64,000 nt of DNA from Tubiluchus corallicola (lineage: Eukaryota; Priapulida; Priapulimorpha; Priapulimorphida; Tubiluchidae). Below are positions 1-64,000 of the stretch, piece by piece; the first letter of the stretch is position 1, and every line of letters starts with the position of its first letter. Position numbers and translations under genes: made by a program. The stretch covers positions 29,212 to 93,211 of the forward strand of contig JAQGDQ010000810.1 in the NCBI GenBank assembly GCA_030141605.1. The letters run 5' to 3'. The notes under the pieces were generated by a model. The model saw nothing but the letters and a program-made list of their open reading frames with translations. It searched no databases and was not told where the DNA came from.

Positions 1-289
1 AATGTCATTATATTTTACTGAATGTGATAATAATAAACTAAAAAACAAAATTTTTAATAATTTAAACTGTTATCACGGCAACTGGCAAAATATCATTGCA
101 TCACAATCCCTGCATAGATTCAAAGAAAAGCATGTTGATCTTATTGACAATATGAAGCTATTTTCACTTTTGCTTAGTTTGCAAAGAGTGTGCACTGATT
201 TTCAAACTTTACACAATGTTGTTTAAACTATGCAAAATTTCGAGACGAAATTTTTAAGCTTTATTTATGCAAAAATGTGTTCTTGTCCT
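1..289. repeat. TTAA-type MITE family A, copy 1 (left-truncated by window)
   Basis: The right end reads CTTGTCCT followed by TTAA at 290-293. The body shares long stretches with the copies at 2936-3404, 7837-8519, about 26360-26720 and 36158-36780, for example TCTTATTGACAATATGAAG and CAAACTTTACACAATGTT. The TTAA flank and AGGACAAG-type terminus fit a non-autonomous Kolobok- or piggyBac-like element. No coding capacity is seen. Confidence 0.6.
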
Positions 290-540
290 TTAATGTAAAT
301 TACTGCTTGGCACCTAGATGTTTCTACTGTACAGTAGTTGCTTAAATACGTAGTGCCAGTTCAAATAAGCCGGATGGCTCATTGCTCAAGTGTGCATGTA
401 TTAAATAAAGGTCACCTCTCTTCTGTAGACATTTCGTACCTGAGGTGTATCGTAGCTACCTGTTTGTGCCAGAAGTGTAAGCTGATAGGCTGTTATCGTT
501 TTGCGTTGTGTCCCTTTCTAGATGTTTACTTGACCCCATC

Positions 541-1170
541 CTAATTTTTTTCACTATGTTCGCTATGTTTGGATATGTTCATGTTCGCTATGTTTGGATA
601 TGTTCATGTTCGTTATGTTTGGATATGTTCATGTTCGTTATGTTTGGATATGTTCATGTTCGTTATGTTTGGATATGTTCATGTTCGTTATGTTTGGATA
701 TGTTCATGTTCGTTATGTTTGGATATGTTCACGTTCGTTATGTTTGGATATGTTCACGTTCGTTATGTTTGGATATGTTCATATTCGCTATGTTTGGATA
801 TGTTCATATTCGTTATGTTTGGATATGTTCATATTCGCTATGTTTGGATATGTTCATGTTTGTTATGTTTGGATATGTTCATGTTCGTTATGTTTGGATA
901 TGTTCATATTCGCTATGTTTGGATATGTTCATGTTCGTTATGTTTGGATATGTTCATGTTCGTTATGTTTGGATATGTTCATGTTCGTTATGTTTGGATA
1001 TGCTCATGTTCGTTATGTTTGGATATGTTCATATTCGCTATGTTTGGATATGTTCATGTTCGTTATGTTTGGATATGTTCCTGTTCGTTATGTTTGGATA
1101 TGTTCATATTCGCTATGTTTGGATATGTTCATGTTCATTATGTTTGGATATGTTCATATTCGCTAGTGCT
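541..1170. repeat. 25-bp minisatellite, about 25 copies
   Basis: The monomer is TTCATGTTCGTTATGTTTGG plus ATATG, 25 bp, with few variants (TTCGC/TTCGT, CATG/CATA). Because 25 is not a multiple of 3 and the unit lacks stops, all three + frames stay open for about 600 bp and give artificial ORFs rich in Tyr, Val, Cys and Phe. I do not regard these as genes. The array lies upstream of the first recognised exon, probably in an intron of the long + strand gene. Confidence 0.95.
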
Positions 1171-1530
1171 GTAAATAGTTGGAGGCCGTGTGTTATACAG
1201 TACAAAACACCTTGGAGATGCAGTTTGCCTTGCAGTCAGTCACCCATCCATTTCATGACATAAACATACTGAGCAGTGCTTAACTATGCTGGCTAAACAT
1301 ACACTACGACCATTCAACTATTCTACTTTTTTTACACGTATTCAGCAGACATACACGAGTGCTGAGGAATTAGCACAGAGCGTTTTATACGCAAGTTTAA
1401 AAATACCATATTTTATAGTTGAATGCCTTAACTTAATGCATAAGAAGTAAATATTAAAGATATGTAAAGATATTTTATAGTTGTTGCTGTATGCTTAAGA
1501 AATTACTTGCGAAAGTGCATCTGTAGCGTG
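1171..1530. other. Unannotated spacer
   Basis: AT-rich single-copy-looking sequence between two repeat arrays. I see no exon, RNA gene or mobile element in it. Confidence 0.4.
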
Positions 1531-2395
1531 TGTGCGAAAGAGACGAGAGAGAGAGAGGGAAAGAGGAAATATGGATAGAAAGAAGAGAAAGTTAGGCAAA
1601 GGAAAACATACGACTGACGCATACAGAGTGGAGCGAGAAAGGAGGGAGAGAGAGGTGAGAGGGAAAGAGGAAATATGGATGAGAAGAGAGAAAGTTAGGC
1701 AAAGGAAAACATACGACTGACACATACAGAGTGGCGGGAGAAAAAGAGAGAAAGCTGGAGAGGGAGAAAGAGGTGAGAGGGAGAGAGAGAGAGAAAGCGG
1801 GAGAGAGAGAGGTGAGAGGGAAATAGGAAATATGGATAGGAAGAGAGAAAGTTAGACAAAGGAAAACATACGACTGACACATACAGAGTGGCGGGAGAAA
1901 AAGAGAGAAAGTCGGAGAGGGAGAGAGAGAGAGAGAGAGAGAGAAAGCGGGAAAGAGAGAGAGGTGAGAGGGAAATAGGAAATATGGATAGCAAGAGAGA
2001 AAGTTAGACAAAGGAAAACATACAACTGACACATACAGAGTGGCGGGAGAAAAAGAGAGAAAGCCGGAGAGGGAGAAAGAGGTGAGAGGGAGAGAGAGAA
2101 TGAGAAAGCGGGAGAGAGAGAGAGAGAGGTGAGAGGGAAATAGGAAATATGGATAGGAAGAGAGAAAGTTAGACAAAAGAAAACATACAACTGACACATA
2201 CAGAGTGGCGCGAGAAAGGAGGGAGAAAAAGAGAGAAAGCTAGAGAGTGAGAAAGAGGTGAGAGGGAAAGAGGAAATATGGATAGGAAGAGAGAAAGTTA
2301 GACAAAGGAAAACAAACGACTGACACATACAGAGTGGCACGAGAAATTGAGGGAGGGAGAGAGAGAGGGAGAATGAAGGAGAGAGAGAGATAGTG
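1531..2395. repeat. Purine-rich (GA)n composite repeat, about six copies
   Basis: Each unit has a (GA)n tract of variable length and a conserved core of about 65 bp that includes AAATATGGATAGGAAGAGAG and GACTGACACATACAGAGTGG. Cores lie near 1568, 1671, 1828, 1980, 2145 and 2276. The + strand is nearly all purine in the GA tracts, so the - strand frames give Leu/Ser/Phe-rich ORFs that are artefacts. One further diverged copy lies at 6042-6125. Confidence 0.9.
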
Positions 2396-2592
2396 GAGAG
2401 ACAAACAAGTCACTCACCCTTTATACATGATGTTGATTCATACGTGATAACTATGATTTACGATGCGTTTCATTGTGTGACATTATTTAACTTAGGCTTG
2501 AGATGTGTGTACTTTTTGCAGGAAGTTATGCGAGTACTGTACAACGCTGTTAGTGCCGCTTGTAAAAAAAATTTCAATTTTTGAAATTTCAG

Positions 2593-2655
2593 TTAAACGA
2601 ATTGAAAGAGAAAATTCGATTGACCGCTGAAATGCCGGAGGAAGAATTCTGCAAA
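2593..2655 (+). CDS. Coding exon 1 in window of the long + strand gene
   Basis: A 63-nt exon in phase 0 at both ends, encoding LNELKEKIRLTAEMPEEEFC plus K. The acceptor is TTGAAATTTCAG and the donor AAA/GTATGTG. It joins in frame to LASEQRGARREKAKYF in the next exon, and the join makes a continuous charged helical segment. The exon is too short to stand out as an ORF. Confidence 0.7.
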
Positions 2656-5600
2656 GTATGTGAATAGTTCCTCCTCGAGAGAGTCAATGCTGGTTTTCTT
2701 GGCTTCCCTTTTTTTATTAATGGTCTCCCATTTCTAACTTTAAATGTTTTTTTATTATGGTTCGCTAATTCCATATGCAACTTTATTGTCACAAAAATGG
2801 AGAAGAATTTAGAAAAATGATCCGATCAATGATTGAGTGAGTGATTGGTACGGAAAGTATTCGAAAATCGATTATTGTAATCAATCGCCTCACATGAAAA
2901 CTTCAATAAGTCTTTAGAACTTCTGCCACCGTTAAAGGGGAAGTGTGTTCCAAAAAACTTTCCGCACAAAGTGATATTATTTAGCATTACGCTTACCTGT
3001 TTGAAAAACTTAGGTAAGTGGAAAAGAAAATTCTTAATAATTTAAAATAATCACGCCACCTGATAAAACATCGCTGTACCGCCATCCCAGTGTGCACCAC
3101 TGGCTTATCAAAAGAATACATTATTGCGCTTATTAAATATTAAGTCAAATTTTTATATTTTTGCTTAAGTCAACAAAGTGTGTGCTACAAATGGTCTGAT
3201 CATATTTACTTTATCCAATGTTATGTAAACTTGTTTTAAATGAATCGCTGTACCTAACGATCATCATGACAGTTTAAAATTACAAGTTTCATACAGCGTT
3301 ACTGCTAACGCAAGCCCTGTATGCAGTAAGAGAACTTGCAAGCGGTAGGATTTCCAAGACGAAATTTTTAAGTCTTATTTGCGAAGAGTGTTTTCTTTTG
3401 ATCTTTAATGAAAAGATCGACTTTTACAGCAATCATTCTATGAGAACAAAACAATAACTGAATATGTTCATATTCGGATTTCGTTTTATATTCCAGGATT
3501 CCGAAATTGAATCTTGGATTAAGTAGAAATTGAAACTTTATCCAGAAAAGAATTTTAGTGTTTTAGTGACCCGAGTGCCATTTGCTCTAAGTGGAATGAA
3601 TATATTTGTTTGTTTTTTATCACAACTACCGTAGAGTTTATCAGATAAACTAACAAATATTTATGTATTTTGCAGCTGGCGTCTGAACAACGAGGAGCTC
3701 GGCGCGAAAAAGCCAAGTACTTTGCTCAGAACTTTGAAAGCAAAGGACTTCCCGATGAAGACCTTCACGAGTTCTTGGCCTTGTGCATGGACAAAGACCC
3801 GTCGGTCATGCAAACTGTGGCCAAAGAGCTGAACGTTAATCTGGACGAAGACCAGGACATCCCGTCGCTAGACCTGCGCAGCGGTAACAAGCGCAGAAAT
3901 GTGAAAGACAATTTTGTGGACAACAAAATGGACATTGTGTCAGATACAGCTTACCAGTGCGTAGGTAAGACTGAGGCCAGGTTTAAACAGGAAGACAAGC
4001 CTGCATCTGAAAATCGTGATAAGTCTGACCGGTGGTCAGCGAAAAATGACTGCAATACCGGTAGCTTGCACTCCGAAAACGCCGAGCCATCTAAACCGGT
4101 GCTGAATGGCACTTTGTCGGGAACCTCCGATGACGATGACTCGACTGATTTAAAATGTGTAATCGTGGATTCATCAATGAAGCCAGACATATCTAATGAG
4201 CAACGTGTAGATAAGACGTGGAACTCTTCCCAGAAAAAACTGCTTCATGGACTCGCGCCAAAGAGTGCATTTTCTAGTAGTCTGAAAAATCCAGATCCAG
4301 AAAAACTTATAGACTGGAAAAAAGCGGAGTCCACTTCCGTGCGTCACAGATTTAAAGGCAGTTCGTCTGGCTGTGAAAATGTGAGACTAATATCGGCAAA
4401 GCCTTTACCTGAGGCAGACAGTATACCATCTAGTCAATTTAAGCGGCCGGTTAATTACCCGGTGTCTGACGAAGTGACCATGATAAAACTCAGAGGCGTA
4501 GACCTCGATACGCGTTACGCCTACAGACCGCTTAATTACGCTTCAGACAGTTCGGACGGTATTCCGTTCGCAGACGATACCTCAGGAGAAGATACGACGG
4601 AAACGGAAGCAAATAGGACTAGTCACGAGGAGACTGAATCCACGGAACAGTCTTCCCCGAGTGAAGCATTACTTTGTAAAGTTGGCAAACCTTCGTACGG
4701 GACCGTTCAAAAATCTAGCGGGCTATATCCGTCTATTTACCCGTCATTGGACGGCGTGCGCGCCGAGGAGAAGGCGCAGCAGTACGCTAGCTTGTTAGCC
4801 AATCGCGACACGACCGATGGCTGCGAAAGGGAAATAGAGATGAAGACGCTAGAACGCGGAGACGAAAGATCGCGTGACGTCGACGACGGCGTGGATTTCC
4901 CGCTGCAGACGGGCAGCAACCGCAGCAGCGTCGAACGAGTCGTGGTCATAGACCAAGCTCAGAATGTCGCGGCAATTACTCAACCAGCCAATGAGTTCAA
5001 GTCGAGAAATTCCATCCGGAGACAACAATCGGGATCGCCGGTAATTTATAACATTGGTCTTCTGCGTCTTTGATGACTAGTAACTAGTATCATGATTGTG
5101 TAACATCAATAGAATTGCTCAAGTTTATTGGCACCAGTTAATGTTCTTGCTAACCGACCCTTGTACTCTTTAATAGAGCGTTATGCCGCACCAGTGCTGC
5201 TTGACCTTTAATCTTGTTTGAGTTTGCAACTTAATGTTTGGGGTTATTAACTTGCCAAGTATCTCAGATGGCCTTCCTTTTAATGGAGAGTTACGAAAGT
5301 TTTCGTAATTTATTGTCGAAACTATGTCTTTGTTAGAAATAATCTTATTCGGAAGTAATCGTAGATAAATTGACAGCACTTGTAGCAATAGGTCGGAAAT
5401 GCCGTTGCGAAAAAGTTGTGATATGCCCTGCTTATTTATACAATTTAAACAGTTACTTGATCATGGCTTAGAGGAAAGGCCAAACTTTCTGGAAATTCAG
5501 TTTATTCAAATTCATTTTAAACTTATTTCAATCTTTGCAAAAAATGTTAGAAAGATTTAGTAGTAAAAGCATAAGCGCCTCGTGTAATTAGTAAAATATC

Positions 5601-8600
5601 TTTATAGTTGCGATCATTTCACACTTGGGTGCTCTTATTTTGAACGCCTATTCTTCCGCCGATGAGGTCATACATCAAGTAAAGAAACCGGTGCACTGTC
5701 AATTTTTGTCAAGCTTGATAAGCTTAATAATATAGCTAATTTCGCGAGGTTTTTGCGTAAACATTAATTAAGCTACAGAAGTGTGAATCAGTTTAAGCAC
5801 TTACAAAAAGTAACGATGCGCTTACGAAAAGTCACAATTTTCAAGTGAATGGTGGCTGCCCGAAAATTTCCGTGCAGCTGTAGTCTAAATTAACTCTGTG
5901 CTTTTTAAACAGTTGTGCGCATTTCTTCTTAAATGCTAATAGTCATAAAATAAACCCAGCATCCTAACAAGGCAAGAAGTGACTTGGCCTTTTCTGTAAG
6001 ATTTTTAAGGGGTCTACTCCTTAATAACTTCATAACTTCATGTGAGAGAGAGAGAGAGAGAGGGGGGGGGAAATATGGATGGGAAGAGAGAAAGTTGCAC
6101 AAAGGAAAACATACGATGACACATACATACTTTGTTAATTATATGATGAACTATCATTTTTACTTTCTTCACACGCTAACTTTCCATATTTGTAGGTGTC
6201 AAGTGACACGGTTGCAGCTGAAAAGAATCCGCCGTTTTGTTATCCTCCGCACCCGGATTTGATGTTGAAGCCAGTGGAGAGCATCCTCGATAACATCGCT
6301 GCAAACGACAAGGCAGCTACAAAGATTCATTTGAAAAGTAACAGAATTGAAGGTAAACGATGCCGTACTTGTAACAGAATTGTACGTTTGACAAAATGAG
6401 CAATGGCGGTTTTATATACCCTACGCTTCGGCACGCGGTAAACTGGAAGCTGGCATTCCGTAGCTACGCATACTCGGTGTTAATAGTTGTGGCGTGAATG
6501 AAACTTGGTCATTGTCGAGGCTAACCCTCGCACGTGCGACTGAAAATGAGCCACTAAACTGGCCAGAGATGTCCTGATTTCATTAACTAGATGATGACTG
6601 TGAATTCCAGAATGTTCATAAACCGCTGCAATTTATTTTGTAACATCTATTACCCATTGCGGTGCTCTCGGATTAGGTGCTACAAGGAGGAAATGTCGTG
6701 TGCTCTGTCACGTTGGATTGGTAGTTCAGCTAGAGGCACATGGATGTACTAATCCCAGGTCTCCGGTTCTAATCCCGACTAGTCGACAATTTTTCAGCAT
6801 CTCCTTTCTTCATATCATTACCCACAATAGGTAATAACTGGTAAAATAAACCACGTAAAAATAAAGTGGCTTATGAACATTCTGAGCATTCACATTCATA
6901 ATCTAGTTAATGAAATCGTTAAGTGCCAATTAATCTGAAGAATAAAAGTTGGTTCCCTGATATTTTGACCACATTCGAGTGTGAATGCGTCCTCTCTTAA
7001 CGAGGTGAACAGCCAGAATCAGCAAGGCGAGCGAAACTATTGAACCAAGCCTGCCACAAACCATTTACTGACTAAATTTGGTGTGGCGTAATTTCGATTG
7101 CAATGCTTACGTTGCTCTGTTTCTAGCATTCTCTGTTTCTGTGAATGCGTCCTCTCTTAACGAGGTGAACAGCCGGAATCAGCAAGGCGAGCGAAACTAT
7201 TGAACCGGGCCTGCCACAAACCGTTTACTAACTAAATTTAGCGTGGCGTAATTTCGATTGCAATGCTTACGTTGCTCTGTTTCTAGCATTTGCGCTTATG
7301 TGCACAGTAGCAAGTTCGTGCATGTTGCATTGTCTAGATTTAAAACAATGCAGTCATCACATTGTGACAAAGTTCTTGTATTGCAAATATTAATCAACTG
7401 CATTGCAACTCGTACAGAAATCACCTATTACGTGACTTATAAAAACTACAAAGTCAGTTTATTTGTTAAAGCAAATCAAGACGAGAACACTTCATATGTC
7501 AAAAACCTTCTATTTGTTCGTTTTTTTAATAGGGGGCAGCAGGTTCGACATTAACGGCAACCCCATTCCGTACGGTTCCGAAACGGGCGCTCGCCCTAAA
7601 GATTTCCCTCAGCGGCAGTCGCTGCTGGAGTCCGGTTACGGGAACGACCGATTCCAGCAGAAGAAACAAAAAAAGCAAATGAAAGAAGCCAACAAGGTAA
7701 AAGATTCATCTGCAGCTAATGATATTTTTCTGTGAGATTCAACTTGGTAAGATTGCTTGCCACTAAAAATTACCGATGCTGGTAACATTAATGCCTTTAA
7801 GTTGTTGTTAATCAACTGTTTACTAGGAGGACTTAAAGTGCAAGAAAACCCTTCATAAACATAAAGCTTGAAAAATTCGTTTTGAAATTTTATATCGCTT
7901 ACATATACTGCGTTTTTTGCATGCAGGACTTCAATCGGCAGTCACGCTGTATAAAACATGTAAATTTAAATTCCCGCGATGACCGTTAGACGCGGCCATT
8001 TTCACGGCAGGTCATTTGAAACAAATTTAGATAACATTTTGTAAAGTTTGAAAAAATAATCAGAGCATTCGTAGCGCACAAGTCACTAACTAAATAAACT
8101 TTAAAATTTCTGTATCTTGTCAATAAGATTAAAAATACATTTTTTGGGTTGTGAGTGGTGCACCCTGGAGGGTGAGTCAGCGACATTTTGCCAATTGGTG
8201 AAAACATTTTAAATAATTAATAATTTCCTTTTCTAGTTACATAAGTCTTTCTAGCAAGTAAGCATCTAAGTAATATAGATTTACACGGAAAGTCCTTTGA
8301 GACATAATTTGACATTGCCTTTTCTTCCCTTCATTTACGTTTGGTGCATGACTTCATGTAATGGCGACTTCGGAACAGTATTGCGGGAGATTTAAAATGA
8401 AAACAAACTAAAATTCCTTTCAGTGCGAGTAAGATATACGCATAAAATTGCTATAAAGTCATATAATTTTTTAAGTCCATTTTTCTGAAACCTACTTCAG
8501 GTGCCCCTTTTCTTGTACTTTAAGTTACGACTCCAGGAGGACTTAAGTAGCTTGAAAACTAGTAGAACAGAATAGAACAGAAATTTGTTTTTTCCTTTTC

Positions 8601-11600
8601 ATACATAAAAAACGTGATACATACAGGAGAGTTCCCATGGTCAGTTAAAATCCTGGAAAATCCTTGAAAATACAGGAAAAGTCAAAAAAAATGATGAAAA
8701 TGGGGCGAAAAGTCAGGGAAATTGGAAAGGGTTGCAAATCACCGAGAACGGATATCTTTCCAAACATATTTTTCAGTGATTCGTGTTAAAATAAAACTGC
8801 TATGACAGGCTCCCAGTTTTGATTCCTCTTCCAAAAATAATGACTGGCCGACACATTATATATCAGTGTACGTATGCATGTGGTGTGCAGTAAAAAAATT
8901 ATCCAGGGAATTAGACGGAAACAGAAGTATTTTTATTAATTCGACCCTGTGACGATGGCTGTGCCTTACGGTTATGATCTATTATGATGGTAAATGGTTT
9001 TCTCAAAGATTTAGTGTAATTTGAAGTGAAAATTACGTTTCATGTCAATGCAGAATATCCATTTTCATAAAAGTGTTTTCCACATTAGAGAAAGATGTCC
9101 TAATAATAGTACTAACAGGCCAACCTTCTGGGTATGATATTAAACCTTTTTGACTTTAACCTGGAATCACTTACGGGTGGTGATTTTATTGATTTTTTTC
9201 CGACTGTTTGTCCGTCTGTTTAACTCTTTCATTTCTTCTTATTTATTATCAGACTATGTAAATGAATGCTTACATATGAATTTCAAGTGAAGAATTTCGT
9301 AACTTTATTCCTCGAAACTTTCATGTGTTGTTTGAATATTGTTATAACTGAATACTAAAAGTCAGGAAAACTCCTGAAAATGTGTTGTTTTGTGTTTGTT
9401 AGACTGCTGAGAGGAATTTCCGTTCAGCTGGTGGAAGGGGGTGGGGGGCATTAATCACATCAGTAAACTACAGGGATGAGAATTTTCCCTGGATACGCGG
9501 AATTCCGAGTTTTTGGAAGACCAGTAGTGCCATTTTTGTAAATCGCGTAAATTCGTTGAGAAAATTTTTACGAACCCAGTACATTATTTCACAAGCTGAC
9601 CGCTAGGTGGTAGGCCGTCACTTTGTTTACATCACGTACATCAGTTTAACCACGTGTTCTATGTATAAAAATACAGAATCAATTGTGCGGAGTTATTTGA
9701 GTCAATTGCAGACAGTTTTTATATACTTTTGCATAGGAGCGACCAGTACTTAGGCATTTTCTGAGACAATTAGGTATCATGTATCCTTGATAGTTGGGTA
9801 TTTTAAATTATGCACGAAACAAGGTAATTGATATTTTAAGTCCACTTAGAGGCTTTCTATGCTCACAAAATTGCAATTTGTTGCTGGCTCCAAGGGGGTT
9901 TTGCCCCCTTGAACCCCATGGGGGCCTACGCGGCCCCCAAATCTCCGACCTGTTTCAAAGTTTTTTGCAATTTGTCATTCTCATCCCTGAAACTAGCTAA
10001 TCAATGCCAATTAATTCCATGTATTTTAATGAAAGGAAGGTAATGCATATGTTTTTCTGTTACCTGCAGTACTTAACATTACACTAGAGCTGTAATAAAA
10101 TGGCAGTTGTATGTTGGAGTTTCAATAGATTATCTTTTTTACATGCCGCAGGGCTACAAGACTGCTGGCGAACTACACGGTAACCGCGGCAACATGGAAA
10201 TTGACGAACTCATCGAGTTTATCGACGGGCCGCAGCCAAAGAGCAAGGAGGTCGACAAAGACAAACGACGAAAGAACAAGAAGAAAGAGAATCCGATTGT
10301 CAGTCCGCCGCTGAAAAAAGCAAAAGAGAACTCGATCGTGACGAGTAACAGCGGCTCCGTGGTGATCGACATTTACAGCAATAGCAGCAGTGACGTTTCA
10401 CAAGATGGGAAAGAACTTTCAGCTCCGATCCCGGACGACATCCCTAAGTTTGACCATTCCATTTTTGACAGAGGAGTTGATGCGGACTCTTCGGACGAAA
10501 AATTCTGCGTCGTGAAGAAAAAGCAGAAAACGGGTTCGAAACACCGCGGGACTCACAATTCCGGAGAAAGTTACGCGTCGCGGAAGATTTCTCATTCCAC
10601 CGCAGACGGTCGCAGAAACTCGACCGGAAACGCTCCCGTAGATTGTCTCTCTCCCGAATACGCTAGCGACGTGGAATCAATTAGGTCGCTTCCGGTAACC
10701 AGTAGAAAACTTTCCGTTGACCACGACGGAAACTCGACCGTAAGCTCGCCTACGTCTCCCGTGGAGAAAGTGACCAAGTCGTCGTACGCCGATGCGATTA
10801 AAGCACACAAAGACGTGCACAAGGACGATACGAGGCAAAAAATTTGCAGTGACTCTAATCCTGGACACCCACCTGTTGCTAACAGTGCACGACCGAGTTC
10901 TTCATGTGGTAGTAAAACAGATGAACTTGACCAAGATGTTCGGGATGCGAATGATACTCAGTCGAGTCCCAGTGCTTCACAGAGCTGTGCTCTTGAACCG
11001 CCGTCTTCGCTCGTAGAAAGTAAAGTCTGTGATACCCAAACAATTTTACCGAAAAACCCTAATAGTGTTCATGTACATGAAAAAGAAGAAGAAGAAGAAA
11101 CTAATTGTGAAGCGCCGGTGCAAAGAAATGACGGAAAGAATGCAAGGGAAACCACTACTGCTGTAGAAGTAAGTAATCCGAAAAGCAGCGGTAATAGCGA
11201 AACTAATAAGGCAGTCGTCGCGTACGTCCCGCAAGCTGCAATTTTACCGGCTTGGAAGGGCGTTGACAATAATCAGCTCGGTAACAGCGAAACTGCAGGC
11301 GCTGCATCTTGTGACAATCAAGCTTTATCGGCTGCCTTAGTGTTGCCACCACAAACTGAAAAAAGTTGGCCAAAAGTCACCGTTTCGACGTCGGCAGCGG
11401 CGGGAACGGGTGGTGTTTACGCCACAAAATCAACAAGTTCAGAAGTTTGTTCGGGTAAAAGCAGCTGTGCAAAAACTAGTGCCGAAAACGGAGTTGTCAT
11501 TTCTAGTGAGAGCATCGAGTCTAAAAATGAAAATGTTCTGGACAAATTTGCTCAGCGTAATGTGAATGTTAAAATGTTGAACAATGTTATGGTCTCGCCT

Positions 11601-14600
11601 CAAGCAAACGAAACAAACTCTGACTTGATAAACTCAAGAAAATGTACTGGTGAACTAGACCAGTCTAAGTGTGTAGATAATAGTTCTAGTAAGTTGTCTA
11701 ATAGCGCTAAACCTGTTGTAAATAACCAATCGAATGGCTTCGCTCAACAGCTATTAATTAACGTAAACGAAGAAGACAGTTTTCCTAGTCTACCGTGTAA
11801 ACCCGCAATCGTCACAAACGTGCCTGTAGAACAGAAACAGCCCCCCGCGCGTAGCTACGCGGCAGTGTGTCAAAAGACGAACCCCCGATGGTTCGACTTC
11901 TCGATAGATCCGGGTCAGTACGACGTCGGCCGTATTCCTCCGTGCTGCTTTGACGGCAACGATAACGGCTTAGTGAAAGCTAAAGACGCCGCCGAGTTTG
12001 CTCAAGTTTATAATGTGGTGCGCAATAACGGTAATATAGTTAGCTCAGTGAACGTAATGAATGAATGTGTGCCATTGACTAACAACGTCGCTTGCACCAA
12101 GGATACTGTTTTGTTCACGTCTAGTAGCGGTGCGGGAAGCGACTCCGTACTCGTGGAACCTGCCGGACGTGCCGACCAGAAACGACCGAAAGCAACTGAC
12201 CCGCAGCGGTGTCGCGGCAGGGTGATCTTTGACATTGGTGGCAAGAAGAAGTCATCGGTTAGAAACGTCGCCGACGACCATGGCTTATCTTTCGGCTTTG
12301 AACCGGTCTTCACTGGAACAGAATGCAGTGGTCAGGTTAGTAATAACATCTGATTTCTTAAATTTTTCCCGACAGAACCTAATTGAGTAAAGTCCACGTA
12401 AAACAAGTGAAGTTACTAAAAGGATACAGCAGACGGCTTTGCTTTACCGAAGTCACGTGACTATTGTATTTAAGATGCATTGTCACATGACTATTGTAGT
12501 TAAGATGCAAAGTACTTAACGTTTGACCTACAGCATCTGCACGTGCGCACAACCTTTACCGCCCCAAATTCCCGTCTTTCAAATGCTGGCAAACTCAAAC
12601 ATTTTGTTGTCAATGTGCAAGTGTTTGACAGTGAAAACAATTCTCAAGAGTTTTTATGCTTGTATTGTTTACAAATTTCAGTCAGTTTTCTATATTTTCT
12701 ACAACAGCCTGCTAACAATTGAATGCAGTTACACTAATAAGTCTTCACGATTTCGTTGTGCGCACGCGCAGTTGCTGTAGGTCAAAGGTTAAGTGCTATG
12801 CATATTAACTACAACAGTCACGTGACAATGCATCTTAAATACAATAGTCACGTGACTTGTTGGTAAAGCAAAGCTGTCTGCTGTATCCTTTTAGAAACTT
12901 CACTTGTTTTACGTGGATTTTACTTAATTGTGCATTAGACTGTGATTTTCTAGCAGGATCTTGCTTGGGAACAAGAAAAAATGGACTGCGTAAGATTCTA
13001 GCTAGCTGTTAAAATATGTTAAAACTGCTACTATTACAGTAGCTTTGGCTGTGAGGTATTGTCAAGTGTACTCAAATGGTTTCACGATCATCATCAATCG
13101 CTTCAAAAAGGCTTTCTGAATGCACGCACTAATTACCATCAGTTCATACATAGAACGTTTTCACGGAATGTAACAGCTGCTGATATGTTTACTCTGTTTT
13201 TCTTTACCGGAAAGTTTATAAATAAGTTGATATTTGAACAGCTACAAAACTTGGAATATTTCAAAAAATTCTTTTGGCTATTTTCTCGGAAAAGAGTTAT
13301 TCAACTTTTACACATGTAGACGACTTTTCAGGGAGAACTGCAGTAGTCTGTGTTGGGTATCAGAAGGGCTAAAAGTTATTCTGATAAAATTTGTCACAAA
13401 GTTTTCATAATTATATAATACTAATTTGCTCTCCAAATCAAAAAATTGAAAAACAAAATTTTTGCACATCAGAGACAAATTTCATTTACGTTCAGTGTAT
13501 GTGTGCTTTTATCGTAGGAAGCTGATGAAACTGCTTAAATGTTCATGGTCAGGAAGAAGTTACGTCCTAGGAACATACATGATAAAAATTTATGTACAGT
13601 CAACTTTGGATATAAATCTCGGGACCGGAAAAAACCGTCCCTTATAGCCGAAGTTGAGTCAGAGCGAGGGTGTATCTAGACCTGTACTTTTACTCATATT
13701 TTTATGGATTATTGCTACACATTCAGTGCAAACGGTATGTAGGAAGCTCCTTCAATGATGCAAGATGTATGTGAGTGCGGAAACCGAGCTGTTCGAAGGC
13801 CGAGTTTGCGAAAAATTGAGGTTAAAAATCGATAATTTTGCTTTGATGATAGGGTCCTTTATATGTGAAGTAATTTACCTGGGTTTCTATTACATGAGAC
13901 TGTTACATAATACTGCAAGTCTCTATTACTGCAAGTCACTAATAGTGTAGAACATTTAAGGGTAAAATTCAATAATTCTTTGATTATTTTTGCATAAAAC
14001 TATAGAGCAATTTTTACTGAGAATTTCTGAAAGTGTTAATTTCACTTGTCTGATGAGTTTAATTTACAAACAGGTCACTAGTCAAGCAATTACCATCAGT
14101 TCTGCAGCCGTATCTTGCGTCACCTCACACACGTCGTCGGCGGTCAGCTTTCCGGCTACTTTCTCTGCAGACATATCAACTCAGGGACTTGTGTTTATGG
14201 ACATCGGTCAGAACGTGCCGGATTTCATTCAGTCTGGCGTGAAAGTTGACGGAGTGTCGCAGGCGCAGCCTACCACGGAGTCTCCGGCATTACCTCCTGC
14301 GCGTGCGGTTGCGCTGCCGACCTATCGAGAACCGGCGTCCGAGCCCAAAGCAATAACCTTCCATGTCCAGCAGCTGGTCAACTACATTGGACAAAGTAAG
14401 TTGGGCGAAGGTTTTTAACTGTCTTCCGTTCTGCTTAGCGCACAGACCTTTGGTATTAATATGGATAATATTTGTAGGAAAATATTGATTTTAAAAGTAA
14501 CATTATTTTAGGCTTTACTTGGGTTTCCTTAGCACTTCTAGTTAGCAAAGCCCTACGTGTTTTGAGCTTTTATGGCGCATTTAGCCTAGCGAAAAGATTT

Positions 14601-17600
14601 CTGTCTGACAGTACACTCGCATGTGTGAGCTGATTTGGGAGTTACTGTGAGCAAGTTGATTTCCCGTGAGTTACTGTCTCGTGTGAACACCTCGACCAGT
14701 TACTCTCTACACTTCTCGCAGTGAATAGAGAAGCTCGCGTTTACTGTGAGAGAGTAACTCACGGGGAGTTTTGACTATAGTCTGAACGTGCTTGCTAGTT
14801 ACTTGATGAGTTTATCTGACGAGAAAGTTTGCTAGTCTGAACGTCTTGCTAGTTACTTGATGAGTTTATTTGGCAAGAATGCTTGCTAGTCTGAACGTGT
14901 TTGCTAGTTACTTGACGAGTTTATTTGGCAAGAATTGCTTGCTAGTCTGAACGTGTTTGCTAGTTACTTGACGAGTTTATTTGGCAAGAATTGCTTGCTA
15001 GTCTGAACGTGCTTGCTACTTTCTTGACAAGTTTATTTGGCAAGAATGCTTGCTAGTCTGAACGTGTTTGCTAGTTACTTGACGAGTTTATTTGGCAAGA
15101 ATTGCTTGCTAGTCTGAACGTGTTTGCTAGTTACTTGACGAGTTTATTTGGCAAGAATTGCTTGCTAGTCTGAACGTGCTTGCTACTTTCTTGACAAGTT
15201 TATTTGGCAAGAATGCTTGCTAGTCTGAACGTGTTTGCTAGTTACTTGACGAGTTTATTTGGCAAGAATTGCTTGCTAGTCTGAACGTGTTTGCTAGTTA
15301 CTTGACGAGTTTATTTGGCAAGAATTGCTTGCTAGTCTGAACGTGCTTGCTACTTTCTTGACAAGTTTATTTGGCAAGAATGCTTGCTAGTCTGAACGTG
15401 TTTGCTAGTTACTTGACGAGTTTATTTGGCAAGAATTGCTTGCTAGTCTGAACGTGTTTGCTAGTTACTTGACGAGTTTATTTGGCAAGAATTGCTTGCT
15501 AGTCTGAACGTGCTTGCTACTTTCTTGACAAGTTTATTTGGCAAGAATGCTTGCTAGTCTGAACGTGTTTGCTAGTTACTTGACGAGTTTATTTGGCAAG
15601 AATTGCTTGCTAGTCTGAACGTGTTTGCTAGTTACTTGACGAGTTTATTTGGCAAGAATTGCTTGCTAGTCTGAACGTGCTTGCTACTTTCTTGACAAGT
15701 TTATTTGGCAAGAATGCTTGCTAGTCTGAACGTGTTTGCTAGTTACTTGACGAGTTTATTTGGCAAGAATTGCTTGCTAGTCTGAACGTGTTTGCTAGTT
15801 ACTTGACGAGTTTATTTGGCAAGAATTGCTTGCTAGTCTGAACGTGCTTGCTACTTTCTTGACAAGTTTATTTGGCAAGAATGCTTGCTAGTCTGAACGT
15901 GTTTGCTAGTTACTTGACGAGTTTATTTGGCAAGAATTGCTTGCTAGTCTGAACGTGTTTGCTAGTTACTTGACGAGTTTATTTGGCAAGAATGCTTGCT
16001 AGTCTGAACGTGCTTGCTAGTTACTTGACGCGTTTATTTGGCAAGAATTGCTTGCTAGTCTGAACGTGTTTGCTAGTTACTTGACGAGTTTATTTGGCAA
16101 GAATGCTTGCTAGTCTGAACGTGTTTGCTAGTTACTTGACGAGTTTATTTGGCAAGAATGCTTGCTAGTCTGAACGTGCTTGCTACTTTCTTGACAAGTT
16201 TATTTGGCAAGAAAGCTTGCTAGTCTGAACGTGCTTGCTAGTTACTTGACGAGTTTATTTGGCGAGAAAGCTTGCTAGTCTGAACGTGTTTGCTAGTTAC
16301 TTGACGAATTTATTTGGCAAGAATTGCTTGCTAGTCTGAACGTGTTTGCTAGTTACTTGACGAGTTTATTTGGCAAGAATGCTTGCTAGTCTGAACGTGT
16401 TTGCTAGTTACTTGACGAGTTTATTTGGCAAGAATGCTTGCTAGTCTGAACGTGCTTGCTACTTTCTTGACAAGTTTATTTGGCAAGAAAGCTTGCTAGT
16501 CTGAACGTGCTTGCTAGTTACTTGACGAGTTTATTTGGCGAGAAAGCTTGCTAGTCTGAACGTGTTTGCTAGTTACTTGACGAATTTATTTGGCAAGAAT
16601 TGCTTGCTAGTCTGAACGTGTTTGCTAGTTACTTGACGAGTTTATTTGGCAAGAGTTGCTTGCTAGTCTGAATGTGCCGTTACTTTGTGGTAGCCATTAA
16701 CTATTCAGTTCAGGAGAGGGATGAATAGAATGGTTTACCCATGGTGACTCAAAACAAGACGCTTGTCTGCAATTCGGTGATTACAAATGAATCGCTTGAA
16801 ACAAAAATTTCACTCATTTTGTACTTGAGACTAAAGTTCCTCTTTTCTAGCTCTTGTAAATGCTTTATTATTTCTGTTTCAGGCTGGTTAGACATCGAGT
16901 CTGAGATGAAAAGAGGTAAGGAGTTTCATTTTCATCATCAGCAGTCAATGAAAAGTATTCAGTTCGTTTATAATTGTGTATTTACGAAACTTACTGTGAC
17001 TTAAACATGACAGTTTCTGCTTTCTCTGTTTCTTTCTTCCAAAATGTTCTCTCGGCTAATTATGTATGCTAATTAGATGCTAATTAGTATCGGAGTGAGA
17101 GTGGGGGTAGATGGGGCTCCTTAGCCTTGGCCGGCAATCCATCTAGGTGAAGGAAAACACTGATCACAAACCTCCACTGCCTTGTGGCTATACCCTCCGT
17201 GGGGAAGGCTCCGGGAGTAAACCCCAAGGAAAAATCTGGAGCTGGAGTCCCTATAGGCGCGTCATGTTGCATAGCACCATGATTCCGACAACTCCTGAAG
17301 TAGCAGATGTACTGGCTCCGCCTTTCCCATGGATCATACTTCTGGCGTGGAGAGACTGAGGCTGGTGACCTGGTGCAATCCCTCCCTCCCTTTAAACCAA
17401 GTCATGATGACAGGTCACCACCTGGCCTGGAGAGAGTGAGGCTGGCGACTTGGTGCAATCCCTCCCTCAGTTTAAACCAAGTCACGCACAAGTCATGATG
17501 ACAGGTCACCACCTGGTGTGGAGAGAGTGAGGCTGGCGACCTGGTGCAATCCCTCCCTCGCTCACTTTAAACCAAGTCACGCACAAGTCATGATGACAGG

Positions 17601-20600
17601 TCACCACCTGGCGTGGAGAGAGTGAGGCTGGCGACCTGGTGCAATCCCTCCCTCACTTTAAACCAAGTTACGCACAAGTCATGATGACAGGTCACCACCT
17701 GGCGTGGAGAGAGTGAGGCTGGCAACCTGGTGCAATCCCTCCCTCACTTTAAACCAAGTCACGCACAAGTCATGATGACAGGTCACCACCTGGTGTGGAG
17801 AGAGTGAGGCTGGCGACCTGGTGCAATCCCTCCCTCACTTTAAACCAAGTCATGCACAAGTCATGATGACAGGTCACCACCTGGCGTGGAGAGAGTGAGG
17901 CTGGCGACCTGCTGCAATCCCTCTCTCACTTTAAACCAAGTCACGCACAAGTCATGATGACAGGTCACCACCTGGCGTGGAGAGAGTGAGGCTGGTGACC
18001 TGGTGCAATCCCTCCTTCACTTTAAACCAAAGTCACGCACAAGTCATGATGACAGGTCACCACCTGGCGTGGAGAGAGTGAGGCTGGTGACCTGGTGCAA
18101 TCCCTCTCTCACTTTAAACCAAGTCATGCACAAGTCATGATGACAGGTCACCACCTAGCATGGAGAGAGTGAGGCTGGTGACCTGGTGCAATCCCTCTCT
18201 CACTTTAAACCAAGTCACGCACAAGTCATGATGACAGGTCACCACCTAGCATGGAGAGAGTGAGACTGGCGACCTGGTGCAATCCCTCCCTCACTTTAAA
18301 CCAAGTCATGCACAAGTCATGATGACAGGTCACCACCTAGCGTGGAGAGAGTGAGGCTGGTGACCTGGTGCAATCCCTCCCTCACTTTAAACCAAGTCAC
18401 GCACAAGTCATGATGACAGGTCACCACCTGGCCTGGAGAGAGTGAGGCTGGTGACCTAGTGCAATCCCTCCCTCACTTTAAACCAAGTCACGCACAAGTT
18501 ATGATGACAGGTCACCACCTGGCGAGGAGAGAGTGAGGCTGGCAACCTGGTGCAATCCCTCCCTCCCTCACTTTAAACCAAGTCACGCACAAGTTATGAT
18601 GACAGGTCACCACCTGGCGTGGAGAGAGTGAGGCTAGCGACCTGGTGCAATCCCTCCCTCACTTTAAACCAAGTCACGCACAAGTCATGATGACAAGTCA
18701 CCACCTGGCATGGAGAGAATGAGGCTGGCGACCTGGTGCAATCCCTCCCTCCCTCACTTTAAACCAAGTCACGCACAAGTCATGATGACAGGTCACCACC
18801 TGGCGTGGAGAGAATGAGGCTGGCGACCTGGTGCAATCCCTTCCTCACTTTAAACCAAGCCACGCACAAGTTATGATGACAGGTCACCACCTGGCGTGGA
18901 GAGAGTGAGGCTGGCGACCAGGTGCAATCCTTCCCTCTGTTTAAACCAAGTCACACACAAATCATGATGACAGGTCACCACCTGGCGTGGAGAGAGTGAG
19001 GCTGGCGACCTGGTGCAATCCCTCCCTCACTTTAAACCAAGTCACGCACAAGTCATGATGACAGGTCACCACCTGGCGTGGAGAGAGTGAGGCTGGCGAC
19101 CTGGTGCAATCCCTCCCTCACTTTAAACCAAGTCATGATGACAGGTCCATCAATGGAATCACAACCCCCCAAACTGACATTTTATCCCTGTCACTATGGT
19201 CATCTTCGATTCGAAGGACGAACATCATCATCAGTAATGGAGGGAGCAAATATTACGAGATAATCATTGTAATGGCGTTTGATGATCATGAATATGTTAT
19301 TGTTAAGTCAGTGTCTTCATGATTGCAAAGTCATGGTTATATACAATTACTGCTTGCTTTCTTACTATAAAAAATATGTACCAAGTATTTGGGTAACTAA
19401 TTCAACTACTTTTCCTTATTGGCGTATTTTTAACAGTCCTGGAGTAATGCATTGTCTGTATAAATTACTTGTAAATGTATGTGGCAACTGTCAAAAAATT
19501 GATTTAACACGAGATACTCATTAAAAAATGTGGATTTCTCTAACAACTACTGAAAAATGCCCGCTTTTGAAATGTTTGTATATTTTTTTGGACATGTGGT
19601 AAACCATTTCGTAGATCATTTCAAGCTCTGCAAATCCCGCTATTCTTTTGCCTATAATGAAGATTGCTAGCTTTGCGTGGTTGTCTAAAGTATATGTAAA
19701 ACATCAAATTTGCGAAAACTAGTGCATACTTAAACAAAATTCGCTGTACCCAGCTTTGAAGTTTCTCTCACCTTTTTACCTTGTCTCATTTTTGACCATA
19801 TTCAGGGATGAGAATTTTTTGCGGATACGCGGAATTCCGAGTTTTTGTAAGACCAGTGGTGCCATTTTTGTAAATTGCGTAAATTCGTTGAGGAAATTTT
19901 TACGGACCCAGTACATTATTTCACAAACTGACCGCTAGTTGGCAGGTCGTCACTTTGTTTACATCACGTACATCAGTGTAACCATGTGTATATCTCTATG
20001 TATAAAAATATAGAATAAATTGTGCGGAGTTATTTGAGTCAATTGCAGACAGTTTTTATATACTTTTGTATAGGAGCGACCAGTACTTAGACGTTTTTGA
20101 GACAATTATGTATCATGTATCCTTGATAGTTGGGTATTTTAAATTATGCATGAAACAAGGTAATTGATATTTTAAGTTCACTTAGAGGCTCTCTATGGTT
20201 ACAAAATTGCTATTTGTTGCTGGCTGCAATTGGAGCTTCGCCTTGGACCCTTTGACGCGGCCCCCAAAACCCGTTTCAGAGTTTTTTCCATTCTCATCCC
20301 TGCATATTGCAAAAAACTGCACTGCACTTTCTGCTTGTATTCTTGCAAAACATAAAAGCTTTTCACCTTACTTATGTGTTCAGTGCTCAGACAAGCTCAA
20401 ACGTGTGTGATCTTGCAGTGATTCTACAACTGCCCTACGTTACCTATAATCATATATGGAGTCTACAGACTTAATTAGACCCACGTCTGCATTTGTTTAC
20501 TTAGAATATCATATGCCATCTGATAGTTTTTAAGTGTTATTTCGATTTCTAAACCTCCTTCATGTTTTGTGATTGTACTTCAAAATTTCTTATACCAATT

Positions 20601-20658
20601 CATCAATTTTCTTCCAGGTAATCCGCGAATAACCCATCTGGGAAAGTTCCTAAACTGA
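2593..20658 (+). CDS. Large disordered protein, possibly NUFIP2-like (3' part of gene, 8 exons)
   Basis: Joining 2593-2655, 3676-5040, 6196-6352, 7533-7696, 10152-12335, 14074-14395, 16883-16915 and 20618-20658 gives exactly 1,443 codons including the stop, with every phase matching. The 5' end lies left of the window. The product is rich in Ser, Thr, Asn, Lys and Asp and looks largely disordered. Visible elements are an acidic/helical start, a lysine-rich tract after IDELIEFIDG (about residue 600), SYADAI (about 794), FPSLP (about 1127), RSYAAVCQ (about 1149), GLSFGFEP (about 1294) and a short helical C-terminus with Trp (QSWLDIESEMKRG). From memory, vertebrate NUFIP2, an FMRP- and stress-granule-associated RNA-binding factor, has a comparable order of an SYA motif, GLSFxxEP and a Trp-containing tail ending near PxRI. 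I infer a possible relative. The IDELIEFIDG-plus-lysine segment also recalls FAM193-type proteins. The exon structure is firm; the family is not. Confidence 0.75.
2936..3404. repeat. TTAA-type MITE family A, copy 2 (old, diverged)
   Basis: Bounded by TTAA at 2932-2935 and 3405-3408, with termini AGGGGAAGTG and CTTTTGATCT. The body is collinear with the 36158 copy, including ACTTTCCG, a GTGCACCAC segment and the CATACAGCGTTACTGC region. It lies in the intron between exons 1 and 2. Confidence 0.7.
3676..5040 (+). CDS. Coding exon 2 of the long + strand gene
   Basis: Acceptor TATTTTGCAG, first codon CTG, phase 0. The donor CCG/GTAATT at 5041 keeps phase 0 and joins to GTGTCAAGTGAC at 6196; the ORF runs 11 codons past the donor into the intron before a stop. 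It encodes 455 residues. These begin with a charged helical stretch (LASEQRGARREKAKYFAQNF) that contains LHEFLALCMDKDPSV, then a long acidic, Ser-rich disordered region. GC-rich codon use at 4700-4940 contrasts with the AT-rich introns. Confidence 0.85.
5471..5990. repeat. TTAA-type MITE family B, copy 1 (degenerate)
   Basis: It starts AGGAAAGGCCAAAC after TTAG (a mutated TTAA) and shares GATTTAGTAGTAAAAGC, GCGCCTCGTGTAATTAGTAA and TTTCAAGTGAATGG with copies at 41477, 55836, 58246, 59809 and 63367. It is intronic. A purine-rich repeat copy follows at 6042-6125. Confidence 0.6.
6042..6125. repeat. Isolated copy of the purine-rich repeat
   Basis: (GA)n followed by a G9 run, then AAATATGGATGGGAAGAGAG and CAAAGGAAAACATACGATGA. 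It is the same core as the cluster at 1531-2395, about 4 kb away and 70 bp upstream of an exon. Confidence 0.85.
6196..6352 (+). CDS. Coding exon 3 of the long + strand gene
   Basis: Acceptor ATATTTGTAG; donor GAAG/GTAAAC at 6353. It enters in phase 0 and leaves in phase 1. It encodes VSSDTVAAEKNPPFCYPPHP and a segment containing LKPVESILDNIAANDKAATK, a predicted helix. The split glycine codon is completed by exon 4. Confidence 0.8.
6573..6923. repeat. Foldback element with a tRNA-like core
   Basis: The left arm (6573-6665) begins GATTTCATTAACTAGATGAT and is mirrored by the right arm (about 6815-6923) ending ATCTAGTTAATGAAATC. Both arms contain GAATGTTCATAA or its complement. Between them, 6714-6790 has a tRNA-like box A (TGGTAGTTCAGC) and box B (GGTTCTAATCC). 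Stems are too degenerate for a working tRNA. Confidence 0.65.
6981..7290. repeat. Tandem duplication, 2 x about 159 bp
   Basis: The segment starting GTGAATGCGTCCTCTCTTAA is present twice, at 6981 and 7140, with about 95% identity; the second copy ends at TTTCTAGCATT. Nothing coding is seen. Confidence 0.9.
7533..7696 (+). CDS. Coding exon 4 of the long + strand gene
   Basis: Acceptor TTTTTTTAATAG; donor AACAAG/GTAAAA at 7697. It enters in phase 1 and leaves in phase 0. It encodes GSRFDINGNPIPYGSETGAR, then PKDFPQRQSLLESGYGNDRF and a Gln/Lys-rich end (QQKKQKKQMKEANK). The compact NGNPIPYGS motif in a disordered protein suggests a conserved linear element. I do not recognise a named domain. 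Confidence 0.85.
7837..8519. repeat. TTAA-type MITE family A, copy 3 (near full length, 683 bp)
   Basis: Flanked by TTAA at 7833-7836 and 8520-8523. The termini AGTGCAAGAAAA and TTTTCTTGTACT form an inverted repeat of about 12 bp. It is in the opposite orientation to the 36158 copy, with which it shares about 600 bp. It is intronic. Confidence 0.8.
8540..9470. other. Intron sequence without recognised features
   Basis: AT-rich intron. A patch at 8645-8720 repeats a CCTGGAAAATCC-like motif several times. No exon with matching phase or recognisable element was found. Confidence 0.4.
9471..9989. mobile_element. hAT-like MITE, copy 1 (519 bp, 6-bp TSD AAACTA)
   Basis: The ends CAGGGATGAGAA and TTCTCATCCCTG... 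are terminal inverted repeats (the right end reads ATTCTCATCCCTG). AAACTA flanks both sides (9465-9470 and 9990-9995). It is closely similar throughout to 19803-20302. No transposase is present. CAGGG termini are typical of hAT; a 6-bp duplication is shorter than the usual 8. Confidence 0.85.
10152..12335 (+). CDS. Coding exon 5 of the long + strand gene (728 codons)
   Basis: Acceptor CATGCCGCAG; donor GTCAG/GTTAGT at 12336; phase 0 at both ends. It begins GYKTAGELHGNRGNMEIDEL and continues IEFIDG, a lysine-rich tract (KDKRRKNKKKE) and a putative basic nuclear-type signal. Then come long Ser/Asn/Thr-rich stretches, SYADAIKAHKD, a five-residue Glu run, SFPSLP, RSYAAVCQKTNPRWFDF and GLSFGFEP. 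The last four motifs are Gly/aromatic islands in a disordered background, as expected of an RNA-granule scaffold. The upstream codons back to 10107 are open but lie in the intron. Confidence 0.9.
12384..12928. repeat. Foldback (long inverted repeat) element with CACGTG motifs
   Basis: The left arm 12384-12550 and right arm 12758-12928 are about 90% complementary, separated by a 207-bp spacer. Each arm carries a tandem pair of GTCACGTGACTATTGTA-type units containing the E-box palindrome CACGTG or a variant. It lies directly after the exon 5 donor. Ends are near AATTGAGTAAAGTCCACG; a target-site duplication was not resolved. Confidence 0.9.
12930..14073. other. Intron sequence, possible mariner-like left end
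   Basis: Mostly AT-rich. TACAGTCAACTTTGGATATA at 13598 resembles a TA-flanked mariner or Tigger-type terminus, but I could not find its partner. No other feature is supported. Confidence 0.3.
14074..14395 (+). CDS. Coding exon 6 of the long + strand gene
   Basis: Acceptor AATTTACAAACAG; donor ACAAA/GTAAGT at 14396. It enters in phase 0 and leaves in phase 1. It encodes a Ser/Thr/Ala-rich start (VTSQAITISSAAVSC), LVFMDIGQNVPDFIQSGVKV, a Pro-rich linker and a predicted helix FHVQQLVNYIGQ that continues into exons 7 and 8. Confidence 0.85.
14600..16690. repeat. 56-bp array with 167-bp higher-order unit, grown from an inverted-repeat element
   Basis: The monomer contains TTGCTAGTCTGAACGTG, TTGCTAGTTACTTGACGAG and TTTATTTGGCAAGAA. 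A variant monomer (GCTACTTTCTTGACAAG) recurs exactly every 167 bp at 15012, 15179, 15346, 15513, 15680 and 15847. The left flank (14690-14790) and right end (GCTAGTCTGAATGTGCCGTT) match the simple element at 29775-30070, so this is that element with its 3' terminal segment amplified about 33-fold. It lies in the intron before the 33-nt microexon. Confidence 0.9.
16883..16915 (+). CDS. 33-nt microexon (exon 7) of the long + strand gene
   Basis: Acceptor TATTTCTGTTTCAG; donor AGAG/GTAAGG. Phase 1 at both ends, so skipping it would keep frame. It encodes the core of QSWLDIESEMKRG. Including it turns the C-terminus into a continuous amphipathic helix with a Trp, followed by NPRITHLGKFLN. Strong splice sites, matching phase and sensible sequence support it. 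It sits between two kilobase-scale arrays. Confidence 0.7.
17080..19260. repeat. 91-bp array (about 19 copies) inside a retroelement-like sequence
   Basis: The monomer includes ATGATGACAGGTCACCACCT, GGAGAGAGTGAGGCTGGCGA and GGTGCAATCCCTCCCTCACT, with a 91-bp period. Upstream (17095-17330) is a GC-richer leader with GGCTATACCCTCCGTGGGGA and GGAGCTGGAGTCCCTATAGG. Downstream is CTTCGATTCGAAGGACGAAC, then CATCATCATC. A GC-rich leader with a trinucleotide tail suggests a non-autonomous non-LTR element whose middle was amplified. No protein is encoded. Confidence 0.8.
19803..20302. mobile_element. hAT-like MITE, copy 2 (500 bp, 6-bp TSD CATATT)
   Basis: The termini CAGGGATGAGAA and TTCTCATCCCTG are flanked by CATATT at 19797-19802 and 20303-20308. 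It has the same orientation and high identity to 9471-9989. The pair lie in two introns of one gene. Confidence 0.9.
20618..20658 (+). CDS. Terminal coding exon (exon 8) of the long + strand gene
   Basis: Acceptor TTTTCTTCCAG. It enters in phase 1 and completes the split Gly codon, then encodes NPRITHLGKFLN and a TGA stop. The sum of all exons is divisible by three, which supports this end. Skipping the microexon would also be in frame. Confidence 0.7.
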
Positions 20659-22380
20659 CGTGCGATTAGAAACTCCTAGTTGTTGAGAACGGGAACTTTC
20701 CCTTTCGGTGACGGATTCCTTGGTGATAGTAGTTTATAGTTACCGTAATCTGTGTTAAATTTACGATCGTGACCGTTTGTGGCATTTACAATCCTTAGCG
20801 ATTGTTAGTGACGATTTATAACGAACATCGAATAAACAGTCGCTGAATGTGCTTTGTGTAAGTGAGACTTCGAGAGCAGACTTTAGACTGCCGTTCCAGC
20901 TCAGTTAAATCGTAGCGTGATCGTCGATGCACGCTTCACATCGTTTTGTCGCCGCTCGCCGCTTTCGGTTTTTTCTCCGTGTGATTATGCAACGACAAAA
21001 ATCAATACAGCGTGTGCAATGCAAAAAGAACTAGTTGCTGTGTGTTTTTTCTAAGAAGCTTACCTGACTCGGGTTTAAATTGTCAGCGTGACTCTTGAAC
21101 GCAAACGTAAGCATGTGTGTAATGTGTTACTGGTATTCTGATCAAACTTGTGTAGCTTGCTGTCCATTTGCTTGGCTACGTCTTGACTTTGCGGTCCGCA
21201 TGACTGTTTTATCGGACCTAACGACGGGCCAGACGATGCTTTCGCGTTCCAAAAGGAAGAAACTGTCGTCGAATGAAGAGTTGGTGCTTTCTCGTCCTGA
21301 AAACTCTTTTGATTACGTCTGAGTGACCGTATTCTGTCTCTCTGAGTGACCGTATTCGGTGTGTCGCCTTTTTGTTGTTTGTGCGCTTGAGTTATTGACG
21401 TTATACATGTTATTACGGAGTAATATATTGTACGTAACCACGTAAGGTAGTTGTTTTTCCACAGTTAGAAACCATTGTGCTTTGGCAGGTTGTTTTTGCC
21501 AAGAAGAACGTTTTGTTTTGTAGCAGTAACTCTTGTTTTCCTTCCGTTATTTGCTAATTGTGCCAAATTGATGGTAAGCGTGTCACGACCATCAAACTGC
21601 GAAAATTTTTATGGCAGTTTTCTTGTCGGTTTGTTTAAGCTTCTCTCGTGATGTCTTGACGTTTCAAACATTACTGATAGGTGGCGCTGTTGCGTTAAAA
21701 CTAGGATAAAATTAGCTAAATTGTTCTAAAGCTTGGCGAAGCATTGTCTGTCAATTCTAATCAGTGCTCTAATGTGCAACCACAAGTATTTATGTTTGTA
21801 ATGTTATGTAAAATGCATGAAAAAAATAAATTTTTGTTCGCATGGCACACGTTTGTGGTACAAACTAAGTTCCAAAAGAATTCCCACCTGCCGATGCCTT
21901 CATCGCCGGCACATCTTAGTTATTTTTTGTTCATTAAATAACAGCCTGTTAAGTAAGAACTAATGTACGACTGCTTGCAATTTTTTTTTAACAAACATGG
22001 GATCTTGTGCTCAAAGTAAGCATTTCTCGGCGTGTTACAGTCGGGGATGTTGCCGGTAATTGCGCTTTCGGTTGAGTTTTGTTTTCGTCGGAAATTAAGT
22101 TTTCTAACCGAGACTTTGGTAATTTTCCGTAGCATTTTCCCGAGATTTTGATACTATCTATCTCACTTACCCGTTTTCTCCTATATCTTAAAATTTTGGC
22201 TAAAATAGTTCAAATAAAGCGTAAATATCATTTATTTAACCTTTTGTACCATTTGTAGCGTGCTTTTTACAGCAATGCGGGATATCTTCACTGCTGACAA
22301 CTGTGAAGCTTTAAGGTGTCCAGACTCGATTAACCGAAATGCCAAAGCGTAATTTGAATAAAATAAACTTTAATTTTATA
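20659..22380. other. Probable 3' UTR and downstream region of the long gene
   Basis: Following the stop there is no further exon. AATAAA-type signals occur near 21825 and in the AATAAAATAAA stretch near 22355. The 20.7-21.3 kb part is richer in CpG than the flanks, in keeping with transcribed UTR. The exact 3' end cannot be fixed from sequence alone. Confidence 0.4.
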
Positions 22381-23489
22381 ATTTATGAAATATAGGCAAC
22401 AAAATATTTACAAAATAAAATTTGTCAATTTTTTTGGAACATCGTAGTGTTTAACCGTAAACATTGTTTTACTTTCTTAGTCGGAATTTTTTGCTTGGCT
22501 ACTTCATCATTCATTTATTTCAGATTGTTTTTCGGTTTTTATAGTAGTTGGTTTTGCAAAAATGAATTCAGTGCAGTTTTATTTCGGCATCAGTCTCCTT
22601 TAATTCCAAAATTTTCGTTTCGGTTTGTAATTTCAGTTTCGGTAACGTCCCTGCTCACAACACACATAAACATAAGATTGTTTCTTGGCTTTTTATGATT
22701 GCTTAGTAAAAAAACAGCCATGTTCATAAAAAAATGTGAAACGCCCACTTATAACTGTTGTGATGCTTTGTTCCGGGTAAATGCAAAGTAAAATGTGTCT
22801 TACCTCAGCATTTAGAGGAAAATCTTCCCCTGCTCCTTGCTGTATTTTGCTATCAGAATAGTTAACCAAGAGTTATTAACCGATACTTTAATACGGCCTT
22901 GTGTGAACTTATCATGTGAATGAATTGATTAAGTTGTGATTGGATCCGATTGCATCCCTAGTCTTGTGATGTTCATTGTTCTTGGGGTATGGTAGAACTT
23001 GTAATCTAATCGGCTATGCATTAGGCAGTTGCTTACACGCAAGCGGGTAATGTGTAGTAATTGACAGATAGCTTTAAAGCAAGCTTTAAACGTGCAAGGT
23101 TTTTGCTATGCACTTTACATGATGTAAATTATTTTCAGGTACGCAAAAGAACCCGGGTTTAATTCCTAGTTGAAATCGGGTATTGTACGGTTGCTTTTGA
23201 ACCACTACGTTAAGTTTTTTGCTGTAGGATTGCGTGTTTCTGATCGTTTTTAATTCTGAGTTGTTGTTGGCACGTGAAAAGGATGAGGTGTTTTCAAGAA
23301 GACCACGTTGCAGCTTACAAGAAACATAAAATCTTCTTGTTTTTTTTAATTTCATTGTTCAGTTTGCTTGCACAGTCTCACTGGCTTTCCTTTTTTGCAA
23401 ATGTATCTTGTAATTTTGCTCACAAGTGTGAAGGATTTCAAAAAGTGTTCCATCAATTGTTTTCCACTGTAAGAACTGAATATAATTTA
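22381..23489. other. Intergenic sequence
   Basis: AT-rich, with no gene, array or element that I can support. A weak box-B-like string near 23155 lacks tRNA stems. Confidence 0.4.
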
Positions 23490-25005
23490 TCTGATTGTTG
23501 AGTTGCATCGTTTGTTGTCTCTGCTGTGCCGTAAACAATGTTTTTCCAACCCTTATCTGATTGTTGGGTTGCATTGTTTGTTGTCTCTGCTGTGCTGTAA
23601 ACAATGTTTTCCAACCCTCATCTGATTGTTGGGTTGCATTGTTTGTTGTCTCTGCTGTGCTGTAAACAATGTTTCTCCAACCCTCATCTGATTGTTGGGT
23701 TGCATTGTTTGTTGTCTCTGCTGTGCTGTAAACAATGTTTTCCAACCCTTACCTGATTGTTGAGTTGCATTGTTTGTTGTCTCTGCTGTGCTGTAAACAA
23801 TGTTATTCCAACCCTTACCTGATTGTTGGGTTGCATTGTTTGTTGTCTCTGCTGTGCTGTAAACAATGTTTTTCCAACCCTTACCTGATTGTTGGGTTGC
23901 ATTGTTTGTTGTCTCTGCTATGTCGTAAACAATGTTTTTCCACCCCTTATCTGATTGTTGGGTTGCATTGTTTGTTGTCTCTGCTGTGCTGTAAACAATG
24001 TTTTTCCAACCCCTACCTGATTGTTCGGTTGCATTGTTTGTTGTCTCTGCTGTGCTGTAAACAATGTTTTTCCACCCCTTACCTGATTGTTGGGTTGCAT
24101 TGTTTGTTGTCTCTGCTGTGCTGTAAACAATGTTTTCCAACCCTTACCTGATTGTTGAGTTGCATTGTTTGTTGTCTCTGCTGTGCTGTAAACAATGTTT
24201 TTCCAACCCTTATCTGATTGTTGGGTTGCATTGTTTGTTGTCTCTGCTGTGCTGTAAACAATGTTTTCCAACCCTTACCCGATTGTTGAGTTGCATTGTT
24301 TGTTGTCTCTGCTGTGCTGTAAACAATGTTTTTCCACCCCTTATCGGATTGTTGAGTTGCATTGTTTGTTGTCTCTGCTATGCCGTAAACAATGTTTTTC
24401 CACCCCTTATCTGATTGTTGGGTTGCATTGTTTGTTGTCTCTGCTATGCCGTAAACAATGTTTTTCCACCCCTTATCTGATTGTTGGGTTGCATTGTTTG
24501 TTGTCTCTGCTATGCTGTAAACAATTTTTTTCCACCCCTTATCGGATTGTTGGGTTGCATTGTTTGTTGTCTCTGCTATGCTGTAAACAATGTTTTTCCA
24601 CCCCTTATCGGATTGTTGGGTTGCATTGTTTGTTGTCTCTGCTATGCTGTAAACAATGTTTTTCCACCCCTTATCGGATTGTTGGGTTGCATTGTTTGTT
24701 GTCTCTGCTGTGCTGTAAACAATGTTTTCCAACCCTCATCTGATTGTTGGGTTGCATTGTTTGTTGTCTCTGCTGTGCTGTAAACAATGTTTTCCAACCC
24801 TCATCTGATTGTTGGGTTGCATTGTTTGTTGTCTCTGCTGTGCTGTAAACAATGTTTTTCCAACCCTTACCTGATTGTTCGGTTGCATTGTTTGTTGTCT
24901 CTGCTGTGCTGTAAACAATGTTTTTCCAACCCTTACCTGATTGTTGGCTTGCATTGTTAGTTGTCTCTGCTGTGCTGTAAACAATGTTATTCCAACCCTT
25001 TGCAT
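23490..25005. repeat. 66-bp minisatellite, about 23 copies
   Basis: The monomer includes GTAAACAATGTTTTTCCAAC, ATCTGATTGTTGGGTTGCAT and TGTTTGTTGTCTCTGCTGTG. Most units are 66 bp; units with one T fewer in the T-run are 65 bp. As 66 is 22 codons, the - strand reads an in-frame 22-residue repeat containing NIVYSTAETTNNATQQS for up to nine units, and the + strand a Cys/Leu-rich one. The one-base variants break both frames, so I treat this as a satellite, not a gene. Confidence 0.9.
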
Positions 25006-26350
25006 ATTTGAACAAGGTCTAGCTGATGAATGAACATTTTTTCTTCATCTTGCAGCCGCCATGTTTGTTTTTGTATATAATTTGTTTTTCTTTCTGCTGT
25101 ATATTTTATTAGTTCACTCAAGGCACGTCTCTCCTGATTTGTAAACGGTCACCAAATGTGTCTGTGCGTTGTTACGAAATTATTTGCTATTTTGTTATTA
25201 AATTTGAAATGAAACTAAGAATTGAACACTAGCAGCAGTTTCTAGGCCTGTAATTGCTTGGCATTGATGAAAAACGGCGAATTGTCGAAATTGGTCTATT
25301 ATTTGTACCTTTTTCTGTTAATAGATGGCGCCAACGAAGCAAAAGTGCTCCTATCCCGTATGCATTCAAATCGAGGTTTGTTTTGTTAATAATTGAAAAA
25401 AATTATGTGTTAAAACCATTCAGGTTTCGGTACATTCATAATAAAGTTTATTTTTGTGTAAATTTGAAAACTGCCCAGTGTGTTATTTATTTCGGTTGGG
25501 GGGTTTATTACTAGTAGTTTGAAAACGCATTTTTATTCGAGTTTTTCCATTTCGAGTTGACCCGACTGTGCAACCTCGATCTCTAATAAAATGCTATTGT
25601 TACGTTTCCTGTATGCCCGATGATTGAACGTGCTCTAAAATGGTTTATATTATTATTATTATGAAAGAACTGTATTATTATTATTAAATAAAAAGTTGAA
25701 ATAATTTGATTGCTGTGTTAAATTTTGTGTCCAGATTTCTCATTGTAGGAACGCTCGCTGTGGTATTCAAATCAAATAAATTATTTTTCATCCCAATAAC
25801 AATACAAAGAAACATAGATATAAATAAAAAAAAGCCAAACAAATGGGAATAGGTGGCGAGGAACATTAGTTATCGAATCAGCCACCCTAAAGCGAGTATT
25901 AAATTAGTATTATGTAGTGCTGTAATTACATATTAATTGTATATAAACTGAAGTATACACACACACATATAAACCGTAAATATATGTACTATAGTAATAT
26001 TAAAAAAGAAAAAAGTTATATCATTAAATTATGTATTTCATTTGCCTGTGTTTTTCTATACATAAAATTTTCTAATTTTTAACTAAGAAAACGAAAATAA
26101 AATTACCAGAAACTAACAAAATTGCTACTATAATATTGACTTAAATATTAATGTTTCATTTCGAGTTGAAATAAAAATATGAAAATATAACTGTTTATGA
26201 TATCATGCTACAGATCAATGTTAATTAATGACTCAATGAACTTAGGAAAATAATATAACATGTAATAATACAGAAAAGGTAATCAGTATCCCAATCTGTG
26301 GATACAGTCAGTAACTAAATATATGTATATATATATATACACTACGTATG
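25006..26350. other. AT-rich intergenic region with LINE-like 3' tail
   Basis: Contains (ATT)n tracts at 25650-25690 and an (AT)n tract near 26320. GAATCAGCCACCCT at 25875 resembles GAGTCAGCCACCCC at 57184, suggesting two - strand retroelement 3' ends. No coding region is supported. Confidence 0.4.
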
Positions 26351-26359
26351 TGTGCACAA

Positions 26360-26720
26360 GGCTTAAGAAATTCGTCTTGTAACTTTATATGACTTACGTA
26401 CTATCTTATTGCATGTAGAGTTTGCATTAGCTGCAACACTGTATAATACTAGAAAATTTAAACTCTCACGATGACACTTGTGTAGCCATTTTAACGGTAA
26501 GTCAATGGAAAAGAGTTTAGATCCCATTGAGTAAAGTTATAAAAGGTATTCAGAGCGTTCGTAGCGCACCCTTCAGTAACTGAGCAAAAGCATAAAATAT
26601 TTCGCATTGTCAATATGTTTTTCGTGAAGCAATGGTGCACACTGGGATGGTGAAACAGTGACGTTTTACTACGTGCGCAAACATTTTAAATTAAGAATCT
26701 TACGATTGCAGGCAACTTGG
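26360..26720. repeat. TTAA-type MITE family A, copy 4 (partial, diverged)
   Basis: Shares CAGAGCGTTCGTAGCGCAC, AAATTTAAACTCTCACGATGA and the TGGTGCACACTGGGATGGTG region with the copy at 7837-8519, in the same orientation. The ends have decayed. Confidence 0.65.
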
Positions 26721-26884
26721 ACCAGCGGTCATTTACAACATAAATTCTTTACGAGTTTTGATAGAAATGTCTGCGAAGGCGAGTTTTAAAAGTAGTTAAA
26801 TTAATGGTGTTTAAGAGAAATTACGACTTCACGCGGTAAAGAATTCCGTATCTTGATTTTGTTTCTTAACTCGACAAGCAAATC

Positions 26885-26955
26885 TGTACAGACGCACACT
26901 GAGTCGAACCTGAGGCTTTGCTATGTCCAGGAAGCCTTGTAACACTAGACAATAC
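26885..26955 (-). pseudogene. tRNA-like sequence (SINE head or pseudo-tRNA)
   Basis: On the - strand, box A-like TTGTCTAGTG is followed about 40 nt later by box B-like AGGTTCGACTC. The anticodon and acceptor stems do not pair well. It is probably a tRNA-derived SINE remnant. Confidence 0.35.
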
Positions 26956-27059
26956 AAAAATACGTTTATATAGTCGACAAAGCTGTGGAGAAACCAGTAA
27001 TGGTCATTTCACACTGAGGACGCGAGAAGAATTGCTGACAGAAAATATTTAGAAAATTT

Positions 27060-27065
27060 CCTATT

Positions 27066-27097
<32 letters not shown>

Positions 27098-27480
27098 TAT
27101 TTGTCATTAAAATGGTTCACTCATTATAATAAAATTGAGTAAGCCTCAGCGTAATGTTAAGATAACAACAATGTTCAAGACAAATGTGTCCAGTGCGTAC
27201 TAAAAAAACTAAAGTGCAAAACTAAGGCTTAATTATATACAATAACCGAACATATTTACAAACACCGTATTAAAATATTTTTACAAAACAATATTACAGA
27301 AGTACATTAAATTTTACATGACATATTTTACACCATATATACATTTGATATGACACAAATAACAGAAACATGCTTTACATTACATAAATTTCACTCATTG
27401 CGTTCACACTATTTGTACATGTGACATTACAAAACTAACATAACACGCATTACATTACATAATTTTTTTTAAAAATTACA
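27060..27480. repeat. (ATT)n tract and AT-rich retroelement-like tail
   Basis: A run of ATT units at 27066-27095 leads into TTATTTATTTGTCATTAAAA and an AT-rich stretch. The layout resembles the other - strand LINE 3' ends in the window (55440, 57070, 61700). The body is not recognised. Confidence 0.35.
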
Positions 27481-27824
27481 TTCTTAATCGTTTTTTCTCG
27501 AAATCACAGAGTAAGAAAGTTCATTTCTTTCCGTGCGTCCAGCTGCTTTGCGAGTTTTATAATCACGTCTAAAATGAAGTTATACATGCCGTATTTCATA
27601 TACAAAGTACAATAATTAATAATTTTAGTCAATGTTATGTCACACCTGTTCGTTTTTTAGTAAAGTTCTTGTTGTGTTTTGTTTCTCTCGGAAGGTTCGT
27701 AGAGAAAACCAGAAAACACTTCGTCAAATTAAACTAGTTTATTAAGCGAGAATTCTACAACACAAAAGTATGAAGGAACACGAAATGTTTACACTAAACG
27801 TGAAAATCTACCGTAATTAAGTTA

Positions 27825-28163
27825 CCGTATTTATTCGAGTATAACGCGCAAAATTTTCTACCTAAAAAAGAACTCAAAGTTTGGGTGCGCGTTATAAACG
27901 AGGGCTGGGGTGAGGCGTAGCTAAGGAAATAATCAATAATATTTGCGTCATCAGAAGATTTTGTAAGACGGTGCCTGGCCCACGGAAATCGAGCAGCTAG
28001 CCGAGAATTCACTGTACCAGAGACGAACGTTAGAGACTGAAATTGTTCAATAACGTTTGTCACTTACAATTCTTGGTCTGAGCCGAGAAAAAGTGAAACA
28101 AAATTTTATACCGATTTTTAATCGAAAATTAGGGGTGCGCGCGTTATACTCGAATAAATACGG
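27825..28163. mobile_element. Mariner-like MITE (339 bp, TA flanks)
   Basis: The termini CCGTATTTATTCGAGTATAA and TTATACTCGAATAAATACGG form near-perfect inverted repeats of about 26 bp, each extended by CGCGC, flanked by TA at 27823-27824 and 28164-28165. No transposase. TA target and long inverted repeats point to Tc1/mariner-type mobilisation. Confidence 0.85.
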
Positions 28164-28385
28164 TATTTTAATAGTTACATGATAAATTTGTTTATTGATC
28201 TTTTTGCACTAATTTTCCTCTTTGTTAAGTTCTTATCCTGTATAATTGTAACTATTAGTCAATAAATCTAATCTAATCTTGCATTAATAAAATGTAAAAT
28301 GGTCAGTCTGTTAAAACAGGGATTAAATCTTATAATTTTATGCTGAAATGTGTTAATTGTTGTGAGTAAGAATAAAGTGTTTCCT

Positions 28386-28485
28386 TGACGCCTAATGTAG
28401 AGGCTGACTAGACAACATAAAAAGACATTCATTATAATTAAATGTTATGTTGTCTCATCAGCCTCTCTACATTAGGCGTGAACGT
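28386..28485. repeat. Short palindrome / hairpin, arms about 42 bp
   Basis: The left arm TGACGCCTAATGTAGAGGCT continues through GACAACATAA. The right arm TTATGTTGTCTCATCAGCCT continues to ATTAGGCG. The loop is about 15 nt, AT-rich. The RNA would fold into a precursor-like hairpin in either orientation. It could be a tiny MITE or an inverted duplication; no expression evidence exists. Confidence 0.75.
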
Positions 28486-28584
28486 CACAAACGTACCCTT
28501 GTCAGGACTCTACACGTCTTATTCTTGACTATTTGTGTTGATAACAGTTCACTAAAGATAATCATGTACTTGAGTAGATCAGTC

Positions 28585-28870
28585 GATTTTCTTTTCTCTT
28601 CTTTTCTTTTCTTTTTTTCTTTTCTTTTCTTTTTTCTCTTTTCTTTGCTTTAGCTTTTCTTGTTTTCCTTGACCTCATTCCGTTCTTTTCTCCCATTTTC
28701 TTTCTTTTTTGCCTCTCCTTTCCTGCCATTTTTTCTCTTTATTTTTGTTTTTTCTCTTTTTCCTCCTTTTCATTTTCTTTCTTATCTCCCCGTGTCGCTT
28801 TTCCCCTCTGTTACTGTTTAAATCTTCTCCCTTTCTCTCTTTCTCATCTTTCTGTCGAATTCTGTCAAAA
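28585..28870. repeat. Polypyrimidine tract
   Basis: About 280 bp of T/C-rich + strand sequence (TTTTC, CTTTT, TCTC mixtures). It yields Phe/Leu/Ser-rich ORFs that are artefacts of composition. Confidence 0.8.
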
Positions 28871-28939
28871 GTAGCGTCTTTAATTTCATGAAAAAAGGAT
28901 TGAAAGCGTTTACGAAAACTGATGAATCTCAGTTTATAA

Positions 28940-29515
28940 TTATGAATTATGAATTATGAATTTATTCCACAGCAACTTAAACATACACACAAGTTGATAT
29001 TACACTGAAAAAGAAATAAACTATGCGAGTTACTGTGAGGAGGAGGAAGGAGCATTGAGCTTTCGAGTCCTCCTCCAGATAAGTGAAACAATTGACAATT
29101 AACATTACATTTTCATCAGTTATAGCGTACATTAGGACAAAATAAGTTTTGTTAGTAACTTAAGATCAGGATGAGTAAAATTGTGAGTTAATTATACCGT
29201 TGTAGTAAGTAATTCTTTGATGCTTTTTTAAATTGATAAAGATTAAGAGTTTTCATTTCACGCGGAATTGATGACCATATTTTAATAGCATCATATTTTG
29301 ATGACTGTTTCATTATATTTGTTTTTGGAAGAGGGAGTACATAGTTTTCGACTGAATATCTTGTGTAATGATCATGTTGATTTGAAACTGGACTAAAGTA
29401 TGACTGAAAAGCTGGTGGAAGTAGTGAATTATGATAGTGATACATGAAATGTAGACAATACATGTCATATATTTCTTTCACTTTAAGAGTTTTAACAGAC
29501 AAGTAAATTATATTT
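28940..29515 (-). mobile_element. 5'-truncated LINE 3' end with ORF2 C-terminal remnant, copy 1
   Basis: The - strand ORF 29502-29188 encodes about 104 residues that resemble the C-terminal tail of non-LTR reverse transcriptases: FMYHYHNSLLPPAF, a His-rich HDHYTRYS, then IKIWSSIPREMKTLNLYQFK and KNYLLQRYN. The 3' UTR contains GGAGGAGGACTCGAAAGCTC and ends at a tail seen on the + strand as GAATTATGAATTATGAA. A shorter copy is at 48905-49385. The reverse-transcriptase core is absent, so it is dead. Confidence 0.8.
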
Positions 29516-29774
29516 GTGGGATGGTCATACCTTACATGGTATTATTAGTTTGAGAATTTTGTTTTGGGTAATTTGTAAAGCTTCCAAATAAGTTTCCTTA
29601 TAAACCTTTTAATACTTGAAAGGCACGTCTTTATAAACAAAATTGTACGTAAGATCGTCGGTAAATCCGTTCTGAAAAATTCACTTTTTTTACTTTTAGT
29701 CGATGTAAAGTGAATCATATATACGGCCTATACTGATAACGTCTCACACAGTTTTGAATGCATGTGATACAAGA

Positions 29775-30070
29775 CTTACGACGCGTTCAGACTAGCGAAT
29801 TTTGTCTGTTACAACAAACTTGCAAGTGTGAACTGCTTTGCGAGTTACTGTCGGCGAGTTACCGCAAACTCTTCCGTGGTTGCAGTCTGCTGTCTAGATT
29901 CACTGTCTAGTGTGTCTGCTGTACTGTCTAACTACGCCTTCGTTACTCTCGACACTTCTCGCAGTGAATAGAGCAGCGAGTGTCAGTAACTCGGAGAGTA
30001 ACTCGCAACAAGTTTTGCTCTCTAGTCTGAACACGCTTGCAAGAAAACTCGCTAGTCTGAACGCGCCGTT
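29775..30070. mobile_element. Simple inverted-repeat element (family V), unexpanded copy
   Basis: The ends GACGCGTTCAGACTAGCGA and TCGCTAGTCTGAACGCGCC are inverted repeats. The interior has GACACTTCTCGCAGTGAATA and two GTAACTCG motifs shared with 14700-14790. It is the likely parent form of the array at 14600-16690; a partial copy is at 56565-56634. The target duplication was not resolved. Confidence 0.75.
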
Positions 30071-30400
30071 ACTGATCGAAATTCGTCTTTGGAACGTGTA
30101 AATGGGATTTTAATTGAAAAGGCTTAGAAGCCATTCTTATTCAGGGTTGTGCCTTCCTTATACTATAAATAGGGGCGATTACTCATCTCAATGTTAACAA
30201 CATTCAGCGTTACTTGTTCTCCTATATCTTAGACTAAATTAAGCGAATACGCGCAAATATACTTTTTTACTTATAGCAGTGAAAAAATACTATGCGATTA
30301 AACTTGGTGCCTGTTTTGATGAAACCAATTAATGTGAGAATCACGTGATACATTGTGCTTACTATTCGAAGTCTCTGCAGTCATTAGGCCTATTTGACAA
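30071..30400. other. Intergenic sequence
   Basis: AT-rich. TGATGAAACCAAT and ATCACGTGATA near 30320-30350 resemble a segment upstream of the GPCR start (35080-35115), so this may be a shared dispersed repeat. Nothing else is recognised. Confidence 0.3.
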
Positions 30401-31461
30401 CAGTGGCGGCTCGTAGCTAAAATTAGGGGGGTGCTGATTCAGAAAATTTTTAATACTGTGTAAAACGTAACAAACACCTTTAATTTTAACATTGTAGTTA
30501 TATTTGAAGATCGAGTGTTGAACAACCTCTTTTATTAACTGCATAATTCTCATGGAGAGACAATTGTGAAAAATTAAGCTGTTGTAGTTCACTTACAATC
30601 ACAGAACTTATTTCTTGGAGATGCAAGGCGTCCATTATTAAATAATTTATGTTTCAAGCAGGCACGCTAAGTTTATACTTTATCATATCCAAGTATATGA
30701 TGGTACACGGTAAGCACGTGGTATCGTTACTGTGATAGAGACAGTACTTTTCTACCTAGCAACAGACGATAGCCTACAGCGTGTTATTTCAGACATGTGC
30801 GCATGGCCGCATGCGCACAACAGCCAAACACCACGTTGCTTGGGCTGTGAAGTAAATCGTACTTCCCTCACATGCTCCGGTTCCGCACAAGAACTCAAGA
30901 AAAACTCTTATTATATTGAATAATATCGATAATAATGAGTGAAGACAGGGGGTGCTGTAGTACCTATACACGAGCCGCCACTGCTTGTAACGTACAGGGG
31001 GTGCTGTAGTACCTATACACGAGCCGCAACTGCTTGTAACGTACAGGGGGTGCTGTAGTACCTATACACGAGCCGCCACTGCTTGTAACGTACAGGGGGT
31101 GCTGTAGTACCACAGTATCTATACACGAGCCGCCACTGATTGTAACGTACAGGGGGTGCTGTAGTACCACAGTACCTACCTACACGAGCCGCCACTGCTT
31201 GTAACGTACAGGTGGTGCTGCAGTACCTATACACGAGCCGCCACTGCTTGTAACGTACAGGTGGTGCTGCAGTACCTATACACGAGCCGCCACTGCTTGT
31301 AACGTACAGGGGGTGCTGTAGTACCACAGTACCTACCTACACGAGCCGCCACTGCTTGTAACGTACAGGTGGTGCTGCAGTACCTATACACGAGCCGCCA
31401 CTGCTTGTAACGTACAGGGGGTGCTGCAGTCCGCAGTACCTATACACGAGCCGCCCCACTG
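30401..31461. mobile_element. hAT-like element with its 3' end amplified (49-bp array, 8-bp TSD)
   Basis: The left end CAGTGGCGGCTCGTAGC and right end CGAGCCGCCCCACTG are flanked by TTTGACAA (30393-30400) and CTTGACAA (31462-31469), an 8-bp duplication with one mismatch, as expected for hAT. From about 30950 the last 49 bp (TACAGGGGGTGCTGTAGTAC, CTATACACGAGCCGCCACTG) are repeated about ten times, some with ACCACAGT insertions. Each unit ends CCACTGCTTG, that is, the terminal repeat plus the first bases of the target. No transposase is seen. Confidence 0.85.
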
Positions 31462-31469
31462 CTTGACAA

Positions 31470-31889
31470 ACAGTAAAGCTCTCGGAGTAATTTTGCGCCA
31501 AATATAGATTTTGTAAAACTACAGGCAGGAAATGAAAGAAACGAGTGTTATAATTTCATTAATTTTGCCCTCTCGTTTGTCAATTACAGTTTGAGCTGAT
31601 GAAATATATTATGCCGACATTAAGCGCCCATTTCAGAAATTTTTGTTTCCAAATTCTTCACTGATATATACGTCTCCGCCAGCTGAGAGCCCTCTAGACA
31701 TTAAGTGAAAATAATTTACTGTGAAAGTTGTTACAAAATATAAGTATATTACTTATAAATAGATTAAAATTCTATTTATCAAAGTCTGTAATGCTACCAT
31801 TAAAGAGAAATGTCTCTAGTTACAATATAAATACATAGATTTACAGCAGCTTCAAAGAGTCCGTTGGTGTGTAAAAGTTAATTAGTATT
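31470..31889. other. Intergenic sequence
   Basis: AT-rich; no gene or element recognised. Confidence 0.4.
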
Positions 31890-32266
31890 AATAAAAGAAG
31901 GACCTTGGACAAGAAAAATAAAAAGACGCCGTTTAAGATGGATTGGGCAAATGCTTAGACTACCTGATGATATTCCAGTGAAGATAGCTCTTCAACAAGC
32001 CGTAGAACCAGCTAAAAAACCTGCAGGAGGACAAATGTTAACATATTTAGATTTTGCACAGAAAGATTTAAACACTTCAGCATTGATCCTTAGAAATAAA
32101 TGCACTTGGGGCATTGCGGCAAGCAGGGAGTCCTGGCATAGGGAGGTGAACAGAATCATGTCACTGGACGTATGATTCATTGGATGATGATGATGATGAT
32201 GATGATGATCCTGCTGCTGCTGCTGCCTGCTGCTGCTGCTGATGATGATGATGTTGATGATGATGC

Positions 32267-32335
<69 letters not shown>

Positions 32336-32336
32336 G
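31890..32336 (+). mobile_element. 5'-truncated LINE 3' end with (GAT)n/(CTG)n tail
   Basis: The + strand frame reads GPWTRKIKRRRLRWIGQMLR, then LPDDIPVKIALQQAVEP, ending with SRESWHREVNRIMSLDV and a stop at 32173-32175. The RRRLRWIGxxLR...P pattern and the Trp-containing tail are typical of the C-terminal end of RTE/L2-type ORF2 proteins. A tail of GAT repeats with an embedded CTG block runs to 32336. It is a dead fragment. Confidence 0.75.
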
Positions 32337-32439
32337 TAGCAGTATATCTTATGATAAACGTTAAAAAACAGTAATTAATTTATTGCAATTTGTAGGTGTG
32401 GTATTTAATATTTCAAAAACTTATTTTAATTTTGTAAAT

Positions 32440-34815
32440 ATCAGAATATCTCTTCTGTCTTTCTTGTGTTTGACTTGCACACATCTATGTGGGCCTCGTG
32501 TTGGCATTATGTTGTAAAAGTTGAATAAACTGATTTGAAGAATCCAACATTCACGTTTTTGCTAATTGTCACTGTGGGCCTATAATGCTGACATTATGTT
32601 GTAAAAGTTGTATAAACTGATTTGAAGAATCCAACATTCACGTTTTTGCTAATTGTCACTGTGGGCCTATAATGCTGACATTATGTTGTAGAAGTTGTAT
32701 AAACTGATTTGAAGAATCCAACATCCACGCTTTTGCTAATTGTCACTGTGGGCCTATAATGCTGACATTATGTTGTAAAAGTTGAATAAACTGATTTGAA
32801 GAATCCAACATTCACGTTTTTGCTAATTGTCACTGTGGGCCTATAATGCTGACATTATGTTGTAGAAGTTGAATAAACTGATTTGAAGAATCCAACATCC
32901 ACGCTTTTGCTAATTGTCACTGTGGGCCTATAATGCTGACATTATGTTGTAAAAGTTGAATAAACTGATTTGAAGAATCCAACATCCACGCTTTTGCTAA
33001 TTGTCGCATGGGCTTATAATGCTGACATTATGTTGTAAAAGTTGAATAAACTGATTTGAAGAATCCAACATTCACGTTTTTGCTAATTGTCACTGTGGGC
33101 TAATGTTGGCATTGTTGTAGAAGTTGAATAAACTGATTTGAAGAATCCAACATTCACGCTTTTGTTAATTGTCACTGTGGGCCTATAATGCTGACATTAT
33201 GTTGTAAAAGTTGAATAAACTGATTTGAAGAATCCAACATCCACGCTTTTGCTAATTGTCACTGTGGGCCTATAATGTTGACATTATGTTGTAAAAGTTG
33301 AATAAACTGATTTGAAGAATCCAACATCCACGCTTTTGCTAATTGCCACTGTGGGCCTATAATGCTGACATTATGTTGTAAAAGTTGAATAAACTGATTT
33401 GAAGAATCGAACATTCACGTTTTTGCTAATTGTCACTGTGGGCCTATAATGCTGACATTATGTTGTAAAAGTTGAATAAACTGATTTGAAGAATCGAACA
33501 TTCACGTTTTTGCTAATTGTCACTGTGGGCCTATAATGCTGACATTATGTTGTAAAAGTTGAATAAACTGATTTGAAGAATCCAACATTCACGCTTTTGC
33601 TAATTGTCACTGTGGGCCTATAATGCTGACATTATGTTGTAAAAGTTGAATAAACTGATTTGAAGAATCCAACATTCACGTTTTTGCTAATTGTCACTGT
33701 GGGCCTATAATGCTGACATTATGTTGTAGAAGTTGAATAAACTGATTTGAAGAATCGAACATTCACGTTTTTGCTAATTGTCACTGTGGACCTATAATGC
33801 TGACATTATGTTGTAGAAGTTGAATAAACTGATTTGAAGAATCCAACATCCACGCTTTTGCTAATTGTCACTGTGGGCCTATAATGTTGACATTATGTTG
33901 TAAAAGTTGAATAAACTGATTTGAAGAATCCAACATCCGCGCTTTTGCTAATTGTCACTGTGGGCCTATAATGTTGACATTATGTTGTAGAAGTTGAATA
34001 AACTGATTTGAAGAATCCAACATCCACGCTTTTGCTAATTGTCGCATGGGCTTATAATGCTGACATTATGTTGTAAAAGTTGAATAAACTGATTTGAAGA
34101 ATCCAACATTCACGTTTTTGCTAATTGTCACTGTGGGCTAATGTTGGCATTGTTGTAGAAGTTGAATAAACTGATTTGAAGAATCCAACATTCACGCTTT
34201 TGTTAATTGTCACTGTGGGCCTATAATGCTGACATTATGTTGTAAAAGTTGAATAAACTGATTTGAAGAATCCAACATCCACGCTTTTGCTAATTGTCAC
34301 TGTGGGCCTATAATGTTGACATTATGTTGTAGAAGTTGAATAAACTGATTTGAAGAATCCAACATCCACGCTTTTGCTAATTGTCGCATGGGCTTATAAT
34401 GCTGACATTATGTTGTAGAAGTTGAATAAACTGATTTGAAGAATCCAACATCCACGCTTTTGCTAATTGTCACTGTGGGCCTATAATGCTGACATTATGT
34501 TGTAAAAGTTGAATAAACTGATTTGAAGAATCCAACATTCACGTTTTTGCTAATTGTCACTGTGGGCCTATAATGCTGACATTATGTTGTAGAAGTTGAA
34601 TAAACTGATTTAAGGAATCCAACATCCACGCTTTTGCTAATTGTCACATGGGCCTATAATGTTGACATTATGTTATAGAAGTTGAATAACCTGATTTTGA
34701 AGAATCCAACATCCACGCTTTTGCTAATTGTTGCATGGGCCTATAATGTTGACATGTTGTAGAAGTTGAATAAACTGATTTAAAGAATCCAACATTCACG
34801 CTTTTGCTAATCGTC
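32440..34815. repeat. 87-bp satellite-like array, about 27 copies
   Basis: The monomer contains TGTGGGCCTATAATGCTGAC, ATTATGTTGTAAAAGTTGAA, ACTGATTTGAAGAATCCAAC and CACGCTTTTGCTAATTGTC; period 87 bp. Variants such as GTCGCATGGGCTTATAATG followed by a short GGGCTAATGTTGGCATTG unit occur near 33004 and again near 34043, showing a block duplication of about 1.04 kb. Not coding. Confidence 0.95.
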
Positions 34816-35120
34816 ACTGGGAGCTGTGGCTTCACTATATCTGTAGCCGAGGGGCCTACGAAATCAAATCCGGTCCTTTATGCATCATTATTGTTATCAC
34901 GGACATAAGGCCAACCGTCGAACGCATTAATCTTAACAATTATAATGAAGCTGGATATTTTCCGAATTGTTGAATCCACTGCGCACGCGCAAGGAGCACT
35001 GATTTGCAGGGAGATTAGATCTTTTATAATAAAAATGACATTGAGACGTGACATTTTCTTGTTTTCGTTCATGTTGCGCTTTGATGAAACCAATAAAATG
35101 AGTCACGTGATATGTAACTA

Positions 35121-35129
35121 CTTTAAATA
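35121..35129 (+). promoter_or_regulatory. Possible TATA-like box of the GPCR gene
   Basis: TTTAAATAG lies about 95 bp before the proposed ATG, with AACCAATAAAATGAG and a CACGTG E-box 15-35 bp upstream and GCGCACGCGC near 34980. Position and composition fit a promoter. Similar sequence occurs at about 30320, so part of it may be repeat-derived. Confidence 0.3.
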
Positions 35130-35222
35130 GCGCACGGCTGTCATTATTGTTTTGACCCGTTATTATTTTGTCGTGAACGGACAAGCACAGATGAAACTTA
35201 GTACAGAAACAAGAAGGCTGAT

Positions 35223-35265
35223 ATGATTTATGACAACTGTTCAGATTTGAGTAACATAATTATCG
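35223..35265 (+). CDS. GPCR coding exon 1 (start exon)
   Basis: ATG followed by IYDNCSDLSNIII, donor ATCG/GTAAGT. It ends in phase 1 and completes Gly with exon 2. Chosen because it supplies an ATG, a strong donor, the required phase and an N-glycosylation site, and brings the total to a whole number of codons. An upstream alternative start cannot be excluded. Confidence 0.65.
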
Positions 35266-38200
35266 GTAAGTGACATACTGTAAGTTAACTAGCATTTAGC
35301 ATAGCATCACAAAGTTATGAAACATCATACACCTTGTTCTGAGATTGATATTACCGTAAACCTCGCTTAACGGCACCCCGTTTAGCGACGTTGAACGTTT
35401 GACACCTTTTTTCACTTAACGACACACGTTTCATTTTAACGATGATTTTTTTACTTTGCTGAAAACCAGTTTTCATTAGTCAACAACTTTTTTTGCTTAA
35501 TTTGAAGCATTAAAATAGCATTACTGGGTTATTCCGTTTTTTTTTTGTTTTGTTTTTGCTTCCGGACTGACTACCATACTAGCTCCGGTTTCTGTCAAAC
35601 GAGACCTGTGAACAAAGTTTGCGCCAAGATATTCTACGTGTAACCTGTTCCTATAGTAACTAGACTACATAGTAGATAATACAGTACTCTGGTACGATAA
35701 AAAGGCTGTAAGTGGAGCAGGGGCGTAGCCAGGTTCTAAATTTAGGGGAGCAAGCACATAAAAAAGACGTATGCCATATAATTTTCAACACGTTCATTAT
35801 ACGTTTTAATTTTGTTTTTAAAATTGAAATTAGCAGGAAGTTACAGTCTTAAAGAAAGTGCATAATTACTATTTTGTATTTAAAAAATAAAATGATTCAA
35901 ATTTTATTGCACAAGTGAACTAAATAGTTTAAATAATTCTCGCTCCCCATGCTTTCCTAGCTACGCCACAGAGCAAGATTTTTTACTGGCTTCGTGGAAA
36001 AAGTTATCATTGACAAAAGTTACGAATCACAGGCATGATTACCTTTGCAAATGCAGTTCATAAAAACTTTTGCTTTTGCCGCCACAATAAGTTCCTAAAT
36101 GACCCCATTTTCAGCCAAGATCATTATGAAATTATTGTTAGTTCAGCAAAGACTTAAAGGACAAGAAAAGGGGCACCTGAAGTAGGTTTTAGAAAAATCA
36201 CCTTAAAAAATTCTATTACTTTATAGCAATTTTATGCGTATATCGAACTCGCACTGAAAGGAATTTTAGTTTGTTTTCATTTTAAATCTCCCGCAATACT
36301 GTTCCGAAGTCGCCATTACATGACGTCATGTACCAAACGTAAATCAAGGGAAGAAAAAGCAATGTTAAATAATGTCTCAAAAGACTTTCCGTGCAAATCT
36401 ATATTACTTAAATTTTCGCTTACCTACTAGAAAGACTTGCGTAACTAGAAAAGAAAATTATTAATTATTTAAAATGTTTTCACCAATTGGTAAAATGTCG
36501 TTGACTCACCCTCCAGGGTGCACCACTTACTAACCAAAAACGTGTTTTAAATCTTATTGACAAGATGCAGTAATTTTAAATTTTATTTAGTTAGTGACTT
36601 GTGCCCTACGAATGCTCTGATTATTTTTTCAAACTTTACAAAATGTTATCTAAACTTGTTTCAAATGACTTAGAGTTAAAATGGCTGCGTCTATCCGTCA
36701 TCGTGGGAGTTTAAATTTACATGTTTTATACAGCGTGACTGCCGATTGAAGTCCTGTACGCAAAAAGCCAGCATGTAACGGCACGGACACATGCTCCTTC
36801 TAATGTGAGTTATTTTATTCATGCCACTTCATATATTTCACAGGTCAATCCAATACGTCCACATCTCTACGTGACGGCAACAACTTTCTGGGAATTGGAC
36901 TTAAGTTGACAGCGGTTACATTCATCGCCCTGGTGGCATTTTTTGGCAATGTCTTGCTTGTCACCAGCATCTGGAAGCTGAAGCAGCTGAGGACACCATC
37001 CAACACTCTTCTCTTCTCTTTTGCATTTGCAGATATTTTGGTTGCAGTCATCGATCTACCATTCACTATTATTGCCATTGTTCATGGGTAAGTAGTCATC
37101 GATCTACCGTTCACTATTATTGCCATTGTTCATGGGTAAGTAGTCATCGATCTACCGTTCACTATTATTGCCATTGTTCATGGGTAAGTAGTCATCGATC
37201 TACCGTTCACTATTATTGCCATTGTTCATGGGTAAGTAGTCATCAATCTACCGTTCACTATTATTGCCATTGTTCATGGGTAAGTAGTCATCGATCTACC
37301 GTTCACTATTATTGCCACTGTTCATGTGTAAGCAGTCATTTATCTACCGTTCACTATTATTGCCATTGTTCATGGGTAAGTAGTCATCGATCTACCGTTC
37401 ACTATTATTGCCATTGTTCATGGGTAAGTAGTCATCGATCTACCGTTCACTATTATTGCCATTGTTCATGGGTAAGTAGTCATTCATCTACCGTTCACTA
37501 TTATTGCCACTGTTCATGTGTAAGTAGTCATCGATCTACCGTTCACTATTATTGCCATTGTTCATGGGTAAGTAGTCGTTGAGCCACCGTTCACTATTAT
37601 TGCCATTGTTCATGTGTAAGTAGTCGTCGATCTACCGTTCACTATTATTGCCACTGTTCATGTGTAAGTAGTCGTTGATCTACCGTTCACTATTATTGCC
37701 ACTGTTCATGTGTAAGTAGTCATCGATCTACCGTTCACTATTATTGCCATTGTTCATGGGTAAGTAGTCGTTGAGCCACCGTTCACTATTATTGCCATTG
37801 TTCATGTGTAAGTAGTCGTCGATCTACCGTTCACTATTATTGCCACTGTTCATGTGTAAGTAGTCGTTGATCTACCGTTCACTATTATTGCCACTGTTCA
37901 TGTGTAAGTAGTCATCGATCTACCGTTCACTATTATTGCCATTGTTCATGGGTAAGTAGTCGTTGAGCCACCGTTCACTATTATTGCCATTGTTCATGTG
38001 TAAGTAGTCGTCGATCTACCGTTCACTATTATTGCCACTGTTCATGTGTAAGTAGTCGTTGATCTACCGTTCACTATTATTGCCACTGTTCATGTGTAAG
38101 TAGTCATCGATCTACCGTTCACTATTATTGCCATTGTTCATGGGTAAGTAGTCGTTGAGCCACCGTTCACTATTATTGCCATTGTTCATGTGTAAGTAGT

Positions 38201-38953
38201 CGTCGATCTACCGTTCACTATTATTGCCACTGTTCATGTGTAAGTAGTCGTTGATCTACCGTTCACTATTATTGCCACTGTTCATGTGTAAGTAGTCATC
38301 GATCTACCGTTCACTATTATTGCCATTGTTCATGGGTAAGTAGTCGTTGAGCCACCGTTCACTATTATTGCCATTGTTCATGTGTAAGTAGTCATCGATC
38401 TACCGTTCACTATTATTGCCACTGTTCATGTGTAAGTAGTCATCGATCTACCGTTCACTATTATTGCCACTGTTCATGGGTAAGTAGTCATTGATCTACC
38501 GTTCACTATTTTTGCCACTGTTCATGGGTAAGTAGTCATTGATCTACCGTTCACTATTTTTGCCATTGTTCATGGGAAAGTAGTCATCGATCTACCGTTC
38601 ACTATTATTGCCATTGTTCATGGGAAAGTAGTCATCGATCTACCGTTCACTATTATTGCCATTGTTTATGGGTATGTGGGCAATCATAGTATCTTAGTTT
38701 CCATTCTGATTGAAATATATGCGGGAAATGTTGAATTCATTTATCCTGAAATTAGACACGTTTTAAGTAACGTATTCTTATCAGGTGTGTAATATAGATC
38801 ATTTTATTGTGCCATTACCGTTAAAATTCTGCTGAAATACCGGCGAAAATCCAACAGACTCTTTAATTTTGTTTTTCACTCTTTCCCTCTCTATTTTTCG
38901 TTAACTCACTCACTCTCTCATCCTCCCTCTCTCTCATTTCTCTCTCTCTCTCC

Positions 38954-38995
<42 letters not shown>

Positions 38996-41288
38996 CTCCC
39001 TCTCTCTCATTTCTCTCTCTTTCTCTCTCGTCTCTCTCTCTCATTCTCTCTCTCTCCCTTTCACTGTTTCTTCTCTCTCTCTCTCTCTCATTCTCTCCTC
39101 CCTTTCACTCTTTCTTCTGTCTCTCTCATTCTCTCCTCCGTTTTATTCTCTTCTCTCTCTTTCTCTCGCTCATTCTCTCCTCCCCCCTCTCTCTCTCTCT
39201 CTCATTCTCTCCTCCCTCTCTCTCTCACCTTCTTACCGACCACGTATGTGAGAACATAATAATTTTCAGCATATTATAATTTTAGATCATGGATATTTTC
39301 TGACGTTGCCTGCACTGTTATTGGTTTTACCAACGAATTCTTCATGATTGCCAGTTCGATGTCTTTGTGCAACATTACGATCAATCGTTACATGATGGTT
39401 TGCAAACCCATACAGGCCAAGACATTCTACACATACAAAAACTCATTTATTACTTGTGCAGGTATAACGAATGTAAGAAAGTTTGGTGCAAGTGCAACTG
39501 ATACGAGGAAAATTTGGCTTCTTGTTGAAATCTGGTACAGTCATACCTCGGTTTTCGACCATAATTCGTTCCTAAATGTGTTTGAAAACCGATTTGGTTG
39601 AGTACTGAATCATTAATTCCCATAAGAAATAATGTAAAAGCAAATAATCCGTTCTCAAGCACCCAATGAACTGTAAAGTATTACTAAAATGAAATATAAT
39701 AATGCAAAAATGTTTATCTAAACAGTAGATATGATATAATTGATAAGAAAAACATAATAGAATTCTTAGAAAGCAAAACAATTATTCCTGCATGAAAAAA
39801 CCTTACGTGTTGGTAGCAGTGTGATGGTATACGTAAGCAAGAGTGTGTGACTACTCTCGGGCGCGGTCGGTTACGCTCGGCTCTACTCTGCTCGCCGCGC
39901 ATGCGTTCATCAGGTGCTTGGCGGTTGGTCGAGTACCGAAATTCTGGTCGAGAACTGAGACAATTTCAACTCGATTTTTCTGGTCGAAAAACTGATTTGT
40001 ACGAGTACCGAGACGTTCGAAAACCGAGGTATGACTGTACTAAGAATTTTTAGTATACAGTAATTCTGGTACAGGTAAATTTGGTACTGTGCTCTTTGGG
40101 TGTAAGAAATTTTTGGTACTAAAAAAATCTAGTGTGAAGAATGTTGGTAGAAGGATAATTATCGTAAAAGGAAATCATCACTGTTATCATCATCATCACC
40201 ATCGTCACCACTGTTTTCATCATCAACATTATTGGCATCACTATGGCTCTGCTGTCACTATTACTGTCATCGAAATCCATCTTTATCTATTGGCATATAA
40301 TAGTAGTAGTGACGATGATGACGATGATGATTATGATGTTTGCACACAACAATATGACTACCAACACCACTGTTAAGACCTTTAGTACCAACACCATTAA
40401 CAACAGCAACAACAGCAATGACGACGACAACAACAAAAACAATACCAGCAGCAACAACAACAACAAACAACAACAACAGTAACAGCAACGACGACGACAG
40501 CTACAAATAAATGCGCAGTTCGCGTGTAAAAAGTAGAACTGTGAAGTACAGCAATTCCGGCTAAATGTTCAAATTTCTATGCATATGTTTTTTTTTCAGT
40601 TTCCTGGTTGTTAGCTTTAATTCAATCTGTTGCACCCCTTTTCTTTAACGGTTACGACTACCTTCCTGTTCAGAGCATTTGTTTCATTGTACCATGGAAA
40701 AATCCCGTCTACATGGGCAGTCTCTGTGCCATTGTTTTTCTGGGGTGCGTTGGTATCATGTCTTACTGTTACTGGAACATTCTTACAGAAGTACGCAACA
40801 GCAGGATGCGAACTGTCACAATACCAGCTAACAAAACAGCACCAAAAGCTGATACTACACAAAAAGTGATGACACAATTTCAATCAAGGACATCCACGCA
40901 TGCGTCTGAGTTTGCTGCGCCATCACGTTGTCAAAATGCTGCAGAAACCGAAGAAATGGCCGACAAGACATTGCTTCGAACTGTTCACATCTCCACCGTT
41001 GATTCACAGTCCACTAAGAAACAACACAAGTCGTTTGACAACCGTAAAAAAGACGAGCTGCGATTGGCCATTTCCTTCCTCATCGTGTTCGTAGTCTTCA
41101 TTGTCTGCTGGGCTCCCTACACGATAGCCAGTATCGTATGGGCATTTACCGATATTCAAATTCCAACTCAGTGTGAGGAGGTCGCCATATTGTTAGGGTA
41201 CTCAAACAGCTGTTGGAATCCGGTCATATATGGCGTCCTAAACAGGAACTTCCGGAAAGGATACAAACGTCTGCTGTGCGGAAAATAG
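35223..41288 (+). CDS. Class A (rhodopsin-like) GPCR, melatonin-receptor-like
   Basis: Exons 35223-35265, 36844-37087, 39286-39461 and 40600-41288 join in phase to 383 residues plus stop, the usual length of the family. The extracellular N-terminus has glycosylation sites NCS (5-7) and NTS (18-20). TM1 has GN (49-50) and TM2 FAFAD (74-78). C105 in TM3 and C182 in loop 2 form the conserved disulfide. NRY (129-131) replaces DRY, as in melatonin receptors. TM6 has CWAP (324-327) and TM7 NPVIY (361-365), followed by a basic helix 8 (NRNFRKGYKRLLCGK). Residue 3.32 is Asn, not the Asp of amine receptors. Loop 3 is long, about 90 residues. The HGSW motif, NRY, KNS after TM3 and the YG-L-N-NFRK-Y tail recall melatonin receptors. 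Ligand unknown; probably a plasma-membrane G-protein-coupled receptor. Confidence 0.88.
35718..35975. repeat. Degenerate hAT-like MITE
   Basis: CAGGGGCGTAGCCAGG at the left and CCTAGCTACGCCACAG at the right are imperfect inverted repeats; the inner parts also mirror (GGGGAGCAAG against CTCGCTCCCC). No clear target duplication. It lies in GPCR intron 1. Confidence 0.55.
36158..36780. repeat. TTAA-type MITE family A, copy 5
   Basis: The left end TTAA then AGGACAAGAAAAGGGGCACC is clear. The body is the reverse complement of 7837-8519 with high identity. The right end has decayed about 60 bp before GPCR exon 2, so the MITE occupies the 3' end of intron 1. Confidence 0.75.
36844..37087 (+). CDS. 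GPCR coding exon 2 (N-terminus, TM1, TM2)
   Basis: Acceptor ATATATTTCACAG; donor CATGG/GTAAGT at 37088. It enters in phase 1 and leaves in phase 2. It encodes QSNTSTSLRDGNNFLGIGLK, TM1 with FFGNVLLV and TM2 with FAFADILVAVIDLPF. The last 40 nt plus the donor are the founder monomer of the 48-bp array that follows immediately. Confidence 0.85.
37040..38690 (+). repeat. 48-bp array of the exon 2/intron 2 boundary (34 copies, each with a 5' splice site)
   Basis: The unit GTCATCGATCTACCGTTCAC, TATTATTGCCATTGTTCATG, GGTAAGTA is the 3' end of exon 2 (residues VIDLPFTIIAIVHG) plus the donor. TTCATG(G/T)GTAAG recurs every 48 bp from 37081 to 38665, where the last donor reads GGTATG. Each copy keeps the exon reading frame but has an in-frame TAA in the donor. 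A 192-bp (4 x 48) higher-order unit marked by GTCGTTGAGCCACC repeats from 37577 to 38345. Confidence 0.97.
38870..39235. repeat. (TC)n-rich polypyrimidine tract
   Basis: About 360 bp of CT repeats broken by CATCCTCCC and CATTCTC motifs, ending 50 bp before GPCR exon 3. It could act as an extended polypyrimidine tract, though the exon has its own acceptor. Confidence 0.9.
39286..39461 (+). CDS. GPCR coding exon 3 (loop 1, TM3, loop 2)
   Basis: Acceptor TATAATTTTAG; donor GCAG/GTATAA. It enters in phase 2 and leaves in phase 1. It encodes GSWIFSDVACTVIGFTNEFF, TM3 to NITINRYMMVCKP, and KTFYTYKNSFITC. The conserved Trp in loop 1 and Cys 3.25 are present. Confidence 0.88.
39538..40037. mobile_element. 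Mariner-like MITE (500 bp, TA flanks) in GPCR intron 3
   Basis: CAGTCATACCTCGGTTTTCG at the left and CGAAAACCGAGGTATGACTG at the right are perfect inverted repeats, flanked by TA at 39536-39537 and 40038-40039. Subterminal TGGTCGAG motifs also mirror. No transposase is encoded. Its intactness suggests recent insertion. Confidence 0.92.
40058..40500. repeat. TTTGGTACT-type repeat followed by trinucleotide microsatellites
   Basis: GGTAAATTTGGTACT and AAATTTTTGGTACT motifs precede CAT/CAC-rich, GAT-rich and CAA-rich trinucleotide tracts up to 40500. The same order of parts occurs at 46620-47715. It lies in GPCR intron 3. Confidence 0.7.
40600..41288 (+). CDS. GPCR coding exon 4 (TM4 to C-terminus)
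   Basis: Acceptor TTTTTTTTCAG, entered in phase 1 to complete Val 155. It encodes TM4 (SWLLALIQSVAPLFF), loop 2 with Cys 182, TM5 (NPVYMGSLCAIVFLGCVGIM), a Ser/Thr/Lys-rich loop 3, TM6 (LIVFVVFIVCWAPYTIASIV), TM7 and the tail. The TAG stop is at 41286-41288. There is no long C-terminal tail. Confidence 0.92.
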
Positions 41289-41376
41289 TCAATTATTTTA
41301 GACGAAGACAACATTTATTTTCCATCGCTCATTTTAGCAGGCAGCATTAGCATCAACGGCTATATATATATATGTG

Positions 41377-41450
41377 TGTCTGTCCTGGCGTTAGCAACCA
41401 CTAGATTCGAACTCAAGACTACGTGCAGTCCAAAAACTAGGAAAAATTGA
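41377..41450 (-). pseudogene. tRNA-like 3' half (box B only)
   Basis: On the - strand GAGTTCGAATCTAG matches a T-arm and box B, but no D-arm or box A is seen upstream. It is probably a SINE fragment. Confidence 0.3.
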
Positions 41451-41476
41451 CCTAGGATAACCTTCTGTTTATTTAA

Positions 41477-42318
41477 AGGAAGGAACAAGTCACTCAGTAT
41501 GTTGGGTTCATTTTACTGTTATCACTTAAACTGTTTGTGGTGTGCTAGAGGAAAGAACAAGTCACTCAGTATGTTGGGTTCATTTTACTGTTATCACTTA
41601 AACTGTTTGTGGTGTGCTACAGGAAATAACAAGTCACTCAGTATGTTGGGTTCATTTTACTGTTATCACTTAAACTGTTTGTGGCTTGCTAGAGGAAAGA
41701 ACAAGTCACTCAGTATGTTGGGTTCATTTTACTGTTACCACTTAAACTGTTTGTGGTGTGCTAGAGGAAATAAGTCACTCAGTATGTTGGGTTTATTATA
41801 CTGTTATCACTTAAACTGTTTGTGGTGTGCTAGAGGAAAGAACAAGTCACTCAGTATGTTGGGTTCATTTTACTGCTATCACTTAAACTTAGAAAAATAT
41901 AACAAAGAAATTTGCAAAGAACTGCCTGTAAAGCATCAATTTAAAATATACTACCTCTGAGTAGAAATTTTCAGACGTGGTGGTTGCCGCCATTCACTTG
42001 AAAATCGTGACGTAACTGGGAGACTTTGTGAGTTTTCGAAGAGCATTGTGGCTTTCCGTAAGCGCGTGCTGCTTAAACTAATTCAAATTTTTGCAGCTTA
42101 TCTAATGTTCATGCAAAAGTATCACAAAATTAGCTATCTATTCTTTTTGTAAAAACTTATTATGACGAATGGGTGTTCAAAATGGGAGCGCCCAAGCATG
42201 AAGTGATCGTGACTTTAAAGTGATTTTACTAATTACACGAGGCGCTTATAACAGTTTTATTACTAAATCCTTCTAACATTGAAATAAGCCTAACCTCTTA
42301 GACGGTTTCTGTTTTCCT
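41477..42318. repeat. TTAA-type MITE family B, copy 2, with a 72-bp terminal array
   Basis: TTAA at 41473-41476, then AGGAAGGAACAAGTCACTC. The right end is TTTTCCT followed by TTAG (mutated TTAA). Its first 72 bp, inverted-repeat terminus included (AGGAAAGAACAAGTCACTCA, GTATGTTGGGTTCATTTTAC, TGTTTGTGGTGTGCTAG), are repeated about six times to 41880. 72 bp is 24 codons, so the + strand reads an in-frame repeat containing MLGSFYCYHLNCLWCARG; this is an array artefact. The rest matches the copy at 58246-58827. Confidence 0.85.
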
Positions 42319-42329
42319 TTAGTAGTCAT

Positions 42330-42855
42330 TGGTACAGATTATGCAAACAAGACATCATTGATAAATACTTAGAGCTGATGTCAACATAGCACAATCTACT
42401 ATCTTTCTTCCTACTATTTCCACTAACACATCATTCTTCCCTTCCTGTGTAATCCAACCTTTCTCCCAGTTCTTTTTTTTTTGTTCACTCATCCATTCTT
42501 TTTTATCGGGTTCACATGACAGTGGGCTTATACAAGCCTTTGCTTCTCTAGTCCACTGCAGTACAATTATTCTTTTATGATAACGATAGTGTATGAAACA
42601 TAATTACATAATTTATTACAATGTGGTGTAACTATTTTGATGTCACTGTGTATTACACGTCACTGAATAATAATAATAAATAATAATAATAATAAACGAC
42701 AAGTTGAATTTCATTGATTCATTCATTGACACTTTCACATTTAAAAAAAAGCTACTATATTATTAACTACTACTTATACTACTGAAAGGCAATAAGCGGC
42801 ATGTTTTCTCGCTGAAGGTGTAACATACCGTCTGCAAATTTCTTGTGGTTTAAAG
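42330..42855. other. Intergenic sequence
   Basis: AT-rich with a short (AAT)n tract near 42668. No gene is recognised. Confidence 0.4.
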
Positions 42856-42862
42856 TGTTTAA

Positions 42863-43383
42863 AGGAAAACCAGACGATTGATTAGACTCAATCTCAATTT
42901 AATTTGTTTCATTTTCCAAAATATGCATTTTCTTGCCTATGAAAATTAGGAATTTGAATAATTACCTCGGAAAGTTAATTAAGAAATACCGAACAGAGCT
43001 ACGTCACAAATTAACCACAGTTTGTGCAACGGCAGGCATATTCCCTGCACGTCAAGCACGTTTGCGCAAGCGAACATTGTTATAAGACGCTGATGTGACG
43101 TCACGAAAATGAGTTCTAAGTCACCCTGACCTCACAGACGAACACTGCAGTTCATGATCGTGCTTATCACGGTACCGCGCCTATTTATCGGCCATGCGCA
43201 TATCAGTCTTAGTGAATTCCCTGAGCCGCGCACAGCTTTGAAAGTTTAACAAAGTTTAACTATCCGAGGTAATTATTATTTAATCTAAGCTTTGATTAAG
43301 TTTAAATTTATTTGATTTAAGTTTTTCACATTTTAGAGCCACTTTACTTTGAACTAATGTTTACACAATCATCCGGTTTTCCT
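42863..43383. mobile_element. TTAA-flanked MITE family C (521 bp)
   Basis: TTAA at 42859-42862 and 43384-43387 flank the termini AGGAAAACCAGACGATTG and CAATCATCCGGTTTTCCT, an inverted repeat of about 18 bp. Inner parts (TTACCTCGG against CCGAGGTAA) also mirror. The centre (43000-43230) is CpG-rich with ACGTCAC motifs. No transposase. Kolobok/piggyBac-like by target site. Confidence 0.9.
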
Positions 43384-43733
43384 TTAACGATTGTGTGTGA
43401 TATTGAAAATTACATGAGTATGACCATAAAGGAACGCAGAACATGACGGCTGTAAATGATTGAAGGTAAAATTTGAAATTAGATTAAAAAACGAAAAATA
43501 TATTTTCACTTTTTGTAGGTACAGTACTTTCTATCGCCCTTCCATTTATTGATCATCGTCACTAAGTTTCGACCCCAGACTTTTGCAATAAGCCTTTTCA
43601 CAGTTCCAGCGATTAATGATGATCGTGAAAAGGTCAAAGGTTAAGTGTACCAGACAACACATTTGTGTATACCTGACAACGCCTTGCAGCCATGCTGTTG
43701 TATTAGTAGTAGCAATAAAAAGAAAATGTTAGA

Positions 43734-43734
<1 letters not shown>

Positions 43735-43767
<33 letters not shown>

Positions 43768-43805
43768 GTGGTAGTAGTAGTAGTAGCAGTAGTAGTAGTA
43801 GTAGC

Positions 43806-43842
<37 letters not shown>

Positions 43843-43905
43843 ATAGTAATAGCAAGAGCAACAGCAGCAACAACAACAACGTCAACAACAACAACAACAA
43901 CACTT
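43735..43905. repeat. Compound trinucleotide microsatellite
   Basis: (AAT)n, then (AGT)n with AGC interruptions, then (CAA)n blocks follow each other without a gap. Homopolymer-like ORFs on both strands are artefacts. Confidence 0.95.
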
Positions 43906-44420
43906 ATGCTTTCTACTTGCACCAGCATATGCCGATTTTAAATCATATCGTAAACATGTTCACAACTTCTGCTAAGCATCACAAGATGGCGCTATTAAAT
44001 ATACATACATACGTATATTCAGGGTTGGATTACCAACAAGCTAGTATAGGCTGCAGTGTATATTCAGGGCCTGCCTCTGAAGCCCTTCTATTTGAAATAC
44101 AGTTTCAGCTATGCAAACATTACTAAATAATTATCACAAGTAAAAAAATATTCGAAACAAGCTCGAGCAAATGAAAGGGTGGTCATAGTCCGACCCTGCG
44201 TGTATTTGTTACGTACATCGTCGGCATACAGTAGGTAATTTATATACGTAATTCTTAATTTACGCGTAACGTTTTGAATTTAATCATTCATGAGTTTGAA
44301 AACAAGGTGACAAAATTCCACCTTGCCTAAATGACAATCGTAACTCTAAAAGGGTTATCTCATTGTGTTGTCGAGTTTATGTTAGCTGCAAACGCAAACA
44401 CCCAAGTAATGTAATAATTT
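43906..44420. other. Intergenic sequence
   Basis: No gene or element recognised. An imperfect repeat of a TATTCAGGG(T/C) motif occurs at 44017 and 44061. Confidence 0.35.
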
Positions 44421-44423
44421 AAT

Positions 44424-44429
44424 TTTATT
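44424..44429 (-). terminator. Polyadenylation signal of the Gly/Tyr-rich gene
   Basis: TTTATT on the + strand is AATAAA on the - strand, about 77 nt after the stop codon, a normal spacing for a short 3' UTR. Confidence 0.55.
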
Positions 44430-44505
44430 AATAAATATTAGTGTAGTGTACGGGTCCAAATAAATTAGTTCTATGATTTACAAGTTATAGCCAAAATAAT
44501 GAATG

Positions 44506-44961
44506 TTAAGACTCCGACGGGTAGAAGCCACCATAACCCCGGTTGTAGCTATTATAATCCGGTGTCAGGACAGAACCGTAACCACCATAACCATAGCCGC
44601 CGGACGGGCCACTACTCAGGCCAGAACCGTAACCACCATAACCGTAGCCGCCGGACAGGCCACTACCAAAGCCAGAACCATAACCGTAGCCGCCGGACGG
44701 GCCACTACCAAAGCCAGAACCGTAACCACCATAACGAGAGCCATAACCACCATATCCCGAGCCGAGACCATAGCCACTGTAACCACCATAACCGCCATAT
44801 CCCGAGCCTGTTCCGTAGCCGTAACTGTAACCGCGACTGTAACCATGTCCCCTGCCTTGTCCGTACCCGCCATAACCAGCACCATAGCCCGGAGTTCCGT
44901 AGCTGTAACTCTGGAAATAGCCGTTAGGAGCGCGCGGGGGCATGGCATACACTACAGTTAC
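44506..44961 (-). CDS. Gly/Tyr-rich protein, coding exon 2
   Basis: On the - strand, acceptor CTATATTTCAG precedes GTAACTGTAGTGTATGCC (VTVVYA). Phase 0. It encodes the end of the signal peptide and the whole mature repeat region; TAA stop at 44508-44506. Confidence 0.92.
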   Translation of the reverse strand, partial: VTVVYAMPPRAPNGYFQSYSYGTPGYGAGYGGYGQGRGHGYSRGYSYGYGTGSGYGGYGGYSGYGLGSGYGGYGSRYGGYGSGFGSGPSGGYGYGSGFGSGLSGGYGYGGYGSGLSSGPSGGYGYGGYGSVLTPDYNSYNRGYGGFYPSES

Positions 44962-45429
44962 CTGAAATATAGAATAAAGTACTAAGTTATATAACAGAGG
45001 CAGTTTGAGCATTGAGCATGTCCCAAAAACTAGCAGACCACACAAAGTTATATTACTTAACAGAAAACTTAGCAGACCACACAAAGTTATATTGCTGTAC
45101 AGCATGTCCCAAAAACTTAGCAGACCACACAAAGTTGTTTACTGCAATTTTACAGAATGTCCCAAAAAACTTTAAGCAGAGGCAGTTTAGTATCTGTAAA
45201 AGTGATGACTCCAGAAAATTCTTCCAAGGCGATGGTATTATCGCATAAGTGAACTAAAGAATTTAAAAAAATGTTAAAAAGTTGAGCTTTAATGAAACCA
45301 TTTTCTTTTTTTAAGCTTTAATCATCAGTACAGTAACGAAAAAGAATATTCTCGATAAGTACCACATTAGTAACTTACTATTGCCAACAGGACAGAGATT
45401 ACGACGACTAGTCCGCCTGCAGTTTTCAT
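44506..45429 (-). CDS. Secreted Gly/Tyr-rich structural-type protein
   Basis: Coding exons 45429-45379 and 44961-44506 join in phase 0 to 168 residues. Residues 1-23 (MKTAGGLVVVISVLLAIVTV then VYA) form a textbook signal peptide, cut after VYA. The mature part starts MPPRAPNGYFQS and is mainly GYG, GGYG, GSGF and GPSGGYGYG repeats ending GGFYPSES. It has no Cys and few charges apart from some Arg. Such sequences occur in cuticle, tube, shell-matrix and silk-like proteins and in some Gly/Tyr-rich antimicrobial peptides. I infer an extracellular structural role; the exact family is unknown. A leader exon and TATA box lie upstream. The coding repeat is about 27-30 bp based, so length may vary between alleles. 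Confidence 0.9.
45015..45170. repeat. Three-copy short tandem repeat in the intron of the Gly/Tyr-rich gene
   Basis: AGCAGACCACACAAAGTT recurs at about 45031, 45070 and 45119, partly with CATGTCCCAAAAACT in front. It is non-coding. Confidence 0.8.
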
Positions 45430-45448
45430 TTTGGTTTTTTGAATTTTT
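45379..45448 (-). CDS. Gly/Tyr-rich protein, exon with start codon and signal peptide
   Basis: On the - strand, acceptor TTTTTGTTGCAG ends at 45449 and the exon runs to donor GCAATA/GTAAGT (intron from 45378). The ATG at 45429-45427 is the first in the exon, after 19 nt of leader. It encodes MKTAGGLVVVISVLLAI. Confidence 0.88.
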
Positions 45449-45562
45449 CTGCAACAAAAAATGAAATACTGTCAAGTCGAAAGCATGGACTGATAATACA
45501 TAATATTACACAGCATTTTTCGATTAGCTAATATAACAACGAAAATGAACGTTTCTACTTAC

Positions 45563-45605
45563 CCGGATGTGAAAACAGAAGCAGAAACGTGAAAATGAGA
45601 CCGAG
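45563..45605 (-). other. Probable 5' UTR exon of the Gly/Tyr-rich gene
   Basis: On the - strand a donor CATCCGG/GTAAGT ends an exon at 45563. The TATA box places its start near 45605. It contains no ATG in a good context. A short non-coding leader exon is common in highly expressed secreted-protein genes. Confidence 0.55.
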
Positions 45606-45631
45606 TCTAGCGATTGTCCTCTCCCGATGTG

Positions 45632-45639
45632 TTTATATA
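45632..45639 (-). promoter_or_regulatory. TATA box of the Gly/Tyr-rich gene
   Basis: TATATAAA on the - strand, in the context AGTATATAAACACATCGG, about 30 nt before the inferred leader exon. A canonical TATA suggests tissue-specific, strong expression. Confidence 0.7.
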
Positions 45640-45649
45640 CTATTGTGGA

Positions 45650-46330
45650 ACAAACCATTCAGCTACAGCGGGGGGTGGCGCATGCATTGTCCCAAACTCA
45701 AAGCTTCAATTTCAAAAATTCTACAGTAATAAAAGTAACCACAGGAGATAATAACTGACGACTGTGTGACAATTTGTCCAGCTGGTTTCTAAAATTCATT
45801 TAAACTGTACGCACAAAATTCCCCTGTGTTAGTTTACGTACCATAAATAAATTTACCCCGTAAGAAGCGAAATTGTAACCAGTTTGAATAATCTAGACGC
45901 CCAAGGCTTGAATGGCTGTTTTATTGAAACCTGTCTGTAACTGTACTTAAAGCACAACTGTAGGTGAAAATAATCTACTCTTTAAAATACTGAAAGCAAA
46001 CATACTATTTTATCAAAAACTACTTTAATTTATTGAGTATTTATTAAGTAAATTTCATACTATTAAAAAATCACAAAATGAAAGAATGATTACGATTACC
46101 ACAGCAACAGAATTTCGCGTTTGCGCCACTAGTTCTTCATTTTGCAATTCCCTAGTTAGACAGGCACTAGCGCCTGCATTTCCGAAACGCATTATACAAA
46201 AGCAGGTGCTGTACCTCTTTGTTCAGATGTGTTAGTTTGTGACGTACCATTAACAGTGACTTTTGAACATTAATAAGCATAAAAAATTAACACACCAACC
46301 TTTTTTTCACTTGAGCAAGACGGTTAAGAA
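45650..46330. other. Intergenic sequence
   Basis: Unique-looking, AT-rich, including the upstream region of the - strand gene. No further gene is seen. Confidence 0.4.
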
Positions 46331-46337
46331 TGCCTCT

Positions 46338-46339
46338 CT

Positions 46340-46395
<56 letters not shown>
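46338..46395. repeat. (TC)n microsatellite
   Basis: About 28 uninterrupted TC units followed by CTCCTCTC. Confidence 0.97.
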
Positions 46396-46398
<3 letters not shown>

Positions 46399-46639
46399 CA
46401 TTTTCTTTACTGTTACTCGTAGACTTAGTGACTTTATTAACTGGTCTACGGTTTCAACAGAAGACCATACTTAAGGTGAACAGACAATTTCAAACTAATA
46501 ACAGTTGGATATTGCAAATACTCATCAATCCGATATTTTAGGTATTCTATAGATAAGCAGGTGGCGCCATCTATAAACAAAAATTTGACATATCATTCAG
46601 TGTACAGCAGAATCATCGTAGAAAACTTGAAGTTCCCAG

Positions 46640-47028
46640 TAAGTTTGGGTACAGGTTAAATTTGGTTCTGGTAAATTTGGTACTAAGAAATTTTGGTACT
46701 GCAGAAAATTTTCTACTAGAATTTTTGGGACAGAAATAGTATGAAAATTTTAGCACTGGGAAAAATAAAAAATTTGTATAGTACTTTTGATAGAAGTAAA
46801 TCTGGCAAAATGGTACGGAACAGGTTTGGTGCTAGGAAAGTTTAGTCCTGGAAAAGTTTAGTACTAAACAAATTTGATACAGAGAAAGTTTGGTACAAGA
46901 AAAGTTTGTTACTATAGGAAAATGTCTTTTCTATAACTTACTTTAAAAAGTTATAGACGTACATAGCCTGCACTAGTCTTTATTTGGTTTTTTGTTTAAT
47001 TTCTAATTTTTTGGTACTTCAGTGTTAC

Positions 47029-47081
<53 letters not shown>

Positions 47082-47715
47082 GTCTGTCACTCTTATTTTG
47101 TGATCATCTTCATCATAGTAATCCTCATCATCATCATCATTACTGTCATCACTGTAATTTTTGTTGTTTTGTTACTGTTGTCATTGCTGTTGCCAAATTA
47201 CCATTATTATTTTTGTGGTTATTGTCGATGTCATCGTTGTTGTTGCCATTATTTGCTTGTTTCTTGTTTGTCACCATCATCGTCATCATCATCATCATCG
47301 TTATCGTCGCTATCGTCATCGTTACATTTGCTCTTTTATTGCTGTTGTTGTTGCAATTATTTTGAAAAAGATATAGAAAGTCTCTCTCTTTCTGTTTAGT
47401 GCCAAATTTTCCACTACCAAACATTCCTAGTACGAAATTCTCCCAGTACCATATTTTCATAGACTCACAGTACCAAAATTTTCTTGTACCGCATTTTTAC
47501 GGTACCACTATATTAGTGGTTACCAAACATTCTCTATTATAGACTTTGCTTGCACCAAAAATTCCTTGTACCTGAAGACTATAGTACAAAATTTTTCTGT
47601 ACGAAAATTTCCATGTGACAGTACCAATTTTGACAGTTCCTGACTTTCCTCGTACCAAATTTACCAGTACTAAACTTGTCGGTACCAAACATTTCTACAT
47701 TTTCCTTGGAGCACA
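46640..47715. repeat. Inverted array of GGTAC/AATTT motifs around trinucleotide microsatellites
   Basis: The left arm (46640-46920) repeats degenerate units like AAATTTGGTACT about every 14-30 bp. The right arm (47398-47715) has the complement, like AGTACCAAATTT. Between them are (TTG)n at 47028-47080, CAT/ATC-rich blocks at 47105-47145 and 47270-47330, and TTG-rich stretches. The order of parts matches 40058-40500. It looks like a foldback built from a short degenerate repeat. Not coding. Confidence 0.75.
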
Positions 47716-47910
47716 TTTTCTTTCTGTACGTTAAACCCTTTCTCAGTGTGTTAAGAATTTATGAACTTATGAAGAGAGTGTGAAATTCGGAAATTGAAAA
47801 AGTCTGTTGAGCTTGAATCAATGCCTAATTATGGCTAACCTGTCCCAATTTAACCTTCTCTCATACAGACGCGGACTAGTCAGTTTCCTTAATGAGAATA
47901 TCGTTCATGG

Positions 47911-47922
47911 TTCTGGAACGTC
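47911..47922 (+). promoter_or_regulatory. Heat-shock element (distal)
   Basis: TTCTGGAACGTC matches alternating nTTCnnGAAn units with a weak third unit, about 365 bp before the small HSP start. A looser GAATATCGTTC lies just upstream. Confidence 0.5.
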
Positions 47923-48004
47923 GAACATGCATACGTCACAGCTGGTCGACATTCCGTCTGTCAGAATCACTCCAGTTATTTATAGCAAAGCGACGAGCGG
48001 CATG

Positions 48005-48012
48005 TTCTAGAA
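48005..48012 (+). promoter_or_regulatory. Heat-shock element (proximal)
   Basis: TTCTAGAA is a perfect inverted pair of HSF half-sites, about 270 bp before the ATG. A TATA-like AAATATATTG follows about 25 bp downstream, consistent with a leader of about 200 nt. Confidence 0.55.
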
Positions 48013-48275
48013 AATCCCCCCGCTTTTATCAGCTGAAATATATTGACTGGGGACGCGGAGAGAGCTGAGATTCAACCTCGGAGTTTGACGGATTCACAAG
48101 TTCCACCAGTTTTGCGTGAGTTGAAATATCTGTCCGTGTCGTCTGCGCAGATCAATAACAATTAATATACGGGTAGCTGCTGCTGCTGTAGTGCGTAGTA
48201 AGCTGCAGTGAACAGAAGTTACTACTGTATGTGATTGTGTTCTGTGAGCTTCCGTACAATAGCTAGTGGTGAACA

Positions 48276-48863
48276 ATGGCGCAGCCGGGTACACACACGA
48301 CAACAAAAACGACCTACAGAACCGAAAAGAATATAAAGTTGGTTCCAACTACCAAGCTAAATTTCAGGCTGGTGGATCGCGAATTCGATTCCAAACCGGA
48401 TCGCATGCGAGCCGAAATTCAGCGCATGGAGCAGGAGATGGAAAAGCTGAGGAAGGAGTTTTGGGGTGGAGCCGGCTTTCCGGGTGGAATGTCCCCGTTC
48501 GGCAGCGGCGATAACACCTCTTCATCAACACGTCAGGTCACCTCCATTACCAGGACGTCGCGATCTACGCAGGGCTCAGAGATGGGAAAAGATTTTCCCA
48601 CCCACGATTTTTCAGCCGACTTTCCTTCAAGAGATCTTAGCAGTTCCATGCCACCCATGGTGACTAGTATGGGAGGGGGCGACATGTCATCATGGATTCT
48701 TGGAAGTCAGAACAGCCCCCTGGTCAGGGAAGGGGAAGACGGAAAGGAGTTGAAATTACGGTTTGACGTCAGCGAGTATCAGCCTGAAGAATTGGAGGTG
48801 AAGACAATCGATAATAAACTGCAGGTTCATGCAAAACACGAGGAAAATACAGAAAACAGAAAG
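48276..48863 (+). CDS. Small HSP coding exon 1
   Basis: The first ATG (AACAATGGCGC) begins MAQPGTHTTTKTTYRTEKN. Donor AGAAAG/GTAAGG at 48864, phase 0. It encodes 196 residues: the N-terminal region and the first half of the alpha-crystallin domain. Confidence 0.95.
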
Positions 48864-51573
48864 GTAAGGTTAAGTTAGAGCTTTATGTTAAGCATCATTG
48901 TGTAATTTGAATTATGAATTATGAATTTATTCCACAGCAACTCAAACATACATACAAGTTGATATTACATTGAAAAAAAGTAAATAAACTATGCGAGTTA
49001 CTGTGAGGAGGAGGAAGGAGCATTGAGCTTTCGAGTCCTCCTCCAGATAAGCGAAACAATTGACAATTAACATTACATTTTCATCAGTTGTAACGTACAT
49101 TAGAACAAAATAAGTTTTGTTTGTAACTTAGGATCAGGATGAGTAAAATTGTGAGTTAATGATACCGTTGTAGTAGGTAATTCTTTAATGCTTTTTTAAA
49201 TTGATAAAGATTAAGAGTATTCATTTCACGCGGAATTGATGAACATATTTTAATAGCATCGTATTTTGATGACTGTTTCGTTATATTTGTTTTTGGAAGA
49301 GGGAGTACATAGTTTTCGATGAATATCTTGTGTAACGATCATGTTGATTTGAAACTGGACTAAAGTATGACTGTAATCTGTTTGATACCTTCATTAATTA
49401 GTGCGCTACAGACATCCTATAATGTCATTTTAGAAAATCAAACAGATAAATTAACTAAATTTTGGAATTATGTAAATGTTAAAAATTAAACATTTTTGCT
49501 GTAAAATAGCTTCAGAACTGCGTAGACGGGAAGGGGTGACGTCACTATAAGTATAAACAACTGTAAAATAAGACGCACCGTTTAAGTCATAGTTACAGCC
49601 TGTCATGTGCCAAGACCCACCGTTCAGACTTGCGTTTATTACGGGTACGCAGTGAACGCACGCTTACGTAATTGAGTGCTAGCTTTATAATAGCTATACT
49701 GAAGTGGCAGTGTGGGTGGACCTTTACTAACTGCAAATTTTTTCTTCCCACAAGATGCATATTTATTTAAATTCACACCAAGAACTACATTAACTTTTTG
49801 ATTGATTTAATTGATCTTAATTGATTTGATTGATTGATTAGATTGATCTAAGCTTAATTTTCTAAATTCCTCATCTTGGTGGAACTTTCGTGTGAGCTTA
49901 TGTATAGCGTTGAATTGCAAACAACGGCTAATATGCCTCTAACTCAGAGAATTATCCTTGATAATCATATGGGTGCTGGTACAGCCACAACCATCTACAT
50001 TAACTAGGCCCTGCCGTATTCCGGCTTTCACAGCGTCGAATTGCATGTGTAACAAATTTAAGAAGTATTGTGTACTAAAGTACAATACTTAATTACTTAT
50101 AGCACCTGTGCTACCATCTACAGAGTTTTTCAAAAGGTGGCCCACCGTCGTGACACACGATTTCGTTTGTTAATGATTATTAATTATTTTTGAAAACCAA
50201 TCTTTTTATTAATTTAATTCGTTAAATTAGTTAGAGAAATGAGGTCGGTAACCCAATGATAAATCAAACATTTACATTTTGATATCAAACTTAAAAGATG
50301 GAAATGTAGAAAAGTTGAGATACAGCTTGGATTTGAACCAGAGACCTTCGGCCAACTGAATTCGGCATTTTCAATGTGATTTTAACTAATTATTTTTACT
50401 TTGATTAATTAATTAATCCTCGCAGGTATGTCACCTAAATTAGGTAATTTTGAAATACTAGAATTTTTCAACATACTTTACAAATACAATTACTTTGTGG
50501 GAAAGCAAGGCTGTCATCAATTCTTGGATACTGGGATGCCATGTCGACCATCCAGTTACTCCGCCAAACCCAGTAAGGCATGGTAGCAGCTGTTGATCGC
50601 TTTTGTTCTGCACTGAGTTTCTATGTAAAATAAAAGTATTTTATTGACTATTTGTAAGTATTTTATTAATGGTAAGCGATTCTTGATGCTCTACTGTACA
50701 TAATGCCCACAATAGTGTAACAGACACACACACACACGGGCCAAACTCCATTAAAATATGACGGTAGAAGCCCAAAATTAATTAAATTTCGATACCTTGA
50801 AAGACAGCAAATGTAAAAACGTTGTGTTGCTGCCGGTATTCGAACCAGGGATCTTCTGCTTACATTGCAGACGCTCTTACCACCAGGCTATTGCATCTTC
50901 TAGTGTTAAAATGCAGTCTGAAAAAGATTAGTGAACGATTAGTGGCTAGAGATTAAGGAAATCTCTAAAAAAGATTAGCGAACGATTAGTGATTAGAGAC
51001 TAAGAAATTTCTAAAAAAGATTTGTGAAATATTTAAAGATATGTGACTCCATTAAAATTAATCTAATTAGTTGGAATTGCCCAGGTATGAGCGGCGTAAC
51101 CGTGGAAGGAAATACTGAATTTGGTTATCCATTTATAAAGTAAAACCTCGGACTGCTTTCACCATTAGAATGTGCAGTGGCCTAGTGGTTGGAGTATCTG
51201 CAATGCAAGAAGAGGGTCCCTGTTTCAAATCTAAGGTGCATTTGCATCTTTTTTACATTTCAAGTTTGCTTTCAAAATTTAATTAATTTTTGTTTTGTAA
51301 CGTTAATAACAACCTTAACAGTAAGATTATGATACCGATTATAATATGATTAATCTTCTTGTAGATGAAAACTGCTGATTATAAAGCAATACCCGCATCT
51401 TCCCTTTTATTTTGCAGGTATTCAGAGAATTCCACAAGGAGTTTCTTCTCCCCAAGAACGTCGATCCTGAATCCTTGAAGAGCTCGCTATCAGCTGATGG
51501 TATTCTGACAGTCGACGCGCCCCTGGCGTTACCGGCGCCCAGAGAACACGCTATACCGATTGCCCAGTCTTAA
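48276..51573 (+). CDS. Small heat-shock protein (alpha-crystallin family)
   Basis: Exons 48276-48863 and 51418-51573 join in phase 0 to 247 residues. The N-terminal region (1-155) has a Thr-rich start, a charged coiled helix (RMRAEIQRMEQEMEKLRKEF), Gly/Phe and Ser-rich stretches. The alpha-crystallin domain (about 157-233) reads LKLRFDVSEYQPEELEVKTI through REFHKEFLLPKN and LSADGILTVDAPL. The C-terminal IPI (242-244) is the I-x-I motif that docks into a neighbouring subunit's domain. There is one domain only, unlike the two-domain forms of flatworms. It is an ATP-independent holdase chaperone in the cytosol, forming oligomers. Heat-shock elements upstream suggest stress induction. The intron splits the domain at ENRK/VFREF. 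Confidence 0.95.
48905..49385 (-). mobile_element. 5'-truncated LINE 3' end, copy 2 (intron of small HSP)
   Basis: About 95% identical to 28940-29410, with the same 3' boundary (GAATTATGAATTATGAA) but truncated earlier at the 5' side, the hallmark of target-primed reverse transcription. The ORF2 remnant is broken by a one-base deletion near 49319. Confidence 0.85.
49386..50240. other. Small HSP intron, no recognised element
   Basis: AT-rich, with TTGATTGATT-type short repeats near 49800-49850. No exon is supported. Confidence 0.4.
50250..50375 (-). repeat. tRNA-like SINE, copy 1
   Basis: The - strand has box B-like TCTCTGGTTCAAATCC after CAGTTGGCCGAAGG, followed by a body with TTTCTACATTTCCATC and ATCAAAATG. 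It shares layout with copies at 50760 and 51170. The head is incomplete. Confidence 0.5.
50755..50910 (-). repeat. tRNA-like SINE, copy 2
   Basis: The - strand head has box A-like TAGCCTGGTGG, stem CTGC/GCAG around AATGTAA, and box B CTGGTTCGAATACC. The body has TTTTTACATTTGCTGTC and CGAAATTTAATTAATTTT. Position 33 is A, not T, and the acceptor stem does not pair, so it is not a working tRNA. Confidence 0.65.
51170..51300 (+). repeat. tRNA-like SINE, copy 3
   Basis: The head GCAGTGGCCTAGTGGTTGGA has a good box A; TCTGCAATGCAAG matches copy 2; box B is TGTTTCAAATC. The body has TTTTTTACATTTCAAG and AAAATTTAATTAATTTTT. Opposite orientation to the other two. Confidence 0.65.
51418..51573 (+). 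CDS. Small HSP coding exon 2
   Basis: Acceptor TTTATTTTGCAG; GTA TTC starts VFREFHKEFLLPKNVDPESL. It encodes 51 residues: the second half of the alpha-crystallin domain, a Pro/Ala linker and the IPI motif, ending AQS and TAA at 51571-51573. Confidence 0.95.
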   Translation, partial: VFREFHKEFLLPKNVDPESLKSSLSADGILTVDAPLALPAPREHAIPIAQS

Positions 51574-52435
51574 GTGCATTAATCGTTCAAAGAAAAAAGC
51601 GAGGTCTTTTGCCCGTTGCTTTTGTATACTTCACGTCTTTTTTATGGCCTGTACTTGTTAAGTTTCTGGAGTTCGAAACGCAGGCAGAGATTTGGAGGCA
51701 TCCCCTCCTATCCCAGCCTCTCTCTTTGGCAGATTAAGCTGTTTGGGTTTACCGTGTTGGTTGCGAGTTCATAACTGTTTTATAATAACAAACGAACTAT
51801 TTTTACCGGACTATTTTAACGAGTTGGTCCAGTATTTACTTTGTTTAAAGAGAGAGAGAAGACAAATGCGTTTTTAATTTAATCATTTCATCAACGTTAC
51901 CTAAGTTGACGTATCATAACTTCGTCTCAGACTTTGTAAAATCGACTTCTGTTTTCGTGCTGTACTTAGTGTAAAATTTTAATGGCCAATTTGCCAATTT
52001 TGTTACGTCTAATTCGTGTTTGTTTATCATGACGCCTTTCAACACTGTTTTGTTCAATATAACGAGCGCACGATAATTCTAATTATAGCTTTTAAAATAG
52101 CGCCACCTATCTGGTTTTGTTTGCATTAAAGTCTTGTAGCTTCAAGCAGACCTATTCTTGTCAAGTTGTGATACTCGTAAACGGAAATACGTATTAAAGT
52201 AACAGGAAAAAGAGACGAAAAAATCACAATTTTGGGTAAGAGAGAAGGTCAGGTGACCAAACAAAAATATTCAAGTCAGTGGCAATTTATTTAAGTACCA
52301 TAAGCAATTCGTTTTTTTTCCTGTGACTTTTTTCTTCTGACTTTTTCTGTGATTTTTTACCTGTGTGTTTATTTACTAATGAGTTTTTACCTGGATTCTC
52401 GTAAACTCAGTAGTTGAAATGATAAAAAAACTTTG
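51574..52435. other. Probable 3' UTR and downstream region of the small HSP
   Basis: No exon follows. ATTAAA at about 52125 could be the polyadenylation signal, giving a 3' UTR of about 570 nt. GAGAGAGAGAAG and T-rich runs are otherwise unremarkable. Confidence 0.35.
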
Positions 52436-52439
52436 AAAT

Positions 52440-53215
52440 GACTGGCTGCTTATACGCCAGTCTGGAAAAATGTTTTGTACTAATTGCGACTTGGGAGCCC
52501 ATCTATTGGCTGCTTATACGCCAGTCTGGGAAAATGTTTTGTACTAATAGCGACTTGGGAGCCCATCTATTGGCTGCTTGTACGCCAGTCTGGAAAAATG
52601 TTTTGTACTAATAGCGACTTGGGAGCCCATCTATTGGCTGCTTGTACGCCAGTTTGGAAAAATGTTTTGTACTAATAGCGACTTGGGAGCCCATCTATTG
52701 GCTGCTTATACGCCATTCTGGGAAAACGTTTTGTACTAATAGCGACTTGGGAGCCCATCTATTGGCTGCTTATACGCCAGTCTGGGAAAACGTTTTGTAC
52801 TAATAGCGACTTGCGAGCCCATCTATTGGCTGCTTATACGCCAGTCTGGGAAAACGTTTTGTACTAATAGCGACTTGGGAGCCCATCTATTGGCTGCTTA
52901 TACGCCAGTCTGGGAAAACGTTTTGTACTAATAGCGACTTGGGAGCCCATCTATTGGCTGCTTATACGCCAGTCTGGGAAAACGTTTTGTACTAATAGCG
53001 ACGTGGGAGCCCATCTATTGGCTGCTTATACGCCAGTCTGGGAAAACGTTTTGTACTAATAGCGACGAGGGAGCCCATCTATTGGCTGCTTATACGCCAG
53101 TCTGGGAAAACGTTTTGTACTAATAGCGACTTGGGAGCCCATCTATTGGCTGCTTATACGCCAGTCTGGGAAAATATTTTGTACTAATAGCGGCTTGGGA
53201 GCCCATCTATTTTTA
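52440..53215. repeat. 64-bp minisatellite, about 12 copies
   Basis: The monomer contains GGCTGCTTATACGCCAGTCT, GGGAAAACGTTTTGTACTAA and TAGCGACTTGGGAGCCCATC; period 64 bp (units start at 52444, 52508, 52572 and so on). Not coding. Confidence 0.95.
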
Positions 53216-54060
53216 TTTTTCATGCTAAATCTTGTAAGTGCCCTGAATTTTGTACAGTATTCTTGAATGTACACTCAAATTTTACTGTCTGGTTCTCCTA
53301 CAACTATTTCTCTTATGAGTAAAAATGGTGTTACAAAACTTGTTCATTATTGTCAATTTTGTGTTACGTAATAAACAGCTAACTACGTATGATATATCAT
53401 GCTTTTCTTAGCCTAATGTAAGCTTATGCTTATGTCATTAGAAGTGTTATTGGTGGAATGCAGTGGAATACTTATTCGACCTCCCTATAGACATTATTAC
53501 TTCAAGGAAGACAGGATGATTTTTCGTATACTACCTCATTTTTAAGTCCGATGAAAAGTATACATTTTAACACAATTAATACTGCAAAAGCGTTTCTGAT
53601 AATTAAATAATAGATTAAAAACTTAATTAGCCCAACTATTAATGACATCACAAACTAATATAATTTTCAACAGCAAAAATAATCTACGAGCGTCCTTGCG
53701 AAAGCGAAAATTGAAGTTCAGTGTTACTGTAAGATATTCAGTGTGTTTTGTTAAAACTAGGCACGTTTTAAAAAATTCAAGTTTCAAATTTACCGCTGTG
53801 CTCACGCATGAGCTGTCGAACGTGTGTAATTCGTCACAAACTAACACATCTGAACTGAGAGGTACAAATTGTCACTGATGGCTTCTTTGCAGCTTTTATT
53901 CAGCAAGCTGTTAGAACTGAAAATATTTTAAAAGAAACGAAATTACGGCGAATTTTCGCGCATAGTAAAAACAATTCGCATGTTTTGAACGCAACGCGCG
54001 ACAGCTTTGCTTTTCTAACGCAATTTTTAGAGCATAAACCTTCGTCAGGAGGAGGGGGAA
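53216..54060. other. Intergenic sequence
   Basis: AT-rich; no gene or element recognised. A short ORF pair near 53640-53870 has no domain and no splice context. Confidence 0.4.
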
Positions 54061-54064
54061 GATT

Positions 54065-54200
54065 TGATTTTTGATTTAACTCTTTATTTCGAACTAGGTT
54101 CATAGAATACATAACATACAATACAAGGCATACAATAATTATAACACCTCCTCCCAACATATACAAATTAATACATAAATAAATAAAGTAACAGTACAAT
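54065..54200 (-). repeat. Probable retroelement 3' tail
   Basis: GATTTTTGATTTAACTCTTT then ATTTCGAACTAGG and CATACAATAC repeats resemble the - strand LINE 3' ends at 28940 and 61700 (simple tail next to TTTATT). No body is recognised. Confidence 0.4.
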
Positions 54201-54207
54201 ATATATA

Positions 54208-54397
54208 GTTTGATGTAATACATAGGAAAACAGCAGACAGTTTATACAGTAGAGTAATGCAAAGCTCCTCCATTGGTCTCTCATGTCTGAAGTGTAAAAA
54301 GCTTCACTGTTATTCAATGCGTTTATAAGAAGATTTGAGCTTTGCATTACTCTACTGTATAGACTGTATGCAGGCTTCCTATGTATTACATCAAAGT
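54208..54397. repeat. Long hairpin, arms about 60 bp, loop about 69 nt
   Basis: The left arm (54208-54267) TTTGATGTAATACATAGGAA ... CAGTAGAGTAATGCAAAGCTC is mirrored by the right arm (54337-54397) with about four mismatches and small gaps. It may be a twin-primed inverted retroelement end or a tiny foldback. A transcript would form double-stranded RNA. Confidence 0.85.
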
Positions 54398-54482
54398 ATA
54401 AAACATCGTGGTCTACTGAAATGGTCTCGGAACTGGAAGAAAAGAGTATTCTACTGTAATTAGTGCAATTAGCCATGTCAGA

Positions 54483-54496
54483 CCCCCCCCCCCCCG
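54483..54496. repeat. Poly(C) run
   Basis: About 13-14 consecutive C residues, unusual in this AT-rich context. A matching G13 run lies at about 58402. Confidence 0.85.
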
Positions 54497-54931
54497 CCAG
54501 CGTTTACTGTACAAATACGTGCTTTTATCGGCCCGAGAAAATCCTCAGACGATGGCAGATGATTACGAAGAAGACGTTACAGCTTTGCAATGTCAATAAA
54601 CTGGCTCGGCTGGCATTCTAGTTTTTAAATTTTCAATCCCTTCGAAAAACAGCAGAGACCTGTTTGAAAGCGGTTTTACTCTAGCGCTGTGTTTGAACAA
54701 TCATTCTCTCAACTGAATGTGCGAAGACCTAACCATGGATCTTGTATTTTCTTTATGGACCAAACTAATCTCTCCTACATACAGATTACGTCACATTAAG
54801 AACATTGATGTGTGAGTCATAGATAGGTATTTGAATGTACCTGGATACATGCAGTTAATAAGTTATTAGTGGTTGTTAGGGAAATTCATTTGCCCAGATA
54901 ATTGCCCTCTAAATAATGCGCTATTCTGTTA

Positions 54932-55426
54932 AACCACGGCCAAATCACGTTGAAAACACCGGTTCTCGTTTGATCACCGAAGTTAAGCAACGTAGAGCCT
55001 GGCTAGTGCTTGGATGGGTGACCGCCTAGGAATACTGTAGGCTTGCGGAATGCTCACACTGTATCTCGACACTAGGCGGAGGAGCTGTACAAGCAGCCAA
55101 CGGCTAGAGGGCGGAGGAGGTCAAGTGACCCAAGGGCCATGTGTAGAAGAGTAAACCTTCCAAATCAGGAGTGGAGCCCCGAAGGCGGACCAGTGCAGCA
55201 TGCTCACTGACTCCGGCAGCTCCTGCAGCCAATCTGGTGCCAAACATATCGCTCCGCTTTTCTTTGGACTACACCAGGGAGGAAGAGAGGGGGTTCCTGT
55301 TGTCTGGGCAACTCAGGATCTGCATACACCTTGCCGAGGCGTGCGCCCTGGAGAGGTTCAAGGATCGGACTCTCTTGGCGCACATTCCATTGTCTTCCGA
55401 GACAGAAGGATGCCAACAACAACAAG
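54932..55426 (+). repeat. 5S rRNA-derived SINE (SINE3-like), copy 1
   Basis: 54932-55048 is clearly 5S rRNA: CACGTTGAAAACACCGGTTC, GATCACCGAAGTTAAGCAAC, GTGCTTGGATGGGTGACCGC, CTAGGAATACTGTAGGC. The internal control region (A box, intermediate element, C box) is nearly intact. It continues without break into a GC-rich body (GGCGGAGGAGCTGTACAAGC, GGAGTGGAGCCCCGAAGGCG) and ends GATGCCAACAACAACAAG. The body is shared with copy 2. It is a pol III retroposon, not a 5S gene. Confidence 0.92.
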
Positions 55427-55439
55427 TCTCTTAAAGGAA

Positions 55440-55835
55440 TTATTATTATTATTATTCTTTATTTTTAAAAACTATGTACAAAATACATTCACTCTATTTG
55501 TACCGATATGTTTAAAATTTCTAAAAGCATTTACAACGTATTAAACCTATTCACATATATATATAATTTAGAATCCAACGCATGAGACACATTGAACGAC
55601 AACGACCATGTACAATAGACATAGTTACAAATTATAATCCAACACTACATACATACATACATAATAAACGATATCGAACATATTTTAATACTTAATAACG
55701 AAAATTTATACACAATGAAAAACAGCGATTATAATAAACATAATTACCAATTCTAATGTAAATTCACATAATCATAAATAAAAACAAAACAGCATATAGA
55801 AAACACGACGAGAGTTGTAAAATTTCATCAGTTAA
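55440..55835 (-). repeat. (ATT)n and probable LINE 3' tail
   Basis: ATTATTATTATTATT then CTTTATTTTTAAAAACTATG resembles other - strand retroelement ends. The rest is AT-rich with ACATACATACATAC at about 55648. It abuts the end of the 5S-SINE. Confidence 0.4.
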
Positions 55836-56095
55836 AGGAAAGGTCAAGCCTTCTAGGAGGTTAGTCTTATTTCAATGTTCGCGAAAAATGTTAGAAGGAT
55901 TTAGTAATAAAACTGCAATAAGCGCCTCGTGTAATTTGTAAAATCACTTTAAAGTCACGATCACTTCATGCTTGGGCGCTCCCATTTTCTCAATGCCCAT
56001 TCTTCCTCCAATGACGTCATTTCGTCCTGAAGACAAGCAGCGCACTGTTAATCTTCCTTAAAATATCATACGTTTTTACAAAAAAATACTTGCGT
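55836..56095. repeat. TTAA-type MITE family B, copy 3 (partial)
   Basis: TTAA at 55832-55835 then AGGAAAGGTCAAGCCTTC. It shares GTTAGAAGGATTTAGTAATA and GCGCCTCGTGTAATT with the others. The 3' half is replaced by the array that follows. Confidence 0.8.
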
Positions 56096-56495
56096 GAGCT
56101 TTAAGCAAGTTGCGTGAGCTTAGACAGTTGTTGTGCAGCGTGAGCTTAGACAGTTGTCCAGCGTGAGCTTAGACAGTTGTTGTGCAGCGTGAGCTTAGAC
56201 AGTTGTTGTGCAGCGTGAGCTTAGACAGTTGTCCAGCGTGAGCTTAGACAGTTGTTGTGCAGCGTGAGCTTAGACAGTTGTTGTGCAGCGTGAGCTTAGA
56301 CAGTTGTCCAGCGTGAGCTTAGACAGTTGTTGTGCAGCGTGAGCTTAGACAGTTGTTGTGCAGCGTGAGCTTAGACAGTTGTCCAGCGTGAGCTTAGACA
56401 GTTGTTGTGCAGTGTGAGCTTAGACAGTTGTTGTGCAGCGTGAGCTTAGACAGTTGTCCAGCGTGAGCTTAGACAGTTGTCCTGCGTGAGCTGTT
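56095..56495. repeat. 23/26-bp array with 75-bp higher-order unit
   Basis: The unit GCGTGAGCTTAGACAGTTGT is followed by CCA (23 bp) or TGTGCA (26 bp). The order 26-26-23 repeats every 75 bp (for example 56161, 56236, 56311). A remnant of the V element end (TCTAGTCTGAACGTG) lies just downstream at 56571. Confidence 0.9.
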
Positions 56496-57060
56496 GGGCA
56501 TGCTTACGTTACAGCCGGGGCGGAGCGATAGACCAATATGTTTGACGTCAATTCCCAGCGAATTTAACTTTCTAGTCTGAACGTGAACACGTCTGCGAAT
56601 TACTTGGCGAAGAAAACGCGCTAGTGTGAACCCACCTTTACAAAACACAACTGACTGACTGTATTTACATTCAATGCATTTTCTACATTCCTTCTCTAGA
56701 TATCATTATAATATCAACAGGGTTAAACAGAATTCAAATTTGACAGGTCCATTGTTGTACCTGCTTGTACTGTATAACCGTGGGGCGGACAGCCGTCCAT
56801 TACAGTTCAGGTAAGTGAAACATGCTTGCGTTCCAACCTAAGTGATTTTAAAAGGTTTACCCTCGGGCATTAGTGTTTTATAATACCTGGTTACCTACGA
56901 CACAGCATGTACGCTTTCCTTAAATGGATGTAAATTTAACGTGTTATAACATGGTGGGCGTTTGTAAAAACCACGTAACTACCTGCGTGAGATTTTGGCA
57001 AAAATAACAGCATACATTTTGGCGTCTGAATTCAATGAATGATGCTTAAACGGATCCCGA
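56496..57060. other. Intergenic sequence with V-element end
   Basis: 56565-56634 matches the end of family V (TTTCTAGTCTGAACGTGAAC ... GCTAGTGTGAACCCACC). The remainder is unrecognised. Confidence 0.5.
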
Positions 57061-57061
57061 A

Positions 57062-57500
57062 TTATTCTAAATTCAATTCAATTCAAAGGTTTATTTATCT
57101 CTAATATAATATTTATAACAAAAATACAACAAATTATGTAAAGTATGTAGAGATGGGGGGGGCGAAAGACCAGGAGGTCATCGAGTCAGCCACCCCTTTA
57201 TAACTTAGGAATATTATAAAGCACGGCAGACTACATGGTTAAGTGAATAAATACGTAGTTAGGTCTTAAGTGTAGCAAATAAACAAAATGCAAGGCAGTT
57301 ATATTATAATTATACCAATGGAAAAAAAGCAAGCAAATGATGCAAATAAAAATTAAAACAACAACTGAACAAGTCATGAATGCAACAAGAAATACAAATC
57401 ATAAATGCAGCGAATGAACTAAAATGCAGCAAATGAACGAAAATGTAGTTAAATAATGAATTCACAACAAAAAACGAAAGAATCAGCCTTCGAACAACAT
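57062..57500 (-). repeat. Retroelement 3' tail, (TTGAA)n-like
   Basis: AATTCAATTCAATTCAAAGG then TTTATTTATC, a poly-G patch and GGTCATCGAGTCAGCCACCC, similar to 25875. An A-rich region with repeated (A/G)CAAATGA(A/T) words follows to 57480. Probably a dead LINE end. Confidence 0.45.
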
Positions 57501-57669
57501 TTATTACATTTTAGTGTGCAATTAAAATGGTGAAATCACCACACAATGTATACACATATATAAAATCCTTACTTCTGCCGCCATATTTGAACAATAGAGA
57601 ATGCTGTAATGTACAGTATACATTAGAGAAATCTGATTGGAAAGCAGTATGTACTCTTTTGCAATTAAC

Positions 57670-58073
57670 TGTGACGCACGCCTGGGCAAGGGTGTGTGGA
57701 GATCCTGAGTTGCCCAGACAACAGGAACCCCCTCTCTTCCTCCCTGGTGTAGTCCAAAGGAAAGCGGAGCGATACGTTTGGCACCAGGTTGGCTGCAGGA
57801 GCTGCTGGAGTCAGTGAGCATGCTGGACTGGTCCGCCTTCGGGGCTCCACTCCTAATTTGGAAGGTTTACTCCTCTACACATGGCCGTTGGGTCACTTGA
57901 CCTCCTCCTCCACCCTCTAGCCGTTGTGCAGCTCCTCCGCCTAAAGACACAGTGTGGGCATCCCGCCTACAGCGCCTGGTATTCCTAGGCGGTCGAACAT
58001 CCAAGTACTAACCAGGCTCTACGTTGCTTCACTTCAGACGAGAACCGCTGTTTTCAACGTGATTTGGCCGTAG
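57670..58073 (-). repeat. 5S rRNA-derived SINE, copy 2 (truncated at 3' side)
   Basis: On the - strand the 5S head (58073-57965) reads CTACGGCCAAATCACGTTGA, AAAGCTAAGC-equivalent GTGAAGCAACGTAGAGCC, TAGTACTTGGATG, CGCCTAGGAATACCAGGCGC. The GGTGACC part of the C box is altered to TTCGACC. The body matches copy 1 to about 57672, where unrelated sequence begins. Opposite orientation to copy 1. Confidence 0.9.
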
Positions 58074-58245
58074 TCTGTGTTTCTTATAAGCACTGTTTTA
58101 GTGCTACGCATACGGCGGTGTATAGGGTGCAATATATAATGTATATAGGCTACTCGTGTTATACAACCGTAACTTGAGATACAAACCGTCCAACAAACGA
58201 AAAGAAAGCTTAGCGTTCTATTCGAGAATTTAATTTTCAAATTAA

Positions 58246-58827
58246 AAAGAAAGAACAAGTCACTCAGTATGTTGAACTTATTTTACTGTCATCACTTAAA
58301 CGTAGAAAAATATAACAAAAAAAATTTGAAATATATTTCCGCTGAGTAAAAATTTTCAGGCGTGGTGATAGCCCCATTCACTTGAAAATTATGACGTAAC
58401 TGGGGGGGGGGGGGTCCAACTTCGTTGCTTTTCGTAATCGCGCGCTGTTTAAACGAATTCAAATTTCTGCAGCTTACCTAATGTTCATGCAAAATTAGCT
58501 ATCTAATGTTTCGTAAAAACTTATACTTTTGACGTGCCTCTTCAGTCGAGAAATGATGTCATTGGTGGAGAAATTGAAGCGTCCAAAATGACGTCATTGA
58601 TGGAGAAATGGGAGCATCCGAGATGACGTCATTGGTGGAGAAATGGGAGCGTCCAAAATGACGTCATTGGTGGAGAAATAGGAGCGACCAAAATGGCACC
58701 AATAGCAACCTTAAAGTGATTTTGCTAATTACACGAGGCGCTTATCACACTTTTATTACTAAATCCTTCTAACATTTTTCGCGAACAATGAAACAAGCTT
58801 AGGTATCATAAAGGCTTGCCTTTTCCT
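58246..58827. repeat. TTAA-type MITE family B, copy 4 (unexpanded)
   Basis: TTAA at 58242-58245 and 58828-58831; ends AAGAAAGAACAAGTCACTC and GGCTTGCCTTTTCCT. It carries the single-copy version of the segment amplified at 41477. An internal 35-bp array occupies 58545-58690 and a G13 run sits near 58402. Confidence 0.85.
58545..58690. repeat. 35-bp tandem repeat, about 4 copies, inside the MITE
   Basis: ATGACGTCATTGGTGGAGAA followed by ATGGGAGCGTCCAAA recurs about four times. Each unit contains TGACGTCA, a CRE-like palindrome. Confidence 0.9.
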
Positions 58828-59069
58828 TTAATAACGATTAATACGCTAATTTTATTTCACAACATGGCATCCATCAATGTAAAGCTGCGTTCAAACAGGG
58901 AAAATCGACTTGAGACAGATCAGTTGTCAGGAAGCTTATCGATATTTACGGATTTACACCATAGATAATGCAGTAATATTATTATCTATGGTTTACGTTT
59001 AATAAAAAAACTACCCTGACGAAACAGCTGATTCAAAACGTTTTGTATTTATTATGTTTTGCTTTATTT

Positions 59070-59280
59070 TATTTTTATTTTGTTTTGTTTTGTTTTGTTT
59101 CGTTTCGTTTCGTTTCGTTTCGTTTCGTTTCGTTTCGTTTCGTTTCGTTTCGTTTCGTTTCGTTTCGTTTCGTTTCGTTTCGTTTCGTTTCGTTTCATTT
59201 CATTTCATTTCATTTCATTTCATTTCATTTCATTTTATTTTATTTTATTTCATTTCATTTCATTTCATTTTATTTTATCT
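59070..59280. repeat. Pentanucleotide microsatellite (TTTTG, TTTCG, TTTCA, TTTTA blocks)
   Basis: Successive blocks of TTTTG, about 19 TTTCG, about 10 TTTCA and several TTTTA units keep one 5-bp register for about 200 bp. Copy 2 of the surrounding duplication lacks it. Confidence 0.95.
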
Positions 59281-59808
59281 TATAACCTTTCATTTTCTGT
59301 CTTTCTGAATGAATTTTGGTATTTCGTGCCAATGAAGCAAAGCCTCTCGCACTCTGGTGATGACACGTGATCAGCATTAAACTCTGTGACGTCAGGTGAT
59401 TTCACACATTTCCCAGGATCCATTAACAGCATGGATGCGTCTCGTGCACCGGATGCTGCGTTCCAGGATTCAGTTTATTTGCCAAGCGTCACAGTAGACT
59501 GGATTTCGCGAGTGCAAAATGTCTGAAACGCATTTTCCATTTGCTCGAGATTTATGAAAATAGCTGAGCGTATTTTATAGGCTGCCGTCAAGCTTTTAAA
59601 TTATTTTATTACAAGCGGTTTAGGAAGTTACGATGTTAACACAGTGTTGCTGTTGGCTCAGTAATATGGGATAAAGTCCTGTTAGTACCAGTATCATCGC
59701 CATAAGGATGCTACGTTAACTATTTTAGCTACATTCACCCCATGAATCCGAAACGAAACTTTCATTTCGTGCAACTTTTACTTGCACTAAACTTATGACG
59801 AACCTTAA

Positions 59809-60600
59809 AGGGAAGGTCAAGCCTTCGTGATACTTAAGCCAGGGGTGTGTAAATTGCGGCCCGCCGAGATAATTTGTGCGGCCAGTGGGGTACTTGCGGC
59901 CCGCCGAGAGAATTTGTGCGACCCGCGAAGAGATTTGTCAACCTAATGAAAGTGCGGCCCGGGCGATTAATTGAGTGTATCCAGCTGAAGTCCGTGCCAC
60001 GATCCCAAACATAGTGGGGTTAGTTTTTTCTACTAGATCGGATGCCATTAACCCTTACAAGATGGTTGTAGCTTAATGTCACTGTACTACACAGACTGTG
60101 TGATACACATTACTAATATGCATTGCAATGAAATTACCACTATCTGTCCCGAAAGTAGAAATATATGGTTTGTAATATAAATTTTAATAACTTCTAACTA
60201 AAATAGTTTCTTGAGTGTAGTAGTAATGATGTACGCAGGTCGGATGCAAAAAAATCGTTATTAGGCCTTTCTGTACTTGACTCCTTGATCAAACTGCCTG
60301 TGGCTCGCAGGAATTGCGGGAAAGTTTAATATGGCCCGGCTAGTCAGATAATTTGCACCCCCCTGACTTAGGCTTATTTCAATGTTAGAAGGATTTAGTA
60401 ATAAAACTGTGATAACCGCCTCGTGTAATTAGTGAAATCATTTTAAAGTTGCTATTGCTCCCATTTTGCATGCCCATTTTCCACCAATGACATCATTTGT
60501 CGACTGAAGAAAAACAGCCCGTCAGAAGTATAATAAGTTTTTACAATAAATTAGGTAGGTAATTTTGCATGAACATTAGGTAAGCGCTAGAAATTTGAAT
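59809..60600. repeat. TTAA-type MITE family B, copy 5, interrupted by a hAT element
   Basis: TTAA at 59805-59808 then AGGGAAGGTCAAGCCTTCG. It resumes after the hAT at GGCTTATTTCAATGTTAGAA and GATTTAGTAATAAAACTGTG. The far end was not found. Confidence 0.8.
59840..60365. mobile_element. hAT MITE, copy 1 (526 bp, 8-bp TSD) nested in MITE family B
   Basis: CAGGGGTGTGTAAATTGCGG at the left and ATAATTTGCACCCCCCTG at the right; flanks ACTTAAGC (59832-59839) and ACTTAGGC (60366-60373), 7 of 8 matching. An internal GCGGCCCGCCGAGA segment is duplicated relative to copy 2. No transposase. Confidence 0.92.
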
Positions 60601-60845
60601 TAGTTTAAGCACCGAGAGCGCTTGCCTTTCAATGTTTAATGCAATAGATAGTTTGGATTACAGTTTAAGATTGGGTTCAGCTTTCTTTTGAAACAAATTT
60701 GAAAATGAAAATTACTTTTTGTTTTAATTTCCTTCGCGTAGTTTAATAGGCGCGCAATAAACCCAAACACATTATTCTTGTCATTTTCTACTCGAACTTG
60801 ACGCTACTCCTGGTGTTCATTATAAGCGCTGTTTCAGCGCTACGT

Positions 60846-61395
60846 AACTGTTTGTGGCGTGCTACAGTCATTGAGCTGTATACTGTGTAGGTGTACGTAT
60901 ATGGGCTATTCCTGCAACTGTTTGTGGCGTACTACAGTCATTGAGCTGTATGCTGTGTAGGTATACGGTCTATTCCTGCGACTGTTTGTGGCGTACTACA
61001 GTCATTGAGCTGTATACTGCGTAGGTATACGGGCTATTCCTGCAACTGTTTGTGGCGTACTACCGTCATTGAGCTGTATACTGTGTAGGTGTACGTATAC
61101 GGTCTATTCCTGCGACTGTTTGTGGCGTACTACAGTCATTGAGGTGTATACTGTGTAGGTATACGTATATGGGCTATTTCTGCAACTGTTTGTGGCGTAC
61201 TACAGTCATTGAGCTGTATGCTGTGTAGGTGTACGTATATGGGCTATTCCTGCAACTGTTTGTGGCGTACTACCGTCATTGAGCTGTATACTGTGTAGGT
61301 ATACGTATGTGGGCTATTCCTGCAACTGTTTGTGGCGTACTACAGTCATTGAGCTGTATGCTGTGTAGGTATACGTATATGGGCTATTCCTGTTA
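60846..61395. repeat. 64/70-bp array, about 8 copies
   Basis: The unit has AACTGTTTGTGGCGTACTAC, AGTCATTGAGCTGTATACTG and TGTGTAGGTATACGTATATG. Units of 70 bp and shorter ones of 64 bp (lacking GTACGT) alternate. CTGTTTGTGG(C/T)GTGCTA also occurs in the 72-bp array at 41477, so the two arrays share part of their monomers. Confidence 0.92.
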
Positions 61396-61439
61396 AACTA
61401 AAACTTCTTGAGGTACAAATAAATAAATGAAAAAAGCCC

Positions 61440-62110
61440 AGTGTTGAATTGAATTGAATTTCAACTTTTAACCAAGTGATGATGATGCACAAATAAATTG
61501 TAAAAAGTTGAAAGCAGCGCTAACAAGGTATAAAAAAATCTTAAGGAACCCGACAGGTTAGTACAATGAAAGTATTGATCATCTTGGTTGAAAATTTGTA
61601 AATCAATATTACAAATAAACCATGTAAATTGTTTGTGACTATTGTAAAAGAAATAATTACAAATTGTATGTACATGCACTGGAATTTAGGGGAATACTAT
61701 TCAATTCAATTCAATTCAATTCAATAGATTTATTTCGCAATAAACATATACATATACATTACATGTGCATCGATAATCAGTTTTTGTTAGTACAGAATTA
61801 TGATACAATTCATGAATTCTGCGCTAGAGACGTAAAAAGCTAGCTTATGCTAGGCCACTAGAATTAGTTACGAAAAAAATTACAATATATTATTAATGGT
61901 TAGTGTGATTTACAGTGGGAGTTAGTAGTATTAAATTTTCATAATTACGATGTAAACTGATGGTCGGTACAGAGAAATGATAAATGCTTTAACACATTAG
62001 CTAAGCATTTGTGGAGGAGGCAACACTTGATTAGACTATATGGAGGTGCAACACTTGTTTAGACTATATGGAGGTATGCATTGCAGATATATATACGGGT
62101 GGGAAGCAAT
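61440..62110 (-). repeat. Two (ATTGA)n-tailed retroelement 3' ends
   Basis: TTGAATTGAATTGAATTTCA at 61444 and CAATTCAATTCAATTCAATT at 61702 followed by AGATTTATTTCGCAATAAAC resemble LINE 3' tails. No reverse-transcriptase remnant is readable. Confidence 0.45.
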
Positions 62111-62209
62111 AAAAATATTATTATCCCAGAGGGGAAGTTTTTGAAAATGAAAAACAACAACAAATCATGATTGAGTGATCAGTTATATGTTTCAAGTAAA
62201 TGTAATTTA

Positions 62210-62430
62210 CATACTTTTTGAATATGGACAACGAGTTGACATACTTCTTAGAATATGGACAACGAGTTGGCATACTTTTTTGAATATCGACAACGAGTTG
62301 GCATACTTTTTTGAATATGGACAGCGAGTTGACATACTTTTTTGAATATGGACAACGAGTTGGCATACTTTTTTGAATATGGACAACGAGTTGGCATACT
62401 TTTTTGAATATGGACAACGAGTTGGCACTA
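62210..62430. repeat. 31-bp minisatellite, 7 copies
   Basis: The unit GAATATGGACAACGAGTTGG then CATACTTTTTT, 31 bp. The open - strand frames across it are artefacts. Confidence 0.95.
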
Positions 62431-62779
62431 CGTAGAGCATCCTCTAAACTAGCCAAGACATTTGTGATGATTATTGAAATAACAGTTTTTAGAGAGTGTT
62501 CCAAGGAAGCTAAAGAGTGAGCCACGACAACATCAGAAAGAAGAGTGTTTCAAAGCGATATAATTCTAACAAAGAAAGAGTTTTGCCTTGCAGTTTTGTT
62601 ACACCTGAGAAGAAAAAGTTTCTAAGGACGATCGCTCGTAGTGGTCGAACTAAGTGTGAATTTACTACGGCCATTCAGATGCATCAATTAAACCTAGATC
62701 AACTCTATTCGAGCACTAAATTTTCAAATTTAAACACGATTAAAACGTAAATTTTGCTTCCCAGTATGATGTCGAAAAA
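62431..62779. other. Spacer without recognised gene
   Basis: A short open frame on each strand, no domain, splice context or element. Confidence 0.35.
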
Positions 62780-64000
62780 TCTAAAGCTGCGTTCGAACAG
62801 AAAAAGTCGAACTCAGACAGATCAGTTATCGATATTTTTAGAAAACCATAATTCGGAAAATCAATTGCTAAATATGGACAGTTTTCACGTAATTTTGCAT
62901 TTATTTCCGTTGATTTCATAACATGAGTTTTCTACAACTGAAGTAAATTTTCTTGCACTGCGGTGATGATTGTAGATCAGAAGTCTGTGACGTCAGGTGA
63001 TTTCAGGAATCTTCCCCGTAAGCAGCAGATGTGGTTGACGGTTCAATTTATTTGCCTGGCTGCATTTCGCGAGTGCAAAATGTCTGAAACGCATTTTCCA
63101 TGTGTTCGAGATTTATGAAAATAGCTGAGCGTGTTTTATATGCTGCCGTCAAGCTTTTAAATGATTTTATTACTAGCGTTTTAGGAAGTTACGATGTTAA
63201 CACATTGTTGCTGTTGGCTCAGTAATATGGGATACAGTCCTGTTAGTACCAGCGTCATCGCCATAAGGATGCAACGTTAACTATTTTAGCTACATTCACC
63301 CCATGAATCCGAAACGAAACTTTCATTTAGTACAACTTTTACTTGTACTAAACTTATGACGAACCTTAAAGGGAAGGTCAAGCCTTCGTGATACTTAGGC
63401 CAGGGGTGTGTAAATTGCGGCCCGCGAAGAGATTTGTCAACCTAATGAAAGTGCGGCCCGGGCGATTAATTGAGTGTATCCAGCTGAAGTCCGTGCCACG
63501 ATCCCAAAGATAGTGCGGGTAGCTTTTTTCTACTAGATTGGATGTCATTAACCCTTACAAGACGGTTGTAGCTTAATGTCACTGTACTACACAGACTGTG
63601 TGATACACATTACTAATATGCATTGTAAAGAAATTACCACTAACTGTCCTGAAAGTAGAAATATATGGTTTGTAATATAAATTTTAATAACTTCTAAAAT
63701 AGTTTCTTGAGTGTAGTAGTAATGATGTAGGCAGGTCTGATGCAAAAAAATCGTTATTAGGCCTTTCTGTACTTGGCTCCTTGATCAAACTGCCTGTGGC
63801 CCGCAGGAATTGCGGGAAAGTTTAATATGGCCCGGCTAGTCAGATAATTTGCACCCCCCTGACTTAGGCTTATTTCAATGTTAGAAGGATTTAGTAATAA
63901 AACTGTGATAAGCGCCTCGTGTAATTAGTGAAATCACTTTAAAGTTGCTATTGCTCCCATTTTGCATGCCCATTTTCCACCAATGACATCATTTGTTGAC
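62780..64000. repeat. Dispersed duplication, copy 2 (runs off the window)
   Basis: Matches 58876-60600: AAGCTGCGTTCGAACAG, then GTGACGTCAGGTGATTTCAG, GCGAGTGCAAAATGTCTGAA and the nested elements. It lacks the pentanucleotide array. Confidence 0.9.
63401..63861. mobile_element. hAT MITE, copy 2 (461 bp, perfect 8-bp TSD ACTTAGGC)
   Basis: CAGGGGTGTGTAAATTGCGG to GCACCCCCCTG, flanked by ACTTAGGC at 63393-63400 and 63862-63869. It sits at the same position in MITE family B as copy 1, so the nested pair was duplicated as one unit. Confidence 0.93.

Follow-up and report, generated by a model that had tools for sequence, protein, structure and literature searches.

Tandem repeats built from an exon end and its splice signal reportedly received the name "mirages" from Canestro et al. 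in 2002. In amphioxus, the accessible parts of two reports (PMC3087553, PMC3902484) describe mirages in Adh3, in the globin genes BflGb6 and BflGb9 and in the troponin C gene, with similar repeats in PGBD5, and the RT-PCR results given there suggest that mirages leave regular splicing undisturbed. The unit lengths stated in the available text of one of them (PMC3087553) are 10–72 bp for Adh3 and 150–160 bp for the globins. In the literature on this theme, represented mostly by titles and abstracts, we met no report of boundary-spanning minisatellites outside amphioxus. Related literature, likewise available in part, concerns amphioxus huntingtin (PMC2206037) and the intron repeats of earthworm metallothionein (PMC12783039).

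We analysed a 64,000-nucleotide stretch of Tubiluchus corallicola DNA, called the window throughout, in which a G protein-coupled receptor (GPCR) gene carries an array of 48-bp units at the end of its second exon. The anatomy of this array looks like that of the amphioxus mirages, an assignment made by sequence anatomy in one assembly, and boundary-spanning minisatellites have a published precedent there. As far as the accessible text on mirages goes, both types of array have a tandem unit composed of an exon end and a splice signal (here 42 nt of exon 2 plus gtaagt), both have the authentic boundary at the array edge, and both keep the signal in many, but not all, copies (here GTAAG in 31 of 34, 15 of them with GG before it). 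In both, the inner copies are homogenised and the edge copies are not (here copies 12–27 as against copy 1 and copies 29–34). The 48-bp unit also falls within the range of mirage lengths cited above. In contrast, the GPCR array has 34 copies and lies on the donor side, whereas the BflGb6 haplotypes, as described in that text, have 6 and 3 copies on the acceptor side. As an example of this anatomy, the GPCR array is both long and clean.

Other systems are similar in part. The dual-specific array of polyubiquitin UBC, in the available portion of its description (PMC10809524), also carries splice signals once per tandem unit; there, AGGT acts as both donor and acceptor at the borders of coding repeats, whereas the GPCR array offers donors only, is intronic and contains stops. 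An AG/GT of the UBC type occurs in none of the 34 units of the GPCR array, where the site reads GG/G or GT/G (a slash marks the splice junction here and below). The model of intron gain by internal tandem duplication, as outlined in the accessible part of PMC3087553, likewise involves the local duplication of a splice boundary, but the GPCR array has multiplied donors only, with no new intron or exon evident. The MIR137 VNTR, in the available text of PMC6692358, is a further tandem repeat for which an effect on splicing has been proposed.

Host gene and array structure

Open-frame and splice-site reading revealed a complete host gene of 4 exons encoding 383 aa, in which every intron is of the GT-AG type and the phases match. 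The features of the gene and the array are as follows.

35223..35265, + strand: exon 1, coding (open frame, phase and donor TATCG/gtaagtgac)
36844..37087, + strand: exon 2, 244 nt, encoding the N-terminal part as far as TM2 (acceptor ttcacag/GT, open frame and 7tm_1 match)
37046–38677, + strand: minisatellite of 34 head-to-tail 48-bp units, starting within exon 2 and extending into intron 2
37088..37093, + strand: authentic 5' splice site gtaagt, the first in the row (assessed by translating from donors 1, 2, 6, 32 and 34)
38534..38677, + strand: copies 32–34, donors GAAAGT, GAAAGT and GTATGT, without in-frame TAA
38678..39285, + strand: remainder of intron 2, including a CT-rich stretch; acceptor taattttag
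39286..39461, + strand: exon 3 (SWIFSDVACTV...SFITCA)
40600..41288, + strand: exon 4 and stop codon

The host protein contains a full Pfam 7tm_1 domain (E=2.5e-51, profile positions 1–260 of 260), and with this complete domain the gene qualifies as a class A (rhodopsin-like) GPCR; melatonin receptors are its best PDB matches. Comparison of exons 3–4 with the closest paralogue, located on contig C48, gave a dN/dS of 0.32 (dS 0.29, 281 codons), and on this sequence comparison the gene itself looks to be under constraint in these exons. A second reading frame is open over 36905–37582, beginning in exon 2 and extending through array copies 1–11.

The exonic part of copy 1 is the final 42 nt of exon 2, and the 48-bp unit joins this exon end to gtaagt. 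Our analysis confirmed, at 37046–38677, the array of 34 such units that had been proposed in a sequence-only reading of this DNA, and the 192-bp higher-order unit proposed in the same reading proved to be real. The 34 copies comprise 15 distinct unit types, and copies 12–15, 16–19, 20–23 and 24–27 form four exactly identical 192-bp blocks. Identical copies were found in 15 of 30 pairs at a lag of 4 and in 11 of 26 pairs at a lag of 8; lags of 1, 2, 3, 5, 6, 7 and 9 gave 1 to 3 identical pairs each. Copy 1 and copies 29–34 are unlike the repeated blocks of copies 12–27, and copy 1 has CCA where the other 33 copies have CCG, a single silent difference.

Four identical 192-bp blocks are the type of stretch that assemblers misjudge, and the contig of the closest paralogue (C48) begins inside intron 2; both would suit the view that the copy number or order of the array was inflated during assembly. 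We consider this extremely unlikely, since the 15 unit types occur in an ordered arrangement, the end copies are divergent, the window contains 0 N bases, the flanks are unique, and many further arrays that differ in sequence lie within the same window. Moreover, such an artefact would alter the copy number and not the presence of boundary copies. When a 301-base query from the array locus was compared with the assembly, all 10 hits among the matches listed belonged to this array.

Donor sites and their predicted use

The 34 donors, described as near-identical in the sequence-only reading, are not all alike: 15 are GG/GTAAGT, 15 are GT/GTAAGT, one is GT/GTAAGC, two are GG/GAAAGT, and the one in the last copy is GG/GTATGT. 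That is, the G at position -1 is changed to T in 16 copies and GT is absent in two, and GTAAG is kept at the donor position in 31 of the 34. The in-frame TAA that had been attributed to every donor is present in 31 copies, copy 1 included, and is missing from copies 32–34. Among the five donors that we translated (1, 2, 6, 32 and 34), donor 1 alone gave the receptor, and donors 2, 6, 32 and 34 each led to a stop after aa 96. Because copy 1 carries TAA, the remaining later donors would also lead to a stop after aa 96, and thus the earlier claim that the first donor alone yields the receptor stands.

Pairing energies were predicted with the 5'-end sequence of U1. The values were -11.9 kcal/mol for GG/GTAAGT and -7.0 kcal/mol for GT/GTAAGT, and the host gene's own donors of exon 1 and exon 3 gave -10.1 and -7.2 kcal/mol, respectively. 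Fourteen later copies match the -11.9 kcal/mol predicted for the first donor, and the GT/GTAAGT class does not appear negligible, since its predicted pairing is similar to that of the exon 3 donor. Local folding predictions hardly ever left a donor 9-mer unpaired over its whole length, with values of 0.0001 for donor 1 and 0.048 for the last donor, the most open one. Accessibility was rejected as the reason for first-donor use, as predicted folding does not favour donor 1. First-donor use would therefore not be explained by strength or by accessibility, neither of which sets donor 1 apart in these predictions; it would agree with recognition of the 244-nt exon 2 by exon definition and with donor 1 being transcribed before the others.

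Variable columns account for 13 of the 48 in the unit, with 4 of 9 in the donor and 9 of 39 elsewhere (Fisher p 0.23), and in columns 1–43 the first, second and third codon positions are variable in 4 of 14, 3 of 14 and 3 of 15 columns, respectively; few independent changes lie behind these statistics. Since the variable columns are evenly spread, donor columns included, no coding or donor constraint on the copies is visible. The GG/GTAAGT donors crowd toward the exon end, where they occupy 9 of the first 11 copies compared with 6 of the other 23 (p 0.0035, calculated on array copies that are not independent of one another). This clustering could indicate maintenance, or it may be the product of local block homogenisation.

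These data bear on the suggestion, also made in the sequence-only reading, that the array may be a length-dependent splicing rheostat. Under this hypothesis, later donors would act as decoys that vie with the first for U1, so that a share of the pre-mRNA would end as a product that is truncated or degraded by NMD, to a greater extent in longer arrays. We consider this unlikely. The constraint on copies or donors that was sought in the array was not seen there: the -1 G is gone from 16 copies and GT from two, the donor columns are no less variable than the rest, and the variable columns are even over the codon positions. Furthermore, similar arrays occur in unrelated genes of the same genome (see below), suggesting a by-product, and amphioxus mirages reportedly leave splicing undisturbed in the available text (PMC3087553, PMC3902484). 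The rheostat would nevertheless be consistent with the equal predicted U1 pairing of 15 GG/GTAAGT copies, the true donor among them, 9 of which lie within the first 11; with the T(-1) donors, which are predicted to pair with U1 approximately as the exon 3 donor does; with the truncation after aa 96 that later donors would cause; and with an effect of VNTR length on splicing published for MIR137 (accessible part of PMC6692358).

We regard it as probable that the array is a neutral minisatellite of the mirage type, with the first donor used and the array leaving with the intron. This is the other of the two explanations offered in the sequence-only reading, and it fits our results better than the rheostat, which they do not support. 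Most likely, the array is no switch but was produced incidentally in a genome prone to repeats, and we infer that the copies bring no benefit. A tandem duplication that copied the 42-nt exon end together with gtaagt would have started the array, presumably as the first step, and unequal exchange or slippage would have made it grow into intron 2 and homogenised its middle into 192-bp blocks. The pre-mRNA is expected to include the array through transcription. The exon-proximal donor, made first, would then pair with the near upstream acceptor across the 244-nt exon, and splicing from this donor would remove the whole array with intron 2. The later donors would be decoys, the use of which would produce a transcript with a stop after TM2.

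Based on the generally known functions of U1, the array may also be supposed to aid splicing: a row of intronic U1 sites would raise the local occupancy of U1 and thereby firm the definition of exon 2 or block premature polyadenylation in intron 2. The presence of GTAAG at the donor position in 31 of the 34 copies is consistent with such an aid, but the donor columns are not conserved and local folding is predicted to leave hardly any donor 9-mer entirely open; the predicted fold of six copies was mildly stabler than shuffles (z -1.9). We therefore judge a role of this kind to be distinctly improbable.

With fifteen donors of equal predicted strength behind one exon, the locus tests the choice of 5' splice site in an extreme form provided by nature. 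If the first donor alone is used, exon definition or transcription order beats sequence strength; if later donors are used, the amount of receptor made would be set by a heritable variable, the length of the repeat.

Paralogues of the receptor gene

A search of the assembly with the host protein gave 125 matches. The paralogue on contig C55, the exon 2 of which is 52% identical, has its own array of 28-bp units approximately 70 nt inside the same intron, downstream of the donor. Alignment of this unit with the donor context of that gene gave a local score of 20. In 1000 shuffles the highest score was 16, and none of 2250 control 70-mers reached 20. Since the units differ in length (28 and 48 bp) and in sequence, the C55 and host arrays look independent. 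Two arrays on C55 with similar 27-bp units containing GTGAGT flank the exon of the paralogue (1–329 and 3110–3701 of the fetched stretch).

The alignment of the C48 paralogue's intron with the window begins near the 3' end of the array and continues downstream of it. BLASTN detected no match to the array in the intron sequence of this contig, which starts inside intron 2, and exon 2 of this paralogue was absent among the protein-search matches. The start of the C48 contig, within intron 2 (1–340 of the fetched stretch), resembles by eye some of the sequence in intron 3 of this paralogue, and a dispersed repeat may be present there.

Donor arrays elsewhere in the genome

Donor words were counted throughout the assembly (343.5 Mb, 2344 contigs; whole counts on both strands), in which a family search for COX1 gave no match. 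Three AGGTAAGT words spaced 19–49 nt were found 1407 times genome-wide, compared with 103, 159 and 70 for triples of the control words TGAATGGA, ATGAAGGT and TGGAAGTA, respectively, so that AGGTAAGT triples exceed these three words of the same composition 9- to 20-fold; all triple counts, here and below, are per copy and not per array. As single words, AGGTAAGT occurred 18,866 times and TGAATGGA, the one control counted in this way, 13,452 times. Thus, the excess of AGGTAAGT in arrays is greater than its excess in single copies. Triples of GGTAAGT numbered 2213 versus 765 for TGAATGG, and those of AGGTGAGT numbered 510 versus 154 for TGAGTGGA.

By eye, 44 of 100 listed AGGTAAGT places belong to one dispersed 42-bp family and 34 to the array on C5. 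No boundary was seen at the one locus of the 42-bp family examined (C17). Among the matches listed, AGGTAAGT loci number 13 in C1–C92, six of them of the 42-bp family, and ATGAAGGT loci number 11 in C1–C845, three of them in C1–C92. Contigs C17, C38 and C92 share a dispersed family of 42-bp tandem units that contain TTAGGTAAGT; on C17 and C38, it occurs on both strands. An array detected with a control word at C845 50309–50556 has a 30-bp unit that contains AGGTAAGT as well.

Nine loci with donor-word arrays were fetched, and in three of them (C32, C5 and C24) the array lies at the end of a coding exon. On C32, this exon encodes the cysteine-rich domain of Smoothened (PDB E 1.3e-30, Pfam Fz 1e-13) and is followed by at least three 42-bp copies. 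On C5, an open, coding-looking exon ending in EDERVLHMYR/gtaagt carries a long 33-bp array; its resemblance to a phosducin-like protein reached only E 5.7, and we leave the product without a name. On C24, the exon is a signal-peptide-like first exon, and the unit has the donor and its intron side in common with this boundary, together with only 4 exonic nt. The array on C88 starts approximately 20 nt into the intron behind an open exon of 279 nt and is thus near the boundary, not across it. Among the same nine loci, no exon boundary was seen at the arrays on C30, C17 and C2, and C61 and C92 were ambiguous.

It is possible, although in our view doubtful, that minisatellites of this genome arise preferentially at 5' splice sites. 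Donors would then seed arrays far more frequently than other words of equal composition, and donor-bearing arrays would recur across many genes, paralogues with an array in the corresponding intron included. The donor-word excess across the genome is unmentioned in the accessible parts of the literature that we found, and we consider it the part most worth pursuing. Arrays that recur at a Smoothened exon and in a paralogue intron, together with over-represented donor words, make the cause of boundary amplification and its possible link to intron gain testable in one species. If arrays are indeed seeded preferentially at donors, nature has set up in this genome a trial, on a large scale, of how one donor is selected by the spliceosome out of dozens.

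Minisatellites in and around the window

Minisatellites were defined by a period of at least 20, at least 3 copies and a TRF score of at least 200. In the window, 15 such arrays occupy 21.0% of the sequence; in a sample of 12 stretches totalling 99,211 bases, three of them from the window's own contig, 19 arrays occupy 10.3%. Given these shares, a boundary array by itself is unsurprising. Of the 33 arrays outside both GPCR loci, none has GTRAGT in its shortest-period consensus unit, and the donor motif was therefore rejected as a common part of ordinary minisatellites. GGTGAGA occurs in one of these 33 arrays, and AGGTAAG is present in the longer-period consensus of the array at 23487–25000. 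Among all 38 arrays, GTRAGT was found in 4, against a mean of 1.75 for permuted hexamer pairs; a value of 4 was reached in 9.8% of draws, which is not significant in this small sample.

Upstream of the receptor gene, the window contains an array of 27 units of 87 bp (32505–34819). Its consensus unit includes AATAAA, and the array thus forms a row of poly(A)-signal-like motifs. A Gly/Tyr-rich open frame on the minus strand (44506–45138) overlaps a minisatellite with 51/42-bp units and has no Pfam match. Two opposed repeat copies at 54932–55345 (+) and 57675–58075 (-), 86% identical over a 424-column alignment, share a 5S rRNA-like head, and this repeat looks like a 5S-headed SINE.
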